Shown here in pieces: positions 1-64,000 of a stretch of DNA of 64,000 nt. The first letter of the stretch is position 1. Each line of letters starts with the position of its first letter. Source of the stretch: Dissulfuribacter thermophilus (lineage in GTDB: Bacteria; Desulfobacterota; Dissulfuribacteria; Dissulfuribacterales; Dissulfuribacteraceae); contig NZ_MAGO01000003.1 of assembly GCF_001687335.1 (NCBI RefSeq), forward strand, positions 124,001 through 188,000, written 5' to 3'. Under the pieces are notes generated by a model. The model saw only the letters and a program-made list of their open reading frames with translations. It was not told where the DNA came from and did no database searches. The position numbers and the translations under genes are program-made.

Positions 1-2
1 GA

Positions 3-248
3 AAGCGGGTGCGCTTAGTATTTGTCAACCACTCCATGATGGACCATCCTATACACCTACATGGCATGTGGATGTACCTGGAAAACGGCAACAGAGAATG
101 CAATCCCAGAAAACACACAGTCAACATAAAGCCTACTGAAAAGTTGTGCGTGGATGTAGATGCCGATGCCATTGGTAACTGGGCATTTCACTGTCACATC
201 CTATATCACATGCATACAGGGATGTTTAGAGTAGTTAGGGTCTGCTAA
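3..248 (+). CDS. copA: Multicopper oxidase, CopA type (C-terminal fragment)
   Basis: The reading frame is already open at the window edge, so only the last ~80 residues of a larger protein are present. They carry the C-terminal cupredoxin copper ligands of multicopper oxidases: an HPIHLHG motif and, further on, an HCHxxxHxxxGM motif, which together bind the type 1 and trinuclear copper sites. In CopA/PcoA proteins this enzyme oxidises Cu(I) in the periplasm as part of copper tolerance. The CopB-like gene follows 16 bases downstream, the usual copAB order, which supports CopA over a laccase or CueO assignment. A GTG at position 9 is an in-frame codon and not the real start. Confidence 0.85.
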   Translation, partial: KRVRLVFVNHSMMDHPIHLHGMWMYLENGNRECNPRKHTVNIKPTEKLCVDVDADAIGNWAFHCHILYHMHTGMFRVVRVC

Positions 249-264
249 AAAGGAGAAGCCTCCG

Positions 265-1014
265 ATGATAAAGAAGGTATTATTTTTTACCATCTTTCTG
301 GCCTCACTAGCCCACGCCAGTGAGAATAAAAACTGTGAAACCTATCCTGTGAGCCCAATGCCAGCACTTCACTATGGAAAGGTATTAATTGACAGACTTG
401 AGTACACGTTTGACGGGAAAAAGAAGAAAAACCTGGATTATGAGGTCACAGCCTGGTACGGAGGTGATTACCAAAGACTTTGGCTAGAGGCAGAAGGCCA
501 GCACGACACCGGGAGCGGACAGGGTGGAGAATTGGAGCGTATCGATTTACTCTATGGCAAATTAATTTCCCCTTTTTGGGATCTGAGGTTAGGAGCAGGC
601 TTTAGGGGATCATATGGAGCGGACACACAAAATCGTACTTTTGGAGTGATTGGCCTAAAGGGACTTGCCCCATATTTTTTTGAAATAGACTCGAATTTAA
701 AGATATCAAACAAAGGAGAAATTATCTGGGATCTTGAGGCTGAATACGATATTCTCTTTTCGCAAAGGTTAATTTTACAGCCAAGGCTGGACACGTCCTT
801 CGCTTTTAATCCCATCGAAGAACTTGGGATCGGTTCAGGCATAAACAATATAAATATCGGATTAAGGTTAAGATACGAATTTAAAAGAGAATTTGCTCCA
901 TATATCGGAGCAAACTGGAGCACTAAGATCGGTAGTTCGAGGGATCTGGCAAAGAGCGAAGGCGAGCCACCTGATGTCACACAGGTCTATATAGGGGTAA
1001 AATTTTGGTTTTGA
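265..1014 (+). CDS. copB: Copper resistance outer-membrane protein CopB
   Basis: This 249-residue protein starts with a signal peptide (Lys-Lys followed by a short hydrophobic stretch ending near AHA). The body is rich in alternating beta-strand segments with aromatic ends (YEVTAWYGGD, LRLRYEF) and ends in a phenylalanine after KFWF, as outer-membrane barrels do. Motifs such as DRLEYTFDG and the GxGGELERI-like turn fit the CopB/PcoB family. It lacks the Met/His-rich N-terminal segment of enterobacterial PcoB, so it may bind less copper. A good ribosome site (aaggag, 250-255) precedes the ATG. It very probably forms an operon with copA. Confidence 0.8.
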   Translation: MIKKVLFFTIFLASLAHASENKNCETYPVSPMPALHYGKVLIDRLEYTFDGKKKKNLDYEVTAWYGGDYQRLWLEAEGQHDTGSGQGGELERIDLLYGKLISPFWDLRLGAGFRGSYGADTQNRTFGVIGLKGLAPYFFEIDSNLKISNKGEIIWDLEAEYDILFSQRLILQPRLDTSFAFNPIEELGIGSGINNINIGLRLRYEFKREFAPYIGANWSTKIGSSRDLAKSEGEPPDVTQVYIGVKFWF

Positions 1015-1062
1015 CCTCTCCTAACTTTACTTTTTCTTCCTTGAGGCTTATGATGACTTGCT

Positions 1063-2904
1063 ATGGGGGAAATTGGACCATTTCAGGCAGTAGTCCTTGG
1101 AGTGCTCCAGGGGGCAACAGAGTTTTTACCCGTCTCTAGTTCAGGGCATTTGGTACTTACTGAATACTTTATGGATGTCAATGGAGGTGGACTCACTTTT
1201 GACGTCTTTCTCCACCTAGGGACCCTCCTTGCTGTGCTGGTCTACTTTTGGAGAGATTGGTGGAAGATCCTCAAATCCCTCAGAACTCCTTCATTAAAAA
1301 ATCCAGATTTTAAACTATTACTCTTACTTATTATAGGTACCATTCCAGGAGGTATAATCGGGGTATTACTTGAAGGATGGGTAGAACAACAACTCAGAAG
1401 CCCCTGGGTAGTTGTTTCAACTCTCATACTGGTGGCTTTTGTACTCTATTTTGCAGACAAGACAATGAATATCAAAAAGGCCATTAGTGGCCTCAACATA
1501 AAAGATGCTATTATAATAGGGATCTCACAGGGGCTTGCAGTGGTGCCAGGGGTATCTCGTAGCGGAATAACCATGAGCGCAGGTCTCTTTTTAGGATTAA
1601 GCCGCGAGGAGGCGGCAAGGTTTTCTTTTCTACTCTCTTGCCCCATCATACTTGGAGCCGGCCTATTTGAAGGGATAAAGTTCTTGGGTACTCAAGGGGC
1701 ATCACTTTCCCAGGAAATCATACTTGGATTTTTGGCCTCTTTTATCTCAGGACTCCTGGTAATATCATTCCTTTTAAACTTTCTAAAACGCCATACATTT
1801 CTTCCATTCGTCATATACAGGATCTTACTTGCAAGCTTAGTTATCTTCTTCCTTCTAGGACCAGGTGCTAAAGACTCCTTTGGATATTTCGAAGGGGCCA
1901 AATCGCAAAATAGACTCTCAAAGCTCATTACCATACTGGGTAAAGGGGTAGTCAATATCACGAGTAAGCCCCTGAAAGAAGACTACGCTCTTTTGCCGTA
2001 CGGAGACGAAGGGCTCATTTCAGGGATTATAATTGATACAGATGGCCATGTAGTCACAGATGGGGTAGGCATAGTAGATAAAAGGTCCCTTGAGATCACA
2101 CTATGGAATGGCCAAAGGTGGCCAGCAAGGTTTCTTGCTGAAGATCCTGTATCACGCCTTGCTGTGCTAGCAATAGAGGCACCCAAAGAGGTTCTTTCAA
2201 ACTTAAAACCCCTTCCCCTATCTGTAGATTCAAAAGTCAATATCGGAGAAGCTGCATTTATTATTGGAAATCCCCTTGGGCTTGGGACTTCCTTTACTAA
2301 AGCAAATATCTTTTCTCAACCAAGGAGCATTGAGACCAAAGATGGTTATATAGTAGATAGGGTAATCGTCTTTGATAGGACTGTACCTAAGGGGCTCAAT
2401 GGAGCTGCCTTGATTCAAGCATCTGGAATGGGAATAGGGATTGTATCAGGGGCCTTTTTCCATGAAAGACCAGGTATGGAACGAGAAGGACTCGGTTTTG
2501 CAATACCTGTTTCCTATGTGCTCAGGATAGCAAGATCTATCATCACAAAGGGGCACGTAGATCATGTTTGGCTAGGCGCCACTTGCAAGACAGTGACACC
2601 AGAGCTCGCCTCTATTCTTCGCCTTCCTGTTAAAAAGGGAGTCATTGTCTTTAAAGTCCATAAGGGTTCACCTGCATGGAAGGCTGGACTCAGAGGAGGC
2701 CGCGATTTCGTCAGAATTGGCAACCAAGGTTTATGGGTAGGAGGAGATATAATCATCAAAGTAAACGGAAAAGATATACCGGACTTACCTACCCTTGTAG
2801 ACATACTTGAACAAATAGGCCCAGGGAAAAAGGCAATTTTTACTGTCATTAGGGGAAAGAGGGAAAAAAAGATAAGTCTCTACCTGGGTAAGCGAAAATT
2901 TTAA
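1063..2904 (+). CDS. uppP: Undecaprenyl-diphosphatase fused to an inactive HtrA-like protease and PDZ domain
   Basis: Residues 1-265 are a complete UppP/BacA undecaprenyl-diphosphate phosphatase with eight or so membrane segments, the EFLPVSSSGH motif (20-29) and the PGVSRSG motif (162-168). UppP recycles the lipid carrier used for peptidoglycan and surface glycans. UppP normally ends here, but this frame continues without a stop to 613 residues. Residues ~280-495 align with the HtrA/DegP trypsin fold and ~500-613 with its PDZ domain. All three catalytic positions are changed: the His position in the T-x-x-H-V stretch is Val335, the Asp position before LAVL is Arg365, and the Ser of GNSGGP is Asn446. 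The module is thus a pseudoprotease, probably periplasmic. The ATG is 16 bases after a GAGG; no nearer ribosome site is evident. Confidence 0.85.
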   Translation: MGEIGPFQAVVLGVLQGATEFLPVSSSGHLVLTEYFMDVNGGGLTFDVFLHLGTLLAVLVYFWRDWWKILKSLRTPSLKNPDFKLLLLLIIGTIPGGIIGVLLEGWVEQQLRSPWVVVSTLILVAFVLYFADKTMNIKKAISGLNIKDAIIIGISQGLAVVPGVSRSGITMSAGLFLGLSREEAARFSFLLSCPIILGAGLFEGIKFLGTQGASLSQEIILGFLASFISGLLVISFLLNFLKRHTFLPFVIYRILLASLVIFFLLGPGAKDSFGYFEGAKSQNRLSKLITILGKGVVNITSKPLKEDYALLPYGDEGLISGIIIDTDGHVVTDGVGIVDKRSLEITLWNGQRWPARFLAEDPVSRLAVLAIEAPKEVLSNLKPLPLSVDSKVNIGEAAFIIGNPLGLGTSFTKANIFSQPRSIETKDGYIVDRVIVFDRTVPKGLNGAALIQASGMGIGIVSGAFFHERPGMEREGLGFAIPVSYVLRIARSIITKGHVDHVWLGATCKTVTPELASILRLPVKKGVIVFKVHKGSPAWKAGLRGGRDFVRIGNQGLWVGGDIIIKVNGKDIPDLPTLVDILEQIGPGKKAIFTVIRGKREKKISLYLGKRKF

Positions 2905-2955
2905 AAAACCTTTTAAAAACTCTCATGCGGAAACACACTTTCTAAAGGACAAAAA

Positions 2956-3234
2956 GTGCTTCCCCTTATCTCATGTAGAAGTTATTGGAAGAGTCATTAT
3001 AGATATCTCAAGAGACGCCTAGAAGATCTAGGCGGCCATATTTTGAGCCCGTTAATACTGAAACACCCATCCAAGGAACCATGGAAGACTATGGGGGGCT
3101 TCCTGACTATTGCGGGAAAGAATCCAAAACGCATTCCTTTGTTAAAGACTAAATTTACTCAATATGGCCATAGCAGAGAACAGCTCATTGAGGTGAAAGA
3201 AGCCCTAAAAAGGATATTAGGACAAGAAATATGA
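2956..3234 (+). CDS. Hypothetical protein, 92 residues
   Basis: I do not recognise this protein. It is basic, has no membrane segment or signal peptide, and ends with a helical, charged segment (REQLIEVKEALKRIL). The proposed GTG start has no strong ribosome site. Its stop overlaps the ATG of the Smr gene (ATGA), which argues for translational coupling and a real gene. The two cysteine-containing first residues could be artefactual if translation begins further in. Confidence 0.45.
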   Translation: MLPLISCRSYWKSHYRYLKRRLEDLGGHILSPLILKHPSKEPWKTMGGFLTIAGKNPKRIPLLKTKFTQYGHSREQLIEVKEALKRILGQEI

Positions 3235-3677
3235 AAAAAAGGCCTCCAAAGTTGAGTAAAGATGTAGACCTTGAAGCTCTTTTTCTAGAACAAGCTAATG
3301 AAAACGAGCAGCTCGACGACTTTGGTGAAATGCTTGAAGCATACCTTGAAAATATGACTGACGAAGACCTAGCAGACTCCTACCCTAAAACAAAATGGAC
3401 CTTTAAACATCCACCAGATGAAGAGCTCGACCTACATGGTCTGACGAGGGAAGAAGCCCTGAAGAGAGTGGATTTTTTTATTGAAAATTCGAGGCGATGG
3501 GGTCTAAAAATAGTTCGTATCATTACTGGAAAGGGCCTCCATTCAACTTCAGGCCCTGTGCTCAAAGCTGCAGTTGAAGAGAGGATTGTAGAACTCAAAA
3601 AATCTGGGATGGTATCAGGATTTAAATGGGAAAAGAAAAAGAAAAGAAAAAGTGGGGCAATAGTCGTAATACTTTAA
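3231..3677 (+). CDS. Smr domain protein
   Basis: The 148-residue protein has an acidic N-terminal extension (residues ~1-60) and a C-terminal Smr domain starting with the LDLHGLTREEA motif and containing a GKGLHS turn, both diagnostic of the MutS2-C-terminal/Smr family. Stand-alone Smr proteins have nicking endonuclease or RNA-cleaving activity; in E. coli SmrB cleaves mRNA at collided ribosomes. Which role applies here cannot be read from the sequence. The gene overlaps the upstream orphan by four bases and its end overlaps the next gene by 52 bases. The last third of the domain carries a lysine-rich stretch (KKKKRK). Confidence 0.8.
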   Translation: MKKRPPKLSKDVDLEALFLEQANENEQLDDFGEMLEAYLENMTDEDLADSYPKTKWTFKHPPDEELDLHGLTREEALKRVDFFIENSRRWGLKIVRIITGKGLHSTSGPVLKAAVEERIVELKKSGMVSGFKWEKKKKRKSGAIVVIL

Positions 3678-5419
3678 GTCAGAAGTGTTTTTTACCTGTA
3701 ACCAGGCAGGAATGCCTTGAAAGGGGTTGGTACGAGGTTGACGTGGTACTCGTTACTGGAGATGCCTATGTTGATCACCCCTCATTCGGAGTGGCAATGA
3801 TCGGACGTCTCCTTGAAAAAAATGGTCTCAAAGTCGCTGTCCTTTCACAACCAAGACATCAAGACCCTGAGGACTTCAGACGCTTTGGAAGACCTAGGCT
3901 CTTTTTTGGAATAACTTCAGGGAATCTAGACTCTATCTGTTCCAACTATACGGGAAACGCAAGGGTTAGGCAAAAGGACGTCTATAGCCCCTTCGGAAAC
4001 CCTTACTTTGGTAGACAAAGGCAAAGGCAAAACAGAAGACGTCCTGATAGGGCCTGTATACGCTATACCCAGCTTGCAAAAGAGGCATACAAAGATGCCA
4101 TTGTGGTATTGGGAGGGATTGAGGCATCATTAAGGAGATTTACCCATTATGACTATCAACAGGAGGCTCTGAGGTCTTCAATACTCACAGACTCCAAGGC
4201 AGACATCCTTGTCTATGGCATGGGCGAACGGGCAATACTTGAGATCGCCAAAAGGCTCCTCCTAGGAAAAGACCTTTTTGGAATTAAAGGAACCTGCATA
4301 CCATTAAGCGATAAAAAGGCGACTAAACTCGTCAAAGCAAAGACCGCCGTAGTGCTTCCCCCCTTTGAAAAGATTGTAAAGGAACCTGCCCTCTTCTTAG
4401 AGGCAGAGCTAATTGTTGATAGACATTCAAGGAGTTTTTCAACTGTTCCAGTTTTACAGAGGCAGAAGGCGAACTGGGTACTACAAGAACCCCCTCAAGC
4501 CCCCCTGTCTGCCAAGGAACTTGATGAATTGTATTCACTGCCGTTTATGCGTCTGGCTCATCCCAGATACCCTGATGTACCTGCATCCCGCATGATAAGA
4601 AATTCCGTGACGATTATAAGGGGATGTCCTGGTAATTGCTCCTTTTGCGCCATAAATAGGCACCAGGGCACGCAAGTCTACTGGCGCTCAATCGACTCCA
4701 TCATAAAAGAGCTCGAGACCATAAAAGATACGCCCGCTTTTGATGGAGTCATAACAGACCTCGGAGGCCCTACTGCAAATCTCTTTGGTGCAACCTGCGC
4801 CTTGAATCCTAATGAATCCAATGGAATTGGAAAGGGAATTTGCAAAAGGCACGACTGTCTTTACCCAACCCCTTGTAAAAATTTGAGAATTGACGAGGAC
4901 GCATTCCTCGAACTCTTGAAAGAGGTGAAGAAGATTAAGGGAATAAAAAGGATTTTTATCTCGTCAGGCCTTAGGATGGAATTACTTTTAAGGACCCCCA
5001 GGCTTTGTCGTGAAATCTTTGAAAATCACATGCCTGGCAGAATCAAGATAGCTCCTGAACACACCGAAGACGAGGTCCTTGAGTTAATGCATAAACCTAC
5101 AGGCAAACTTTTAGAGGAATTTCTATTATTTACCAGATCGTTGGGGCTGAAAGGGAAAAAGCGACCGCGATTTTCCGCATATTTTATTTCTGCACACCCT
5201 GGATGTGGGGCAGAACACATGAAAAGGGCCTGTGAAAAAATAAAGAGATTTGCCCTGGATAGGATAGAGGTGCAGGACTTTACTGCCACCCCTGGTACTA
5301 TCTCCACTGCAATGTACGTATCAGGCCTCCATAGGGACCGACTTTGCCCGATATTTGTGCCCAAAAAGAGGGGGGAAAGAAAGGAACAGAGAAATATCAT
5401 AATGGGATGCGCCAAATAA
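3626..5419 (+). CDS. ygiQ: YgiQ family radical SAM protein
   Basis: A 597-residue member of the UPF0313/YgiQ family. The N-terminal half carries the family signature around VTGDAYVDHPSFG, and the radical SAM cluster motif is GCPGNCSFC, the CxxxCxxC form. A second cysteine-containing segment around residues 410-430 (RHDCLYPTPCKNL) is also typical. Radical SAM enzymes cleave S-adenosylmethionine to start radical chemistry; the substrate of YgiQ is unknown. The ATG lies inside the Smr gene and no other ATG, GTG or TTG occurs before the conserved region, so the 52-base overlap seems real. The first ~18 residues are lysine-rich and poorly conserved in appearance. Confidence 0.85.
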   Translation: MGKEKEKKKWGNSRNTLSQKCFLPVTRQECLERGWYEVDVVLVTGDAYVDHPSFGVAMIGRLLEKNGLKVAVLSQPRHQDPEDFRRFGRPRLFFGITSGNLDSICSNYTGNARVRQKDVYSPFGNPYFGRQRQRQNRRRPDRACIRYTQLAKEAYKDAIVVLGGIEASLRRFTHYDYQQEALRSSILTDSKADILVYGMGERAILEIAKRLLLGKDLFGIKGTCIPLSDKKATKLVKAKTAVVLPPFEKIVKEPALFLEAELIVDRHSRSFSTVPVLQRQKANWVLQEPPQAPLSAKELDELYSLPFMRLAHPRYPDVPASRMIRNSVTIIRGCPGNCSFCAINRHQGTQVYWRSIDSIIKELETIKDTPAFDGVITDLGGPTANLFGATCALNPNESNGIGKGICKRHDCLYPTPCKNLRIDEDAFLELLKEVKKIKGIKRIFISSGLRMELLLRTPRLCREIFENHMPGRIKIAPEHTEDEVLELMHKPTGKLLEEFLLFTRSLGLKGKKRPRFSAYFISAHPGCGAEHMKRACEKIKRFALDRIEVQDFTATPGTISTAMYVSGLHRDRLCPIFVPKKRGERKEQRNIIMGCAK

Positions 5420-5434
5420 ATTCAGGAGGGAAAA

Positions 5435-5941
5435 ATGGAAGAAGAAGTTCTAATAGTTGATGAACACAATAACGCCATAGGTTCTGCTCCACGGAGCGTC
5501 ATGAGGGCAAAAAACCTCCCGCACAGGGCCACATATTGCCTGGTCTTTAATAGTGATGGAAGGCTTTTCATCCAAAAACGGACTGCAACCAAAGACATTT
5601 ATCCTTCTCATTGGGATATATGCGCAGGGGGAGTTGTGCTCAAGGACGAATCATATGAAGAGGCTGCCCAAAGAGAGCTCGCTGAAGAGCTAGGAGTAAG
5701 TGGAGTTGAACTGGAATTTCTCTTTGATTTTTTCTTTAAAGATGAAAACAATTCTGTATGGGGTAGAGCCTTTAAGTGTATTCACAATGGTCCATTTGTG
5801 CTTCAGGAAGAAGAGGTTGAAAAAGGTATGTTTATTTCAATAGAAGATCTCTTTGAAATGACCAAGCGTGAACCATTCACCCCAGATGGGATATTACTGT
5901 TAGAGCGCCTTCGAAAAGAAGGTCATCTTAAACTCAAATGA
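5435..5941 (+). CDS. Nudix hydrolase, YfcD type
   Basis: The protein has 168 residues with the Nudix box GxxxxxExxxxxAxxRELxEELG at about residues 68-90, where the REL-x-EEL glutamates bind the metal. The N-terminal block (EVLIVDEHNNAIGSAPRS) and the HRATYCLVF strand are typical of the YfcD/isopentenyl-diphosphate isomerase-like branch of Nudix enzymes, which hydrolyse nucleoside diphosphate-X compounds. Substrate unknown. A clear ribosome site (aggaggg) precedes the ATG. It follows ygiQ by 15 bases and is probably cotranscribed. Confidence 0.85.
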   Translation: MEEEVLIVDEHNNAIGSAPRSVMRAKNLPHRATYCLVFNSDGRLFIQKRTATKDIYPSHWDICAGGVVLKDESYEEAAQRELAEELGVSGVELEFLFDFFFKDENNSVWGRAFKCIHNGPFVLQEEEVEKGMFISIEDLFEMTKREPFTPDGILLLERLRKEGHLKLK

Positions 5942-5976
5942 GGCATTGCAATTAGGGATTGAGCAGGCAAAACACT

Positions 5977-6870
5977 TTAGGCAATTTGCGTATCTATCAT
6001 TTCAAGAAGAGAGTCAGCTATTTTACTCAATGCAACTGCGGCCTTAGACCCTGGTGAGTATTCAATTATGGGCATATAGGACCTTATGGCTTCAAAGACC
6101 ATTTCGTCCCACGGAATAACTCCCAATTCTGGTAGGGTTATTCCAAGAAACTTGGATACAACGTGCTTTAATTTTAATCTGTCTAGAGTAGATTCCCCCC
6201 GGACTTGATTTAAAATAAGGGCAGGTCTAAATCCATTCAAGGTGTTTTCCGCCTTTTTCCTGGCATCAGGCCTGATTTTTTCAGCAAAGGCAAAAATTTC
6301 ATCTATTCTTTGAAAATCTTTTTGAGAGAGAGCTCGTGAGACCTCATCCGTGGACAGGAAGCTTGAAAGGACCTTTCTTATGGTAGAAAGCTTTAAAAAT
6401 CTATAAAAATCCAAGATAGAAGTGGGGTCAAGAGTAGAGACACAGAGTTGAATATCTGTCGAAATAAAAAAATCTAGCGTATTGAGGCTGGTTCCAGCCC
6501 CTACATCCAATATGACAACATCTCCTTTGAGCATCTTGATATGTTTCAGGAGTCGCTTTTTGGTGGCATAGGACATATTGGCGGTCTTTAAGGTCTCACC
6601 AGTACCGACTATTAAATTTAGGCCGTAGAAGGTATCAAGCCTAGTTGAAACCTCATGGAGATGCTTTTGGCTACCAGTCAGAAAGTCTGTAAGGGTAGCA
6701 CTAGGTTTGAAGACACCGTAGAGGATATGGGCATCAGCTCCACCTACATCGAGATCTATAAGGTAGACCTCCTTCCCTCTCTGGGAAAGAATTGCCGCTA
6801 TATTCGAGGCCACAAGAGTCTTTCCAGTACCACCTTTTCCAGAGCCTACGGATATTGTTACTGGCATCAT
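5977..6870 (-). CDS. MinD/ParA family P-loop ATPase
   Basis: A 297-residue deviant-Walker ATPase with the GKGGTGKT motif at residues 10-17, the switch segment LIDLDVGGAD and the ILDVGAG Walker B-like strand. Such proteins dimerise on ATP and position structures in the cell; FlhG, MinD and ParA all belong here. No minC/minE, parB or flagellar gene is adjacent, so the cargo is unknown. A similar branch is common in Desulfobacterota. It sits 7 bases downstream of the histidine kinase gene, at the end of a five-gene minus-strand run, and converges on the Nudix gene. Confidence 0.8.
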   Translation of the reverse strand: MMPVTISVGSGKGGTGKTLVASNIAAILSQRGKEVYLIDLDVGGADAHILYGVFKPSATLTDFLTGSQKHLHEVSTRLDTFYGLNLIVGTGETLKTANMSYATKKRLLKHIKMLKGDVVILDVGAGTSLNTLDFFISTDIQLCVSTLDPTSILDFYRFLKLSTIRKVLSSFLSTDEVSRALSQKDFQRIDEIFAFAEKIRPDARKKAENTLNGFRPALILNQVRGESTLDRLKLKHVVSKFLGITLPELGVIPWDEMVFEAIRSYMPIIEYSPGSKAAVALSKIADSLLEMIDTQIA

Positions 6871-6877
6871 ACTGTAA

Positions 6878-9202
6878 TCACTTGGAATATTTTTGCAAAA
6901 CCTTTCTTAATTCGTTCATGGAGTAGGGCTTTTGCAAAAAATCTGCCATATCAAACCCCTTTAGCTCTTCTTCAACATGCTGTCTCGAAAAACCGCTCGA
7001 TAAAATAATCGGAAGATCTCTGTTGATCTTTTTTATCTCGCGTAAAGTCTCTTTCAATGTTAATCCTGGCATAGTAAAATCACAAATTACACAACTGAAA
7101 CCAGTTGGATCCTTTCTCAAGATCTCAATACACTCATGCCCGCTGTAACAGGCCTTTGCCTGGACTCCAAGGGCATTTAATATCTCAATTCCAATCTTCA
7201 CTATCTGCGGTTCATCGTCCACTAAAAGGACAGGTTTTCTAGGAAGTGTGCCACTAACCTCCTGTTCGGAGTATGCTTTTATTTCTGGGCTACCAGTCGA
7301 AGCAGGAAGACATACACATACTTTAGTGCCTTTTCCCTTATGACTTTCAATATTAATCCCCCCCCTGTGCCTTCTTACTATGCCCATGACCGTGGCCATT
7401 CCAAGCCCTCTGCCATAAAATTTTGTGGTAAAAAATGGATCAAAGACCCTTTGCCTGGTTTCCTCGTCCATTCCACAGCCATTGTCCTCAACTTCAATTT
7501 TTATATATTTCCCCTCTGTTAAATTTTCTCCATAATCGCATTTTTTTTGGCAAAACGAATTAAACTCAACCAATTCAGTGCGAACTATGATTTTTTTACT
7601 TCGGACAATCTCCTTTAAAGAATTATTGTACTTCTGCTCAATGGCTTCTGAGGCATTCAGTACAAGATTCATAATTATCTGTTCCACTAGACCTGGATCA
7701 ATGAATATGGGCGGAAGATCAGGTTGTAATTGATATTCCAAATCAATATCTTTTGAGATACTCAACTTTAAAAACTGTTTTATCTCCTCAATGAGTGCAT
7801 TTACATCTAAAATCTTTGTCTCAAATTTGCCCTTTCCAGCATAGGCCAAAAGCTGCTTACAAAGTCCTGCCGCCTTTTTAGACGAAGAAATAATGGCATC
7901 TATGTAATTGTCTTGTATACCATCTTTGGATCTCAGCAATGCAAGTTCTGCATTACCAATTATGCCCATAAGGATATTATTGAAATCATGTGCAATGCCC
8001 CCTGCTATCAGGCCAAGACTCTCTAGGCGTTGTACATCTCTGAGCCTTCTTTCCATTTGAAGCCGTTCTTCTTCCATTATCTTCAAATTTGTTATATCGA
8101 GAACAGTTGCCACCACCTGGCCACGATCAGTTTGTTTTTGTAACCTTGCTCCCCTCAATAATATATTGATAGGCTTGCCATCCTTTCGTCTCCAGATGGT
8201 CTCTATGTCCACCTCTTTCCCATGGTCGAGTAATGGATAGGCCTTGCCAACCCGTTCATATTCTCCGTCATCAAAATAGAGAAACCTAGTGTTACTTCCT
8301 AAAACCTCAAATGCAGAGTAGCCAGTAATGGCTTCAAACTTGGCACTAACCCACTTGAACATCCTGTTCTCATTAACGATTATTACGCCTGCTGGCATAG
8401 AATTTATGAGTTTGTCGAGAAAATCCGTTTTCTGCATCAGGACTTCTTCAGTCTCTAGCTCTTGGGTTTTATCTTGATAAACTGCTACTATTTCTCCAGT
8501 TGGCAGCCTGTAGACATAGTTTTCCCTCCATCCCTGTATACGCTCATCCCTGTAATACTTTACTGGGTAGTGAATAGCTATACCTGTCTTGTGGACTTCT
8601 CTCAATACGTCTAGAAACCCAAATTCTTCTATCCCTGGGAAAACTTCTGTAATACGTCTTCCAATGACCTCCGCCCTCGATATATTCTCTATTCTTTCAG
8701 CTGCTCGGTTAAAGTCTAAAAAAACAAAATCCTCTCCATCATCAATTGCTTCATAGACTGCCACCCCATCGCCCATAAATTCAAAGAGGGTTCTGTATCT
8801 GGCTTCGCTGAGGCTAAGACGTTTTTCCAGATCTTTTTGCCGTGAAATATCTCTGACGATTGCAATAATGACACTGATTCCATCTAATTTGGTGTAGGAA
8901 AGAGACACTTCTGACCAAAAAAGGCCCCCATCTGCCCTCCTGGATAGCCATTCAAAACGTTGAGGTCCTTCTTCTCTTGCCTTTCTAATATGAAGCATGG
9001 CTTCTTTTTGCGAGTAAGGAGACTCTCCGAGGCTAAATCTATTTATTGAACCTTTGATGATCTCCTCCTTGGAACACCCAAAGAGGATTTCTGCGCCCTT
9101 GTTCACAGTCAGTATGTCGCCGGTCTTGGCATCGTGGACAAATATACCCTCAACTGAAGCATCAAAAACAGCCTTACAAATGGAGTCATTCTTCAAGTTC
9201 AT
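6878..9202 (-). CDS. PAS-domain hybrid sensor histidine kinase
   Basis: This 774-residue protein has no membrane segment and should be cytoplasmic. Three PAS-like domains (about 8-120, 135-250, 260-375) are followed by a histidine kinase core with phospho-acceptor His405 in GGIAHDFNN, an N box (NLVLNASEAIE), G1 (DNGCGMD) and G2 (GRGLGMA) ATP-lid motifs, and a C-terminal receiver domain (~655-774) with VDDEP and the phospho-aspartate in ICDFTMPG. The HDFNN H-box marks the HisKA_4-like hybrid kinases that often signal by phosphorelay. No output response regulator is adjacent. The ligand of the PAS domains is not evident. Confidence 0.9.
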   Translation of the reverse strand: MNLKNDSICKAVFDASVEGIFVHDAKTGDILTVNKGAEILFGCSKEEIIKGSINRFSLGESPYSQKEAMLHIRKAREEGPQRFEWLSRRADGGLFWSEVSLSYTKLDGISVIIAIVRDISRQKDLEKRLSLSEARYRTLFEFMGDGVAVYEAIDDGEDFVFLDFNRAAERIENISRAEVIGRRITEVFPGIEEFGFLDVLREVHKTGIAIHYPVKYYRDERIQGWRENYVYRLPTGEIVAVYQDKTQELETEEVLMQKTDFLDKLINSMPAGVIIVNENRMFKWVSAKFEAITGYSAFEVLGSNTRFLYFDDGEYERVGKAYPLLDHGKEVDIETIWRRKDGKPINILLRGARLQKQTDRGQVVATVLDITNLKIMEEERLQMERRLRDVQRLESLGLIAGGIAHDFNNILMGIIGNAELALLRSKDGIQDNYIDAIISSSKKAAGLCKQLLAYAGKGKFETKILDVNALIEEIKQFLKLSISKDIDLEYQLQPDLPPIFIDPGLVEQIIMNLVLNASEAIEQKYNNSLKEIVRSKKIIVRTELVEFNSFCQKKCDYGENLTEGKYIKIEVEDNGCGMDEETRQRVFDPFFTTKFYGRGLGMATVMGIVRRHRGGINIESHKGKGTKVCVCLPASTGSPEIKAYSEQEVSGTLPRKPVLLVDDEPQIVKIGIEILNALGVQAKACYSGHECIEILRKDPTGFSCVICDFTMPGLTLKETLREIKKINRDLPIILSSGFSRQHVEEELKGFDMADFLQKPYSMNELRKVLQKYSK

Positions 9203-9256
9203 GGCAATTGTTGGTTCCCCATTATTTCAGCACCTATTTAAAGACATCGTCCCAGA

Positions 9257-10030
9257 TTATTGGGTTCGATTCCGAAATATTCCGGAATAAAGCCTCTTTG
9301 TATTTTCCCCCACAAATTCCTCAACTTTCTCCTTTGGCTCACCCTTTATTTCCGCTATTGCCTCAATGACCATGATGGCATTTTGGGGTTCATTGCGCAC
9401 TGTTGGATCAGGGCCAAGTACTGGACTATCTGTCTCAATCAATATTGAGGAAAGAGAAAGGGCCTTGACCAATTTTTGTTTTTGTCTTGACCTAATGACC
9501 GAAGGTGGTATTGAGAAGAAAAAACCTGCTTCTTCTCCCAATCTGGCAATACTTGCCTTTCCATCAAAGGCATGAAGCTGTACCTTCTGGGCACCTTTTT
9601 CAATTAGAATCTCTATAGTCTTTCGGCCTGCTGATCGACTGTGGCAATTTAAAGGAAGACCAGTTTCCTTGGAAAGTTCTATGAATCCCTTAAAGATTTC
9701 CTCTTGAATCTCCCTTAGTCCTGGATCTTGAACCTTCCACCGATCCAGTCCCACCTCACCGATACAGACCAAATTTTGAGCATTTTCTCTAATAAAAGAA
9801 AACATCTCCTCTGCCTGTTCAAAATCCGTGTGAGTGGGAAACAGTCCTGCCCCAGCATAAACCATTGGAAATTTCTTTGAGAGACGAAGTGCCTCTTTGG
9901 CATCTTCAATGTCTTCGCTTACGCTTACAACCGCTTTGACGCCCTTTCTTTCTGCAATTTCAAGACATTGTCCAAGATCATCTTTAAACTCTTCAGAGGT
10001 TAAGTGTGCGTGGGTATCAATTAGTTTCAT
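9257..10030 (-). CDS. tatD: TatD family metal-dependent DNase
   Basis: A 257-residue protein starting with the IDTHAHL metal-binding motif, with GEVGLDRW, NCHSR and LIETDSP further on, the ordered His/Glu/Asp ligands of the TatD/YcfH amidohydrolase family. TatD proteins are 3'-5' exonucleases; other family members act on aminoacylated substrates. The length is normal for the family. Its ATG overlaps the stop of the hydroxylase gene upstream (ATGA), so the two are translationally coupled. Confidence 0.88.
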   Translation of the reverse strand: MKLIDTHAHLTSEEFKDDLGQCLEIAERKGVKAVVSVSEDIEDAKEALRLSKKFPMVYAGAGLFPTHTDFEQAEEMFSFIRENAQNLVCIGEVGLDRWKVQDPGLREIQEEIFKGFIELSKETGLPLNCHSRSAGRKTIEILIEKGAQKVQLHAFDGKASIARLGEEAGFFFSIPPSVIRSRQKQKLVKALSLSSILIETDSPVLGPDPTVRNEPQNAIMVIEAIAEIKGEPKEKVEEFVGENTKRLYSGIFRNRTQ

Positions 10031-10893
10031 GATTTCTTCAATAACCTCGGATCAGCTCCTGATCTGTTTATTGGATATGGCCCCTGATCCCCTGTAAATG
10101 GAAGGGCAAGGACCCCAAGTATTCCAAGCGTTGATTCATAACGTATGTGCGATAGTCCTATGGTAATCTGTTCATGCCCCATGATAGGTTGCGCCCTATA
10201 TGTTCCAAAGATCCTATCCCACCACGGGAAATTAAAACCAAAATTACTATTGGTCTCCCTAATAATTACAGAATGGTGTACTCGATGCATATCCGGAGTT
10301 ACCACAAAAAGCCTAAGATATTTATCTATTTTTTCAGCAATATTTACATTCCCATGATTGAACAAGGAGCTGGCATTTAACGCTACTTCAAAGGCGAGTA
10401 CTGCCAGGGGAGGAGGCCCAATAGCAGAAATAGTGGCCATCTTAATCGCCAGTGAAAGGATCATCTCTAATGGGTGAAACCTAAGCCCAGTAGTAACATC
10501 AATATCCATGTCTGCGTGGTGGACCATATGTAGCCTCCACAATATGGGCACGGCATGAAACATTAAGTGCTGGAGATATATACTGAGATCCATGGCCAAA
10601 AAGCCCATAATGAAGGCAACAGGTCTCGAGATCTCAAAATGATTTAAAAGTCCCCAGTGAGCAGCCTCTGCCCCAGCAGCTATAGACACAAGAGTGACTG
10701 GAAAGACAAGCTTTAGAGTTATCGAATCTATAATTATTATCAGTAGATTTTTCTTCCATCTCCTGATCTTATTTTCTATTAACTGCCTTTTGGGCCTCAA
10801 GATCTCCCAAATTGCCATTATTGAGATGACAAAAAAGAAAAATATTAGCCTGATTCCAGCTTCGCTATAAATCAATTTATAAATTCCATTCAT
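10027..10893 (-). CDS. Sterol desaturase/fatty acid hydroxylase family membrane protein
   Basis: The 288-residue protein has about four membrane segments and the histidine clusters of the di-iron membrane hydroxylase family: HLMFH, HMVHH and, near the C-terminus, HRVHH. The FxxPWWDRIFGTY segment is also typical. The substrate in bacteria is usually a lipid or hopanoid-like molecule; it cannot be named here. The reaction requires oxygen, which fits a microaerobic or oxygen-tolerant host. Its ATG overlaps the end of the ArsR-type regulator gene, which may control it. Confidence 0.82.
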   Translation of the reverse strand: MNGIYKLIYSEAGIRLIFFFFVISIMAIWEILRPKRQLIENKIRRWKKNLLIIIIDSITLKLVFPVTLVSIAAGAEAAHWGLLNHFEISRPVAFIMGFLAMDLSIYLQHLMFHAVPILWRLHMVHHADMDIDVTTGLRFHPLEMILSLAIKMATISAIGPPPLAVLAFEVALNASSLFNHGNVNIAEKIDKYLRLFVVTPDMHRVHHSVIIRETNSNFGFNFPWWDRIFGTYRAQPIMGHEQITIGLSHIRYESTLGILGVLALPFTGDQGPYPINRSGADPRLLKKS

Positions 10894-11282
10894 GGAACCT
10901 TAAAATTTTTATCATTATACTTAATCTCATCAGAAGGGAATAATTTATTTCGCTTCAATTCCTCCACTATAGAAAATAGGCTTATACATTCTCTATCTTT
11001 TAATGTTTCCTTTAATGCCAGACTTAAAAGTTTTTCAGTTAGCTCGTCCTCAGGGGAAAGTCCGTAGATAATAAGCCTACCATCCCTCTTTTTGGCAATG
11101 AAACCAGCCTCTTCTAAGAGACTCAGATGCCTTGATATAGTTGGCTGAGCGAGTTTTAAGGCCTCTGTTATAATACATACGCAAAGCGGACTTTTGGAAA
11201 GTATTGTCAAAATTTTTAATCTGGTTGGGTCCTGGATAGCCTTTAATTTTTTACTAAGCTTGACATGTGGGCTCGATTTCAT
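10890..11282 (-). CDS. ArsR family winged-helix transcriptional regulator
   Basis: Residues from Met at 11282 onwards give a 130-residue ArsR/SmtB protein: LKAIQDPTRLKILTIL, then CVCIITEALKLAQPTISRHLSLLEEAGF (recognition helix), then a beta-wing with KRDGRLIIYGL. The Cys-Val-Cys pair at the start of helix 3 is the arsenite/metal site pattern of ArsR. The open frame extends another 68 codons upstream to 11486, but this extension looks non-coding, includes part of a dispersed repeat (11400-11430), and the family begins where I place the start. It heads the run regulator-hydroxylase-TatD-kinase-ATPase. Confidence 0.8.
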   Translation of the reverse strand: MKSSPHVKLSKKLKAIQDPTRLKILTILSKSPLCVCIITEALKLAQPTISRHLSLLEEAGFIAKKRDGRLIIYGLSPEDELTEKLLSLALKETLKDRECISLFSIVEELKRNKLFPSDEIKYNDKNFKVP

Positions 11283-11399
11283 GTTTAAGTTATAAACATT
11301 GAATATACACTTGCCAACCATTACTACGTCATCAACGCTTGCCCCACCTAAATCTAGCATTTTATAAAACCATCCCTGTACGTCGAATGCCCGATAACA

Positions 11400-11430
11400 C
11401 AGTAGATGCGGTGGCCTGTGAGCAAATACA
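11400..11430. repeat. 31-bp dispersed repeat, copy 1
   Basis: The 31 bases starting CAGTAG and ending CAAATACA match 63369-63399 with only three mismatches. This copy lies in the region between the ArsR-type gene and the Xer gene; the other abuts the fabG stop codon. Confidence 0.6.
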
Positions 11431-11485
11431 CACTCACGGAATGGATGCCGTATTGGTCTGCCAAGCGGAACATGGCTGAAAAACA

Positions 11486-11513
11486 TTGAATTTTAACTTA
11501 GTTGTGGTAAAAA
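11486..11513 (+). promoter_or_regulatory. Candidate promoter for the xer-hslVU-arg run
   Basis: TTGAAT (11486-11491) and TAAAAA (11508-11513) are separated by 16 bases, 45 bases before the recombinase start. The match to a sigma-70 promoter is moderate and the local A+T content is high. Confidence 0.3.
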
Positions 11514-11558
11514 AATAGTTTCTCTTGCAGCTGTTAGGAAAAATATCAAAGTGAAAAA

Positions 11559-12503
11559 ATGAACTCAGCAAAAACTGCTCTAGAAGCATTTAAAAATTAT
11601 CTTGAGTCAGAAAAAAATTATTCAAGACACACTGTATTAGCTTATATTAGAGATGTACGCTCTTTTTTAGAATCAGCCCTAGAGGAAGACAAAGATTTTG
11701 ACTCTATAGACCCGGGGAAAGTCCGTACCTGGCTTTTTAAACAGGCCCAAAAAGGGATAAAAACCGTGACCATTTCCCGAAAGCTCTCTTCTTTAAAGAG
11801 CTTTTATACATTTTTGATACGAGAGGGCATTACATCGAATAACCCTGCCCACCCCTTTAAACTACCTAAACACAGAGTCACTCTTCCAGAATACCTCAAT
11901 GTGGATGACGTGTTTTGCCTGATAGAGGCAGTCCAAGGCGACGACGTTTTAAGCCTCAGGGATAGGGCAATCATAGAACTCCTTTACAGTTCAGGTCTTA
12001 GAGTCAGCGAACTCACCGGGCTCAACCTTGATGACTGTTCCCTTGATTTACAGGTACTAAGAATCAGGGGTAAGGGCAAAAAAGAGCGTATCGTACCCTT
12101 TGGCCAAAAGGCAAAAGAGGCTATTCAGACATATTTAGAAAAAAGACATGAGCTTTTAAATAAAGCTACAAACGACTCAGAAGACAATGAGGCCTTATTC
12201 TTAAATAGATTTGGGAAAAGGCTTACTCAGCGGAGTATTCAAAGACTTATAAAAAGACTGAGGATAAAGTCTGGGGTTTCTTCCAATTGCACCCCGCATA
12301 CGCTCAGGCATTCAATGGCCTCCCATCTTTTGGAGGCAGGCGCAGACCTTAGGGCGATCCAGGAGATGTTGGGCCATGAGAGTCTTCAGACAACTCAAAG
12401 ATATACACATCTGGAGATCTCAACCCTGGCTAAAATATATGACAAGGCCCATCCTCGGGCAAATTCCCTTAATGACGTCAACGATAAGATCAAGAGGGAC
12501 TAG
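11559..12503 (+). CDS. xerC: Tyrosine recombinase XerC/XerD
   Basis: A 314-residue Xer recombinase. The SAM-like N-terminal DNA-binding domain spans ~1-90; the catalytic domain carries Arg148 in SSGLRVSEL, the lysine hairpin in [11 protein letters not shown], His247 and Arg250 in PHTLRH, His273 in LGHES and the nucleophile Tyr282 in QRYTHL. Xer proteins resolve chromosome dimers at dif. An insertion between the beta-hairpin and LFLNR is slightly longer than usual. The gene is directly upstream of hslV, the same order as E. coli-unrelated bacteria such as Bacillus (codV/xerC-hslV-hslU), which favours XerC. No dif site was found in the window. Confidence 0.88.
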
Positions 12504-12517
12504 AAGTGGGAGTATAT

Positions 12518-13048
12518 ATGCACGGTACAACAGTTATTGCAGTACGTCGTAAAAATTCTTTGGTTCTTGCCTCAGATGGGCAAGTGACCCTAGGTAATAC
12601 GGTTGTAAAACACGAAGCCAAAAAGGTGAGAAGGCTCTATGGTGGAAAGGTTCTGGCTGGATTTGCGGGCTCAACTGCAGATGCCATGACGCTCTTTGAA
12701 AAACTTGAAAAACGCCTTGAAGAGTTTAATGGTAATCTCATTCGCGCATCTGTAGAGCTTGCAAAGGACTGGCGCACAGACAAGGTCTTGAGACGTCTTG
12801 AAGCCATGCTAGTGGCAGGAGATAAGGAAAAGACTCTACTTCTGTCTGGAGCAGGAGACGTAATTGAACCTGACGAAGGGGTCCTTGCCATAGGTTCTGG
12901 GGGGCCGTACGCCCACGCAGCAGCTAAAGCCCTTTATGAAAACACTGAACTAACTGCAAGAGAGATCGCTGAAAGATCTCTTAGGATAGCTGCGTCAATC
13001 TGCATATACACGAACTCTTCTCTCTTTGTCGAAACCCTTGAATGGTAG
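12518..13048 (+). CDS. hslV: ATP-dependent protease subunit HslV (ClpQ)
   Basis: HslV is the peptidase of the HslUV bacterial proteasome-like complex. The sequence near the N-terminus, [10 protein letters not shown], holds the conserved threonine pair; the first of these becomes the catalytic N-terminal Thr after processing. SDGQVTLGN and GFAGSTADA are family blocks. I start at the ATG at 12518, preceded by a GGGAG ribosome site, rather than at the GTG at 12506. The protein then has 176 residues, a normal length. The gene lies 14 bases after xerC and overlaps the longest hslU frame. Confidence 0.92.
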
Positions 13049-13085
13049 GACTGAAGCAATGAACGCAACCGAAGGAGGCGGACTA

Positions 13086-14435
13086 ATGGATGAGGCACCT
13101 CTTACTCCAAGACAGATCGTAATGGAGCTCGACAAGTATATCATCGGCCAAAAACAGGCCAAAAGGTCAGTTGCTATCGCACTTAGAAACAGGTGGCGCC
13201 GTCAGCAGATTCCAGAGGCCTTACGTGATGAAATCGCTCCCAAGAATATCATCATGATAGGTCCAACGGGAGTGGGTAAAACTGAGATTGCTCGTAGACT
13301 GGCTCGCCTGGCTAAATCACCCTTTTTAAAGGTAGAGGCCACCAAATTTACAGAGGTGGGATATGTAGGTAGAGACGTTGAGTCAATGATAAGGGATCTC
13401 ACCCACCTTGCAGTGGACATGGTAAAACAGGAAGAAAAAGAAAAGGTTGAACAAGAGGCAAAAGTGAGGGCAGAGGAACGGCTCCTCGATCTGCTACTAC
13501 CTTCTGGGGGCAGCATGGTTTCTCCACAAGGCCCTGGCACTGAGGCAACATATGATTCCACTCGTGAGCGCTTAAGGACTATGCTACGTGAAGGTAAACT
13601 AGAAGACCGTTATGTTGAGCTTGATCTGCCCCAACGGGCTCAAGGGCCAATGGTGGAGATTCTAGCTGCCTCAGGCATGGAAGAACTTCAGTCCAATATT
13701 CAGGAAATGTTTTCTAACATCTTCCCTTCAAAGAAAAAGAGGAAGAAAATAAAGGTCTCTGAGGCCAGGAGGATACTTGAGCAGGAGGCAGCAAGTCAAC
13801 TCATTGATATGGACAAAGTCGTAGAACAGGCGATTCAGAGAGTTGAACAGTCGGGGATCATATTCCTCGATGAGATTGATAAGGTGGCTGCGAGGGGAAG
13901 CGGCTCTGGACCTGACGTATCGAGAGAGGGAGTCCAGCGAGATCTGCTTCCCATTGTAGAAGGTACGAGCGTACACACAAAATACGGGATAGTAAGGACA
14001 GATCACATACTCTTTATTGCAAGTGGGGCCTTCCATGTTGCAAAACCATCAGATCTCCTACCAGAGCTCCAGGGAAGATTCCCCATACGTGTCGAACTTG
14101 ATCCACTTACCCAGGATGACTTCTTCAAAATATTAAAAGAGCCTGAAAATGCCCTGGTCACTCAGTATAAGGCACTTATGGAAACTGAAGGAATCACACT
14201 TGATTTTGATGATGAGGCGATTATGGAAATAGCACGGATAGCCTATGAAGTTAACCAGAGGACTGAAAATATTGGGGCAAGGAGGCTCCACACTGTTATG
14301 GAAAAACTTCTGGAAGAGGTCTCTTTTGAGGCCCCAGACATAGGACCCAAGTCGATTCCAATAACAGCACAGTATGTGAGGGAACGGCTTGAAGGAATAA
14401 TTAAAGACGAAGATTTGAGTAGGTTTATTTTGTAA
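13086..14435 (+). CDS. hslU: ATPase subunit HslU (ClpY)
   Basis: HslU is the AAA+ unfoldase that feeds HslV. In the 449-residue form starting at 13086 the Walker A motif GPTGVGKT is at 59-66, the Walker B motif IIFLDEIDK follows the I domain, and the C-terminus is DLSRFIL, the tail that inserts into HslV pockets. The start at 13086 has an excellent ribosome site (AAGGAGG, 13072-13078); the frame can be read further upstream from an ATG at 13059 or TTG at 13026, overlapping hslV. The N-terminal [17 protein letters not shown] is standard. Confidence 0.93.
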
Positions 14436-14438
14436 TCT

Positions 14439-15344
14439 ATGCAGGCAGATAAAAAAATGAGCATACGAGCGGAAGTATTGATAGAGGCCCTCCCCTATAT
14501 CAGGAAATTTTATGGCAAAACTGTGGTCATTAAATACGGTGGCCACGCCATGGTGGATGATAGGCTAAAGGAAAATTTTGTCCTCGATATCATCCTCATG
14601 AAATATATCGGCATAAGACCTGTAGTAGTCCATGGAGGAGGCCCTCAAATCACCAAGACACTGGAGAGAATGGGCATTAAGCCCACCTTTGTCGAAGGCC
14701 AGAGGGTCACAGATGATGAGACCATGAGTGTAGTGGAGATGGTGCTAGTTGGCACTGTCAACAAAGAAATAGTAGGACTCATAAACTCCCATGGCGGCAG
14801 GGCAGTGGGTCTTTCTGGAAGGGATGGTGACCTCATAAAGACATCTCGCATGAAAATATACAAGTACACAGGAGATGAACGCCCACCTGAAATCATTGAC
14901 ATCGGGAGGGTTGGCAAGGTTGAAGAGGTCAATGTTGAGGTCATTTATGCCCTTGAGAATTCAGGATTTGTCCCGGTGATCGCCCCAGTTGGAGTTGGTC
15001 CCGACGGTACCGCCCACAATATTAACGCAGACCTTGTGGCAGGGGCAATCGCAGGGGCCCTCAAGGCTGAAAAGCTCATACTGCTTACAGATGTTCCAGG
15101 CGTAATGGTAAAGAGTGAAGACGGACAAGACAAATTAATACACTCCATGACAGTAAAAGAGGTGGATAAACTCATTGAAGAAGGCATCGCCCAAGGCGGC
15201 ATGATACCTAAATTAAAGGCCTGCAAGAAGGCCTTAAATGCCGGAGTGAAAAAGGCCCATATTATTGACGGAAGGGTTGAACACGCAATAATTCTTGAAC
15301 TCTTAACTGATGAAGGGATAGGGACAGAGGTAGTAGGCGAATGA
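14439..15344 (+). CDS. argB: Acetylglutamate kinase
   Basis: ArgB phosphorylates N-acetylglutamate, the second step of the acetylated arginine pathway. The 301-residue protein contains the amino-acid kinase motifs KYGGHAM, HGGGPQI, the substrate loop around [22 protein letters not shown] and GGMIPKL. The N-terminal helix ([15 protein letters not shown]) is the one that mediates hexamer formation and arginine feedback inhibition in other bacteria. It starts 3 bases after hslU and ends overlapping argD by 4 bases, so argBDFG is one transcription unit. A second ATG at 14457 is an alternative start. Confidence 0.93.
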
Positions 15345-16519
15345 GTTCATTTTTTGAAAATATCGCAGATACCTACAATCGTTTTCCAGTCACAATTGTA
15401 AAGGGGACTGGAACTAAATTATACGATGAAGAGGGTCGGGAATTTCTAGATTTTACTGCAGGCATTGCAGTCTGCAATCTAGGTCACTCTAACCCTGAAC
15501 TCATAGAAGTTGCTAAAAAGGGGCTGGAATGCCTTTGGCATACGTCCAATCTATTCTGGACAAGGCCCCAGGCAGCTCTAGCCAAGGCCATTTGCGAACA
15601 CTCCTTTGGCGAAAAGGTCTTTTTCTGCAACTCAGGGGCTGAGGCAGTAGAGTCTGCCTTCAAACTCATGCGCCGATTTGGTCATGAGACAAAGGGACCA
15701 GGGGCAGTAGAGGTAATAGCCCTCCATGGTTCCTTTCATGGAAGGACTTTAGGGGCCCTGTCTCTTACAGGGCAACCTCAGTACCAGAAGGGATTTCGTC
15801 CTCTGGTCCCAACTGTGACCTTTGTGCCAAGAAATGATATCAAGGCATTGAGGCTAGCCATTGGGAAGAGGACCTGTGGTATCATACTAGAGCCAATCCA
15901 GGGAGAAGGCGGGGTACACGTCTTAAGCGACGAATTCCTCCTTGAGGCCAGAAGATTATGTGATGAAAATGGCCTGCTCCTCTGTTTTGACGAGGTTCAG
16001 GTAGGAATTGGGAGAACAGGGACTCTTTTTGCTTATGAACAGACTCCAGTCGTCCCAGACCTAATGTGTCTGGCAAAGGCACTTGGAAACGGTCTTCCAA
16101 TTGGGGCACTTGTTGCGAAAAAGGCAATAATGAGCTACCTCCCTCCTGGGACACATGCCTCTACCTTTGGTGGTAATCCAGTAATCTCTCAAGTTGCCCA
16201 AAAGGTAATTGAGATCATAGGAGACAATGCCTTCTTGGAAGGCGTAAAGATTAAAGGTGAGCTCCTTAAAAAAGGACTCATGGAAATAAAAGCGGATTTC
16301 CCAGGCCTAATAAAGGAGGTGCGCGGCAAGGGCCTAATACAGGCAGTAGAATTCAACTCTCCGCTTGAAGGGATTGGTTCTAGATTTATTGACGAAGGAG
16401 TGCTATGCCTGACACCGGCAGACAGGCTCCTTAGAGTTCTTCCTCCCCTTATAATTGAGGAGGATGAAATAAAAGAATTTTTAAACAAATTTCGAAACAT
16501 ATTGGAAAAATACTGTTAG
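15341..16519 (+). CDS. argD: Acetylornithine aminotransferase
   Basis: ArgD is a class III, pyridoxal-phosphate aminotransferase converting N-acetylglutamate semialdehyde to N-acetylornithine. The 392-residue protein shows the cofactor motifs [39 protein letters not shown] and the lysine in [13 protein letters not shown] that forms the Schiff base. The family often also acts on succinyldiaminopimelate. It overlaps argB by 4 bases (ATGA). Confidence 0.92.
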
Positions 16520-16563
16520 CGAGCATAGTAAAATTGTCGGGAATTTATTTTTGGGGAAGTATC

Positions 16564-17502
16564 ATGAGTAATAAGAAATTAAGACACTTTCTTAGGGTAC
16601 TTGATCTCAACAAAGATGAAATTTTACGTATTTTAGAAGGTGGTTTTAGATTAAAACGTCAGAAAAAGGCTGGAATTCAACCTTTTCCTGCAACGGGAAA
16701 GAGCCTTGGACTCCTTTTTGAAAAACCATCTACCAGGACAAGGGTCTCTTTTGAGGCAGCAATGTTCAATCTTGGCGGGCAGGTAACATTTATGTCTTCG
16801 CGAGACCTGCAACTGACCAGAGGTGAACCCATCAAGGACACAGCACGGGTCCTATCGAGATACCTTGACTGTGTTGTCATTAGGACCTTTGGTCAGGCAG
16901 TTGTGGAGGAGTTTGCAAAGTGGTCCACAATCCCTGTAATAAATGGCCTCACAGATGAACATCATCCATGCCAGGTGCTTTCGGACATTATGACAGTTAT
17001 AGAATGCAAAGGACACAATGTTGAGGACTTAAAAATTGCGTGGGTGGGTGATGGGAATAACGTATGCCATTCCTGGATAGAGCTTTCGGCCAGACTAGGT
17101 TTTGAGTTGAAAATTGCATGTCCAAAGGGATTTGAGCCAGACGAAACCATCTTGGCTCAGGCCAAAGACGAAGGTGCAAGAGTCACGATTTCAGATGATC
17201 CGTTTAGCGCTGTATCTGATGCAGACGTAATAAATACTGATGTTTGGGCGAGCATGGGGCAAGAGGATGAACTTGAAAAAAGAAAACAAATCTTTATGCC
17301 CTATCAGGTAAATAACGAACTTATTTCAAAGGCCCCGAACGATGCAATAGTGCTTCACTGCTTACCCGCCCATAGGGGAGAAGAAATTACAGATGATGTA
17401 ATTGAGTCTCCTCAGGCTCCTGTTTGGGATCAAGCAGAAAACAAAATGCATCTCCATGCAAGCATCCTTTTCTGGGCCCTTGAACTAAAAGATGGAGTGT
17501 AG
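16564..17502 (+). CDS. argF: Ornithine carbamoyltransferase
   Basis: ArgF makes citrulline from ornithine and carbamoyl phosphate. The 312-residue protein has the carbamoyl-phosphate motif STRTRVSFE, the HPCQVLSD block, the ornithine-binding DVWASMGQE loop and [10 protein letters not shown] near the C-terminus. I choose the ATG at 16564, which has a GGGGAAG ribosome site and matches the family N-terminus; a TTG at 16534 would add ten unlikely residues. The gene lies in the argBDFG run. Confidence 0.93.
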
Positions 17503-17506
17503 AGCT

Positions 17507-18733
17507 ATGAAGGATACTCCCAAAAAAATAGTCCTTGCGTATTCTGGTGGTCTTGACACCTCAGTAATACTAAAGTGGCTTAAAGAGACATATCATTGTG
17601 AGATTGTGGCGTATTCTGCAAATATTGGTCAGGATGAGGATTGGGACAAAGTCCGCGAAAAGGCCTGGGCAACAGGTGCCGATGAAGTGGTGATAAGGGA
17701 TCTTAGGGATGAGTTTGTACGCGACTTTGTCTTTCCCATGATGAGGGCCAATGCCATCTATGAAGGCCAATATCTTCTGGGGACCTCTATTGCAAGGCCA
17801 CTTATCGCAAAAGAACAGGTTAACGTTGCCCATGAGACAGGTGCCGATGCAGTAAGCCATGGAGCAACTGGCAAGGGGAATGACCAGGTGAGATTCGAGC
17901 TCACCTATATGGCCCTTGATCCTGAGCTCAAGATAATCGCTCCGTGGCGTATTTGGGATCTAAACAGTAGATCAAGGCTCATTGCCTTTGCAAAGGAACA
18001 TGGGATCCCCGTACCAGTCACCAAAGAAAAACCATACAGCATGGACGCAAATATGCTACACATTAGCTATGAGGGTGGGATCCTAGAAGACCCATGGGCA
18101 GAGCCTCCAAAGGATATGTTTCTGTGGACAAAGGCCCCTGAAGATGCACCTGATGAACCTCAATATGTTGAGATCACCTTTGAAAAAGGAGATCCCGTAG
18201 CAATTGATGGCGAACCCCTTACACCTAGAAAACTCCTTCAAAGGCTAAATGAGCTCGGTGCCCTTCATGGGATTGGACGTATAGATATTGTAGAAAACAG
18301 ATTTGTAGGCATGAAATCCAGGGGAGTGTATGAAACCCCTGGTGGTACCATACTAAGGATTGCCCACCAAAATCTTGAGACCATTACACTGGACAGAGAG
18401 GTAGTCCACCTGAGAGATAGCCTGATCCCTAAATACGCAGAGCTCATCTACTATGGATTCTGGTTTTCTCCTGAACGGGAGGCACTTCAAGCCCTTATTG
18501 ACGAGTCCCAAAAAGACTGTTCAGGAGTAGTGAGGTTAAAACTCTACAAGGGCACATGCCAGGTAGTGGGAAGACGTTCTCACAAATCCCTCTACAGTCC
18601 AGAGCTTGCGACCTTTGAGGCAGATGAGGTCTATAACCAAAGGGATGCAGAAGGATTTATCAGGCTTCAGGGTCTAAGACTTAGAATGCGCGCCATGCTT
18701 CAAAATAAATTAGGTGCAGAGGACCAGGAGTGA
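17507..18733 (+). CDS. argG: Argininosuccinate synthase
   Basis: ArgG condenses citrulline and aspartate using ATP. The 408-residue protein contains the N-type ATP pyrophosphatase loop AYSGGLDTS near the N-terminus, [14 protein letters not shown] and [17 protein letters not shown] start at 17507, after a GGAG ribosome site formed over the argF stop, rather than at the overlapping ATG at 17492. argH, which often follows, is not next; a PilZ gene comes instead. Confidence 0.93.
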
Positions 18734-18770
18734 ATGTTGTAGGTTTTGACAATCACCAGACCAGAATGGA

Positions 18771-19142
18771 ATGGGAATAGATAAACGTAAAAACCTTAGA
18801 GTAGTTTTTAAGACAAATTGTTCTGTTGAACCCATTAATGGAGATCTTAGTCCCTTTGAGGCAGACTCAACCAAGGATATAAGCCTAAAGGGCATGTACA
18901 TTGAAACCGAAAATCGGCTTCCGATTGGAAGCTCTTGTATATTAATACTCAAACTTGCTGGTACAAGCTCTGAGCTTATCCTCAGCATAAGGGCAAAGGT
19001 AGCGCGCGCGGACAGTAATGGGCTTGCATTTACATTTGAAGAAATTGATATGGACAGCTTTTTTCACCTAAGAAACGTCTTATATTATAATTCAGGCGAT
19101 CCAGATAGGATCGATAAAGAAATTATAGACACACAGGATTAG
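18771..19142 (+). CDS. PilZ domain protein
   Basis: A 123-residue protein that is little more than one PilZ domain. It has the basic cyclic-di-GMP binding region near the N-terminus (KRKNLRVVF) and the second motif D-x-S-x-x-G (DISLKGMYIE). PilZ domains bind cyclic di-GMP and act on motility, exopolysaccharide or gene expression; the partner is not evident. The RxxxR motif is partly degenerate (R-K-N-L-R), still compatible with binding. A diguanylate cyclase is encoded at 49071, not adjacent. Confidence 0.75.
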   Translation: MGIDKRKNLRVVFKTNCSVEPINGDLSPFEADSTKDISLKGMYIETENRLPIGSSCILILKLAGTSSELILSIRAKVARADSNGLAFTFEEIDMDSFFHLRNVLYYNSGDPDRIDKEIIDTQD

Positions 19143-19146
19143 GCAA

Positions 19147-19422
19147 ATGAAATTTTACTACTATTACGAAAAAAAAGGTGGACCTTTTACAGCTTTTCTA
19201 GCCTTCTTGGGAGCAATTCTTTTTGTACTAGGCTTCTTTTTTCTGGCCCTTCCTATCTTTTTTGCAGCCATTGCCGTATTTAGTGGAGTGGCACTGTACC
19301 TAGGCTGGCGTATGAAAAGGGCCATCAAAAAGATGGAAGAAGAATTGGAAAAAGATTTCAAACTAATGGAGGATATGTCTGAGAGTGAAATCATCGACAT
19401 CACAAAAAAGCCGCTTGAGTGA
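19147..19422 (+). CDS. Small membrane protein with C-terminal charged helix
   Basis: A 91-residue protein of unknown function. Residues ~14-52 contain two closely spaced hydrophobic segments rich in Phe, Leu and Ala, followed by a basic turn (GWRMKRAIKKM) and a highly charged helix (EEELEKDFKLMEDMSESE). The topology is likely a membrane hairpin with a cytoplasmic tail. It is 4 bases after the PilZ gene and overlaps the next gene, which suggests coupled expression. Confidence 0.65.
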   Translation: MKFYYYYEKKGGPFTAFLAFLGAILFVLGFFFLALPIFFAAIAVFSGVALYLGWRMKRAIKKMEEELEKDFKLMEDMSESEIIDITKKPLE

Positions 19423-20950
19423 ACCTGTAGCACGTCTAGTCCGAGTTAGTCTAGCCAGGCCCTCTCTAAACGATAATAGAAGCCCAGAGACGAGGTTACG
19501 TGAGGCATTAGAGGGGTCTGTGTTCTTGCCTTTATCTGTTATTAAGGACCTTTCTCGCCTTACATTTTCTGAAAAATATGATTTGGATTGCATTTTATTG
19601 ACCACTTGCGGAGGCCAGAAGGTCGCTCGAGTTGATAAGGCTACCAAACTTCGAAATCCCTTAGGGGTTGCAATAGACCTGGGAAGCACCACTATTGTAC
19701 TTTATCTTCTAGATTTAGTGGATGGAAAAGAGTTGGCAAGACGCACCTACGAGAATCCCCAGAGGGCACATGGCGAGGACATTCTAGCTCGCATACTGTA
19801 TGCATCAAAAAACGACGGTTTAGAACGATTAAAAGACGAGGTCCTAGATGTCTTCAATAAAGGGATTGTAGAGCTGACAAGTGAAATTGGCTCTAGCCCA
19901 GAAGATGTGTATTTCTGTTCAATTGCAGGCAATACTACTATGATTCACTTTCTGCTAGGGCTAGATCCCTCTCACATATGTAAAGAACCCTATATCCCGT
20001 GTGCAAACACCCTAGATATTTTAAAATCAAAAGAAATTGGTTTAAAAATACATCCAGAAGGTGAAGTATACTGCTTTCCAAATGTCGGCAGCTACTTTGG
20101 TGGAGATCTTCTGGCGGGGATTATTGCCTCTGGTATGCATACCCGTGAGGAGATATCCATGCTCATCGACGTGGGAACAAATGCCGAAGTGGTCTTGGGA
20201 AATTCTTCATGGATGGTTGCTTGTGCAGGTGCTGCAGGCCCTGCCCTTGAGGGCGGAATACTTACCTGCGGCATGCGTGCCGAACCTGGGGCCATAGAAA
20301 GAGTGACTATTTCTCCAGAAGATCTCACCGTAACCTATAAAACAATTAAAGGAGAAAGGCCAAAGGGGCTCTGTGGCTCTGGCATAATCGATCTTTTAGC
20401 CGAACTCTTTGTTGCAGGCCTCGTAGATCCAACAGGGAAGCTAGAACCGCAAAAATGCCCGGAACGTATGAGAGACATCGATGGGGAAACCGCGTTTGTA
20501 GTGGCCTTTGAGAACGAAAGTTACTCAAAAGCCCCCATCTTTATCACTCAAAGCGATATTAAAAATCTCATACGCTCAAAAGGGGCCATGTACACCATTT
20601 TGAATGTTGTCCTTCAGAGCGTTGGAATAGGCTTTGAAGATGTGGACAAATTCTATGTAGCAGGGGCCTTTGGTAACTACATCGATCCTGAAAAGGCTGT
20701 CACAATAGGAATGCTTCCAGATGTGCCATTGAATAAGTTCGTTGGCCTTGGGAATGCTGCAGGCCTTGGAGCCAAGGAACTACTACTCAATCAAGGTGCG
20801 ATTAAAGAGGCAAACGAGATAACAAAAAAAATCACTTATCTTGAAATGAATGTTAGAGGGGATTTCATGAGCCAGCTTACTGGTGCCCTCTTCCTGCCCC
20901 ATACTGACAGAAGCAAATTCCCTAATGTTTGGAAAAAAATAAAAGCTTAA
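19385..20950 (+). CDS. DUF4445 / ASKHA-domain protein, RACo-like, without ferredoxin domain
   Basis: The 521-residue protein contains the ASKHA ATPase core seen in activators of corrinoid proteins: GVAIDLGSTTIVLYLLDL (phosphate 1), AGNTTMIHFLLG, IDVGTNAEVVLG (phosphate 2) and AGAFGNYIDPEKA near the end. In RACo-type proteins this core is preceded by a [2Fe-2S] ferredoxin domain; here the first ~95 residues contain no such cysteine cluster, only the linker-like region. No methyltransferase or corrinoid protein gene is nearby. The GTG start has a GGAGGA ribosome site 11 bases upstream inside the previous gene; a TTG at 19415 is an alternative. Confidence 0.78.
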   Translation: MKSSTSQKSRLSEPVARLVRVSLARPSLNDNRSPETRLREALEGSVFLPLSVIKDLSRLTFSEKYDLDCILLTTCGGQKVARVDKATKLRNPLGVAIDLGSTTIVLYLLDLVDGKELARRTYENPQRAHGEDILARILYASKNDGLERLKDEVLDVFNKGIVELTSEIGSSPEDVYFCSIAGNTTMIHFLLGLDPSHICKEPYIPCANTLDILKSKEIGLKIHPEGEVYCFPNVGSYFGGDLLAGIIASGMHTREEISMLIDVGTNAEVVLGNSSWMVACAGAAGPALEGGILTCGMRAEPGAIERVTISPEDLTVTYKTIKGERPKGLCGSGIIDLLAELFVAGLVDPTGKLEPQKCPERMRDIDGETAFVVAFENESYSKAPIFITQSDIKNLIRSKGAMYTILNVVLQSVGIGFEDVDKFYVAGAFGNYIDPEKAVTIGMLPDVPLNKFVGLGNAAGLGAKELLLNQGAIKEANEITKKITYLEMNVRGDFMSQLTGALFLPHTDRSKFPNVWKKIKA

Positions 20951-20969
20951 AAAAGCTTAAAGCCTTCAT

Positions 20970-20996
20970 GGCAAAGGGATGTAACATCCCTTTGCC
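20970..20996 (+). terminator. Hairpin after the ASKHA gene, likely terminator
   Basis: Perfect 11-base arms GGCAAAGGGAT and ATCCCTTTGCC with a GTAAC loop, 20 bases after the stop codon. No strong T-run follows, so termination may be weak or factor dependent. Confidence 0.5.
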
Positions 20997-21033
20997 GCTC
21001 TATTGGGCTTTGCCAACTTTAACATAACTCTTT

Positions 21034-21057
21034 CGCCTGTGAGAGTAGCTACAGGCG
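21034..21057. other. Second hairpin in the pre-island intergenic region
   Basis: Seven-base arms CGCCTGT and ACAGGCG enclose a 10-base loop. It lies between the hairpin at 20970 and the regulator promoter. It could belong to a leader or a small RNA; no function can be assigned. Confidence 0.3.
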
Positions 21058-21131
21058 TCTGTGACGACGTTCTAAGACTTCTTATCCCAGATTTTGGATA
21101 GCCTACATTGGTAAAAAACTCTTCTTGAGAC

Positions 21132-21160
21132 TTGACAGATATATGCTTTTACTCTATTTG
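21132..21160 (+). promoter_or_regulatory. Candidate promoter of the glycan-island regulator
   Basis: A perfect TTGACA (21132-21137) is followed after 17 bases by TATTTG (21155-21160). The -10 is weak, but the location 28 bases before the regulator start is right, and its downstream edge runs into the palindrome at 21157. Confidence 0.45.
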
Positions 21161-21179
21161 TTCTAAAAAATAGAACAAA
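21157..21179. promoter_or_regulatory. Palindromic operator candidate
   Basis: Nine-base inverted repeats TTTGTTCTA and TAGAACAAA separated by AAAAA, overlapping the proposed -10 and ending 9 bases before the ATG of the winged-helix regulator. The placement suggests autoregulation by that protein. Confidence 0.5.
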
Positions 21180-21187
21180 ATAGACCA

Positions 21188-21730
21188 ATGAAATCCATAC
21201 TCAGTTCTCTTATCACCTCAAAAACCAAGATCCATATCCTCATGAGGCTATTTTTGAACCCCAATGAGGAGATCCATTTAAGGGGACTTTCCGAGGAATT
21301 TGGACTGTCGCCAAGCCTTGTCAGAGAAGAACTCCGCCAACTTTCTTCTGCTGGTCTACTTTTAAACCGGAAGAGCGGCAGACAGATCAATTTCAGGGCA
21401 AATGCCAACCATCCTCTGTTTCCAGAACTCCATTCAATGGTCAAGAAGGCCTTTGGAATGGACAGGATCTTAGATAGCATTGTTTCCAGACTCGGAGAAT
21501 TAAAACTCGCTTTTGTTCTAGATGACTACGCTCAGGGAAAAGATACAGGAATAGTAGATCTCGTGCTCGTAGGTAATATAGATCAAGATAATCTGACGGA
21601 CTTGGTCAGAAAAACAGAACGCTATATTTCGAGAAAGATACGAACCCTTGTGCTTACAGAGGATGAATTTCAAAATATGAAATCAATATTTGAAAAGAGA
21701 CCAAAACTTACATTATGGAAGGCAGATTAA
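21188..21730 (+). CDS. Winged-helix regulator with nucleotidyltransferase-like domain
   Basis: A 180-residue protein. Residues ~1-75 form an ArsR/MarR-like winged helix (EIHLRGLSEEFGLSPSLVREELRQLSSAGLL, then a wing ending FRANANHP). The rest resembles the MNT-type nucleotidyltransferase fold found fused to such regulators (LAFVLDDYAQGKDTGIVDLVLVGN), but the G-S-x-A-x-G and D-x-D active-site pattern is degenerate (DDYAQGKDTG, VDLVLV), so catalysis is doubtful. It sits 3 bases upstream of the RfaH-like gene, at the head of the glycan island, and is likely the switch of that island. Confidence 0.72.
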   Translation: MKSILSSLITSKTKIHILMRLFLNPNEEIHLRGLSEEFGLSPSLVREELRQLSSAGLLLNRKSGRQINFRANANHPLFPELHSMVKKAFGMDRILDSIVSRLGELKLAFVLDDYAQGKDTGIVDLVLVGNIDQDNLTDLVRKTERYISRKIRTLVLTEDEFQNMKSIFEKRPKLTLWKAD

Positions 21731-21733
21731 AAA

Positions 21734-22246
21734 ATGGAGATGGTTAAAAAATGGTACGCAGTTCGTACTAAGCCCAGGCGTGAATTTTACGCAAAAGACA
21801 ACCTTGTACGTCAAGGTTTTGAGACCTATCTACCAGTGGTAAAAAAGCTCATAAGCCACGCCAGAAAAAAACAAATTGAGCCAAGACCCTTTTTTGCTGG
21901 TTACCTATTTTTGCACCTCTCACCTGAAGAATGTAACTGGACTACCATAAACAGTACATATGGTGTTCTAAGTGCTGTACGTTTTGGAGATGTTTATCCA
22001 CCTGTCCCAGATGGACTCATAGCAGAACTAAAGGCAAGAGAAGATAGTTCAGGCAATATTGTGTTGGATCCACTTAAAACTGTACCATTTAAGCCTGGTG
22101 ACAAGGTACTTGTGCGAAAGGGCGAAGGATTGATAGAAGCGATTTTCACTGAAATGAATTCTGAAGATCGTGCAATTGTATTGATCGAGCTGTTAAAAAG
22201 GCAGATTAAGGTAGAGGTCCCAATTGAATATTTAGAGACCTATTAG
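21734..22246 (+). CDS. RfaH/UpxY-like transcription antiterminator (NusG paralogue)
   Basis: The 170-residue protein has a NusG N-terminal domain (WYAVRTKPRREFYAKDNLVRQGFETYLP, then PFFAGYLFL) and a C-terminal KOW domain (FKPGDKVLVRKGEGLIEAIF). Specialised NusG paralogues such as RfaH, UpxY and LoaP bind paused RNA polymerase and let it read through long surface-polysaccharide operons. Its place directly before a glycan cluster, and the ops-like sequence 51 bases after its stop, support an RfaH-type role. It is too short and differently placed to be housekeeping NusG, which lies in the secE-rplK region in other bacteria. Confidence 0.88.
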   Translation: MEMVKKWYAVRTKPRREFYAKDNLVRQGFETYLPVVKKLISHARKKQIEPRPFFAGYLFLHLSPEECNWTTINSTYGVLSAVRFGDVYPPVPDGLIAELKAREDSSGNIVLDPLKTVPFKPGDKVLVRKGEGLIEAIFTEMNSEDRAIVLIELLKRQIKVEVPIEYLETY

Positions 22247-22297
22247 GCTCTTATTTCAACATGATAAATAATTGTTTATCCCATCTTTCACCCAAAT

Positions 22298-22309
22298 GGC
22301 GGTAGTGTG
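22298..22309 (+). promoter_or_regulatory. ops-like element (RfaH recruitment site)
   Basis: GGCGGTAGTGTG matches the enterobacterial ops element GGCGGTAGCGTG at 11 of 12 positions, including the GGTAG core. It lies in the 234-base leader between the RfaH-like gene and the next gene, on the coding strand, as ops does. RNA polymerase pauses at ops and the exposed non-template strand recruits RfaH. Confidence 0.65.
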
Positions 22310-22480
22310 CCCAAAGAATTCATCTTTGTAAAAAGACCGGCTCAGGTCAAAGCTATAAAAAAAATTTCCAGAACCACATTTAACTTTGGTGACACTCCCA
22401 TAATTTAACTTGAATTATTGTTCTTTGTGAGTTAAGCCAAATATGGAGGGCCTAGTAATTTAATTGTTTGGAGGTGTGGT

Positions 22481-22708
22481 ATGGTTTATGGTCTACTTCG
22501 TAAGGCCCTGGGTATCACCTTAACTCTATCTTTTTTAATAGCTTCACAAACTGTGTGCCAGGCCAAATTTTCATGTGATGTAGAGTCTATTCAGGGGAAT
22601 AAGCTCATCCTTACAAATTGTAAGAAAAAAGGTTTGAAAAGACTCAAGGCCGGGGACACTGTGAACATTACAAAAAAGAGGAAAAAGGCAAAAATAGAAG
22701 GCTGCTAA
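22481..22708 (+). CDS. Small secreted basic protein
   Basis: A 75-residue protein with a clear signal peptide (hydrophobic core LGITLTLSFLIASQTVC, cleavage near CQA). The mature part of about 48 residues is strongly basic and has three cysteines (FSCDVE, LTNCKKK, and a C-terminal cysteine). A GDTVNITKKRKK segment resembles a small beta-barrel strand. I do not recognise a family. It has a good ribosome site (TTGGAGGTG) and is the first gene after the ops-like element. Confidence 0.6.
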   Translation: MVYGLLRKALGITLTLSFLIASQTVCQAKFSCDVESIQGNKLILTNCKKKGLKRLKAGDTVNITKKRKKAKIEGC

Positions 22709-22888
22709 AATAATCGGTTCAGGCCCTCCGTTAATTGCTTCCTTCACCCTCACAAGCTAAATGTGAAAATCACGCTTTAGTTATCTCACCAATAGAAGAA
22801 GAATTTAATTTATTGAAGGGAACTCCAACAATAGACATCTATAATTTATTCAAACTCAGAAATCACTCACGGTAAAGAGAGGATGCTT

Positions 22889-24481
22889 ATGCGAAATCAG
22901 GTTAAAGTTGCCTTGATCGGAGCTGGTTATTGGGGGAAAAACCTTGTTCGTAACTTTCATGCATTAGATGTTTTGAGCGCAGTCGTAGATCCTAATCCCG
23001 CGGTCCAGCAATGGTTAAACAGAAAATATCCAGAAATAAAAGTATATAATGCCATTAGTCAAGTTCTTGGTAATCCACAAATTGATGCAATGGCTATCGC
23101 TACTCCGGCTGAAACACATGGGACTCTTGTACGAGAGGGAATCTTAGCTGGGAAAGATGTATATGTTGAAAAACCCCTATGTCTTTCAGAAAAAGAAGGA
23201 GAAGAACTCATTAATCTTGCCGAAACTCATGAAAGAATTTTAATGGTAGGGCATCTTCTGTGGTATCACTCTGCCCTATTAAAATTACAAAATTTGATTG
23301 GAGAAGGTCAACTTGGGCGCATTCTTTATGTTTATTCTAACCGGCTTAACATGGGGAAACTGAGGAGAGAAGAAAACGTCTTATGGTCATTTGCTCCCCA
23401 TGACGTTTCAGTGATACTCGGCCTTCTAAACGAATTTCCCGACGAAATCCAGGCCCATTGTGGCAATTATCTGCATCAAAATATTGCAGATGTTACTGTC
23501 TCTCTACTCTCTTTTCCAAGTGGAATTAAGGCTCATATCTTTGTCTCATGGCTGCATCCTTTTAAGGAACAAAAACTTGTGATTGTGGGCGAACAGAAAA
23601 TGGCAGTCTTTGACGATACCCAACCATGGGAAAAGAAACTTATTTTATATCCCCATAAGGTAGAATGGAAAGGACAAATACCAGCGGCCATTAAGGCTGA
23701 AGGGGAGTATATAAAAATACCAGAATACGAACCGTTGAGGGCTGAGTGTGAGCACTTTATTGATTGTATAACTTCAAGAAGTGTACCCAGAACGGATGGA
23801 AAAGAGGGACTCCGGGTGTTAAAGGTGCTAAATGCCTGTCAAAAGGCAATAGAGACTGGGTATCCAGTCAAGCTCAGATTAAACAAAGACGGAAATAATT
23901 CAATTTTTATTCATCCCACTGCAATAGTAGATGAAGGTGCCATTATTGGCAATGGCACCAAAATCTGGCATTTTAGCCATGTTCTCGGAGAGAGCGAGAT
24001 CGGTCCCAACTGCAATATTGGTCAAAACGTAGTCATCGGTCCTCGTGTTAGGATCGGCAAAGGATGCAAAATCCAAAACAATGTTTCAGTCTATGAGGGA
24101 GTAACTCTTGAAGACTATGTATTTTGTGGTCCATCAGTTGTTTTTACAAACGTTTATAATCCAAGAGCAGAAATTCCCAGAAAAACTGAGTTTAGATCAA
24201 CTCTGGTAAAAAAGGGGGCCAGTCTTGGAGCAAATTCTACTATTTTGTGTGGAATCACAATAGGTGAATATGCCTTTATCGGTGCAGGATCGGTTGTCAC
24301 AAAGGATGTCCCACCTCATGCCCTAGTAGTCGGCAATCCAGCCCGACAAATTGGATGGGTGTGCAAATGTGGGAACAGGTTAGACAAGAAAGGGGAATGT
24401 AAATCTTGTGGAATAAAGTATTCTAAGGATTCCCTTGAGAACAAATTAAAAAATAATAAAAAAAGTTATTTTAAAACATAA
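22889..24481 (+). CDS. Gfo/Idh/MocA sugar dehydrogenase fused to WbpD-type N-acetyltransferase
   Basis: Residues ~1-335 are a Gfo/Idh/MocA oxidoreductase: Rossmann motif [13 protein letters not shown], then VEKPLCLS and GHLLWYH, as in WbpB/WlbA, which oxidises UDP-GlcNAcA at C3. Residues ~345-500 are a left-handed beta-helix acyltransferase with hexapeptide repeats ([27 protein letters not shown]) as in WbpD/WlbB, which N-acetylates the 3-amino sugar. A C-terminal CxC-x(8)-CxxC tail is typical of WbpD relatives. The intervening aminotransferase step (WbpE) is not encoded nearby. The ATG at 22889 has an AGAGAGG site; 22883 is an alternative. Confidence 0.85.
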
Positions 24482-25603
24482 GTAGTTTTTAATCATGCCG
24501 ACTGTCCAAGTTTTTAATTCTTTCAGCCAATAAAAACTACTTTAATAAGGAGAGCACAAAAATATAAGCCTCGATAGTTTTCTATCGATTAAAAGCTATT
24601 TAAGCTCTTTTCAAGTTTTTGACAACTTCTATTTTTTGTTATTCAATAAGGTAAAGAATATCATTTTCAATGATTCACCAATAAATATTAAAATGTTAGC
24701 AATTTAGTAAATTATACTTTAATAAGAATGGAATACATTAATGAAAGCTGTCTTGTTTACAGCTATCGATTGGGCAATCCAACATATCTAGCTGATTTTT
24801 TTTATTTTTAAAAGAAAATATCATACACGAGATAAAAAGGCAAACTTCTATGTTCAATCCAAATAGGATTGACTACTTAATTATAGATCATTTTGATCCA
24901 AACAAAAGTTTTATACTTCGATATTGCGATTTGACTGATTTGACTAAATTCATTCTTATCCATCCAAGATGTAAAATCAGGTGAATCTTTTAATCTTTTC
25001 AATCCAAAATCGTGTTCAAGAGTCGTTTGATGCAGCAAAACATATGAAGCTATTATGATGTTAGGTAATAGCCAAAACAATTTTTTCCTTCTCCTAATAG
25101 GAAGTCTTTTGGAGATTACATTAAGTCCACTAAGCTTAAAATAGATCGTCTGTTCTCATGCTCCATACGCAGTTGCAAAACTTTTTACATGCTAGATTAC
25201 CATAATTTACTGTGAAACCTATAATTTTTGCTGCAGAGAAACTATTCTTTAATCATGCATCTCTCATTAAAGATGAGATATTTGTTACAAGAAAAATCAT
25301 AAGAATTGTTGCCAGGATTACTCTAGGTGTTCAATAGCAGGATTTAGAAAAAAATTTAAACGGGAGGTCATAAAAAGGATTATTCACTCGTCATTTATTA
25401 TAATGTTATGTACTATTAACGCCTTGGCGACGCTTAGAAATTCAAAACTAACTCTTGGATATCAGGTAAATTTTCTAAAAAATAAAATATCATATCAACT
25501 CTCAAACTCCTTCAAACTTTCTCCTAGTTCCTCAATCGACTATAAACATTTTTTGTTCATATTTTTAAAAAATTTGATAATCCTTTTGCTGTATTAAGAA
25601 TAA
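24482..25603. other. 1.1-kb AT-rich stretch without a convincing gene
   Basis: The stretch is rich in A/T runs and many stops. Two short frames exist: a minus-strand frame ending at 24877 that can be read without a stop back to about 25166 (about 95 codons, no recognised domain, no obvious ribosome site), and a plus-strand frame 25403-25597. Neither resembles a known family. A reasonable reading is the remains of one or more decayed genes inside the glycan island, but sequence similarity cannot be judged here. Confidence 0.4.
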
Positions 25604-27136
25604 ATGTCACTACTTAAATCATCAAATATTTCTTTTTCACCGGATCGCAAACGTGCTTTTATTCTCCAAGTCCTTGGTGGATACGCAAATAACGCAATAG
25701 GGATTATTCAGGGACTATTGCTCGTCCCTCTCTATATCCACTACATAGGTATTCAGACATACGGATGGTGGCTGGCTTCAGGCGGTATATTTAACATGCT
25801 GAGACTCATGAATTTTGGTATCAATAGCATGTTAATACAGCGAATTGCCAGCGCTTACGGGAAACAAGATCTATTTCGAGCAGGAGCATACTTTTTCAAC
25901 GGGGCGCTCGTAAATGTAGGTATTTGTCTTCTGTATGGATTCACTGGATGGGTAATTTCCTTCTGGCTTCCAGAAATTCTCAATGTTACCGGTCGGGAAT
26001 CTGAAATATTACGTGGTTGTTTTCTGATAGCTGTGACAGCAATGGCAGTCGGCTTTTTTAATGAATGCATTCGAAGCCTTAATCAAGCGTTACTTCGTCC
26101 ACTGATTCCCGTTCTAAGTATCATCGTAGGACGTATCTTAGGGACTGGCGTTACAATATGGATGTTGCTTGATAATTTTCAATTGTGGGCGATCCCTTCT
26201 GGAATGTTAGTTACAGAGGGGATAATCTTTCTCATTAATATAGTCGATGTCATCACTTTTTTTTTACGACTTAACTTTCCAATAAAAATAAAAAAAGATA
26301 TTATAATTGAATACGTTCAAACTGGCCCGGCATTAATATTGGCTCGAGTTGGCCTTACTATTTCACAAGAGTCAGAACCATTATTAATTAATACCCTGAT
26401 TGGCCCTGAGATGAATACAGCATATATGGTTACACGAAGGGCTGCTGATTTTATTTTCCAGCTATTTAGTGTTATAAATGGATCCATTTATAGCCCCTTT
26501 TCACATATAGCCGGTGCAGAACAAACTCAAAAACTCTACACAATACTAAAACAAATCCTCATAATAAGTTTTTCAATAGGATTAATAGGATTTTCTATCT
26601 ACGCAGGGATAAATCATGAATTTGTCTCTTTATGGATAAATCAGTCCATAGTCCTCAACCAAGACATAATTCTAGCGATTGGCATAGGTTATTTTTTGCG
26701 CAGTATACGAGCTACCTTATGGCAACTCCTGAATGGACTAGGTGACTTTGTGTTCACTTCATTGATCATCTTTTTAGAGAGTTCTGTACGAATGGTTGTA
26801 GCCATCACAGCACTGACTTTTTTTGGTGTAATTGGGCTTCCCATGGCTTTATCTATTTCCTCTTTCAATTCATTAATTCTACTTAGCTTGAGGTTAAAAA
26901 AACGCTTTACATTACAATTAGATATAAATACCAATTTTAGGTTTTTACTTTCCGTTATAACTTTATTCGGGATCAGTTTGTTAGCTACCGAATATAAAAA
27001 TTTCCCGGTCTCATGGGGACACTTTCTAATTCATTCATTATTATTGACAATGACCCTTTTATTTTCGTTTATCTCCATTAATTGGGGAATACTCCGCTCA
27101 TTAGACATTAAAGGAAAGTTACCATCTTTATCATGA
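25604..27136 (+). CDS. Wzx-like oligosaccharide flippase
   Basis: A 510-residue membrane protein with about 12-14 hydrophobic segments and the general shape of the MATE/Wzx superfamily (N-terminal GGYANNAIGIIQGLLLVPLYI, then GWWLASGG). Such proteins move undecaprenyl-linked glycans across the inner membrane. The gene is in the middle of the plus-strand glycan run and its stop overlaps the next ATG, giving tight coupling. No Wzy polymerase is recognisable in the island, so the glycan may be a short oligosaccharide. Confidence 0.82.
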   Translation: MSLLKSSNISFSPDRKRAFILQVLGGYANNAIGIIQGLLLVPLYIHYIGIQTYGWWLASGGIFNMLRLMNFGINSMLIQRIASAYGKQDLFRAGAYFFNGALVNVGICLLYGFTGWVISFWLPEILNVTGRESEILRGCFLIAVTAMAVGFFNECIRSLNQALLRPLIPVLSIIVGRILGTGVTIWMLLDNFQLWAIPSGMLVTEGIIFLINIVDVITFFLRLNFPIKIKKDIIIEYVQTGPALILARVGLTISQESEPLLINTLIGPEMNTAYMVTRRAADFIFQLFSVINGSIYSPFSHIAGAEQTQKLYTILKQILIISFSIGLIGFSIYAGINHEFVSLWINQSIVLNQDIILAIGIGYFLRSIRATLWQLLNGLGDFVFTSLIIFLESSVRMVVAITALTFFGVIGLPMALSISSFNSLILLSLRLKKRFTLQLDINTNFRFLLSVITLFGISLLATEYKNFPVSWGHFLIHSLLLTMTLLFSFISINWGILRSLDIKGKLPSLS

Positions 27137-27636
27137 ATCCTTTTTCCCTTATATCCTGGTTAGTTAGTAAAATTTGGATGTATTATTACAAAATTAGACT
27201 TGGAAAAATCGGGAAAGGGACGTTTATTTGTCCACATGTCAAAATTACATATCCAAAAAATGTTTTTATAGGAAATGAAGTACGAATTGCGCCAGATGTT
27301 CGAATCGGAGCTTCTAGTAAAGGATATGTTATCATTGGAGACCGATGTGCCATAGCAGTAGGAACAAGAATTGTGACGGCAACCCATGACCCCAATATAC
27401 TTCCAGTATCCAGTGTCGGCATCAATAAACCTGTCACAATAGGCAAAGACGTATGGATAGGGACTGGTGCTATAATTCTACCAGGTGTAACTATTAACGA
27501 TGGAGCTATTATAGCTGCAGGAGCTGTTGTCACTAAAGACGTTCCACAAGACTGTCTCGTAGGAGGTGTTCCTGCCAAAATAATTAGAGTGCTTGAACCT
27601 CGAAACCAAAGATTAGCTAGAGGATACAGAAAATGA
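27133..27636 (+). CDS. Hexapeptide-repeat acyltransferase
   Basis: A 167-residue left-handed beta-helix acetyltransferase. It has hexapeptide repeats (VFIGNEVRIAPDVRIG), the loop with catalytic histidine in TATHDPN, and the end IAAGAVVTKDVPQDCLVGGVPAKII, as in the serine/maltose O-acetyltransferase family. It probably O-acetylates a sugar of the surface glycan. It overlaps its neighbours on both sides by 4 bases. Confidence 0.85.
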   Translation: MNPFSLISWLVSKIWMYYYKIRLGKIGKGTFICPHVKITYPKNVFIGNEVRIAPDVRIGASSKGYVIIGDRCAIAVGTRIVTATHDPNILPVSSVGINKPVTIGKDVWIGTGAIILPGVTINDGAIIAAGAVVTKDVPQDCLVGGVPAKIIRVLEPRNQRLARGYRK

Positions 27637-28169
27637 AATTACATATCGGATGTGGGAAGAAATATTTACCTGGCTATAAACATCTAGATATTATCGATTA
27701 CGATCATGTAGATTATGTTTGTGATGCTAAGCGTCTAAAAATGATAGATGATGAAACAGTTTCTGAAATCTATGCTTGTCACATTCTTGAACACTTCAAA
27801 CGTAACGAAGTTCTAGAAGTTCTTAAAGAATGGCATAGAGTATTGGTTCCTAATGGACTCATACGTATTTCAGTACCTGATTTTGAGGCCATTGTCGCAG
27901 AATATTTAGTCAATGGAGATTTAAATCGACTACAAGGATTATTGTTTGGCGGACAAACTTATGATTACAATTTTCATCATGTGGCTTTTGATTTTACTTC
28001 TCTTAAATCGCTATTAAATGAAGCGGGCTTCTATGAGATAAAAAAGTATGACTGGAAAAATTTTTTACCTGAAGGATATGATGATTACAGTCGAGCATAT
28101 TTACCTCACATGGATTTTGAGAATGGTCGCTTAATGAGCTTAAATCTCCAAGCCAAGAAAAGGAAATGA
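27633..28169 (+). CDS. SAM-dependent methyltransferase
   Basis: A 178-residue class I methyltransferase of the type found in glycan clusters: MKLHIGCGKKYLPGYKHLDI holds the SAM-binding glycine motif, YACHILEHF the motif II region and WHRVLVPNGLIRISVPD motif III. It is shorter than average but appears complete. Its ATG overlaps the acetyltransferase stop (ATGA). Confidence 0.8.
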   Translation: MKLHIGCGKKYLPGYKHLDIIDYDHVDYVCDAKRLKMIDDETVSEIYACHILEHFKRNEVLEVLKEWHRVLVPNGLIRISVPDFEAIVAEYLVNGDLNRLQGLLFGGQTYDYNFHHVAFDFTSLKSLLNEAGFYEIKKYDWKNFLPEGYDDYSRAYLPHMDFENGRLMSLNLQAKKRK

Positions 28170-28181
28170 GGGATAAAATAA

Positions 28182-29108
28182 GTGATTTTTATAGGACCCG
28201 ATTTAAGTAATCCACACTCACATTTTAGAACTAATATTATAGATTCCATTGGCAACGGTCATGACCTTATTATTGATCTTTATAATGTAAAGAATAGTGA
28301 AGAAATTTATTCTAGAATCCTAGAACATACACAAAAATATAATGAAGAAATCGTTATATATAATGCATACGAAGATGAGAATTTCTTCATTTATTTCAAA
28401 CAACGATTTCCTAAATTAAAATTAATTACCATATTTTCTGATGATGAATGGAGACATTCAAATTATGATCGTTATTTAGCATTATATTCAGATATTTTTA
28501 CTATTGCCGTTAAAAAAAATATTAGCGCATACCACTCCTATGGACTTTCAAATGTATATTATATGCAATGGGCCTGTAATCCTAAAAAATATTATCCGAT
28601 TCCAGGCCTAGAGAAAAAATACAGTGTCACTTTTATAGGCGCTGCTTACGGCAAACGTGTAGAGTATATACGCTATCTCCTAAAAAATAATATTGATATA
28701 AAAATATTTGGACCAAAATGGAATCATTACATAGGTTTTTCTAAACATTGGGGAGGTATATTGTCTCATGATAAGATGCTCGAAATTATTAGTCAAAGCA
28801 AAATTAATTTGAATTTTCTTTGGACAAGCCGTGATCCCAACCGATCAACTATAAAGGGAAGGACTCTGGAACTTGCTGCATGCAAGGGATTTCAACTTTC
28901 TAACTATACAGAAGAGTTTAAAAACTATGGTTTCATTGAAGGGAATCATATTGCAATTTTTAATAATAAAAAAGACTTGTTAGAAAAAATAAATTTTTAT
29001 CTTACTCACGACGATGAACGAGAAACAATTGCTCAGAGAGCATATAATCATGTACTGAAGAATCATACATGGCAGCATCGCTTTGATGGATTATTTAATT
29101 TTTTTTAA
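28182..29108 (+). CDS. CgeB-like glycosyltransferase
   Basis: A 308-residue protein resembling the CgeB/DUF3880 plus Glyco_trans_1_2 family. It has VTFIGAAYGKRVEYIRYL, then NLNFLWTSRD and a C-terminal RTLELAACKGFQLSNYTEEF block with the E-x7-E-like motif of GT-B retaining transferases. The GTG start has little ribosome site. The acceptor and donor cannot be named. Confidence 0.7.
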   Translation: MIFIGPDLSNPHSHFRTNIIDSIGNGHDLIIDLYNVKNSEEIYSRILEHTQKYNEEIVIYNAYEDENFFIYFKQRFPKLKLITIFSDDEWRHSNYDRYLALYSDIFTIAVKKNISAYHSYGLSNVYYMQWACNPKKYYPIPGLEKKYSVTFIGAAYGKRVEYIRYLLKNNIDIKIFGPKWNHYIGFSKHWGGILSHDKMLEIISQSKINLNFLWTSRDPNRSTIKGRTLELAACKGFQLSNYTEEFKNYGFIEGNHIAIFNNKKDLLEKINFYLTHDDERETIAQRAYNHVLKNHTWQHRFDGLFNFF

Positions 29109-29739
29109 AAAGGATCAAGTTTCTAGACATGGCGTTGACCGAAAATTTAAAATATACGTCATTGCTCCTCAACATGTAATCCATAATATCAATATCAATG
29201 ATAATAGACTTGATATTCAACTTATTACTCCTGATTACAATTGGATCGATTCTTTAGATGAAATAGATGGAGTAATTTATCTAACTAGAGATTCTACATT
29301 GAATAATGAAACGCTTTATATGATGGCGTGGGGATTGATTATGGATAATTCTGATATCATCGTGTCAAATTTCTATATAAACTCAGGTAGTGATCGTTAT
29401 TGGATCCGCTTTAAGGACCTAATAATAGAAAAAAATAGACGACTACTGCGTCTATTGCCAAGCGAGTGTTTTTTATTTGCTGGCAAATATGTTAAACAAC
29501 ATGGTTTGCAATTTTGTGACAATTTAGATCGACTTAAAATATCTTATATTGAATATCCATCTTTTTGGATTAATCTTCCATATTATTACGCTCGTAGATT
29601 GCGTTTTCATTTTGCCAATCATGGAGCAGCAGTAGAAAATTTTATAAAGCAATTAAAAAATAAAAGAATTTTAAAAGCTATATCCATGGGAATTGATAAA
29701 ATATGGCAGTCATATCAATTAAAACGAACTGCTTCTTGA
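29083..29739 (+). CDS. Hypothetical protein in the glycan island
   Basis: A 218-residue protein I cannot place with confidence. The centre (RLLRLLPSECFLFAGKYVKQHGLQFCDNL) recalls the second half of some GT2 transferases, but no DxD motif or nucleotide-binding N-terminus is visible, so it could be the C-terminal remnant of one. The ATG used overlaps the previous gene by 26 bases; the first ~20 residues may not be translated. Base composition is AT-rich like the neighbours. Confidence 0.5.
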   Translation: MMDYLIFFKKDQVSRHGVDRKFKIYVIAPQHVIHNININDNRLDIQLITPDYNWIDSLDEIDGVIYLTRDSTLNNETLYMMAWGLIMDNSDIIVSNFYINSGSDRYWIRFKDLIIEKNRRLLRLLPSECFLFAGKYVKQHGLQFCDNLDRLKISYIEYPSFWINLPYYYARRLRFHFANHGAAVENFIKQLKNKRILKAISMGIDKIWQSYQLKRTAS

Positions 29740-30360
29740 TCTAATTAAAATATTTTTTATTTGCTTTTCGTGGAAATTTTATGAAATTCTTTAACTGCAA
29801 ACTAAAAAAACTGTACGCTAAATACTTAAAACGTGATTACAAGAAAAAAGCATATTATGAGTATATTAAAGCCGTAGGAGAAAAACTTCGTACTAACTAT
29901 CCATTGCAAAGGAATTCCCTTGTGGTCGATGTAGGTGGATATCCTGGAGATTTTACAGAGGCAATAATAAAAAAATTTGATTGCTGGGTTGAAGTATTTG
30001 AACCTATAGAACAATATGCAGAAAATATCAGAAGACGTTTTCATGATAATAAAAAAGTAAAAGTAATTCAGGCTGGACTTGGAGGGACGGAAAAAAAGAC
30101 ATCTATAAGTACTATGGGATCGGCATCCAGTTTATTTCTTTTAAAACCACATAATTCCGTAGAACATATTAAGATACTTTCCATTATAGATTATCTTAAA
30201 TCAATAAATCGACCAGAAATAGATTTAATGAAAATTAATATTGAAGGCGGTGAATATGAATTATTCAATGCACTTTTAAATTATCCAGATTTGATTTGCA
30301 AAATTAGATTTTTACAAATTCAATTTCATGATTTTATTTCTGACGCACAAAAAATGAAAA

Positions 30361-30368
30361 GTAATATT
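30361..30368. repeat. Target-site duplication of the IS21 element, left copy
   Basis: GTAATATT immediately precedes the element's TGT end and is repeated at 32561-32568 right after its ACA end. Confidence 0.85.
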
Positions 30369-30471
30369 TGTCAATGGCCCTTTAAAAGTGTACCAGAAAT
30401 GGCCTCGAAAAGTGTACCACCTTTGGTAGTCGAGTTGGTACCTATCCTTCAAATGATAGGAGGAAGGTACC

Positions 30472-32474
<2,003 letters not shown>

Positions 32475-32560
32475 ACGTGAATAATTTCTATGTCAATAAT
32501 AATAAAGGTGGTACACTTTTCAGTTTCCAAAAATGGTACACTTTTAGGCGTCCATTAACA

Positions 32561-32568
32561 GTAATATT
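32561..32568. repeat. Target-site duplication of the IS21 element, right copy
   Basis: GTAATATT directly follows the element; it matches 30361-30368 exactly. Confidence 0.85.
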
Positions 32569-32673
32569 CAAAGACGGCTTTCAAAGACTCACAAATTAAT
32601 GTAGAATTTTCCATTTATTTGGGAAAGTTGGGAGAAAATAGACTGACCAAATCACTCTTTTGAGAATGATCGC

Positions 32674-33696
32674 ATGGTTGATTTGATTCATATAGGTGAT
32701 TATAAAACGGGTACTAGTTGGTGGCAGACTAAAATCTTACCGATTCATCAAGAGATATATTATCTAGATGATCCCTCTAAGCATCCAGATGTGGTTCACC
32801 TCATGCATCTCCTTATAGATTCAAGAGATCTAGATTTTGATGAAGTTTATTTGCGAGAAAAATTTAGCCAAATCTTAAGTAAAATTAACCTCACCAACCA
32901 AAAAGTAGTAATTTGTCGAGAAGCTTTGTCTGGATCATTTCCCACTGGAGATAATGCTGCAAGAATAGCTTATAGACTGAAGGCTGTCTTTGGTAGTACC
33001 AAAATATTGATTGTAATTCGAGAGCAGTTTTCTATGTTAAAATCCATATATAGTCAATACATTAAAATGGGGGGAACTCTATCATTCAATGATTTTGTTT
33101 ACGATCCAATTGTCTCTCCTGGCCTAATTGAAAGATTAAAATACCACAAAATTATACAAAAATATATTGAACTATTCGACAACCATAATGTAATGATTGG
33201 ATTATTCGAAGATTTTAGATTAGACAATATAGGCTTTGCAAATAAAGTATTTGATTTTATTGGATGTAATAAAATTAATCAAGAATGTGCAGAGTTAGTT
33301 AAAGTCAATCGTTCATTAACGAAAATTGGCCTTGAAATTCAACGTATTATTAATCATTTTTTACGAAATCATTATAATCCAAGAAAATCTTTTTTTCCAC
33401 TGTCAAAAATAATTACTTATCTCCTGCCTTCAAAACTTAAACAGCGAATTTTAAAATCGGTCCAAAATAGATTAATCTATTCAAAAGAAGTTTCTAATCA
33501 AATATTATTACAATATGCAATTGATTTTGCGATAACAGTATATATTTCAAAACTGTGTGAATATTTTCAATTTGGTCCAAAACTAACTGTGCCTACTGAT
33601 ATAAAAAGAAGGCTAAGTGATGAATTCGCGGGATCAAATAGAATTTTATTAACAAAATATGGCCTTCCAGTTGACAAATTCGGATGGGTACTATGA
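32674..33696 (+). CDS. Sulfotransferase-like protein
   Basis: A 340-residue protein with the PAPS-binding 5'-phosphosulfate loop signature of sulfotransferases near the N-terminus (HIGDYKTGTSWWQTKIL) and the 3'-phosphate region (KILIVIREQFSMLKSIYSQYI). The C-terminal half is less familiar. A glycan or lipid is the likely acceptor given the neighbours, but this is inference. It begins 27 bases after the remains of the FkbM gene and overlaps the next gene by 13 bases. Confidence 0.7.
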   Translation: MVDLIHIGDYKTGTSWWQTKILPIHQEIYYLDDPSKHPDVVHLMHLLIDSRDLDFDEVYLREKFSQILSKINLTNQKVVICREALSGSFPTGDNAARIAYRLKAVFGSTKILIVIREQFSMLKSIYSQYIKMGGTLSFNDFVYDPIVSPGLIERLKYHKIIQKYIELFDNHNVMIGLFEDFRLDNIGFANKVFDFIGCNKINQECAELVKVNRSLTKIGLEIQRIINHFLRNHYNPRKSFFPLSKIITYLLPSKLKQRILKSVQNRLIYSKEVSNQILLQYAIDFAITVYISKLCEYFQFGPKLTVPTDIKRRLSDEFAGSNRILLTKYGLPVDKFGWVL

Positions 33697-34805
33697 AACA
33701 AATAGCCTTTACTGTACCTAAGCCCTTTCAAAATAACCGGCTTTTTGATATTGATGCAGCTCGAGATAGGTCTTTAGAACGATTTGTCCTCCTAAAAAAA
33801 ATTTTAGAATCACATGGACTTAGGTGCACTACTTTTGATGCATGCTCAATAACAGCCATAGATATCTTAGTAATTTTAGATATTCATCTTCACTTACGGC
33901 AGATATTTAAAGCAATTAAATACAATCCTTCCATAAAGCTTATCTATATAGCTACAGAGCCACCTTTAATTTACTGTCTTCATGATAACAACATTCTTGG
34001 AGCAATGCCATTTGACCGAGTTTTATATTGGAATGATGATTATGTAAAACAATACGCAATTGGCGTTAAATGCAATATTGGACAACCAATAATTTCTCAA
34101 AATACTATTCCTAACATCCCCTTTAATAAAAAAAAATTTTTAGTTGCAATTTATTCGAACAAACTCATTAAACATAAAATGGGATTATACGAGGAACGAC
34201 TAACAGCATTCGATTTTTTTTATCACAAACCCGAAGAATTCGACCTCTACGGTAGAGGCTGGGAGAATTCAAAACGTCCCTCAGTATTGGCATCATACAA
34301 AGGTAAATGTATATGCAAAAAAGACGTTTTAAAAAATTATAAATTTGCTCTGTGTTATGAAAATTCTCGTTATCCCTATTACATAACAGAAAAAATATTT
34401 GATTGCTTCGCAGCTGGAACCGTTCCTATATATTTGGGAGCGCCTAATATTCAAAACTTTATTCCAAAATCATGTTTCATTGATCTGCGTGATTTTAAAG
34501 ACTATGATGAACTCTATCATTATCTAATATCAATGAAGGAATCAGTTTATAATTCATATCTTCAAGCTGTAAAAGATTTTATCCAATCTCCTATCTACCA
34601 TCAATTTACATCACAGGGTTTTGCTGAACTGGTTTCAAATCAGATTTTTACATTACTAAATGAACCCAAACACAGTCGTTCTCTTTCTTATTATTTACAT
34701 GCTTTTTCAAAAATTGTACTGAGCAATCCGGTATTATTTTTGAAGAATTTTCGTAGCTGTAGACAGTTCCTCATTGATTTAATTATCTCATGGAAAAGTA
34801 TATGA
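33684..34805 (+). CDS. Glycosyltransferase family 10 (fucosyltransferase-like)
   Basis: A 373-residue protein whose C-terminal half contains the GT10 signature: FALCYENSRYPYYITEKIFDCFAAGTVPIYLGAPNI. In GT10 this block binds GDP-fucose; the family makes alpha-1,3/1,4-fucosyl linkages, as in Helicobacter Lewis antigens. The N-terminal acceptor-binding half is divergent, so the donor could be another GDP sugar. No GDP-fucose synthesis genes are in the window. Confidence 0.8.
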   Translation: MGTMKQIAFTVPKPFQNNRLFDIDAARDRSLERFVLLKKILESHGLRCTTFDACSITAIDILVILDIHLHLRQIFKAIKYNPSIKLIYIATEPPLIYCLHDNNILGAMPFDRVLYWNDDYVKQYAIGVKCNIGQPIISQNTIPNIPFNKKKFLVAIYSNKLIKHKMGLYEERLTAFDFFYHKPEEFDLYGRGWENSKRPSVLASYKGKCICKKDVLKNYKFALCYENSRYPYYITEKIFDCFAAGTVPIYLGAPNIQNFIPKSCFIDLRDFKDYDELYHYLISMKESVYNSYLQAVKDFIQSPIYHQFTSQGFAELVSNQIFTLLNEPKHSRSLSYYLHAFSKIVLSNPVLFLKNFRSCRQFLIDLIISWKSI

Positions 34806-35782
34806 AACAATGTTCCAGTCCTATTAGTGTAGTAATGTCTGTCTTTAATGGACAACGTTATCTCAGAGAAGCAATTGACAGCATACTAGACCAGAGTTTC
34901 GCTGACTTTGAATTCATAATTATTGATGATGGATCAACAGATAACACTTCTAAAATAATTTTAAGCTACACTGATCCTCGTATTCGTTTTATTAAACAGA
35001 AAAATATGGGATTAGCAGCTGCTCTCAATAGAGGTATCAAACTATCGAATGGCAAGTATATTGCCCGCATGGACGCAGATGATATAAGTTTACCTTGTCG
35101 CCTTGAGAAACAATATCAATTCATGGAAGAAAATCAACACATTTTAGCACTCGGATCTGCAGTAGAACTCATAGATATGAACGGCACTCATATCTGTTAT
35201 GCATCCAAAAGCACATCATATTCAGAATTAAAACGACAGCTACCTTCTACTCCATTTGTGCACCCTACGGTTATGTTTCGCAGGCAGGTATTCTTTCAGG
35301 CTGGAGGATACCCAGAATCATTCAAGTGGGGCGGAGAAGATACTGTTTTATTCAACAAAATGGCCCAAATGGGTCAAATATCCAATTTATCAGAACCACT
35401 GCTAAAATATAGAATAAGTCCTTATGCCTCCACACGCTATACTGTAAAATATCGTAATATGCTTGAGAAACTAACTATCAAGGCTGCAAATGGACTACCG
35501 ATATCAAAAGATGAGTTTGAACAACTGAAGGATGCGAACAAAAAATTATCACTAAAGACTAAATGGTATATTTATCATTTAGAACTTTCCATGAAGTATT
35601 TATGGTACAGCCGAAAGCCCAAATTGGCTCGTTCACACCTATTAAAGGCATTGCATTTTAATAAATGTAGTTTAAGTGCTTTGACGCTACTATGCCTTAG
35701 TTTTTTGCCACCTAACTATGCACAATCAATATGTAAAACTATGTATAATTTTTTTCAAAAAATTTATTCTTTTAATCGCTAG
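34802..35782 (+). CDS. Family 2 glycosyltransferase
   Basis: A GT2 enzyme of about 326 residues: PISVVMSVFNGQRYLREAIDSIL, FIIIDDGSTDNT and the metal-binding DxD in IARMDADD. The C-terminal region continues with basic helices. I prefer the ATG at 34802 (ATGA overlap with the GT10 stop, GGAA ahead) to 34790. It is the last gene of the plus-strand glycan run. Confidence 0.85.
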   Translation: MKQCSSPISVVMSVFNGQRYLREAIDSILDQSFADFEFIIIDDGSTDNTSKIILSYTDPRIRFIKQKNMGLAAALNRGIKLSNGKYIARMDADDISLPCRLEKQYQFMEENQHILALGSAVELIDMNGTHICYASKSTSYSELKRQLPSTPFVHPTVMFRRQVFFQAGGYPESFKWGGEDTVLFNKMAQMGQISNLSEPLLKYRISPYASTRYTVKYRNMLEKLTIKAANGLPISKDEFEQLKDANKKLSLKTKWYIYHLELSMKYLWYSRKPKLARSHLLKALHFNKCSLSALTLLCLSFLPPNYAQSICKTMYNFFQKIYSFNR

Positions 35783-35811
35783 CAAATTATATGAATAATA
35801 TATATTAAATC

Positions 35812-36723
35812 TTAAAGCTTAATCAGCTTCTTATAATAATTACCAATTTTAATAAGAATTTTTTCAGGCATCAAACTGAGAATGAGACAAAATAATGTAT
35901 AGAAGCTAGTTTTATATTTTAATGAATTATATAAATCTCGTCGAGCATCTTTTATTTGTACCATATATAAGTAATATTGGCCCCAGTACCGATAAGCCTC
36001 TGCCATAATTATTTTTTCTTTTCCAGCATATAGATCAGGAGCTCGCTTAAATGCCTTTTCAATTATATTAAAATAATCTGATCGCATTTGTTTAAGTGAT
36101 TGCCTAGTTGAATAACTCCTATCACGTTTGTAGACTATCACCAAAGGTTCGGGGATTTCAACTAATTTTGACACCTCTTTTAATCTTATCCAAAGATCTT
36201 GATCTTCTCTAGTTCTCAAAGATTCGTCAAAACCACCAACCTTATCCAAAAAAGATTTTCTACAAACTGTTGATGACGTACACTGTAAGGGATTTGGCCA
36301 AAATATAGTATGCCATTTATTACGACTAGGAGAATAATAATTCCGTATTACTTCGTTTCCTCTATTGTCTCTCAATATAGCCCAAGTAAATATTAGACCT
36401 ATTTTTTCATCCTTTTTAAATTGATCAATTACCTTTTTTAAATAGCCGGGTCGCCATTCGTCATCTGCATCCAAAAATGCAATAAACTCCCCCTTGGCCA
36501 TAGTAATCCCTAAATTACGTGCAGCAGCAGGGCCCGCATTTTTCTGAAAAAAATATCGAACAGAAGAGGAAGGGCTTGACCTCACAATCTTCTCTGTGTC
36601 GTCAGTTGAACCATCGTCAACTATTATTATTTCTAGAGGCACTTCCACTTGTTTCAAAGCAGAATAAATAGCCCTATTTATTATAGAGCCGTTATTATAT
36701 GTTGGAATAATAACGCTCACCAT
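35812..36723 (-). CDS. Family 2 glycosyltransferase
   Basis: A 303-residue GT2 enzyme: MVSVIIPTYNNGSIINRAIYSAL, IIIVDDGSTDDTE, and the DxD in FLDADDEWRPGY. It converges on the plus-strand GT2 gene with 29 bases between the stops and no obvious terminator. It belongs to the minus-strand block with the GT4, the DPM-like GT2 and STT3. Confidence 0.85.
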   Translation of the reverse strand: MVSVIIPTYNNGSIINRAIYSALKQVEVPLEIIIVDDGSTDDTEKIVRSSPSSSVRYFFQKNAGPAAARNLGITMAKGEFIAFLDADDEWRPGYLKKVIDQFKKDEKIGLIFTWAILRDNRGNEVIRNYYSPSRNKWHTIFWPNPLQCTSSTVCRKSFLDKVGGFDESLRTREDQDLWIRLKEVSKLVEIPEPLVIVYKRDRSYSTRQSLKQMRSDYFNIIEKAFKRAPDLYAGKEKIIMAEAYRYWGQYYLYMVQIKDARRDLYNSLKYKTSFYTLFCLILSLMPEKILIKIGNYYKKLIKL

Positions 36724-36859
36724 TATGAAATACCTTATTGAATAGCCTTATTCATTTTAAAATCACTGGTAGCCAACTATTTTTTTACACAAGGTTCTTT
36801 TCTGCATGGAGGCTAAAAACAAAAATATATAAGTTTATCCCAAAATGTCTTTTTCAAAA

Positions 36860-38041
36860 TTAATCGCAATTTATTATGGTCTTAGCATATATATTTTTGT
36901 ACTGCCGAGCTGTATTTTCCCATGTCAGTCCCCATTTAATCATCATATTTCTTCCTCGTGCCCCAAAAATCATAAGTTTTTTGGGATCATTCAATATAGC
37001 CTTTAAAGTATCTACAAGTCCTTTCACGTCTCCCGGTTTAAATAGCCATCCATTCACTCCATCTAAAACCAATTCATTGGTACCTTCAATGTCTGTAGCA
37101 ATAACTGGTAGTCCTGCTGCCATTGCCTCTAGCACCACACTTGGTCTGCCTTCTGAGTAGCTGGGTAAAACCAAGCAATGTGATTGAGCCATACATCTTG
37201 GAATACGATCCGGTTCCACTGATCCTAGAAATGTAACTCTATCATTCACTTTATTATCCAAACAAACCATCTCCAATTTTTCGCGCTCTGGCCCATCACC
37301 TACTATTGTGATTTCCCAGTTATCAATATTTTTTAATCTACAAAAGGCTTTGATAAGTAAATCCACCCCTTTAACAGGAATTAACGATCCAACATATAAA
37401 AATTTTATCGATTGTCCTAAGGTTTCAAAAGTGGGATTAACGGAAAAAAAATCCTCACTCACGCCATTTGGGATGAAACATATTTTCTCTGAATATTGTG
37501 GGAAATGGACCTTTAATCTATTGGAAATTGTTTGACTGACCCCAACGATAACAGATGAATCCAAGAGCGTTTTTTTCTGAATGTATCTATACAATTCGTT
37601 TCCTTTGGCGAGATTAAAATCTGAACCATGTATTGTGGTAATAATCGGCCGTCGTTTAAATAAGGAAGTCAGGGAAGCTAAAAATCCTGAAATAGACCAA
37701 TGAGCATGGATTATGTCATGTGAATTAGATAACTTGAGAATGTTAAACCACATAGAAACTAAAAAGGTAGGCAGAAGAAAATACATCACGCGATTTTTTC
37801 TTAACGCCTGAGGGACACCTCCTGGTCTTTGTGCCAATAGTTGCAATTTTTTTGGAGCATAACGGCATCGGACTACTTTTATATCTTCAGGCCAAGCTGA
37901 TTTTAAAATACCATCTGGGGTAAGAACCGTACAGGAAACATCTCTTGTTTTTTCTAGTTCCCGTACCAATCGCAGAATAAAAGGTCCTGCAGTATCTTTT
38001 GAATGGGAGGGAAACGATGTGGTTATATGGAGAACTTTCAC
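36860..38041 (-). CDS. Family 4 glycosyltransferase
   Basis: A 393-residue GT-B transferase. The N-terminal half opens with KVLHITTSFPSHSKDTAGPFI; the C-terminal half has LYVGSLIPVKGVDLLIKAF, VGDGPEREKLE and the E-x7-E motif in SEGRPSVVLEAMAAGLPVIATD, typical of GT4. It lies 4 bases after the DPM-like gene and probably adds a sugar to the lipid-linked glycan. Confidence 0.87.
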   Translation of the reverse strand: MKVLHITTSFPSHSKDTAGPFILRLVRELEKTRDVSCTVLTPDGILKSAWPEDIKVVRCRYAPKKLQLLAQRPGGVPQALRKNRVMYFLLPTFLVSMWFNILKLSNSHDIIHAHWSISGFLASLTSLFKRRPIITTIHGSDFNLAKGNELYRYIQKKTLLDSSVIVGVSQTISNRLKVHFPQYSEKICFIPNGVSEDFFSVNPTFETLGQSIKFLYVGSLIPVKGVDLLIKAFCRLKNIDNWEITIVGDGPEREKLEMVCLDNKVNDRVTFLGSVEPDRIPRCMAQSHCLVLPSYSEGRPSVVLEAMAAGLPVIATDIEGTNELVLDGVNGWLFKPGDVKGLVDTLKAILNDPKKLMIFGARGRNMMIKWGLTWENTARQYKNIYAKTIINCD

Positions 38042-38045
38042 TTTC

Positions 38046-38993
38046 TCATTTCAACTCTTTATTGTAATCCATGTCGAACCACATGGCAAAAAAGAGTGAC
38101 TGAAGGCCTGAGATGAAAAGAAAGGCTGCAAACAAGGCACTCGTTTCATTCACTGGCCCCACCATTAACCTATGACCTATTAGATACAAGCCAAACAAAA
38201 AACCAGAAGGTGTGAGAGTCAAGCCCATAAGATAGAAGAAAACCAATGGATGAAAATCCTGCACAACATATTTAAAAAAAAGTCTTCTGAAAAAGCCTCT
38301 CAACAACAAAACAGGGATGGTAAATAATACTTTTCTTAGTTTAATACCTGATTTTTCACCAATATTGTAAACAGGGCGAACAGGTACATCACGCACCCTC
38401 ATATTAAGTTCATTTAATCGAATTAATATGTCATTTGGCATCCCATAACGCTTATAAATTTTATCTAAGTCCAGAAGCTCTAGGGCTTCAAGGGATATTG
38501 CAGTATATCCTGTTTGAGAGTCAGCAATGTGCCAATAACCTGATGCGATTTTAGTCAAAAGAGAAAGAAAAGAATTGCCCAAGTATCTGTATTTTGGCAT
38601 TACTTTCCAGGCTTCACCATGAAACAGCCTATTCCCCTTAGTATAATCTGCCTCGCCTCTAGCAACTGGCCTCACAATATTGGGAAGATCCGCCGGATCC
38701 ATCTGTGCATCTCCAGCCATTACTGCGGTAACATCTATCTTTTTTCCTCTGGCCCATTTATATCCTGTTACAATGGCTCCACCAACTCCTTGATTTTCTT
38801 GATGTTCAATTAATGTGATCTTTGGATTCGTGCTTTGGTATCTTTTTACTATTTCCTTAGTATTATCTCTGCTACAATCATCTACCACAATAATGTGGTC
38901 AACAAATTCGGGCATTGTCTCAATTACTTTACCTATAAGTGCAGATTCATTATATGCAGGAATAACAACCGCTATGCTCTTACCTTCAAACAC
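38046..38993 (-). CDS. Dolichyl-phosphate mannose synthase-like family 2 glycosyltransferase
   Basis: A 315-residue GT2 of the DPM1/DPG synthase type: IAVVIPAYNESALIGKVIETMP, VVDDCSRDNT and the DxD-like MAGDAQMDP. Two C-terminal hydrophobic segments (~245-310) anchor it in the membrane. Such enzymes charge a polyprenyl phosphate with a hexose. Its position just downstream of STT3 suggests it supplies a lipid-linked sugar to that glycosylation route. Confidence 0.85.
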   Translation of the reverse strand: MFEGKSIAVVIPAYNESALIGKVIETMPEFVDHIIVVDDCSRDNTKEIVKRYQSTNPKITLIEHQENQGVGGAIVTGYKWARGKKIDVTAVMAGDAQMDPADLPNIVRPVARGEADYTKGNRLFHGEAWKVMPKYRYLGNSFLSLLTKIASGYWHIADSQTGYTAISLEALELLDLDKIYKRYGMPNDILIRLNELNMRVRDVPVRPVYNIGEKSGIKLRKVLFTIPVLLLRGFFRRLFFKYVVQDFHPLVFFYLMGLTLTPSGFLFGLYLIGHRLMVGPVNETSALFAAFLFISGLQSLFFAMWFDMDYNKELK

Positions 38994-39080
38994 GGATCTA
39001 CCTCATGAATTGCTAATCTAATTTTTTATTTTTTTGGTATTCAACATCTTTTTTCTAGCAAACAAGAATCCTATTGTCTT

Positions 39081-41276
39081 TTAAAGTGTATCTCCTTGAA
39101 CTTCCCATATTTGATGGGAAGGTGTCATAAGGCGAACTGGTTTAAAATATTTGGGATCATATGTATGCCTTAAAAACAATGTATTAAATACAGAATTGGC
39201 AATATTAAAGTCCATAAGCGCTCCAAAACCAGCTGGCATGAATACCTCGAAATCAGCTCCACTCTTGTGTGAATAAACCATTTTTTTTGGCTTTTTGCCT
39301 CCAACTATTATTAATTGTTTTAATAGTATGTTACGTTCATTGTATTTTAAAATACCTTGATCAATATCAATCATAATAGCAGGGCCTACGATCTTATTAT
39401 CTCTAAGTTTCAAATTGTAAAATGCTCTATATACAGGATGAATTCCCTCTCGATTCATTACATCCCATGATCCTAACCAAAACCACCAGTAACTCGTTAC
39501 AGTGAGTCTCCAATCTAAATAAAGGTAAACAGGCCGTCTCTTTTTAGGGAAGAAGAAAGTAAGCCACTTTTCAGGTGAAAGGCCTGCATTGTTCAATAGT
39601 TCCCTGGCCTCATCTGGACCAGAAGCCAATATCTCTTTCATTAATCTTTGTCCCCTGGCTATATCTCCTCCAAGTGCGGAATAGAACTTATGGACTCCAT
39701 TAAATCCGTTTGCCGCATAAAAACACATAAAATTTGCAGCAAGTCTTTGACTATTAGTGGCCAATGGTATGCCGTTATAAGATGATCTCTCTCCACCATG
39801 AATAGTTCCGTCTCCAACGGTTCCACGTCTTGCCCAGTACACAATGGGATAGCCATGATCCCACCATGCCCAGAGAATAGCATCTTTGGGGGTATGTTCA
39901 CCTGCGTATACAAAACCATCAATAAGGTGAGGCGGCTCCTTTGGCCAAAAGGTTTTATTCATATCTTTTAAAAATAATGGCCAGGCTAACAATATCACTA
40001 TAGCAGGTGCCAATAAGGCCATAATTACATTTTTTTCTTTTAACCGCCATAATTCGCAAATAAGAAATCCCAGGCCGAGTGCTGTTACTGGCGCAAGAAA
40101 AATAAGAAATCTTTTTGCAGTAAAGAAAGACAGTGCCGCCAGAATAATAGGTACTGATAAAAAAAGACTATCTTTAGGGCGCTTGTAAAATAACCACAAA
40201 AGACCTGCTACAGATAGGAAAAAAGCTGGTTTATTGCCTGTTGTTTTTAGGACAACTTCGTTAAAACTCGGAATGGCCTGTTCAGAGATAGTAGCTCCAA
40301 TCTCTGGCCAAATACCTGCTACCTTCTTAGTCGTAATATAATGATAAACCCCTAAAACTTGTTTTATGATCCTTATAGGGAGGTCAAAGCCCTGCCAAAA
40401 TAAAATTCCCAAAAGGCCTACCCCTATTACACTTAAAAAAATCATAAGTTCTCGTTTTGTCTTAGATCTATAGAAAAAGATCAAGGCTACAGAAAAAGGG
40501 ACAAATGAAATCACTGTAGTGACTGCAGGAGTGGAATCCCACCAAAGGAGAAAAAGGGCATAAACTGTTAAACCAAGGATAAAATATATGTATCTTTTAT
40601 TTGAATGAGTCTTTGCAAATAGAAGGAAACAATATGTTACCCCAGTGGCCCAAGTGACGTTCATACAGTCAGTATCAAACCAACCCACACTACTCCTATA
40701 AAGATAGTAATGAGAAAGTAGACCAAATAAGGTGGCAGTTAAGGCCATAATCGGGCCACCGTAAAACCGTCCAAGCCCGTATAATGGAATTGCTAATAAG
40801 AGCCCTAGAAACGCAGGAAGTACAGCCCCTATCCAATTGAGTGACCAACCAGTTAGGATAGAAGTGTAGGCACCAATAGTTGAAAGTAATGGAGGGGGCA
40901 TGCGGCGTTTAACACCTGTGGGTACGTCTCTATTATAGTCAACCTTTGTATAAGTACCGTCTACTATATCCTTTGAGAGACTTAGATAGTAATATCCATC
41001 GAAGGTAGTAAGTAGGGGTTCACCTTTATACATGGCAATATTTGGATTTGCTTCCCAATCCCTCAAGTCCTCAAGCCTAACCACAAGGCCTACAATAATT
41101 ATAAGGATTATGGCTAAAGCTTCCTTCCATGTGGCATAGGAAAAAATTCTTTGAAAAAAACCGTTAAAGGACGAGGTGTCTACAGCCCCTGATTGGGCTT
41201 TTGATTCTGAGATCTCAATTTTTGATTCATTGGCATGCTTACCACTTTTTAGTCTTTTATTCCTCTTTTTTGCCAT
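39081..41276 (-). CDS. STT3/PglB/AglB family oligosaccharyltransferase
   Basis: A ~731-residue polytopic protein with about 13 membrane segments and a soluble C-terminal domain. It shows the STT3 catalytic features: an acidic loop early on (TTFDGYYY), DTD in GWFDTDCMNV (~201-203), TISE in external loop 5 (~329-332) and the acceptor-binding WWDHG (~471-475; WWDYG in most homologues). These enzymes transfer an oligosaccharide from a polyprenyl carrier to Asn in N-x-S/T sites. The ATG at 41276, with an AGAGG site, is preferred to 41303. A hydrophilic basic N-terminus precedes the first membrane segment. Confidence 0.9.
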   Translation of the reverse strand: MAKKRNKRLKSGKHANESKIEISESKAQSGAVDTSSFNGFFQRIFSYATWKEALAIILIIIVGLVVRLEDLRDWEANPNIAMYKGEPLLTTFDGYYYLSLSKDIVDGTYTKVDYNRDVPTGVKRRMPPPLLSTIGAYTSILTGWSLNWIGAVLPAFLGLLLAIPLYGLGRFYGGPIMALTATLFGLLSHYYLYRSSVGWFDTDCMNVTWATGVTYCFLLFAKTHSNKRYIYFILGLTVYALFLLWWDSTPAVTTVISFVPFSVALIFFYRSKTKRELMIFLSVIGVGLLGILFWQGFDLPIRIIKQVLGVYHYITTKKVAGIWPEIGATISEQAIPSFNEVVLKTTGNKPAFFLSVAGLLWLFYKRPKDSLFLSVPIILAALSFFTAKRFLIFLAPVTALGLGFLICELWRLKEKNVIMALLAPAIVILLAWPLFLKDMNKTFWPKEPPHLIDGFVYAGEHTPKDAILWAWWDHGYPIVYWARRGTVGDGTIHGGERSSYNGIPLATNSQRLAANFMCFYAANGFNGVHKFYSALGGDIARGQRLMKEILASGPDEARELLNNAGLSPEKWLTFFFPKKRRPVYLYLDWRLTVTSYWWFWLGSWDVMNREGIHPVYRAFYNLKLRDNKIVGPAIMIDIDQGILKYNERNILLKQLIIVGGKKPKKMVYSHKSGADFEVFMPAGFGALMDFNIANSVFNTLFLRHTYDPKYFKPVRLMTPSHQIWEVQGDTL

Positions 41277-41344
41277 GGATTTACCTCTAGATTCTTCCTC
41301 CATCCCAATAATGTTTACAGATGACCTTCACAAAAAACAAAAAA

Positions 41345-41372
41345 ATTTTACACGTTAGTTTAGGTATGTCTA
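41345..41372 (-). promoter_or_regulatory. Candidate promoter of the STT3 gene
   Basis: Read on the minus strand, TAGACA (41372-41367) and TAAAAT (41350-41345) are 16 bases apart, in the 250-base gap between hisD and the STT3 gene. The match is good at five of six positions in each hexamer; nothing else supports it. Confidence 0.4.
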
Positions 41373-41556
41373 GTCCGAAAAAGGAGCCCACAATCTTTTC
41401 CGATCTGGGGATATTCAAGGAGGGGAGTTAGAGGCATCCTATTTTGCCCCTACCCCCTGATAATGCAGATTTATAAAATTGGCCAATATTATTGAGGTGA
41501 TATTCGCGATTTCGTTAAAAACAGAAGAACAGAATTTAAGACAATCTTTAAACTAG

Positions 41557-42855
41557 TTACTCAATCCTTTTCAAAACAGACCGTGCATGGGCTTCAAGGC
41601 CTTCTGCCCTTGCAAGTCTTGCCACATGGGGTCCATCCTTTAAGAGTGCTGAACGGGAATAAGAGATCACGCTAGAGCGTTTTAAAAAGGTATCTACACT
41701 AAGTGCTGATGAAAAACGAGCGGTCCCCATTGTAGGTAATACATGGTTTGGACCTGCTATGTAATCTCCAACGCTTTCCGGGGTATTTGCCCCAAGGAAT
41801 ATGGCCCCCGCATTCTTTATTTGCGTAAGGAGTTCCCATGGTTCTTCTACATAAAGTTCAAGGTGTTCTGGGGCGATTTCATTAGATACCCAAGCTGCTT
41901 CAATCAGGTCGTGGACCAATATTAAGACACCGTTAGATTTCAAAGATTCTCTACAAATCTCTTTCCTGGGAAGGTCCCTAAGTTGTTCTTCAAGACAACT
42001 TTTCACACTAGCCAAAAGGGACTCGTCAGTAGTCACCAAACAGCACATCGCCATAGGATCATGTTCTGCCTGAGAAAGAAGATCTGCTGCTATTAATTCG
42101 GGATTTGCACTCGAATCTGCGATGATTAGGACCTCACTGGGCCCAGCAATCATATCTATCCCAACAAGGCCCGATACAAGCTTCTTTGCAAGGGTAACAA
42201 ATATATTTCCAGGACCAACGATGACATCTACCGGATCAATAGAGTCGCTTCCATATGCGAGGGCAGCAATGGCCCAGGCACTTCCAACCTTATATATTTC
42301 ATCCACCCCTGCGATTTTGGCAGCAACCATGAGGTACGGACTGATACCACCCTTCTCATCAGGCGGGGTAACCATAGCTAACCTTTCCACTCCTGCGATT
42401 TTGGCAGGAATGGCATTCATAAGTACTGTTGAAACGAGAGGAGTTGTACCCCCTTTTCCTCCAGGACAATAAAGGCCAGCAGAGCCCACAGCTCTCACCA
42501 TCTGGCCCATTATGGTTCCATCTTCTCTTGTAATGAACCAAGATTTTGGAAGCTGTTTTTCGTGAAATGCCCTGATATTTTTTGCTGCCAATTTTAGGGT
42601 TTCAACAAATTCAGCCTCGCAGTTGGTTATTGCGGCTTCAATAGCTTCTTCTTCTACTTTTAGCTGTTCAAGAGTAAAACTAGGGCAGTCAAATTCCCTA
42701 GTATATGCTAAAAGGGCCTCATCGCCCCGTTTTTTTACATCCTCTAGGATCTCTTCAACCTTTTTTTCAAGAGAACGATCTGTAACCTGAAAACGCCGGA
42801 CAAGATCTTTAATAAGTTCAATATCTCTACCCTGAGTAAGCTTAATTTCCCTCAT
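41557..42855 (-). CDS. hisD: Histidinol dehydrogenase
   Basis: HisD catalyses the two final NAD-dependent oxidations of histidine synthesis. The 432-residue protein has PGGKGGTTPLVSTVLMNAIPAKIAG, DMIAGPSEVLIIAD, the zinc ligands in LLSQAEHDP and the C-terminal PNHVLPT block. No other his gene is in the window. A 41-base gap with a strong hairpin lies upstream, after htrA. Confidence 0.93.
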   Translation of the reverse strand: MREIKLTQGRDIELIKDLVRRFQVTDRSLEKKVEEILEDVKKRGDEALLAYTREFDCPSFTLEQLKVEEEAIEAAITNCEAEFVETLKLAAKNIRAFHEKQLPKSWFITREDGTIMGQMVRAVGSAGLYCPGGKGGTTPLVSTVLMNAIPAKIAGVERLAMVTPPDEKGGISPYLMVAAKIAGVDEIYKVGSAWAIAALAYGSDSIDPVDVIVGPGNIFVTLAKKLVSGLVGIDMIAGPSEVLIIADSSANPELIAADLLSQAEHDPMAMCCLVTTDESLLASVKSCLEEQLRDLPRKEICRESLKSNGVLILVHDLIEAAWVSNEIAPEHLELYVEEPWELLTQIKNAGAIFLGANTPESVGDYIAGPNHVLPTMGTARFSSALSVDTFLKRSSVISYSRSALLKDGPHVARLARAEGLEAHARSVLKRIE

Positions 42856-42904
42856 ATGTCTTCACCTGTAAGAAGCTATCAAAACGTTTTCATACAAAAT
42901 ACTA

Positions 42905-42944
42905 GCCTCTCATGGCTGGCGCAAGGAGCCAGCACATGAGAGGC
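42905..42944 (-). terminator. Terminator after htrA
   Basis: Outer arms GCCTCTCATG and CATGAGAGGC and inner arms GCTGGC and GCCAGC form a long hairpin. Read on the minus strand it follows the htrA stop and is followed by TAGTATTTTG. On the plus strand it would be followed by a T-run too. Confidence 0.7.
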
Positions 42945-42967
42945 CCTGTTGTCATTTTTTTAGTCCA

Positions 42968-44431
42968 TTACTCAAGCCGAATCACAACGTATCTTGTAAA
43001 TTGCCCATCGGTAAGCCTCAAAAGCACCCTGTGCTTTGACTTACGGAGGGCGTTCATACATTGGGCAACTGTCTTGACTCTGATCCTATTGACCTCCTCA
43101 ATTAAATATCCAGCCCTTATTCCAGCACTTTCAGCCGGACTTCCAGGTTCTACCTCGGACACGAGAACTCCCTGGCCTTCTTTGTATCCGAATTGCTCTG
43201 CTAGCTCTGGAGTGAGATCCTGGAGACTAAGCCCTAATTTCTTTAGGATTCCTTTTCTGACTCCCGCAACAGTAGTCTCCCCTGGTTTTTCGCCAATCTT
43301 AACCACAAGGAGTTTCTTTTCGCCATCTCTCAGCACAAGGAGCCTTACTCTAGTGCCTGGTGGGGTGAGGGCAATCTTATTCCTAAGTTCTCCAGCGTCT
43401 TTCACCTTCTGGCCATTTAACTGAAGTATAATGTCTCCTTGTTTGAGCCCCCCTCGTTTTGCCGGGGAATCCTCTGAAACCTCTGCAACAAGCACGCCCT
43501 CTGGCTTTTCCAAGCCAAAGCTCTTGGCTAGGTCTTCGTCAACCTCCTGGATTACAACCCCTAGCCAACCGCGAACCACCTTGCCCTTCTCTATGAGCTG
43601 TTTCATCACAGCCTTTGCCATATTTATAGGAATGGCAAAACCAATACCCATATATCCGCCACTTCTAGAAAATATGGCTGTGTTCATTCCAATGGCCTCA
43701 CCGCGAATATTTATAAGTGGCCCACCGGAATTTCCAGGATTAATGGCTGCATCGGTCTGAATAAAGTCTTCATAGTCATTTATTCCTATCCGATTCCTGC
43801 CCTTGGCGCTGACCACTCCCACTGTGACAGTCTCGCTTAGGCCAAAGGGATTTCCAACAGCAATGACCCACTCACCTACTTTTACTTTGTCTGAATCCCC
43901 AAGAGGAAGGACTGGAAGATCGTCATCTGCATCAATCTTAATGACTGCGACATCTGACTGTGGATCAGTACCCACAACCTTTGCCTTAAATTCCCTTCCA
44001 TCAAATAGCTTTACCTCAATGAGGTCTGCATCACCTACCACGTGATTATTGGTAAGTATGTAACCCCTCTTATCTACGATAAATCCTGAGCCCTGCCCCC
44101 TTTGCTTAAACTTCCTTTTAGGTTGAGGCCTGTGGTACCTGGGGCCAAAGAATCTTTCAAAAAATGGATCATTAAAGAAATCAAAGGGCTCCATGAAATT
44201 GAATGGACCTTGAGTTCCCCTACTTTCAATAGTTTTCTCCACCTTTATGAAGACTACTGCTGGCCTGGCCTTTTGAACTACCTTTGCAAAGGCCTTTGCC
44301 GTCCTATCAAGTAAAATAATGTCTGGATCAAGAGTCTTTGCAGAAACAGGGGAATAAAAGGCGGATAAAATGAAAATACTCAACAAACAATACAACAATG
44401 CCAAACCCTTATGGGTGTCCCTGTACGCCAT
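42968..44431 (-). CDS. degP: HtrA/DegP family periplasmic serine protease
   Basis: A 487-residue protease with a signal peptide ending near VSA (~31). The catalytic triad is intact: His130 in TNNHVV, Asp160 in SDVAVIKI and Ser235 in NPGNSGGP. Two PDZ domains follow (~260-360 and ~380-480). DegP-type proteins degrade or refold misfolded envelope proteins. A glycine-poor, aromatic, proline-rich loop (~72-108) before the protease domain resembles the LA loop. It serves as an internal reference for the inactive HtrA module fused to UppP. Confidence 0.92.
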   Translation of the reverse strand: MAYRDTHKGLALLYCLLSIFILSAFYSPVSAKTLDPDIILLDRTAKAFAKVVQKARPAVVFIKVEKTIESRGTQGPFNFMEPFDFFNDPFFERFFGPRYHRPQPKRKFKQRGQGSGFIVDKRGYILTNNHVVGDADLIEVKLFDGREFKAKVVGTDPQSDVAVIKIDADDDLPVLPLGDSDKVKVGEWVIAVGNPFGLSETVTVGVVSAKGRNRIGINDYEDFIQTDAAINPGNSGGPLINIRGEAIGMNTAIFSRSGGYMGIGFAIPINMAKAVMKQLIEKGKVVRGWLGVVIQEVDEDLAKSFGLEKPEGVLVAEVSEDSPAKRGGLKQGDIILQLNGQKVKDAGELRNKIALTPPGTRVRLLVLRDGEKKLLVVKIGEKPGETTVAGVRKGILKKLGLSLQDLTPELAEQFGYKEGQGVLVSEVEPGSPAESAGIRAGYLIEEVNRIRVKTVAQCMNALRKSKHRVLLRLTDGQFTRYVVIRLE

Positions 44432-44494
44432 TAGCTAGTTCTCCTCCTTTATTTTTTTATAACTAAGTAGTTACGGCTTCTTCTCTAGTAGCCA

Positions 44495-46432
44495 TCAGTT
44501 CTCATTTAAAACAAGCCTTTTAAATTCTTCTTCACTCATAACTTCCTGCACTAAAAGTTTTTCAGCCACACGCATAAGTGCATCCTTATGATTCTCGACG
44601 ATCTCCCGTGCCCGTTGCTGTTCACTTTCAAGGAGTAGACTCACCTCCTTATCCACCTTAGACATAAGCTCTGGACTCATCTGCCTAATCTGTTCTCCAA
44701 AGCCAGGCATTTTTAAATAAGGAGATGTCTCCCTGGTTAACGCAAGAGGGCCTACTTCTTTACTCATACCAAACCTACACACCATACTCCGTGCAATCTC
44801 CGTAGCCACTTCAAGGTCGTTTTGAGCACCAGAACTCACTTCACCCAACACCACTTCTTCTGCAATCCTTCCACCTAGACTCACACATATCTTGTCTTCT
44901 AACTCACTTTTAGTGAGAAGAAAATGTTCTTCCTCTGGTAACTGCAATGTATATCCAAGGGCTGCCTTGCCCCTTGGTATAATAGAGATCTTCGTAACAG
45001 GCGGGGCATTTGGACAATAGAATGCAACAAGGGCATGGCCCGCCTCGTGATAGGCCACACGCCGCCTTTCCTTTTCACCAAGGCGCCTCGATTTTCTCTC
45101 TGGACCAGCCATGACCTTTTCCACAGCATCTTCAAGGTGAGCCTGCTCAATCACTGTGGCCTCCTGCCTTGCTGCGAGAAGAGCTGCCTCGTTCATCAAA
45201 TTCGCTAGGTCAGCCCCAGAAAATCCTGGTGTCCTAAGAGCAATTTTGCGAAGATCAACGTCTGGAGCCAAGGGTTTTCCTCTGGCATGGACATTTAAGA
45301 TTGCCTCACGTCCCTCAACATCCGGGGCATCCAAAACTACCTGTCTGTCGAATCTCCCTGGTCTCATGAGGGCTGGGTCAAGTACCTCAGGCCTATTTGT
45401 AGCTGCCAGAAGAATTACACCAATATTTGGCTCAAAACCGTCCATCTCAACCAAGAGCTGATTTAGGGTCTGCTCCCGCTCTTCATGACCACCTACGGAA
45501 AATCCTCCAGATCTGAATTTTCCTATGGCATCGATCTCATCTATGAAAATGATACAGGGGGCATTTTGTTTAGCCTGATTAAAAAGATCTCTAACCCTTG
45601 CCGCTCCGACTCCTACAAACATCTCTACAAATTCAGATCCAGAGATACTGTAAAATAGCACCCCTGCCTCTCCTGCAAGGGCCCTTGCAAGCAGGGTCTT
45701 TCCCGTACCAGGTGGTCCCAAAAGCAGAACGCCTTTTGGAATCTGGGCCCCTAATTTTCTGAATTTTTCTGGCTTTTTTAGAAATTCCACTACTTCTTTA
45801 AGCTCTTCTTTTGCCTCGTCACAGCCCGCAACATCATCAAAACGGATACCGGTATCCTTTTCCATTGCAATCTTTGCCTTGGACTTTCCAATGGAAAGGA
45901 GCCCGGCCCCCGGTCTTCCCATAGACCTTATAAGGAAAAACCAAAGTGCCACCCAAAAGAGAATAGGCACAATGGTACTCCAGAATACTTGGCTTATCAG
46001 ACTCTCCTGGACTCCGGTATAATCAACATTGTGCTTATCAAGAAATTCCACGAGTTTTGGATCCTCAACGCGTACTGTCCTAAAAAGAATTATCTGCTTC
46101 TGTCTTCCATATTCATCGCGGAGCCGTTTTACAATTACATCAAGAGATGCCTTGCCATTATCAATGCCTTCCTCAATGCGCCTGATACTGTCTCTAAGGC
46201 GTTCAAGTCCACCGATTGGCCCAGTATAGGCAAGTCCCTTAATCTCATTTTTATTGATCGAGGCGAAAAGGACCCTTTGCTCCTTAACAAGATACTTAAA
46301 CTGGGCATAAGGGATCTCCTTGGTCTGCAAATGGACCATGAGTTGAGGCAAGCCAAGAATAAGGGCAAGGCCAATCAACCAATAAAGGGTGGAGAAGATT
46401 AACTTTCGTTTTTCTTTTGGAATCTTTACCAT
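44495..46432 (-). CDS. ftsH: ATP-dependent zinc metalloprotease FtsH
   Basis: A 645-residue FtsH: two membrane segments (~14-32 and ~150-168), the AAA+ domain with GPPGTGKT (239-246), IIFIDEIDA and the SRH region, and the zinc protease motif HEAGH (462-466). FtsH removes damaged membrane proteins. The periplasmic loop contains an extra helical charged insert (~72-112) that is not usual. It is 10 bases after the foldase gene and near htrA. Confidence 0.92.
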
Positions 46433-46441
46433 CTGAACCCT

Positions 46442-47404
46442 TTAATGTCCTCTTGGCATTCCGTGACCCCCACCATGGAAACCATGGGGACCTCCCATAC
46501 CAGAAGACCTTGGAGGTTCTATCTTGATCTCATCAAGGACCTCTTTATTTATCTTTACACTATATTTCTTTTCTACATCAGCAAGGAGTTTTTCCAACAT
46601 TTCACGCTTCTTTTCCTGAAGAGCCCTTTGCCTTACAAAACTCTTCACATCCTCTAAGGGCTTTACCTGAGCGGCCTTTTTGTCTTCTACCTGGATCAAG
46701 TGCCATCCAAATATGGTCTTTACAGGATCACTTATCACCCCTGGCTCTAAAGAAAAGGCGACCTTCTCAAATTCTGGTACCATTCGACCCTTTCCAAAGT
46801 ATCCAAGCTCGCCTCCCCTGTCCTTAGTGCCAGGATCATCGGAAAACTCCTTTGCAAGCTTTGCAAAATCTTCACCTTTTTCTGCACGAGCCTTTATATC
46901 TAGAGCCTTTTTCTTGGCCTTTTTCCATGCATCTTCATTGGCTCCTGCAGGCACCTTTACGAGGATATGCCTTGCCTTTACCTGTTCCCTTTGGGTGAAT
47001 TGGTCTTTATGCTTTTCATAATATGCCTTAACCTCTTCGTCGCTAATGGTTACCTTATCTTCTATAAATCTTTTAGAAAATTCCTGGGCCAATAGGGCAT
47101 TTTTAAGATCTTCAAGTCTTTTCTTAACTTGTGGATCTTGATCCAACTTCATTTCTCTAGCCTTTAAGGCCATAAGGGTAATCTGGACCCACCGTTCCAA
47201 AAAACTTTCTCTAAATTGCTTATTAGAGGCTATAGCCATCTGAAATTGAGGGGGAAGGGTCTTGACCTGTTTTTCAAAGTCATCCACAGTGAGTTTATAT
47301 GGCCCAACCTGGGCTATAACCTTGTCTGAAACAGACTTTGCTAAGGATGTATTCGCGGCGATGAAGATAGAAAAAATCATGGCAAAAATCATTTTGGTGT
47401 TCAT
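46442..47404 (-). CDS. Parvulin-type peptidyl-prolyl isomerase, PrsA/SurA-like
   Basis: A 320-residue periplasmic foldase with a signal peptide (cleavage after SLAKS region), a SurA-N-like helical region (~25-125) and a PpiC/rotamase domain (~135-235; ARHILVKVPAG, FAKLAKEFSDDPGTKDRGGELGYF). The C-terminus after ~295 is a short Gly/His-rich tail (GGPHGFHGGGHG), which could bind metal. It lies directly upstream of ftsH in an envelope quality-control group. Function as an outer-membrane protein chaperone is inferred. Confidence 0.85.
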   Translation of the reverse strand: MNTKMIFAMIFSIFIAANTSLAKSVSDKVIAQVGPYKLTVDDFEKQVKTLPPQFQMAIASNKQFRESFLERWVQITLMALKAREMKLDQDPQVKKRLEDLKNALLAQEFSKRFIEDKVTISDEEVKAYYEKHKDQFTQREQVKARHILVKVPAGANEDAWKKAKKKALDIKARAEKGEDFAKLAKEFSDDPGTKDRGGELGYFGKGRMVPEFEKVAFSLEPGVISDPVKTIFGWHLIQVEDKKAAQVKPLEDVKSFVRQRALQEKKREMLEKLLADVEKKYSVKINKEVLDEIKIEPPRSSGMGGPHGFHGGGHGMPRGH

Positions 47405-47606
47405 TAAAATTCTCCTTTCTAAACTAATAATTAATCGTTGTTAATGGTTATTAGTAGTTATTCATTGTTATTAATACTCATACCCACAAAACCCAAGAAA
47501 GCTAACTCAACTAGTAATATCCAATGCACCGATAAAAACTGAACAGTGGTAAAAACATCACGAATACTAAATTTCACCGAATAACTACTTAATAACCACC
47601 CAACAA

Positions 47607-48425
47607 CTACAAACAACCCATTATCACTGTCTTCTCAGGATAAACTCCTGGAAGGACAGTGGCATTAGGGGCAACCATGGAATTCATGCCAAGAATTGTC
47701 CCGGGATTTGTCACAGAGTTGCAACCTGTCTGTACTGAATCTCCTAAAATGGCGCCTAGTTTTCTCCTATTTGTTTCGATCCTATCTTCACCGCACTTTA
47801 AGACTATATTTTTTCCATCCAACCTCAAATTAGCAAGCTTAGTACCAGCTCCAAGGTTGACACAATTTCCAAGGATACTATCCCCGATATAGGCGAAATG
47901 ACCAGCCTTTGCGCCATCTAGGAATATAGAATGTTTTACCTCTGTAGTATGACCGACCACACACCCTCTTCCAAAATAACAATCTCCTCTTATGTACGCC
48001 CCTTGACGCACTTCAGTCCTTTCAGCCACAATCGTTGGACCTTTTACAAAGGCTCCTGATTCAATTACGACTCCACGCCTTATTTCAATATCTCTATCAG
48101 CAAAGGTAACACCTGCAGCAATAAAAGATGCCTCCTCAATCAACTCACCATCTACAAAGATCTCGATTTTTCCCTTTGCCCCAATATTCAGCTCATACCC
48201 ATCTGTAAGCCAACCATTAGGTAAGATGACCACGGGAGCTTGAGTAGGAACAAACGGTTTAATAAAATCAGGGACATTAGGCTTTATATGTCCACGGACA
48301 GCATCTTTTAAATTATTTAAGGCATTCCATACAGGATCATTATTTACTAGGAGGTCCGATATAATAGGATCTGCTTCACCTTTGAAAGCAAAAAATACCC
48401 TTGGCTCAAATTCTCTCATAGTCAC
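47607..48425 (-). CDS. GlmU-like left-handed beta-helix protein
   Basis: A 272-residue protein with hexapeptide repeats from ~95 on (IEIRRGVVIESGAFVKGPTIV, VRQGAYIRGDCYFGRGCVVG) and the LbH_G1P_TT_C-like end with GAGTKLANLRLDG, GDSVQTGCNSVTNPGTILG. It matches the C-terminal half of sugar-nucleotide pyrophosphorylases but lacks the N-terminal nucleotidyl-transfer domain, so it is more likely an acyltransferase or a structural relative. It follows the palindromic repeat. Confidence 0.72.
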   Translation of the reverse strand: MTMREFEPRVFFAFKGEADPIISDLLVNNDPVWNALNNLKDAVRGHIKPNVPDFIKPFVPTQAPVVILPNGWLTDGYELNIGAKGKIEIFVDGELIEEASFIAAGVTFADRDIEIRRGVVIESGAFVKGPTIVAERTEVRQGAYIRGDCYFGRGCVVGHTTEVKHSIFLDGAKAGHFAYIGDSILGNCVNLGAGTKLANLRLDGKNIVLKCGEDRIETNRRKLGAILGDSVQTGCNSVTNPGTILGMNSMVAPNATVLPGVYPEKTVIMGCL

Positions 48426-48481
48426 AACCCCTCACAAAACTCAAAATGAGGAGCGGCGCTTACACAGTGGCTTTGTTTTAT

Positions 48482-48734
48482 CTAAATCCTGCAATTGGCG
48501 AGTTTGCCCAAGATGCAAGGCGGAAGGGGCGCAGACGTACTCAGGTACTTCAAGCCCCTGACAACGCAAAGACCCGGGTAAAATCGCCAATCCCAAAGGG
48601 CGGTAAAAGGGGGCAAAAAACACTGCCCTAAAATTCATCGAAAAAGTAAATTCTACAGATGAATTTGTTTTGTGCAACTTGCCATTATAATGTTCAAAAT
48701 TCATTTTTGCCCCTTTTTGCCGTGCAGGATTTAG
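48482..48734. repeat. Nested palindromic repeat element, about 253 bp
   Basis: The element is bounded by perfect 12-base inverted ends, CTAAATCCTGCA (48482-48493) and TGCAGGATTTAG (48723-48734). Inside are two hairpins: ATTGGCGA...TCGCCAAT (48494-48591) with an AGGGGC/GCCCCT stem in its centre, and an 18-base pair of arms at 48601-48618 and 48705-48722 with two mismatches. The right end recurs at 53985-54017. It carries no gene and looks like a MITE or large hairpin repeat. Confidence 0.75.
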
Positions 48735-48740
48735 GTTTTA

Positions 48741-48992
48741 TTATTCCTGATCCTCAATAGCATCCCTTAAAAGACGAATGGCAATTTCAATATCATACAG
48801 GTGTGCGGGAATGTTAAATTTTTTTGCTTCTAGTATTGCTGAATAAGGCACCCACCCATGCTCATCCCAAAGAGACGGATCATCATCGTCAAAAGGCCTA
48901 AATTCCACCTCTTCAGGGGTAAGTCTTACGTACATTTTTAATTTTTTATTCCCCAGAACAGGATAATAAAAAAGCCCCTTTTCGTCTTGCAC
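48741..48992 (-). CDS. Hypothetical protein, 83 residues
   Basis: An acidic 83-residue protein without membrane segments or recognised domain. FRPFDDDDPSLWDEHGWVPYSAI is its most distinctive part. The GTG start has an excellent ribosome site (AAAGGAG, 6 bases ahead), and codon use looks normal, so it should be real. It is divergent to the diguanylate cyclase gene. Function unknown. Confidence 0.65.
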   Translation of the reverse strand: MQDEKGLFYYPVLGNKKLKMYVRLTPEEVEFRPFDDDDPSLWDEHGWVPYSAILEAKKFNIPAHLYDIEIAIRLLRDAIEDQE

Positions 48993-49070
48993 TGTTTACT
49001 CCTTTAAAAAGGAATGATAAATGAAACATTGTATAATGCAAGTATAAACTGAGGATCAGGCTTGTAAACA

Positions 49071-49736
49071 GTGAGACCTAAAACTAAAGACATGGAATGC
49101 CCCATAGGAAGATTTGATTGTCGGCATCTCGAACGCCTTGAATCCGTAGAAGCAGAGCTCAAGAGGCTTAAGGAGGAATTAAGGCTCGATGCACTGACAG
49201 GGCTACATACATATGCTTTTTTTGTAGACTCTCTGACCAAAGAAATGGAAAGGACCAGACGCACAGGCCTCCCGACATCACTGATCATGCTTGATCTCGA
49301 TCACTTTAAAAGCATTAACGATACCTTTGGTCATGAGGCTGGAAATGTTGTCCTAAAGGGGGTAGGCCAAATCCTTTCGAACAACGTCAGGAACCTCGAT
49401 ATCCCTTGTAGGTATGGTGGCGAGGAATTTGCCATCATCTTACCGGGAACCTGGCTCGGGCAGGGGGTAATGCTCGCAAATAGGCTAAGAAAAATCCTTA
49501 AAGAGACCACTTTTTCCTTTAAAGGGAAGCCGATACCCATATCCGGTAGTTTCGGTGTAGATACATATCATCCCCATGAAGTCATAGACGCAGCAGAATT
49601 TATACACAGGACTGATCTTCATCTATTAAAGGCAAAGGAAAAGGGCAGAGACAGAGTTTGTTTCCCCACTGATGATGTTTTTACAGACGCAGAGGTCAGC
49701 CCCAAAGAACGTATGGCACTTTTCAACAAAGACTAG
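49071..49736 (+). CDS. Diguanylate cyclase (GGDEF domain)
   Basis: A 221-residue soluble protein. A short N-terminal helix (~20-45) precedes a GGDEF domain with the active-site variant GGEEF (YGGEEFAIILPG), the substrate motif DLDHFKSINDTFGH and an inhibitory I-site R-x-x-D (RNLD) exactly five residues upstream of GGEEF. It should make cyclic di-GMP with product inhibition. The start may be the GTG at 49071 or the ATG at 49092. No sensor domain is fused. Confidence 0.87.
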   Translation: MRPKTKDMECPIGRFDCRHLERLESVEAELKRLKEELRLDALTGLHTYAFFVDSLTKEMERTRRTGLPTSLIMLDLDHFKSINDTFGHEAGNVVLKGVGQILSNNVRNLDIPCRYGGEEFAIILPGTWLGQGVMLANRLRKILKETTFSFKGKPIPISGSFGVDTYHPHEVIDAAEFIHRTDLHLLKAKEKGRDRVCFPTDDVFTDAEVSPKERMALFNKD

Positions 49737-49761
49737 GGAGATCTGAACGGGAGAAGATCCT

Positions 49762-51084
49762 ATGAAGACATTCAAATCTGTCCCTTGGGAACAGGTAACA
49801 TTTATTGCAGATCTGCACATACATTCAAAGTTTAGTCGAGCTACTAGCCAGGAAATGACCCCGGCAAGGCTCAATGAATATGCAAAATTAAAAGGCATAA
49901 AGGTAATGGGCACAGGCGACTTTACCCATCCCCTTTACCTCAAAGAGCTAGAGGAGTCCTTGGAGAAGGCCCCTGATGGTTTCTATTGCCTGAAAGAGGA
50001 TCCAGAGGGAACACGTTTTGTACTGACCGCAGAGATTTCCAATATATTTTCTTGGCATGGCAAGACTCATCGCATTCACACAGTAGTTATTGTGTCTGAC
50101 ATTAGTGAGGCTCGTCAAATCCAGGAACGCCTTAAGAGGCTTGGAAATGTGTCAGCCGACGGACGCCCGATCTTCGGCTTTCCTGCCAAGGAACTCGTTA
50201 AGATAGTGAGAGAATCCTCTGCTGACTACCTTGTAATTCCAGCCCACATCTGGACTCCGTGGTTTTCCCTTTTTGGTGCCAAATCCGGCTTTGATTCCAT
50301 TGAAGAGTGTTTTGAAGAGGAAACAGAGTATATCTACGCACTTGAAACAGGACTATCCTCTGATCCTCCGATGAACTGGGTGTGGTCGGCATTGGACAGA
50401 TTTACCCTTGTATCAAACTCAGATGCCCACTCCCCTCAAAAAATCGGAAGAGAGGCAAACTGTTTCTCCTGCCCTGTAGAATACAAGGAGATGACCGCCG
50501 CCATTAGGGATCCTAAAAAAGGCTTTTTGGGAACCATTGAATTCTTCCCAGAAGAGGGAAAATATCACTATGATGGACACAGGCTCTGCGGAGTATGTCT
50601 ATCTCCCAATGAAACCAAGAAACTCGATGGAATTTGTCCTGTTTGCGGGAAGCCACTAACCATAGGAGTCATGCACCGTGTAATGGACCTGGCAGACAGG
50701 CCAATGGGTGATATTCCGGATTCTGCCCTTCCTTTTGAACATCTGGTCCCCCTTAGCGAAATCCTCCAGGAGGCCATGGAACTCAAGACCTTTTCTAAGC
50801 GAGTCCAACGAGAATACCGTCGTATAGTATCTGAAATTGGAAGTGAAATAGATGTTTTATGCAAGATCCCCATAGAGGAACTAAAAAATGCGCTTTCAGA
50901 AAGGCTTGTTTGGGGAATAGAAAAAATGAGAGAAGGCAAGGTCTCTGTCATGCCAGGGCACGATGGCAAATACGGAATTGTAAGTGTGTTTGGAGACAAA
51001 CCTACAAATGGGAAGTTTAAAGCCCGCACTCAATCCCAAAAGTCCCCTCAAAAGACTCCATCTAAACAAAGAAGCCTTTTTTAA
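49762..51084 (+). CDS. Endonuclease Q-like PHP-domain protein
   Basis: A 440-residue PHP-fold protein: the metal ligands DLHIHSKFSR near the N-terminus, GTGDFTHP, PAHIWTPWFSLFG and SNSDAHSP, then a zinc-ribbon with CGVC and CPVCGK (~275-300) and a helical C-terminal part. This matches endonuclease Q, an archaeal-type enzyme that cuts next to deaminated bases (uracil, hypoxanthine) and is also found in some bacteria. The gene is 25 bases after the cyclase gene and overlaps the bd-like gene tail-to-tail by 4 bases. Alternative: an uncharacterised PHP phosphoesterase. Confidence 0.8.
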   Translation: MKTFKSVPWEQVTFIADLHIHSKFSRATSQEMTPARLNEYAKLKGIKVMGTGDFTHPLYLKELEESLEKAPDGFYCLKEDPEGTRFVLTAEISNIFSWHGKTHRIHTVVIVSDISEARQIQERLKRLGNVSADGRPIFGFPAKELVKIVRESSADYLVIPAHIWTPWFSLFGAKSGFDSIEECFEEETEYIYALETGLSSDPPMNWVWSALDRFTLVSNSDAHSPQKIGREANCFSCPVEYKEMTAAIRDPKKGFLGTIEFFPEEGKYHYDGHRLCGVCLSPNETKKLDGICPVCGKPLTIGVMHRVMDLADRPMGDIPDSALPFEHLVPLSEILQEAMELKTFSKRVQREYRRIVSEIGSEIDVLCKIPIEELKNALSERLVWGIEKMREGKVSVMPGHDGKYGIVSVFGDKPTNGKFKARTQSQKSPQKTPSKQRSLF

Positions 51085-52307
51085 AAGAGTGTCCCATTTT
51101 TTATCGAAATGAAAATCCCCAGTGCGGCCACAATTACAATCCAGGCTATTAGGACAAGATTGGCAAAATTGCCAATTTTGGGGGATATTGTCACAACAGT
51201 ACCTTGTTCCGCACGTCCGGCCTTAAATGCGGCTACAATTGGGAAATATAGGACTGCAAGCCCCATAATGAACGTTCCGAAGAAGAGAGCGGTGCTTCCC
51301 CAACTGATATTTAATTTGTAGGAAAATATGCTGTAATCAAATGCCCCGACGTACTTTATCCTCAGGATCTCTCTGGCGTAACTCATAATAAATATGATTA
51401 TACTCATTATAATAGCCACAAGTATAGAGTGTTTCACAGGCTTTATAGATGCCTTGGCAAGATAAAGCATCAAGATTACTGCGCCAATCACTGATAATAG
51501 AAAGATTGGATTTTTTAAAAATTCTAGAGAAGATGGAACTTCACCTGCCCACCAAAATCCTGCTCCAACTGAAAACAGGGTTCCATACAGGGCAAGATTT
51601 ATCCCCTTTTTAGCCACGTAGTCCAAGTAACCCTCGTCAATGTCCTTTCGTGGGGAAAAATACCAAGAATATAGCATTAAAAACACCCCAGTTACTGCAA
51701 AAGATGCAAAGAGATAGTGGCTAATACGCCCAGGGCTTACCCCATGAAATCTTGCTCCTCCTGTAAGAAGACTACCATCTGCCTCTACGAGCCATTTAAA
51801 CCACTGTTCTGGGAGCAGAGCCTCCATGGATAGCATATGGATGATCAATCCTGAAAGCACTATGCTGACAACTCCCACATATGCCCAAAAGAGCTTTAGG
51901 TTGCCATCTTCACCATTTTTTTTATTTCCAAGGTAAAAGCCATATGAAGAATAAAAGGCTATACATACCAATACTAGAAAGATCATAGTCCAAATGGCAC
52001 TCATGGTGTTAGAAGCGTACCAGAATGGGTCATAAATAACTTGTACAAAGAGAAGGGGAGCGACTCCAAAGACTATTCCCAGAGAAAGTGCAATTGTACT
52101 CACTTTTCCCAGGGCGCAGGCGAGTCTTTTGCCAAATGGACCTCCATTCCATGCCTCCCAAACAGCCACAAAAAGCCCGCCTACCACAATATTTATAGCA
52201 ATGATGTGGACGGAAAAGGTAAGGACCATAAGAAATTGAAACACTATTGGATAAAAAGGCAGTCCAGACGGATCCCTCAGGCCATTCAAGAATTGAGAAA
52301 GATCCAT
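51081..52307 (-). CDS. Polytopic membrane subunit, cytochrome bd-like
   Basis: A 408-residue integral membrane protein with about nine hydrophobic segments. The first, FQFLMVLTFSVHIIAINIVVGG, has the His position of a cytochrome bd/CydA-like haem ligand; more His occur in LIIHMLSM and GRISHYLF. It is 2 bases after the partner gene and is the second subunit of a quinol or cytochrome oxidase-like complex. It lacks a recognisable CydB signature, so the assignment to the cytochrome bd superfamily is by general resemblance. Confidence 0.55.
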   Translation of the reverse strand: MDLSQFLNGLRDPSGLPFYPIVFQFLMVLTFSVHIIAINIVVGGLFVAVWEAWNGGPFGKRLACALGKVSTIALSLGIVFGVAPLLFVQVIYDPFWYASNTMSAIWTMIFLVLVCIAFYSSYGFYLGNKKNGEDGNLKLFWAYVGVVSIVLSGLIIHMLSMEALLPEQWFKWLVEADGSLLTGGARFHGVSPGRISHYLFASFAVTGVFLMLYSWYFSPRKDIDEGYLDYVAKKGINLALYGTLFSVGAGFWWAGEVPSSLEFLKNPIFLLSVIGAVILMLYLAKASIKPVKHSILVAIIMSIIIFIMSYAREILRIKYVGAFDYSIFSYKLNISWGSTALFFGTFIMGLAVLYFPIVAAFKAGRAEQGTVVTISPKIGNFANLVLIAWIVIVAALGIFISIKNGTLF

Positions 52308-52309
52308 TT

Positions 52310-53641
52310 TTACATCCCTCCTTTGGGAAGCGTAAAGAGAAACTCCCCGATCAATGCCTTGTCTTCATCATTTCCAGGAAATGGCGGCATGTACGGGTAG
52401 TCCCCCAATGCGTCCATAAAATCTGCTATGTCATCTGGAGATTCTGGATCCAAACGCGAAAGGAGCACAGGGAGAGGACGTATAATCCCATTTACCTCAA
52501 GGGAGTGACAGTTTCCGCACACGTAAAGGGTAAGAATGCGCCCCGCTTTAATCCTGTCTTTTGGCTCTTCTAAATTAAGGCCACCTGCCCAATATATATT
52601 TTTTATAAAACCCTCTTCCTGATATCTCTCCACTTCATTTTTGATCCCCTTTGCCGGAATATCTCTACCAATCAACTGATTACCATACATGTATTGGCTT
52701 ATCACAAAGGGGCGCCTTACGCCTTCACGGAATCCCTCTCCAGCACCAATTCCTACAAAGAGGACTATTAACATTATTATTCCTGACACTACGCCAGCAT
52801 ACCTGGGTCTTATGAGTCCAAAAAAGACAAAATAAAGAAGCACCACAACATAAGAGGTCCCTGCCACATAAAGGAGTGTTTTAAGGTAGGGGAGTCCTCC
52901 GTAAAAGGCCATCTCCTTGGCATTTTCTGGAAGCTTTTGAAGATACCAAAGGCTAAAGATGGCACCAAAGACCATACCAGCGATACCCCATATGCTTGCC
53001 TTTTTGATTATCTCTTTTCCAACTTCGTCATTTTTCATCCTGCTCGCCACAATTACAGCATAAAGCCCTGCAATACCAAACATCATGGAGGTTCGAACAA
53101 ACAGTTGCGGCCAATAGGTTTCATTAAAAAAGCCATCAAAAAAGCCACCGGTCTCACTCCACTTTCCAGTTGTGAGCATGAATGCAAGTATTCCAGTGAT
53201 AATTATCATGCTTATCCAGGCTGCCAATGCATAGGTGAGCCCGATTTTTAGGTGGCTTTCCTTGTCAATCCTGCCAAGGGTGTAATAATAGACATAGATT
53301 GTTGCTATTTCTAAAATAAAAAATACCCATTCAGTGGCCCATCCCCAGACATAATTATGAATAAGCCCTGAAATCCCACGAGGACTTGCCACAGTTGCAG
53401 AATACCAGATCCCTACTCCTGTTATGCTTCCTATGACAAAAGAGAATATAAGTATGAGAAGGGTAAACTTTTTGAGGAATTCAAAGAGTTCAGGCCTGTT
53501 CTTCCTAACTGCCTCTCTTTCAATATAAACATTGAACCAAAATGCCCCTGTGGCAAGGTGCGATGGAAGGATATGAAAACTTGCAATAATAGCAATTATA
53601 AGCCCAGATGTAATCAATGGAACTTCCCAGAAAGGATACAT
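52310..53641 (-). CDS. Cytochrome bd-like subunit with C-terminal c-type haem site
   Basis: A 443-residue protein. The N-terminal ~330 residues have eight or nine membrane segments with conserved-looking His and acidic residues (FHILPSHLATGAF; WGWATEWVFFILEIATIYVYYYTLGRID) reminiscent of subunit I of cytochrome bd. The C-terminal soluble part carries a single CxxCH (YVCGNCHSLEV, ~380-390) and MPPFPGNDEDKALIGEFL, a mono-haem cytochrome c fold. Members of the bd superfamily with a fused haem c and no quinol-binding loop are known; this could be one. It lies downstream of the molybdoenzyme operon. Confidence 0.65.
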   Translation of the reverse strand: MYPFWEVPLITSGLIIAIIASFHILPSHLATGAFWFNVYIEREAVRKNRPELFEFLKKFTLLILIFSFVIGSITGVGIWYSATVASPRGISGLIHNYVWGWATEWVFFILEIATIYVYYYTLGRIDKESHLKIGLTYALAAWISMIIITGILAFMLTTGKWSETGGFFDGFFNETYWPQLFVRTSMMFGIAGLYAVIVASRMKNDEVGKEIIKKASIWGIAGMVFGAIFSLWYLQKLPENAKEMAFYGGLPYLKTLLYVAGTSYVVVLLYFVFFGLIRPRYAGVVSGIIMLIVLFVGIGAGEGFREGVRRPFVISQYMYGNQLIGRDIPAKGIKNEVERYQEEGFIKNIYWAGGLNLEEPKDRIKAGRILTLYVCGNCHSLEVNGIIRPLPVLLSRLDPESPDDIADFMDALGDYPYMPPFPGNDEDKALIGEFLFTLPKGGM

Positions 53642-54021
53642 TCCTCCCCCCTTTCATTTAATTTTTTACTTATAATTGAGTTTTTTTTCAAGAATTTCCA
53701 ACTCAGATACGATCCCACCCCCTTACTTGACTGAAAATTGATCAGGCATTTCAAGTTAGAGCATATGAATTTTTAGGGATTTGGCAAATACTTTTTCTCG
53801 TCTCTATTTAGTTGTCATTGATACGATTGCGTCAAGACCAACACAATTTATCCCCAGGGCTCCGTCAAAGTCACGTTGGCATAATTGAAGATTCAACAGG
53901 AAGGAGATGTCTTTTGGCCTCAGATTAGCGGCATTGCAAACGGGCGGGGGCGTCTCCAAAAAGGAACGGTTTGGTCGAGCTCCGTTTTGCCCCCTTTTGC
54001 CGTGCAGGATTTAGGTTGAAT
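53642..54021. other. 380-base intergenic region with repeat tail
   Basis: No gene is visible. The right end (53985-54017) is nearly identical (32 of 33 bases) to the right end of the palindromic element at 48705-48737; the left portion shows no match to the rest of that element, so this is a partial or diverged copy. The left part precedes the bd-like genes on the minus strand and probably holds their promoter, but no convincing pair of hexamers was found. Confidence 0.5.
53985..54017. repeat. Partial copy of the palindromic repeat end
   Basis: Thirty-two of 33 bases match 48705-48737, including the TGCAGGATTTAG end. It lies immediately 3' of the molybdoenzyme gene, as the other copy lies immediately 3' of the 83-residue gene. 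Confidence 0.7.
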
Positions 54022-57000
54022 TTAAACTGGCTCTACTCTAACACAGGTGCTACTAAAATCGGGAATGCCACCAACGAGGTCAATTAGGGGGGTATTACCG
54101 AAATCATAGTCCAAGTCTGAAAGTTCGTTGGGATTGATACCCTTACCAAGACTTTGATCAGAGATTACAATATCCCCTTGGGTAACTGTTTCTCCACCGA
54201 GCATCACATGCTTGGCATTTCTTATCTTTAATGAAGATGCCCCAAGCCCTTTATGCCCATAAGAAATAGAGATAGCCACTGTGCCAGGCCGTATGGTCCA
54301 AGTGGTCCTAAGCTCACCCACAACTCCATCTCGGTTGGACCTGCTTTTGACCCACACAAGATCCCCATCCCTGAGCTTAAGCCTTGCGGCATCCCCTTGG
54401 TTCATGAGCACAAAATTTTGTGGATGAAGTTCCAGAGCCACCTTATGCCATATGGTCCTTGATTGCGTGTGAAGGGCTTGCTTGTAACTAATGAGTGTAA
54501 ATGGAAAATCAGGGTCTCCTTGATTTATGGGAGGAACGTATCTTAATGAACCATAAAATCGCCTTCCAGTAATTGAACAAACGGTATCTGAAAGACCTTC
54601 ATTGTAAATGGTAAAACGCTTTGGTCCGTATTTAAATGCCTCTCCCCAAAAACAGTTTTCATATGGAGAAAATAGACCACCTCTTGAAAGGAGGACACAC
54701 ACCCTCCTCCACTCCTCTTTGGTAAGAATAGCCTTATATTTGGAGACAGGGTAATTTCTCTCAACAAACTCAATAGCCTCAGTATCATCACATCTTAAAT
54801 TAGCGTTTTCCGCAATATTTGAGAAACCTCGAAGGTAGAAGTCTTCTGCCTGTTTTAAGGGATACACTCTAGAATCCTTCCCTGGTATGGCATTTTGGCC
54901 AAAGCCGGGGAGATTCATGGCCTCGGCAAGGTCAATCAAGAAGGTTTCGAGACATATCGGCCTTCCGTCTCTGGTCTTTGGAGTGATGGGTTCTATTATA
55001 GGGGTCCTTACGGCTGTAAACTTAAAAGCAGGGGCGTGGGGGCTTAGCCAGCCGTAGTGCCCCTCAGCATAGGTAATATCTGGAATAATATAGTCAGCGT
55101 AAATATTTGATTCGTTTATTCCGATGTCTATTGAGACCAAAAGAGGCACCTTATCTGGGTCCGAAAGGGTGGCTTTGAACCGATTGCCACCTGGTATTGA
55201 GTATACTGGATTAAAAAAATAGAGGAATAGTGCGGTAATTGGATAGGGGTACTTAGTATCTATACCAGAGAGGGCCTCTACACTCAGCCCCCCTTTTGTA
55301 AAAGGGAACCAGGGTCTAGTTGCTGGATAGGTTTTTTCACCTGAGCTTTGTTTCTTCCTATATTCAGTTGAATCTCGATAGTCTGCCTTTTCCCTCGATA
55401 TCTTTATTCCACGAGGTTTCCTTTTTCCCTGAAAATTCAAAAGATCGTACGAACCTTTCTTCCAGGAAGAGAGTCCTCCTCCAGAAGTGATATATCCGCC
55501 CTTTCTTCCAAGGCTGCCTGAAAGGGCGTTTAGGGCAGCTACTGCATATGCTGCATATGTGCCATTCACATAGTTTCCGGCACCATGATACTGGCATACT
55601 GAGGCATATGGGGCATGGTCCGAAAACTCGCGGGCAACCTCCTCTATTGTCTCTTTATCTACACCTGAAAATCTGGCGTAGTCTTCAATTGAGTGCTCAA
55701 AGACACCTTCTTGCATTATATTAAATGCACTTCTTACCCGTATCCGTTTCCCTTCACCGTCTTCAATATATTTGTCTACATTTAGCTCAGCACATTTGAC
55801 CTCGATGTAGGATACGAGTTCGTCTCCACCCTTTTTCACTACAACAAAATGGTCTTTCTCTTCTTTTGAGACATCACTGGAGACATCCCCTAATCTCAAA
55901 AATTTTCCATGCCTTGGATCATTTTCATCCCAGACCACGAGATGGGTCGCATTTACATAGGCCCCATTTCCAAGTTCCAATGCCGCCTGTCTGTTTGGTG
56001 CCTCAAGATATTGCCTATTAAATCTCTTATTTTCTATAAGCCACCTTATGATTCCCAGGGCAAAGGCCCCATCCTGACCAGGCCTTATGGGAACCCATCT
56101 ATGAGCATGTGCCGATGCCTTTTGGGCACGCGGGTCCACGATTACGAATTTTAAATCTCCATTTCGCGCTCTTTTTGCGAGGGTCGCTCCATAGGTGTTT
56201 AACCCTGGCTGAAGGGCCTCATACACGTTTGCCCCAAATATAATGATGTATTTTGCACTCCAGGGGTCTGCCTTCAACTCCACGGCCTCTCCTTCAGTAA
56301 AGGCATAATTTCCCATTCTGAATCCAAGGCCGCAAATGTCAGTATGTCCAATCCTGTTAACAGAGCCAAAGGCGTATTTAACAAATCGATCTATGAAGGC
56401 CTTTCTCCCATGTTGAAGCCTTCCTGTCATAAAGCAAAAGCCGTTTCTCTTAGGCCCGAGTTCTGGTGCATCAGGGTCAATGGACTCGTCAGAGAGAAGA
56501 TCTTTTAGACCTGGCACGTGGCGATCTTCTCCTAAATGGGAAAAGAGTCGTCCTCCATTGACAATCTCGGTTATGAGCCTTTCCCACTCAATGGGCTCAA
56601 ATTTCCCCTCGCCCCTTTTTCCTACCCTCTTTAGGGGCATCAGAATCCTATAAGGACTGAATACATAGTTTGAGATCTCCTTGGCCTTCCCACAGACTGA
56701 GCCAGAAATCTTCAAGGATTTTTCAAGAGGGGTTTCTAAAGAAATTGGTTGCCCTAGAGTATTATAGGGATGATATGGATTACCCGTAACAGTTTCTATC
56801 TTGCCGTCCCTTGAAAAGGCCTTTATTCCACACCTAGCATTGCAACCCAGACACAGAGTGTGAATGACCCTTGTCTCAGGACTTGAGAGATATTTGAAGG
56901 TCCCCTTTTCATAGGATGGAAATATCGTCATATCGCTTTTATTCATACCCTTAGAGGAGACCAACGCACACCCTTGCAAAAGAAAAAATGGTGCCCCCTT

Positions 57001-57033
57001 AAAAAGAGTTCTACGAGAAATCCCTTTTTTCAT
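54022..57033 (-). CDS. ttrA: Tetrathionate reductase-like molybdopterin oxidoreductase (Tat substrate)
   Basis: A 1003-residue molybdo-bis-MGD enzyme. SRRTLFKGA (6-14) is a Tat signal; LLQGC at 18-22 could be a lipobox. A [4Fe-4S] site is C61-x2-C64-x3-C68 with Cys114. The Mo ligand is probably the Cys in HTDICGLGFRMGN. Length and layout match TtrA/SrrA/PhsA relatives of the DMSO-reductase family, with sulfur oxyanions or polysulfide as likely substrates. It follows the ferredoxin gene with a 23-base overlap to its end. I cannot decide between tetrathionate, thiosulfate and arsenate-type subfamilies. Confidence 0.75.
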   Translation of the reverse strand: MKKGISRRTLFKGAPFFLLQGCALVSSKGMNKSDMTIFPSYEKGTFKYLSSPETRVIHTLCLGCNARCGIKAFSRDGKIETVTGNPYHPYNTLGQPISLETPLEKSLKISGSVCGKAKEISNYVFSPYRILMPLKRVGKRGEGKFEPIEWERLITEIVNGGRLFSHLGEDRHVPGLKDLLSDESIDPDAPELGPKRNGFCFMTGRLQHGRKAFIDRFVKYAFGSVNRIGHTDICGLGFRMGNYAFTEGEAVELKADPWSAKYIIIFGANVYEALQPGLNTYGATLAKRARNGDLKFVIVDPRAQKASAHAHRWVPIRPGQDGAFALGIIRWLIENKRFNRQYLEAPNRQAALELGNGAYVNATHLVVWDENDPRHGKFLRLGDVSSDVSKEEKDHFVVVKKGGDELVSYIEVKCAELNVDKYIEDGEGKRIRVRSAFNIMQEGVFEHSIEDYARFSGVDKETIEEVAREFSDHAPYASVCQYHGAGNYVNGTYAAYAVAALNALSGSLGRKGGYITSGGGLSSWKKGSYDLLNFQGKRKPRGIKISREKADYRDSTEYRKKQSSGEKTYPATRPWFPFTKGGLSVEALSGIDTKYPYPITALFLYFFNPVYSIPGGNRFKATLSDPDKVPLLVSIDIGINESNIYADYIIPDITYAEGHYGWLSPHAPAFKFTAVRTPIIEPITPKTRDGRPICLETFLIDLAEAMNLPGFGQNAIPGKDSRVYPLKQAEDFYLRGFSNIAENANLRCDDTEAIEFVERNYPVSKYKAILTKEEWRRVCVLLSRGGLFSPYENCFWGEAFKYGPKRFTIYNEGLSDTVCSITGRRFYGSLRYVPPINQGDPDFPFTLISYKQALHTQSRTIWHKVALELHPQNFVLMNQGDAARLKLRDGDLVWVKSRSNRDGVVGELRTTWTIRPGTVAISISYGHKGLGASSLKIRNAKHVMLGGETVTQGDIVISDQSLGKGINPNELSDLDYDFGNTPLIDLVGGIPDFSSTCVRVEPV

Positions 57034-57715
57034 CCCTGTTCTCCACAGCTGGGATCATTGATTCCAAATTCTCATTTCCAGCGTAAAAGATCCTACCTCC
57101 ACGCCCAAATCTAGCTCCATACTGGAACAGATGTTTCTTTGAGATATATTCTCTAAATTCCCCTTTGGGATTATTTAAGTCCCCAAAAATCCTTGCACCA
57201 CTTGGACATGTCTCAACACATGCTGGTTTGAGTCCTTTTTCCAGGCGTTCAATGCATAGATCACACTTAAATGATCTATTTCCAAATCTCTCATCCAGAT
57301 GCCGTGCCCCAATGGGACAGGCCTTTATACACTGGCCCTTGCCATCACAAAGCCTCCAATCTGTTATCACAATTCCACTTTTCAATTTTTTTATGGCTCC
57401 TTTAGAGCATGCAGACAGACAAGGGGGGTTATCGCAGTGATTACACTGCACTGGAACAAAGATCGGGCGAACTTGAGGGAAGTTACCTATGGTTATGGAC
57501 TTTATTTTGATATTAAATGCACCCTGTGGGGTGTTTTGATCGATTTTACATGAAACAACACATGCCTCACACCCCATGCATCTTTCCAAATCAACGATCA
57601 TTGCATATGAAGGATACGTGCCTTGGACATTGGCATCAATACTTTTGGGAATTGACAACCCAAACAAACCAAGTGAGGCCCATTTTAATAATTGCCTTCG
57701 ACTACCCTCAATCAT
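57011..57715 (-). CDS. ttrB: Four-cluster ferredoxin subunit, TtrB/PsrB type
   Basis: A ~234-residue protein with four cysteine motifs for four [4Fe-4S] clusters: CMGCEACVVSCK, CNHCDNPPCLSACSKG, CDGKGQCIKACP and CDLCIERLEKGLKPACVETCP. SRRQLLKWASLG near the N-terminus is Tat-like. It relays electrons between a membrane anchor and the molybdoenzyme. The ATG at 57715 is preferred; 57751 overlaps the transglutaminase gene. No NrfD-type (TtrC/PsrC) anchor follows; the bd-like pair downstream may fill that place. Confidence 0.82.
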   Translation of the reverse strand: MIEGSRRQLLKWASLGLFGLSIPKSIDANVQGTYPSYAMIVDLERCMGCEACVVSCKIDQNTPQGAFNIKIKSITIGNFPQVRPIFVPVQCNHCDNPPCLSACSKGAIKKLKSGIVITDWRLCDGKGQCIKACPIGARHLDERFGNRSFKCDLCIERLEKGLKPACVETCPSGARIFGDLNNPKGEFREYISKKHLFQYGARFGRGGRIFYAGNENLESMIPAVENRDEKRDFS

Positions 57716-57722
57716 ATTTTCT

Positions 57723-58751
57723 TTATTCCAGATTCCTTTGGACGATCTCATAAGAAAATTTTTCTGGTGCCAAGGGGTCTAGGGGCCTTCCTCCTATCTC
57801 TGCGTAAGGATACATGAAGTAGTTTAATGGCCCCTTTTTGTTTTTGGGATTTAGATTAATGTCTCGTCCAGTGCCAAACTTAATACGATATGGGTCCACT
57901 GCACCAAAATAGTATGAAAGAAGCGCTTTTGCCTCTGGTGAGGCGTAGCAAAGCTTCTTTTTAAGAAGGGCCTTTAAATAGTCCCCTGGATCAGCTACAA
58001 ACCACCCGTAGCCTGGGACATAAAACTCTGCCCAACAGTGCTGCCATTTGGTAATGTTTACTCCATCCGTCTTAGCAAGCCTAAGGCCAAAGACCTCACG
58101 AGCTGGTATCCCTGCCCCCTTTAAAAGGGCGACAAAGACTGAATGGATGTCTGCACACTTTCCAGATTTCTTTGAAAGCAGTAGACACACGTTTCCCCTT
58201 CCACATCCCTTTGTCTTTGGGTCTCGCCTCATGTTTTTGGCAACCCAAAGGTAAATAGACCTTGCCTTTTCGAGTGTCCCGTGTTTTCCCTTCGTTATCT
58301 CTTGGGAAAGGGCCTTTACAGCCTCATTTATTGGTGCAAGTTTTGATCCTTTCAGGTATTTGGCCAAAAAGACCTTATCTACACAGCCTGAGTCAGAGAG
58401 GGCTTTATCTTTTCTCTCCCACCTTGTCACCTCAAAACTCAGGCTAAGCCTCCTATCCTTTTTACCCTTTGGCCAATAGGCATATAGAATGTGGTTTCCA
58501 AACTCCTGATCAGTGTAGAATCCATGAGAGGAATAGGTCCCATCTATTTTTACATTAGTTATCAACTGATATGCGTCTGATACTGGATATGGAAGCCATA
58601 GCATGGCCTCCTCATTTGAACCGTGGGAAGAAAGGTCAATTGTCATTGTGACAAGGGTCCTTTGGACATCACATATGCCAACCCCTGTCATGAACAAAAA
58701 AACTATGATGGCTATAGGAACTGATAAAAATCCATACGATTTTCTTTTCAT
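57723..58751 (-). CDS. Transglutaminase-like periplasmic protein
   Basis: A 342-residue protein with an N-terminal hydrophobic signal or anchor (~8-27). The transglutaminase-core motif is present: Cys in KKSGKCADIHSVFVALLKGAGIPAR, His in WQHCWAEFYVPGYGWFVADP and the Asp of ADPGD. Such bacterial domains act as proteases or cross-linkers or are inactive scaffolds. It is the first gene of the minus-strand operon with the ferredoxin and molybdoenzyme, so it may process or assemble that complex, which is inference from position only. Confidence 0.78.
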   Translation of the reverse strand: MKRKSYGFLSVPIAIIVFLFMTGVGICDVQRTLVTMTIDLSSHGSNEEAMLWLPYPVSDAYQLITNVKIDGTYSSHGFYTDQEFGNHILYAYWPKGKKDRRLSLSFEVTRWERKDKALSDSGCVDKVFLAKYLKGSKLAPINEAVKALSQEITKGKHGTLEKARSIYLWVAKNMRRDPKTKGCGRGNVCLLLSKKSGKCADIHSVFVALLKGAGIPAREVFGLRLAKTDGVNITKWQHCWAEFYVPGYGWFVADPGDYLKALLKKKLCYASPEAKALLSYYFGAVDPYRIKFGTGRDINLNPKNKKGPLNYFMYPYAEIGGRPLDPLAPEKFSYEIVQRNLE

Positions 58752-58868
58752 GAATTCGATTTAAACAGAAAGATAGAAGAATATCAAATTGTTATATTTG
58801 ATAGATATGTACTCTTCTATAGGTATGACAAATAGTTGAATTGGATTTTCCCAATTGGTTGATCAAGC

Positions 58869-59324
58869 TCAATTTTCGTTTAACAGTTCTTTGAGTTGAT
58901 CCATGAAGGCATTCAGATCCTTGAATTGTTTATATACGGAAGCGAATCGCACATATGCCACATCATCCCATTCCTTTAGCTTAGCCATTACCTTTTCCCC
59001 AATTTTATTGGATGGGATCTCCCTCTCGCCTTTGTCCTGAATCTCTTTTTCAAATTCAGTTACGAACTCTTCGATCTGATCTAGGCCAATAGGGCGCTTT
59101 TCACATGCCTTCAAGATCCCTTCTATTATCTTTGTACGATTGAAAGGCTCTCTACGACCGTCTTTTTTTATAACTAGGGGATGAAACTCTTCAACTCGCT
59201 CATAGGTTGTAAAACGCTTTCCGCAGGAGACACACTCGCGTCTTCTCCTTATGGCGCGGCCATCTCGGCTAGGCCTTGAATCCACGACCCTAGTGTCTGG
59301 CTCCTGACAAAAAGGGCATCTCAT
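58869..59324 (-). CDS. nrdR: Transcriptional repressor NrdR
   Basis: NrdR represses ribonucleotide reductase genes in response to ATP/dATP. The 151-residue protein has the zinc ribbon CPFC...CVSC (3-6 and 31-34), the RRRREC turn and the ATP-cone domain ([16 protein letters not shown]). It overlaps the deaminase gene by 4 bases. Confidence 0.93.
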
Positions 59325-59770
59325 GAGTTTAGCCTCACCAGTTCAATGCCTGCCTCACAAAGCATATCTTTGGAAAGCTCATCAGGATATCCTTCCCTGT
59401 AGTAGATCTTCCTAATGCCTGCATTGATCAACATCTTTGTACATATAACACAAGGTAGATTTGTACAGTATAGGACGGAACCGGCTACACTTACTCCATG
59501 ATAGGCTGCCTGAATCAGACAATTTTGCTCAGCATGTAGGGCTCGACACAGTTCGTGACGAACTCCTGAGGGAATATTTAACTGCTCCCTTAAACAGCCT
59601 ATGTCCAGACAGTGTTTTAAGCCACTTGGCGCCCCGTTGTAGCCAGTGGAGAGAATTCTCTTGTCCTTTACCAGGATGGCCCCTACCTGCCTTCTGAGAC
59701 AAGTGGACCTCGTAGCAACGAGATCGCATATCGCCATGAAATAGGCGTCCCAACTGGGCCTACAAGACTC
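59321..59770 (-). CDS. dCMP deaminase
   Basis: A zinc-dependent deaminase of the dCMP/ComEB family: HAEQNCLIQ with the zinc His and catalytic Glu, and CVICTKM with the zinc cysteines, preceded by [12 protein letters not shown]. It converts dCMP to dUMP, or acts in DNA uptake as ComEB in Bacillus. I start at the TTG at 59770, which has GAAGGAAGAAGAG just upstream; TTG at 59791 or 59803 would add residues encoded by a local repeat. About 149 residues. Confidence 0.85.
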
Positions 59771-59775
59771 CAAAC

Positions 59776-59925
59776 GCTCTTCTTCCTTCAATTCAAAACT
59801 CAAAACTCAACACTTCCAGACGTTCTTTTTCCTTCAACTCAAAATTTAACACTCAAGACTCAAAACTTCTAAAATGCTCTTTTCCTTCAACTCAAAACTC
59901 AACACTCAAAACTCATCACTCATCA
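59776..59925. repeat. Tandem AACTCAA-rich repeats upstream of the deaminase
   Basis: Three irregular units of about 45-50 bases, each with a core TTGAAGGAA on the minus strand followed by AGAGCR and flanked by GAGTTTTGAG-type runs. The unit nearest the gene holds its ribosome site and start, so the array looks like duplications of the gene's 5' end. A related sequence occurs at 63280-63360. Confidence 0.5.
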
Positions 59926-61190
59926 TTAATCACTTCCTCATATCGCCTGAGGCGTTCCGTGTATAGCGGATACTTTTCACAGATTTCTTTAACTTTCAGG
60001 CGAATATCCCGCACCATAGTATCGTTTTTTGGATCTAGAAGTATATCAGCAATATAATTTGCCACTTCAATTACATCTTTTTCCGTAAGTCCCCTTGTTG
60101 TTATGGCTGGGGTTCCAATTCGTATTCCGCTTGTAATTGTAGGGGGATTAGGGTCAAACGGGATGGCATTCTTGTTTACCGTGATACCAGCGCGTTCTAA
60201 GACTTCCTCTGCCTCTTTTCCAGTAATTCCCTTATCCGTTAAGTCCACCAGCACAAGATGATTGTCAGTTCCTCCTGAAACAAGCCTAAATCCCCTATCC
60301 ATTAAGGTCTGGGCAAGGGCCTTTGCATTTTTCACGATATTTTGTTGATATGTCTTGAATTCAGGGGCAAGGGCCTCTTTGAATGCCACTGCTTTTGCAG
60401 CTATTACATGCATCAAGGGCCCTCCCTGGATACCAGGGAATATCTGGGAATTTATCAGCCTGGCATATTTGTCTTTTGCCAGAATAAAACCGCCTCTGGG
60501 GCCTCGCAGAGTCTTATGTGTTGTGGAGGTTACGAAGTCAGCAAAGGGTACTGGAGAAGGATGTATCCCTGCTGCCACCAAACCTGCAATATGGGCCATA
60601 TCCACCATGAGATATGCCCCTATCTCGTCACAAATAGCCCTAAATTCTTCGAAGGGTACTGTACGGGGATATGCGCTTGCACCGGCTATTATCATTTTAG
60701 GCCTGTATTCTAAGGCCTTTTTCCCCAAATCATCAAAATCAATGGTCTCTGTATCTCTGTTTACCCCGTAGTGAATTACATTAAAAAGCCTTCCAGAGAA
60801 ACTCACCTTGGCTCCATGAGACAGGTGACCACCATGGGCCAGATCCATAGATAATATAGTGTCCCCTGGATTCAGCACTGAAAAGTAGACTGCCATATTG
60901 GCCTGACTTCCAGAGTGAGGCTGAACATTTGCATATTCTGAACCGAAGAGGAGATTTAGCCTTTCTATGGCAAGCCTTTCAACTACATCCATGTTCTCGC
61001 AGCCGCCATAATACCTTTTCCCTGGATAGCCCTCTGCGTATTTATTCATGAAGGCGCTTCCTTCGGCCTCCATGACAGCCTCACTCACAAAGTTTTCAGA
61101 AGCGATCATCTCGAGTCCGCCTGTCTGCCTTTCGATCTCCGCCTTAAGCGCCTGAAATACTTCCTTGTCTGTGTGATAGAGGTAATGCAT
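59916..61190 (-). CDS. glyA: Serine hydroxymethyltransferase
   Basis: GlyA transfers the serine hydroxymethyl group to tetrahydrofolate. The 424-residue protein has [28 protein letters not shown] and the lysine in [14 protein letters not shown] that binds pyridoxal phosphate. The ATG at 61190 has an AAGGAATAGG site; a TTG at 61208 overlaps rpiB. It is the second gene of the rpiB-glyA-deaminase-nrdR run. Confidence 0.94.
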
Positions 61191-61194
61191 CGCC

Positions 61195-61626
61195 CTATTC
61201 CTTTTCAAAAAGCTTTATTCTTCTCTCATGCCGCCCTCCTTCAAACGGAGTGGCAAGCCAAATCTTCACAATTTCTTCAGCAAGACCTGGGCCAATAACC
61301 CTAGCCCCAAGGCAAAGGACGTTGGCGTCATTGTGTTCACGGCTCATACGGGCTGTATAAAGTTCATGGCAAAGCGCTGCCCTAATTCCGTTATATCTGT
61401 TTGCCACAATGGACATCCCGATACCAGTACCACAGATGAGAATTCCTCTGTCTACTGCACCTGTTACCACGAGTTCGGCTACGGCCTTGCCAAATAAAGG
61501 GTAATCTGTGGACTCACTACTGTGACAACCACAGTCCCTTACTTCGTGTCCCAAGCCATCAATGAGCTTTTTAATCTGCTCTTTTAATTCAAAACCCCCA
61601 TGATCAGAGCCAATAGCAATCTTCAT
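61195..61626 (-). CDS. rpiB: Ribose 5-phosphate isomerase B
   Basis: A 143-residue RpiB/LacAB protein: [15 protein letters not shown] near the N-terminus, the active-site Cys in [13 protein letters not shown] and the conserved [16 protein letters not shown]. It interconverts ribose and ribulose 5-phosphate. It ends just before the glyA start and probably shares its transcript. Confidence 0.93.
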
Positions 61627-61640
61627 TTGACTTCCTCAAA

Positions 61641-62909
61641 TCAGTCTTGATATTTCCCAAAGATAATGACTGCATTAGTCCCCCCGAAACCAAAGGAATT
61701 ACTCATAACCCTTTGAACCTCTTGGCGACGAGCCACGTTGGGCACATAGTCAAGATCCATCTCAGGCTCTGTGGCCTCAAGATTTATGGTGGGGGGAATA
61801 ATACCTGACTCAATTGTCAGGACTGAATATACTGCTTCAATGCCACCTGTGCCTCCAAGTAGATGGCCTGTCATGGACTTTGTAGAGCTTACAGGTACAG
61901 AGTAGGCGTGTTCGCCAAACACCTTCTTTATGGCACGGGTCTCAACTATATCGTTTAATGGGGTGCTGGTACCATGGGCATTTATATAATCGATATCTTT
62001 TGGCTCAAGGCCAGCGTCGGACAAGGCCATTTCCATACAATTTGCAGCACCCTCTCCATCTTCTGGTGGGGCTGTCATATGATACGCATCTCCTGTAAGC
62101 CCGTAGCCTAAGACCTCAGCATGTATACGTGCTCCTCGGCTAAGTGCATGCTCAAGCTCTTCGAGGACTAAGATCCCGGCCCCTTCTCCAATGACAAAAC
62201 CGTCTCTATCCTTGTCAAAGGGACGAGATGCCTTCTCAGGTTCATCGTTTCTGGTGGACAGGGCCTTCAAAGCGGAAAAACCGGCAAAGGCCAGAGGGGT
62301 GATCACTGACTCGCACCCACCTGTGATCATACAATCTGCATCTCCCCTTTGAATGGTCCTAAATGCCTCACCGATAGCATGGGTACCTGCGGCACAGGCC
62401 GTACACACCACTGTATTGGGTCCCTTGGCCCCAAACATTATCGATATCTGTCCAGAGGCCATATTGGGGATTGCCATGGGGATAAAAAACGGACTAACAC
62501 GTTTAGGCCCTCTATTTACCAGTACATCTCTGTAGTGCTCTATGGTTCCAAGGCCGCCGAGTCCAACCCCTGTTATGACACCTACGCGTTGGGCATTCTG
62601 TGGCGTAATCTTAAGCCCGGAGTCCTCCACAGCCATTACTGCACCGGCAACAGCAATCCTCACAAAGGGATCCAAGCGCTTTATGAGCTTTTCTGGCATG
62701 AAGTCAGACGGTTGAAAATCCTTTATTTCACCTGCTATCCTCGATGGATAAGATGAACAGTCAAAACGGGTGACGGGGCCAATGCCAGAACGCCCTTGGG
62801 TTATGTTTTCCCAGTTCTCTTCTACGCCTATCCCCACAGGAGATAGAATTCCAAGCCCTGTTACAACAACTCTACGCCGTCCTTGTTTTGCGTTATTTCC
62901 AGCACCCAT
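61641..62909 (-). CDS. fabF: Beta-ketoacyl-ACP synthase II
   Basis: FabF elongates acyl chains on ACP. The 422-residue protein has the nucleophile in [13 protein letters not shown] and the two catalytic histidines in [11 protein letters not shown] and [10 protein letters not shown], plus the [11 protein letters not shown] end. It lies 12 bases after acpP in the common fabG-acpP-fabF order. Confidence 0.94.
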
Positions 62910-62921
62910 AAATAGTTATGC

Positions 62922-63158
62922 CTATCCCTGTTGTTTTTCCTTTACGTAATTAATTGCATCCTGAACAGTCTGGAGCTTTTCCGCATCTTCGTCGGCAATC
63001 TCCATGCCAAACTCCTCTTCCATTGCCATTACAAGCTCCACCAAGTCCAGGGAATCAGCACCAAGATCATCAACAAAAGATGCCTCTGGTACAACCTTTG
63101 ACTTATCAACGCTTAACTGCTTGGCAATTATTTCCACCATTTTTTCTTCAATACTCAT
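62922..63158 (-). CDS. acpP: Acyl carrier protein
   Basis: A 78-residue acidic protein with the phosphopantetheine serine in [21 protein letters not shown]. It carries fatty-acid intermediates. A ribosome site (TAGGAGG) is close to the ATG. Confidence 0.95.
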
Positions 63159-63279
63159 ATCGTCCTCCTAAATATATGTTTTTTTGTTTTCCACCTTCTG
63201 CATTCTACCGTATCCGGTCACGGGTAAATTCCTTATTTCCTCAGTGCTCCGCTTGGCCGGGCTATTAAAGTGTTTAGTT

Positions 63280-63399
63280 TTAAGTTATAAGTTTTTGAGT
63301 TAGAGGAAGCAGCCTTTATTAGACCTACTCCTTCAACTTAAAACTCACCACTCAAAACTTTTATAAAGCAGTAGTTGCGGTGCTCTGTGAGCAAATACA
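63280..63399. repeat. Intergenic repeats between fabG and acpP
   Basis: 63280-63360 has an imperfect inverted repeat built of AGTTTTTGAGTTAGAGGAAG and its diverged complement, related to the deaminase array. 63369-63399 is copy 2 of the 31-base dispersed repeat at 11400, and ends at the base before the fabG stop codon. Confidence 0.5.
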
Positions 63400-64000
63400 T
63401 CAGGCACAAAGCATTCCTCCATTAACATGAAGTACGTGGCCAGTAATATATGATGCCTCAGGAGAAGCAAGGAAGACACATGCATTGGCTACATCTTCCG
63501 GGCTTCCCATTCGCCCCATGGGTATCTGTGAGAGAATACTGTCCTTAATCTTTTCAGAAAGTCCACTTGTCATGTCGGTTTCTATGAAGCCAGGGGCAAT
63601 TACATTACATGTAATCCCTCTCGTGGCCACCTCTCTTGCCACCGCCTTTGTAAAACCTTCAAGCCCTGCTTTGGATGCGCAATAGTTTGCCTGCCCTATG
63701 TTGCCCATAGTTCCAACTACAGAACCTATATTTATGATCCTCCCCCAACGTTCCTTAAGCATGGGCTGAAGCACCGCTTTTGTACAGGATATTGCGCCAA
63801 TGAGATTGACCCTAAGTACCTCATCAATGTCCTCTGCCTTCATACGCATAAAGAGGCTATCACGAGTAATTCCGGCATTATTTACCAGTATGTGGATTGG
63901 GCCATGAGATTCTATAATCTCACCAATGGCTTTAGCTGCAGCGTCCCTATCACCTACGTCAAAACCAACAATGACTGCCTCATTCCCTAAACTTTCAATC
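63400..64000 (-). CDS. fabG: 3-oxoacyl-ACP reductase (partial, 5' end outside window)
   Basis: The frame is open to the window edge. The visible ~200 residues contain the SDR motifs HGPIHILVNNAGITRDSLF, the catalytic IGSVVGTMGNIGQANYCASKAG (Ser, Tyr, Lys) and NVIAPGFIETDMT, with the end ASYITGHVLHVNGGM. FabG reduces the beta-keto group in fatty-acid synthesis. The cofactor-binding N-terminus lies beyond the window. Confidence 0.93.
   Translation of the reverse strand, partial: IESLGNEAVIVGFDVGDRDAAAKAIGEIIESHGPIHILVNNAGITRDSLFMRMKAEDIDEVLRVNLIGAISCTKAVLQPMLKERWGRIINIGSVVGTMGNIGQANYCASKAGLEGFTKAVAREVATRGITCNVIAPGFIETDMTSGLSEKIKDSILSQIPMGRMGSPEDVANACVFLASPEASYITGHVLHVNGGMLCA

Follow-up and report, generated by a model that had tools for sequence, protein, structure and literature searches.

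A PglB-type oligosaccharyltransferase of Dissulfuribacter thermophilus adjoins an AglJ-like synthase, pointing to a possible polyprenyl-monophosphate donor

Introduction

The bacterial PglB enzymes whose structures have been solved work with diphosphate-linked donors. The AglK, AglC and AglB proteins of the archaeon Methanococcus voltae form a monophosphate route, with a DPM-like GT2 first, then a further glycosyltransferase, and then the oligosaccharyltransferase. According to a 2015 paper, donors in bacteria are linked through diphosphate (PMC4476749), and a 2021 paper describes diphosphate donors as common in all three domains, with the Euryarchaeota exceptional in using monophosphate (PMC8342417). 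In an account of H. volcanii, where dolichol phosphate is the carrier, the initiating GT2 AglJ is genetically linked with the oligosaccharyltransferase AglB, and AglD is presented as a Dol-P-sugar synthase that serves a late step and not as the source of the oligosaccharyltransferase donor (PMC3871713). One source puts bacterial PglB homologues inside trees of archaeal AglB, proposes that they were transferred from archaea, and groups AglJ and AglK with Dpm (PMC4973528). The PglB proteins of Desulfovibrio desulfuricans, D. gigas and D. vulgaris are reported to be active oligosaccharyltransferases with relaxed sequons (PMC4894442).

Here, we analyze an STT3 gene of Dissulfuribacter thermophilus in its setting, a 64,000-nucleotide stretch of the genome that we refer to as the window. 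Its product is a predicted N-oligosaccharyltransferase from the same phylum as the Desulfovibrio enzymes. It resembles Campylobacter PglB (C. lari, structures 5ogl and 3rce, and C. jejuni) in fold, in its metal- and sequon-binding residues and in being a bacterial single-subunit enzyme, but it adjoins an AglJ-type synthase rather than a pgl cluster. The arrangement recalls both archaeal systems, H. volcanii in the linkage of an AglJ-like GT2 to the oligosaccharyltransferase and in the monophosphate donor that we propose, and M. voltae in its set of enzymes, and differs from them in being bacterial and built on a PglB-type STT3. The STT3 belongs to an ordinary enzyme family; what is new is its partner, which points to a donor chemistry that we did not find reported in bacteria. 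A full-text literature search, mostly of papers free of subscription, returned no proposal of monophosphate donors for bacterial N-glycosylation.

Results

The gene under study and the codons of one of its motifs lie as follows:

39081..41303, minus strand: predicted STT3/PglB-type oligosaccharyltransferase, 740 aa (PF02516 and PF21436 above cut-off; AlphaFold2 model compared with PglB)
39852..39866, minus strand: WWDHG codons (residues 480-484), expected binder of the sequon +2 Ser/Thr (computed from residue numbers)

The frame is single and intact, with a second in-frame Met (residue 10) at 41276 as an alternative start. The protein scores 66.6 bits against PF02516 (cut-off 24.5) and 39 bits against the STT3/PglB/AglB core PF21436 (cut-off 23), and no other protein of the 2.52-Mb genome matches PF02516. 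It lies below the curated scores of both equivalog-level models examined, reaching 87.2 of 1300 bits for PglB (NCBIfam NF050801) and 34.1 of 450 bits for the archaeosortase-system archaeal oligosaccharyltransferase (TIGR04154). Against the PDB, its sequence matches C. lari PglB at E 3e-12, and a profile built from 27 relatives does so at E 1.5e-33. An AlphaFold2 model made with these 27 relatives (pLDDT 84.3) has C. lari PglB (5ogl) as its top structural match (Z 30.5, 628 aligned, 3.7 Å, 18% identity), followed by yeast STT3 (Z 24.9) and Archaeoglobus AglB (Z 24.1); the C-mannosyltransferase DPY19 (Z 16.9) and ArnT (Z 15.9) fall far under PglB.

An earlier note made from the sequence had called this gene an oligosaccharyltransferase with DTD, TISE and WWDHG features. 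All three can be located, at D210-T211-D212, T338-E341 and W480-G484, and the call is borne out by the family profiles, the predicted fold and the conserved catalytic residues. Among 34 aligned STT3 proteins of the class, D102, D210, D212, E341, W481 and D482 are kept in every one and W480 in 33. In what we take to be C. lari numbering, the equivalents of D56, R147, D154, D156, E319, W464 and D465 are present in 34/34, those of R375 and W463 in 33/34, and that of H485 in 32/34. Because a PglB-like fold is combined with kept active-site residues, we predict with great confidence that the protein is an N-oligosaccharyltransferase, a single-subunit enzyme of the STT3/PglB fold that would attach sugar chains to Asn of exported proteins.

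Its differences from Campylobacter PglB include two residues. At the position that is presumably Arg331 of the C. lari enzyme, the window protein has Lys353, as do 30 of the 34 aligned class proteins. Prediction of the sequon from this position was tried and abandoned: the PglB of D. gigas retains this Arg and yet is described as relaxed (PMC4894442). The other is the His of WWDHG, where Campylobacter PglB has WWDYG. The earlier note took this His as a special trait that might alter acceptor preference, a reading that did not hold, since His occurs class-wide (His 30, Tyr 2, both in divergent paralogs, Leu 1 and Gln 1 among the 34) and the motif appears as WWDXG in a review (PMC2952790). The His is thus a trait of the group and gives no hint specific to the window gene.

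Three glycosyltransferase genes follow STT3 on the same strand, in the order that had been read from the sequence:

38046..38993, minus strand: GT2-A, putative AglJ/DPM-type polyprenyl-phosphate sugar synthase, 315 aa, with a hydrophobic C-terminal region (PF00535, TIGR04182, fold)
36860..38041, minus strand: GT4 glycosyltransferase (PF00534)
35812..36723, minus strand: GT2 glycosyltransferase (PF00535)

The gaps between them are 87 bp (STT3 to GT2-A), 4 bp (GT2-A to GT4) and 136 bp (GT4 to GT2). Relatives of the GT4, 42-47% identical, follow a synthase gene in G035, G039, G007, G040, G009 and G311, and we consider it a probable second-sugar transferase; the second GT2 is a possible enzyme of further elongation. 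Upstream of STT3 lie genes for HisD, DegP, FtsH and a PpiC-type isomerase, and a blastp screen of 29 relatives' loci found none of these neighbors beside STT3.

The proposal that a polyprenyl-phosphate sugar synthase stands beside STT3 finds support in the profile and predicted fold of GT2-A. Among all NCBIfam models, its top match is AglJ (TIGR04182) at 93.4 bits, below the curated equivalog score of 325. In its AlphaFold2 model (pLDDT 68.6), the catalytic part is better and the membrane part poor. The nearest folds are ArnC (Z 23.6, 224 aligned, 3.2 Å), P. furiosus Dol-P-Man synthase (Z 22.4, 198 aligned, 2.1 Å) and GtrB (Z 20.7, 196 aligned, 2.5 Å), all of them polyprenyl-monophosphate enzymes, with soluble phosphoglycerate glycosyltransferases close behind (Z 19.9). 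Hydropathy gives one hydrophobic segment in GT2-A and one to three in its subfamily A relatives; the model helices at 219-311 are of low confidence. By sequence and model, GT2-A is a predicted AglJ/DPM-type polyprenyl-monophosphate sugar synthase. In relatives, STT3 often adjoins a second, distinct subfamily instead, GT2-B, which is 26-30% identical to A and has C-terminal hydrophobic segments. AglJ is again the top NCBIfam match, at 120-139 bits for the four GT2-B proteins that were scanned. Genome G008 has a third synthase type, of 240 aa, nearest PpgS (protein from locus L011). Separately, contig 9 of G000 carries a second DPM-like GT2 region (32520-33119, inside a 553-aa open frame) that is 30% identical to GT2-A.

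Converging on these genes is a plus-strand run at about 21.2-35.8 kb that encodes a NusG-like protein, a Gfo/hexapeptide enzyme, a MatE/Wzx-like protein, methyltransferases, a sulfotransferase, a GT10 fucosyltransferase and other glycosyltransferases:

22883..24481, plus strand: Gfo/Idh/MocA oxidoreductase fused to a hexapeptide acyltransferase (PF01408 and PF00132)
25604..27136, plus strand: MatE/Wzx-like flippase candidate (PF01554, 28.4 bits; cut-off 24.9)
30369-32560: IS21-type element (istA/istB) with inverted ends, splitting the run

The earlier note had counted this flippase-containing run toward an N-glycosylation pathway. The MatE/Wzx-like protein is indeed there, but membership in the pathway did not stand: a blastp comparison with 29 relatives' loci found the run beside STT3 in none, save for single GT- or MATE-like matches, only the Gfo/hexapeptide gene recurs, and the run is split by IS21. 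We therefore rejected the run as part of the pathway. Relatives of the Gfo/hexapeptide gene, 59-68% identical, directly follow GT2-A in G003 and G035, and a link of this gene to the STT3 pathway is possible; the gene recalls the diacetylated uronic acid genes that a review describes in M. voltae (PMC2952790). Promoter and terminator scans gave fewer hits than shuffled expectation. Within the run, the 1.1 kb at 24482-25603, between the Gfo/hexapeptide and MatE/Wzx genes, has no plus-strand frame of at least 70 aa and possibly holds gene remains, and an FkbM methyltransferase frame (29781-30533) upstream of IS21 runs into the element and is probably cut short. Elsewhere in the window, 54022-57033 encodes a molybdopterin oxidoreductase nearest the tetrathionate reductase TtrA (580 bits, under the cut-off of 1750).

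The pairing of STT3 with a synthase was followed through 42 genomes sampled from the class, which all belong to one order; 36 carry STT3. The sample has 34 main-clade STT3 genes, and as two end at contig edges, 32 are assessable. A DPM/AglJ-type GT2 adjoins 21 of the 32 (7 A, 13 B and 1 other): 19 lie immediately downstream on the same strand, that of G027 is on the opposite strand, and that of G009 follows one intervening ORF. In several pairs the genes overlap, by 1-49 bp. The other 11 STT3 genes comprise ten of one clade and that of G002, and in 10 of the 11 genomes B is found at another site. By genome, A or B is found in 30/36 with STT3 and 0/6 without (Fisher p 1.8e-4, kinship ignored); the six STT3-bearing genomes with neither are G004, G008, G011, G014, G018 and G032. 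Only G028 and G031 in the class sample have both A and B; of the two STT3 genes in G031, one is paired with A and the other with B.

An STT3 tree was built from 39 of 50 rows, after 11 distant ones had been set aside, and to explain the neighbor label A on it takes four or more changes along well-supported branches. Sister pairs differ in their synthase: the window STT3 (A) pairs with that of G028 (B) at 100/100, and that of G035 (A) with that of G039 (B) at 98/98. Since the A label changes so often, two distinct synthases replace each other in one slot. The genetic coupling is solid, and functional coupling of STT3 with an AglJ/DPM-type synthase is highly likely.

Outside the class, the two subfamilies differ in how they relate to STT3. 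Among 375 sampled genomes, strong B matches occur in 41, STT3 in 52, and both in 15 (p 8e-5, uncorrected); the 41 are genomes with B matches of E 1e-85 or better plus G228, whose match is in two pieces, and weaker matches were left out. In all eight STT3-bearing genomes sampled from f41, a different family in the phylum, B is the gene immediately upstream of STT3 (six loci read, two by coordinates). In family f47, presumed from an inferred naming to be Desulfovibrio-like, the one locus read (G111) has a WWDWG STT3, unlike the window protein, and B at E 1e-40 occurs in no STT3-bearing f47 genome of the sample. For motif comparison, 20 outside-class STT3 loci were chosen from the 52 genomes with PF02516; G364 and G298 gave no match to the STT3 profile. 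Among 18 STT3 proteins, 8/8 with WWD[HN]G and 2/10 of the others come from B-positive genomes (Fisher p 0.001), an association on which we do not build because the rows are kin.

GT2-A occurs in 31 outside-class genomes (E 1e-100 or better), and 30 of them lack STT3, the exception being G311; we therefore rejected A as a dedicated STT3 partner across the phylum. We read 29 outside-class A loci at 51% or more identity to GT2-A (40 were fetched; G226 and G312 were excluded, having no GT2 frame after filtering). Nine have a TMEM260-like (PF11028) or PMT-type (PF02366/PF13231) gene immediately upstream, seven confirmed by Pfam and those of G051 and G110 by a custom profile only; the STT3 of G311 makes a tenth. 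The remaining 19 lack a GT-C gene immediately upstream in the same orientation, counting as misses four loci (G361, G046, G170 and G346) with no upstream gene on the stretch. Pfam names the TMEM260-like and PMT-type families after protein mannosyltransferases, and because A follows such genes outside the class, a role for GT2-A in feeding its GT-C neighbor fits.

PglC-type enzymes (PF02397) show a different distribution, being present in 6/6 genomes without STT3 and 26/36 with it; we rejected PglC-type initiation as an STT3-linked step, as this phylogenetic profile shows no association. The D. thermophilus genome itself has two PF02397 enzymes and two PF00953 proteins. One PF02397 enzyme, of PglC size (200 aa), lies on contig 10 (L094, 7093-12611) with PglF-like (PF02719), PglE-like (DegT), FemAB-type, deacetylase and glycosyltransferase genes; this locus looks like an exopolysaccharide locus and could also make a diphosphate donor. 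The larger PF02397 enzyme is near a Wzx-type protein. Genome G013, a 98%-complete draft, carries STT3 and B but lacks PF02397, and its only PF00953 protein is of MraY size.

Discussion

The recurrent coupling of STT3 with AglJ/DPM-type synthases leads us to infer, by analogy with the euryarchaeal systems, a polyprenyl-monophosphate donor for the window STT3, to which we give an even chance. Also in its favor are the AglJ matches of A and B, the polyprenyl-monophosphate enzymes nearest to A in fold, the GT-C neighbors of A outside the class and the gene content of G013. Against it count the PF02397 enzymes of D. thermophilus and of most STT3-bearing genomes, the 11 STT3 genes with no adjoining synthase, the six STT3-bearing genomes with neither A nor B, the occurrence of A outside the class mostly apart from STT3 and in 19 of 29 loci apart from any upstream GT-C gene, the scores of STT3 and GT2-A below the NCBIfam equivalog cut-offs, and the late-step role of AglD in H. 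volcanii. In the proposed scheme, GT2-A would load polyprenyl monophosphate with a single sugar, taken from a nucleotide sugar, at the cytoplasmic face, the GT4 and possibly the second GT2 would extend it, a flippase would turn the lipid-linked glycan over, and STT3 would pass the glycan from this monophosphate carrier to the Asn of N-x-S/T sites in exported proteins; acceptor, sugar, order of steps, flippase and donor are all part of this proposal. The AglJ/AglB logic of Euryarchaeota would then operate in a bacterium, replacing the undecaprenyl diphosphate donor that PglC initiates. More broadly, and with slightly less assurance, we suggest that a large Thermodesulfobacteriota group N-glycosylates from polyprenyl monophosphate, with an AglJ-like synthase of two interchangeable subfamilies replacing the PglC step and a PglB-type STT3 accepting the product.

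The main alternative is a classical Campylobacter-type pathway, which would start from a polyprenyl-diphosphate sugar formed by a PglC- or WecA-like enzyme, extended by glycosyltransferases and transferred by STT3, with A and B as ordinary elongators that lie beside STT3 by chance. Solved bacterial PglB is established to use diphosphate donors, and such a donor is a live option in D. thermophilus because its genome has PF02397 beside PglF- and PglE-like genes, along with a second, larger PF02397 enzyme close to a Wzx-type protein and two PF00953 proteins. We nonetheless consider this pathway unlikely: PF02397 is untied to STT3 whereas A and B track it, the contig 10 enzyme keeps exopolysaccharide-like company (FemAB, deacetylase and glycosyltransferase genes), and G013 has no candidate initiating enzyme except the MraY-size protein. 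No STT3 sequence feature or residue that we tested separates monophosphate- from diphosphate-donor enzymes.

Less probable still is that the polyprenyl-phosphate sugar made by A or B is added to the N-glycan in the periplasm after STT3, itself using a diphosphate donor, has acted. Such a two-donor scheme is described in H. volcanii, where AglD works with AglR and AglS (PMC3871713); it would involve the same synthase fold and chemistry and would explain the coupling without a new donor type. It would also require a second GT-C transferase, and none is present among the window genes scanned, while among named synthases the top score for both A and B goes to AglJ, a first-sugar enzyme. That STT3 uses a polyprenyl-phosphate sugar on a lipid or another type of residue, as other GT-C enzymes do, is very improbable, for even though GT2-A elsewhere adjoins TMEM260-like and PMT-type enzymes and DPY19 and ArnT have the same fold at lower Z, PglB is the nearest fold by a wide margin, and both the WWD sequon pocket and the catalytic Glu, E341, are conserved.

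If a monophosphate donor is indeed used, the system would give the euryarchaeal exception a bacterial counterpart and break the diphosphate rule for bacteria, and the donor phosphate would not be fixed by oligosaccharyltransferase lineage. Glycoengineering would gain an oligosaccharyltransferase fed by a one-enzyme start. Because close STT3 sisters carry different synthases, the question of what in an oligosaccharyltransferase determines the use of mono- or diphosphate becomes a direct experiment.

STT3 genes also occur in other settings within the class. A second, divergent paralog is present in G003 (contig 142, L133), G020 (contig 51, L132), G011 (L131) and G022 (contig 135); these proteins are 25-30% identical, the two that were aligned have WWDYG or MWDYG, and the paralog of G003 has a DPM-like GT2 frame two ORFs away. 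In the main-clade group that has no adjoining synthase (L016, L017 and other loci), STT3 occupies a stable housekeeping position, with glnE on one side and on the other an HD-domain gene and then thrS-infC-rplT-pheS-pheT.
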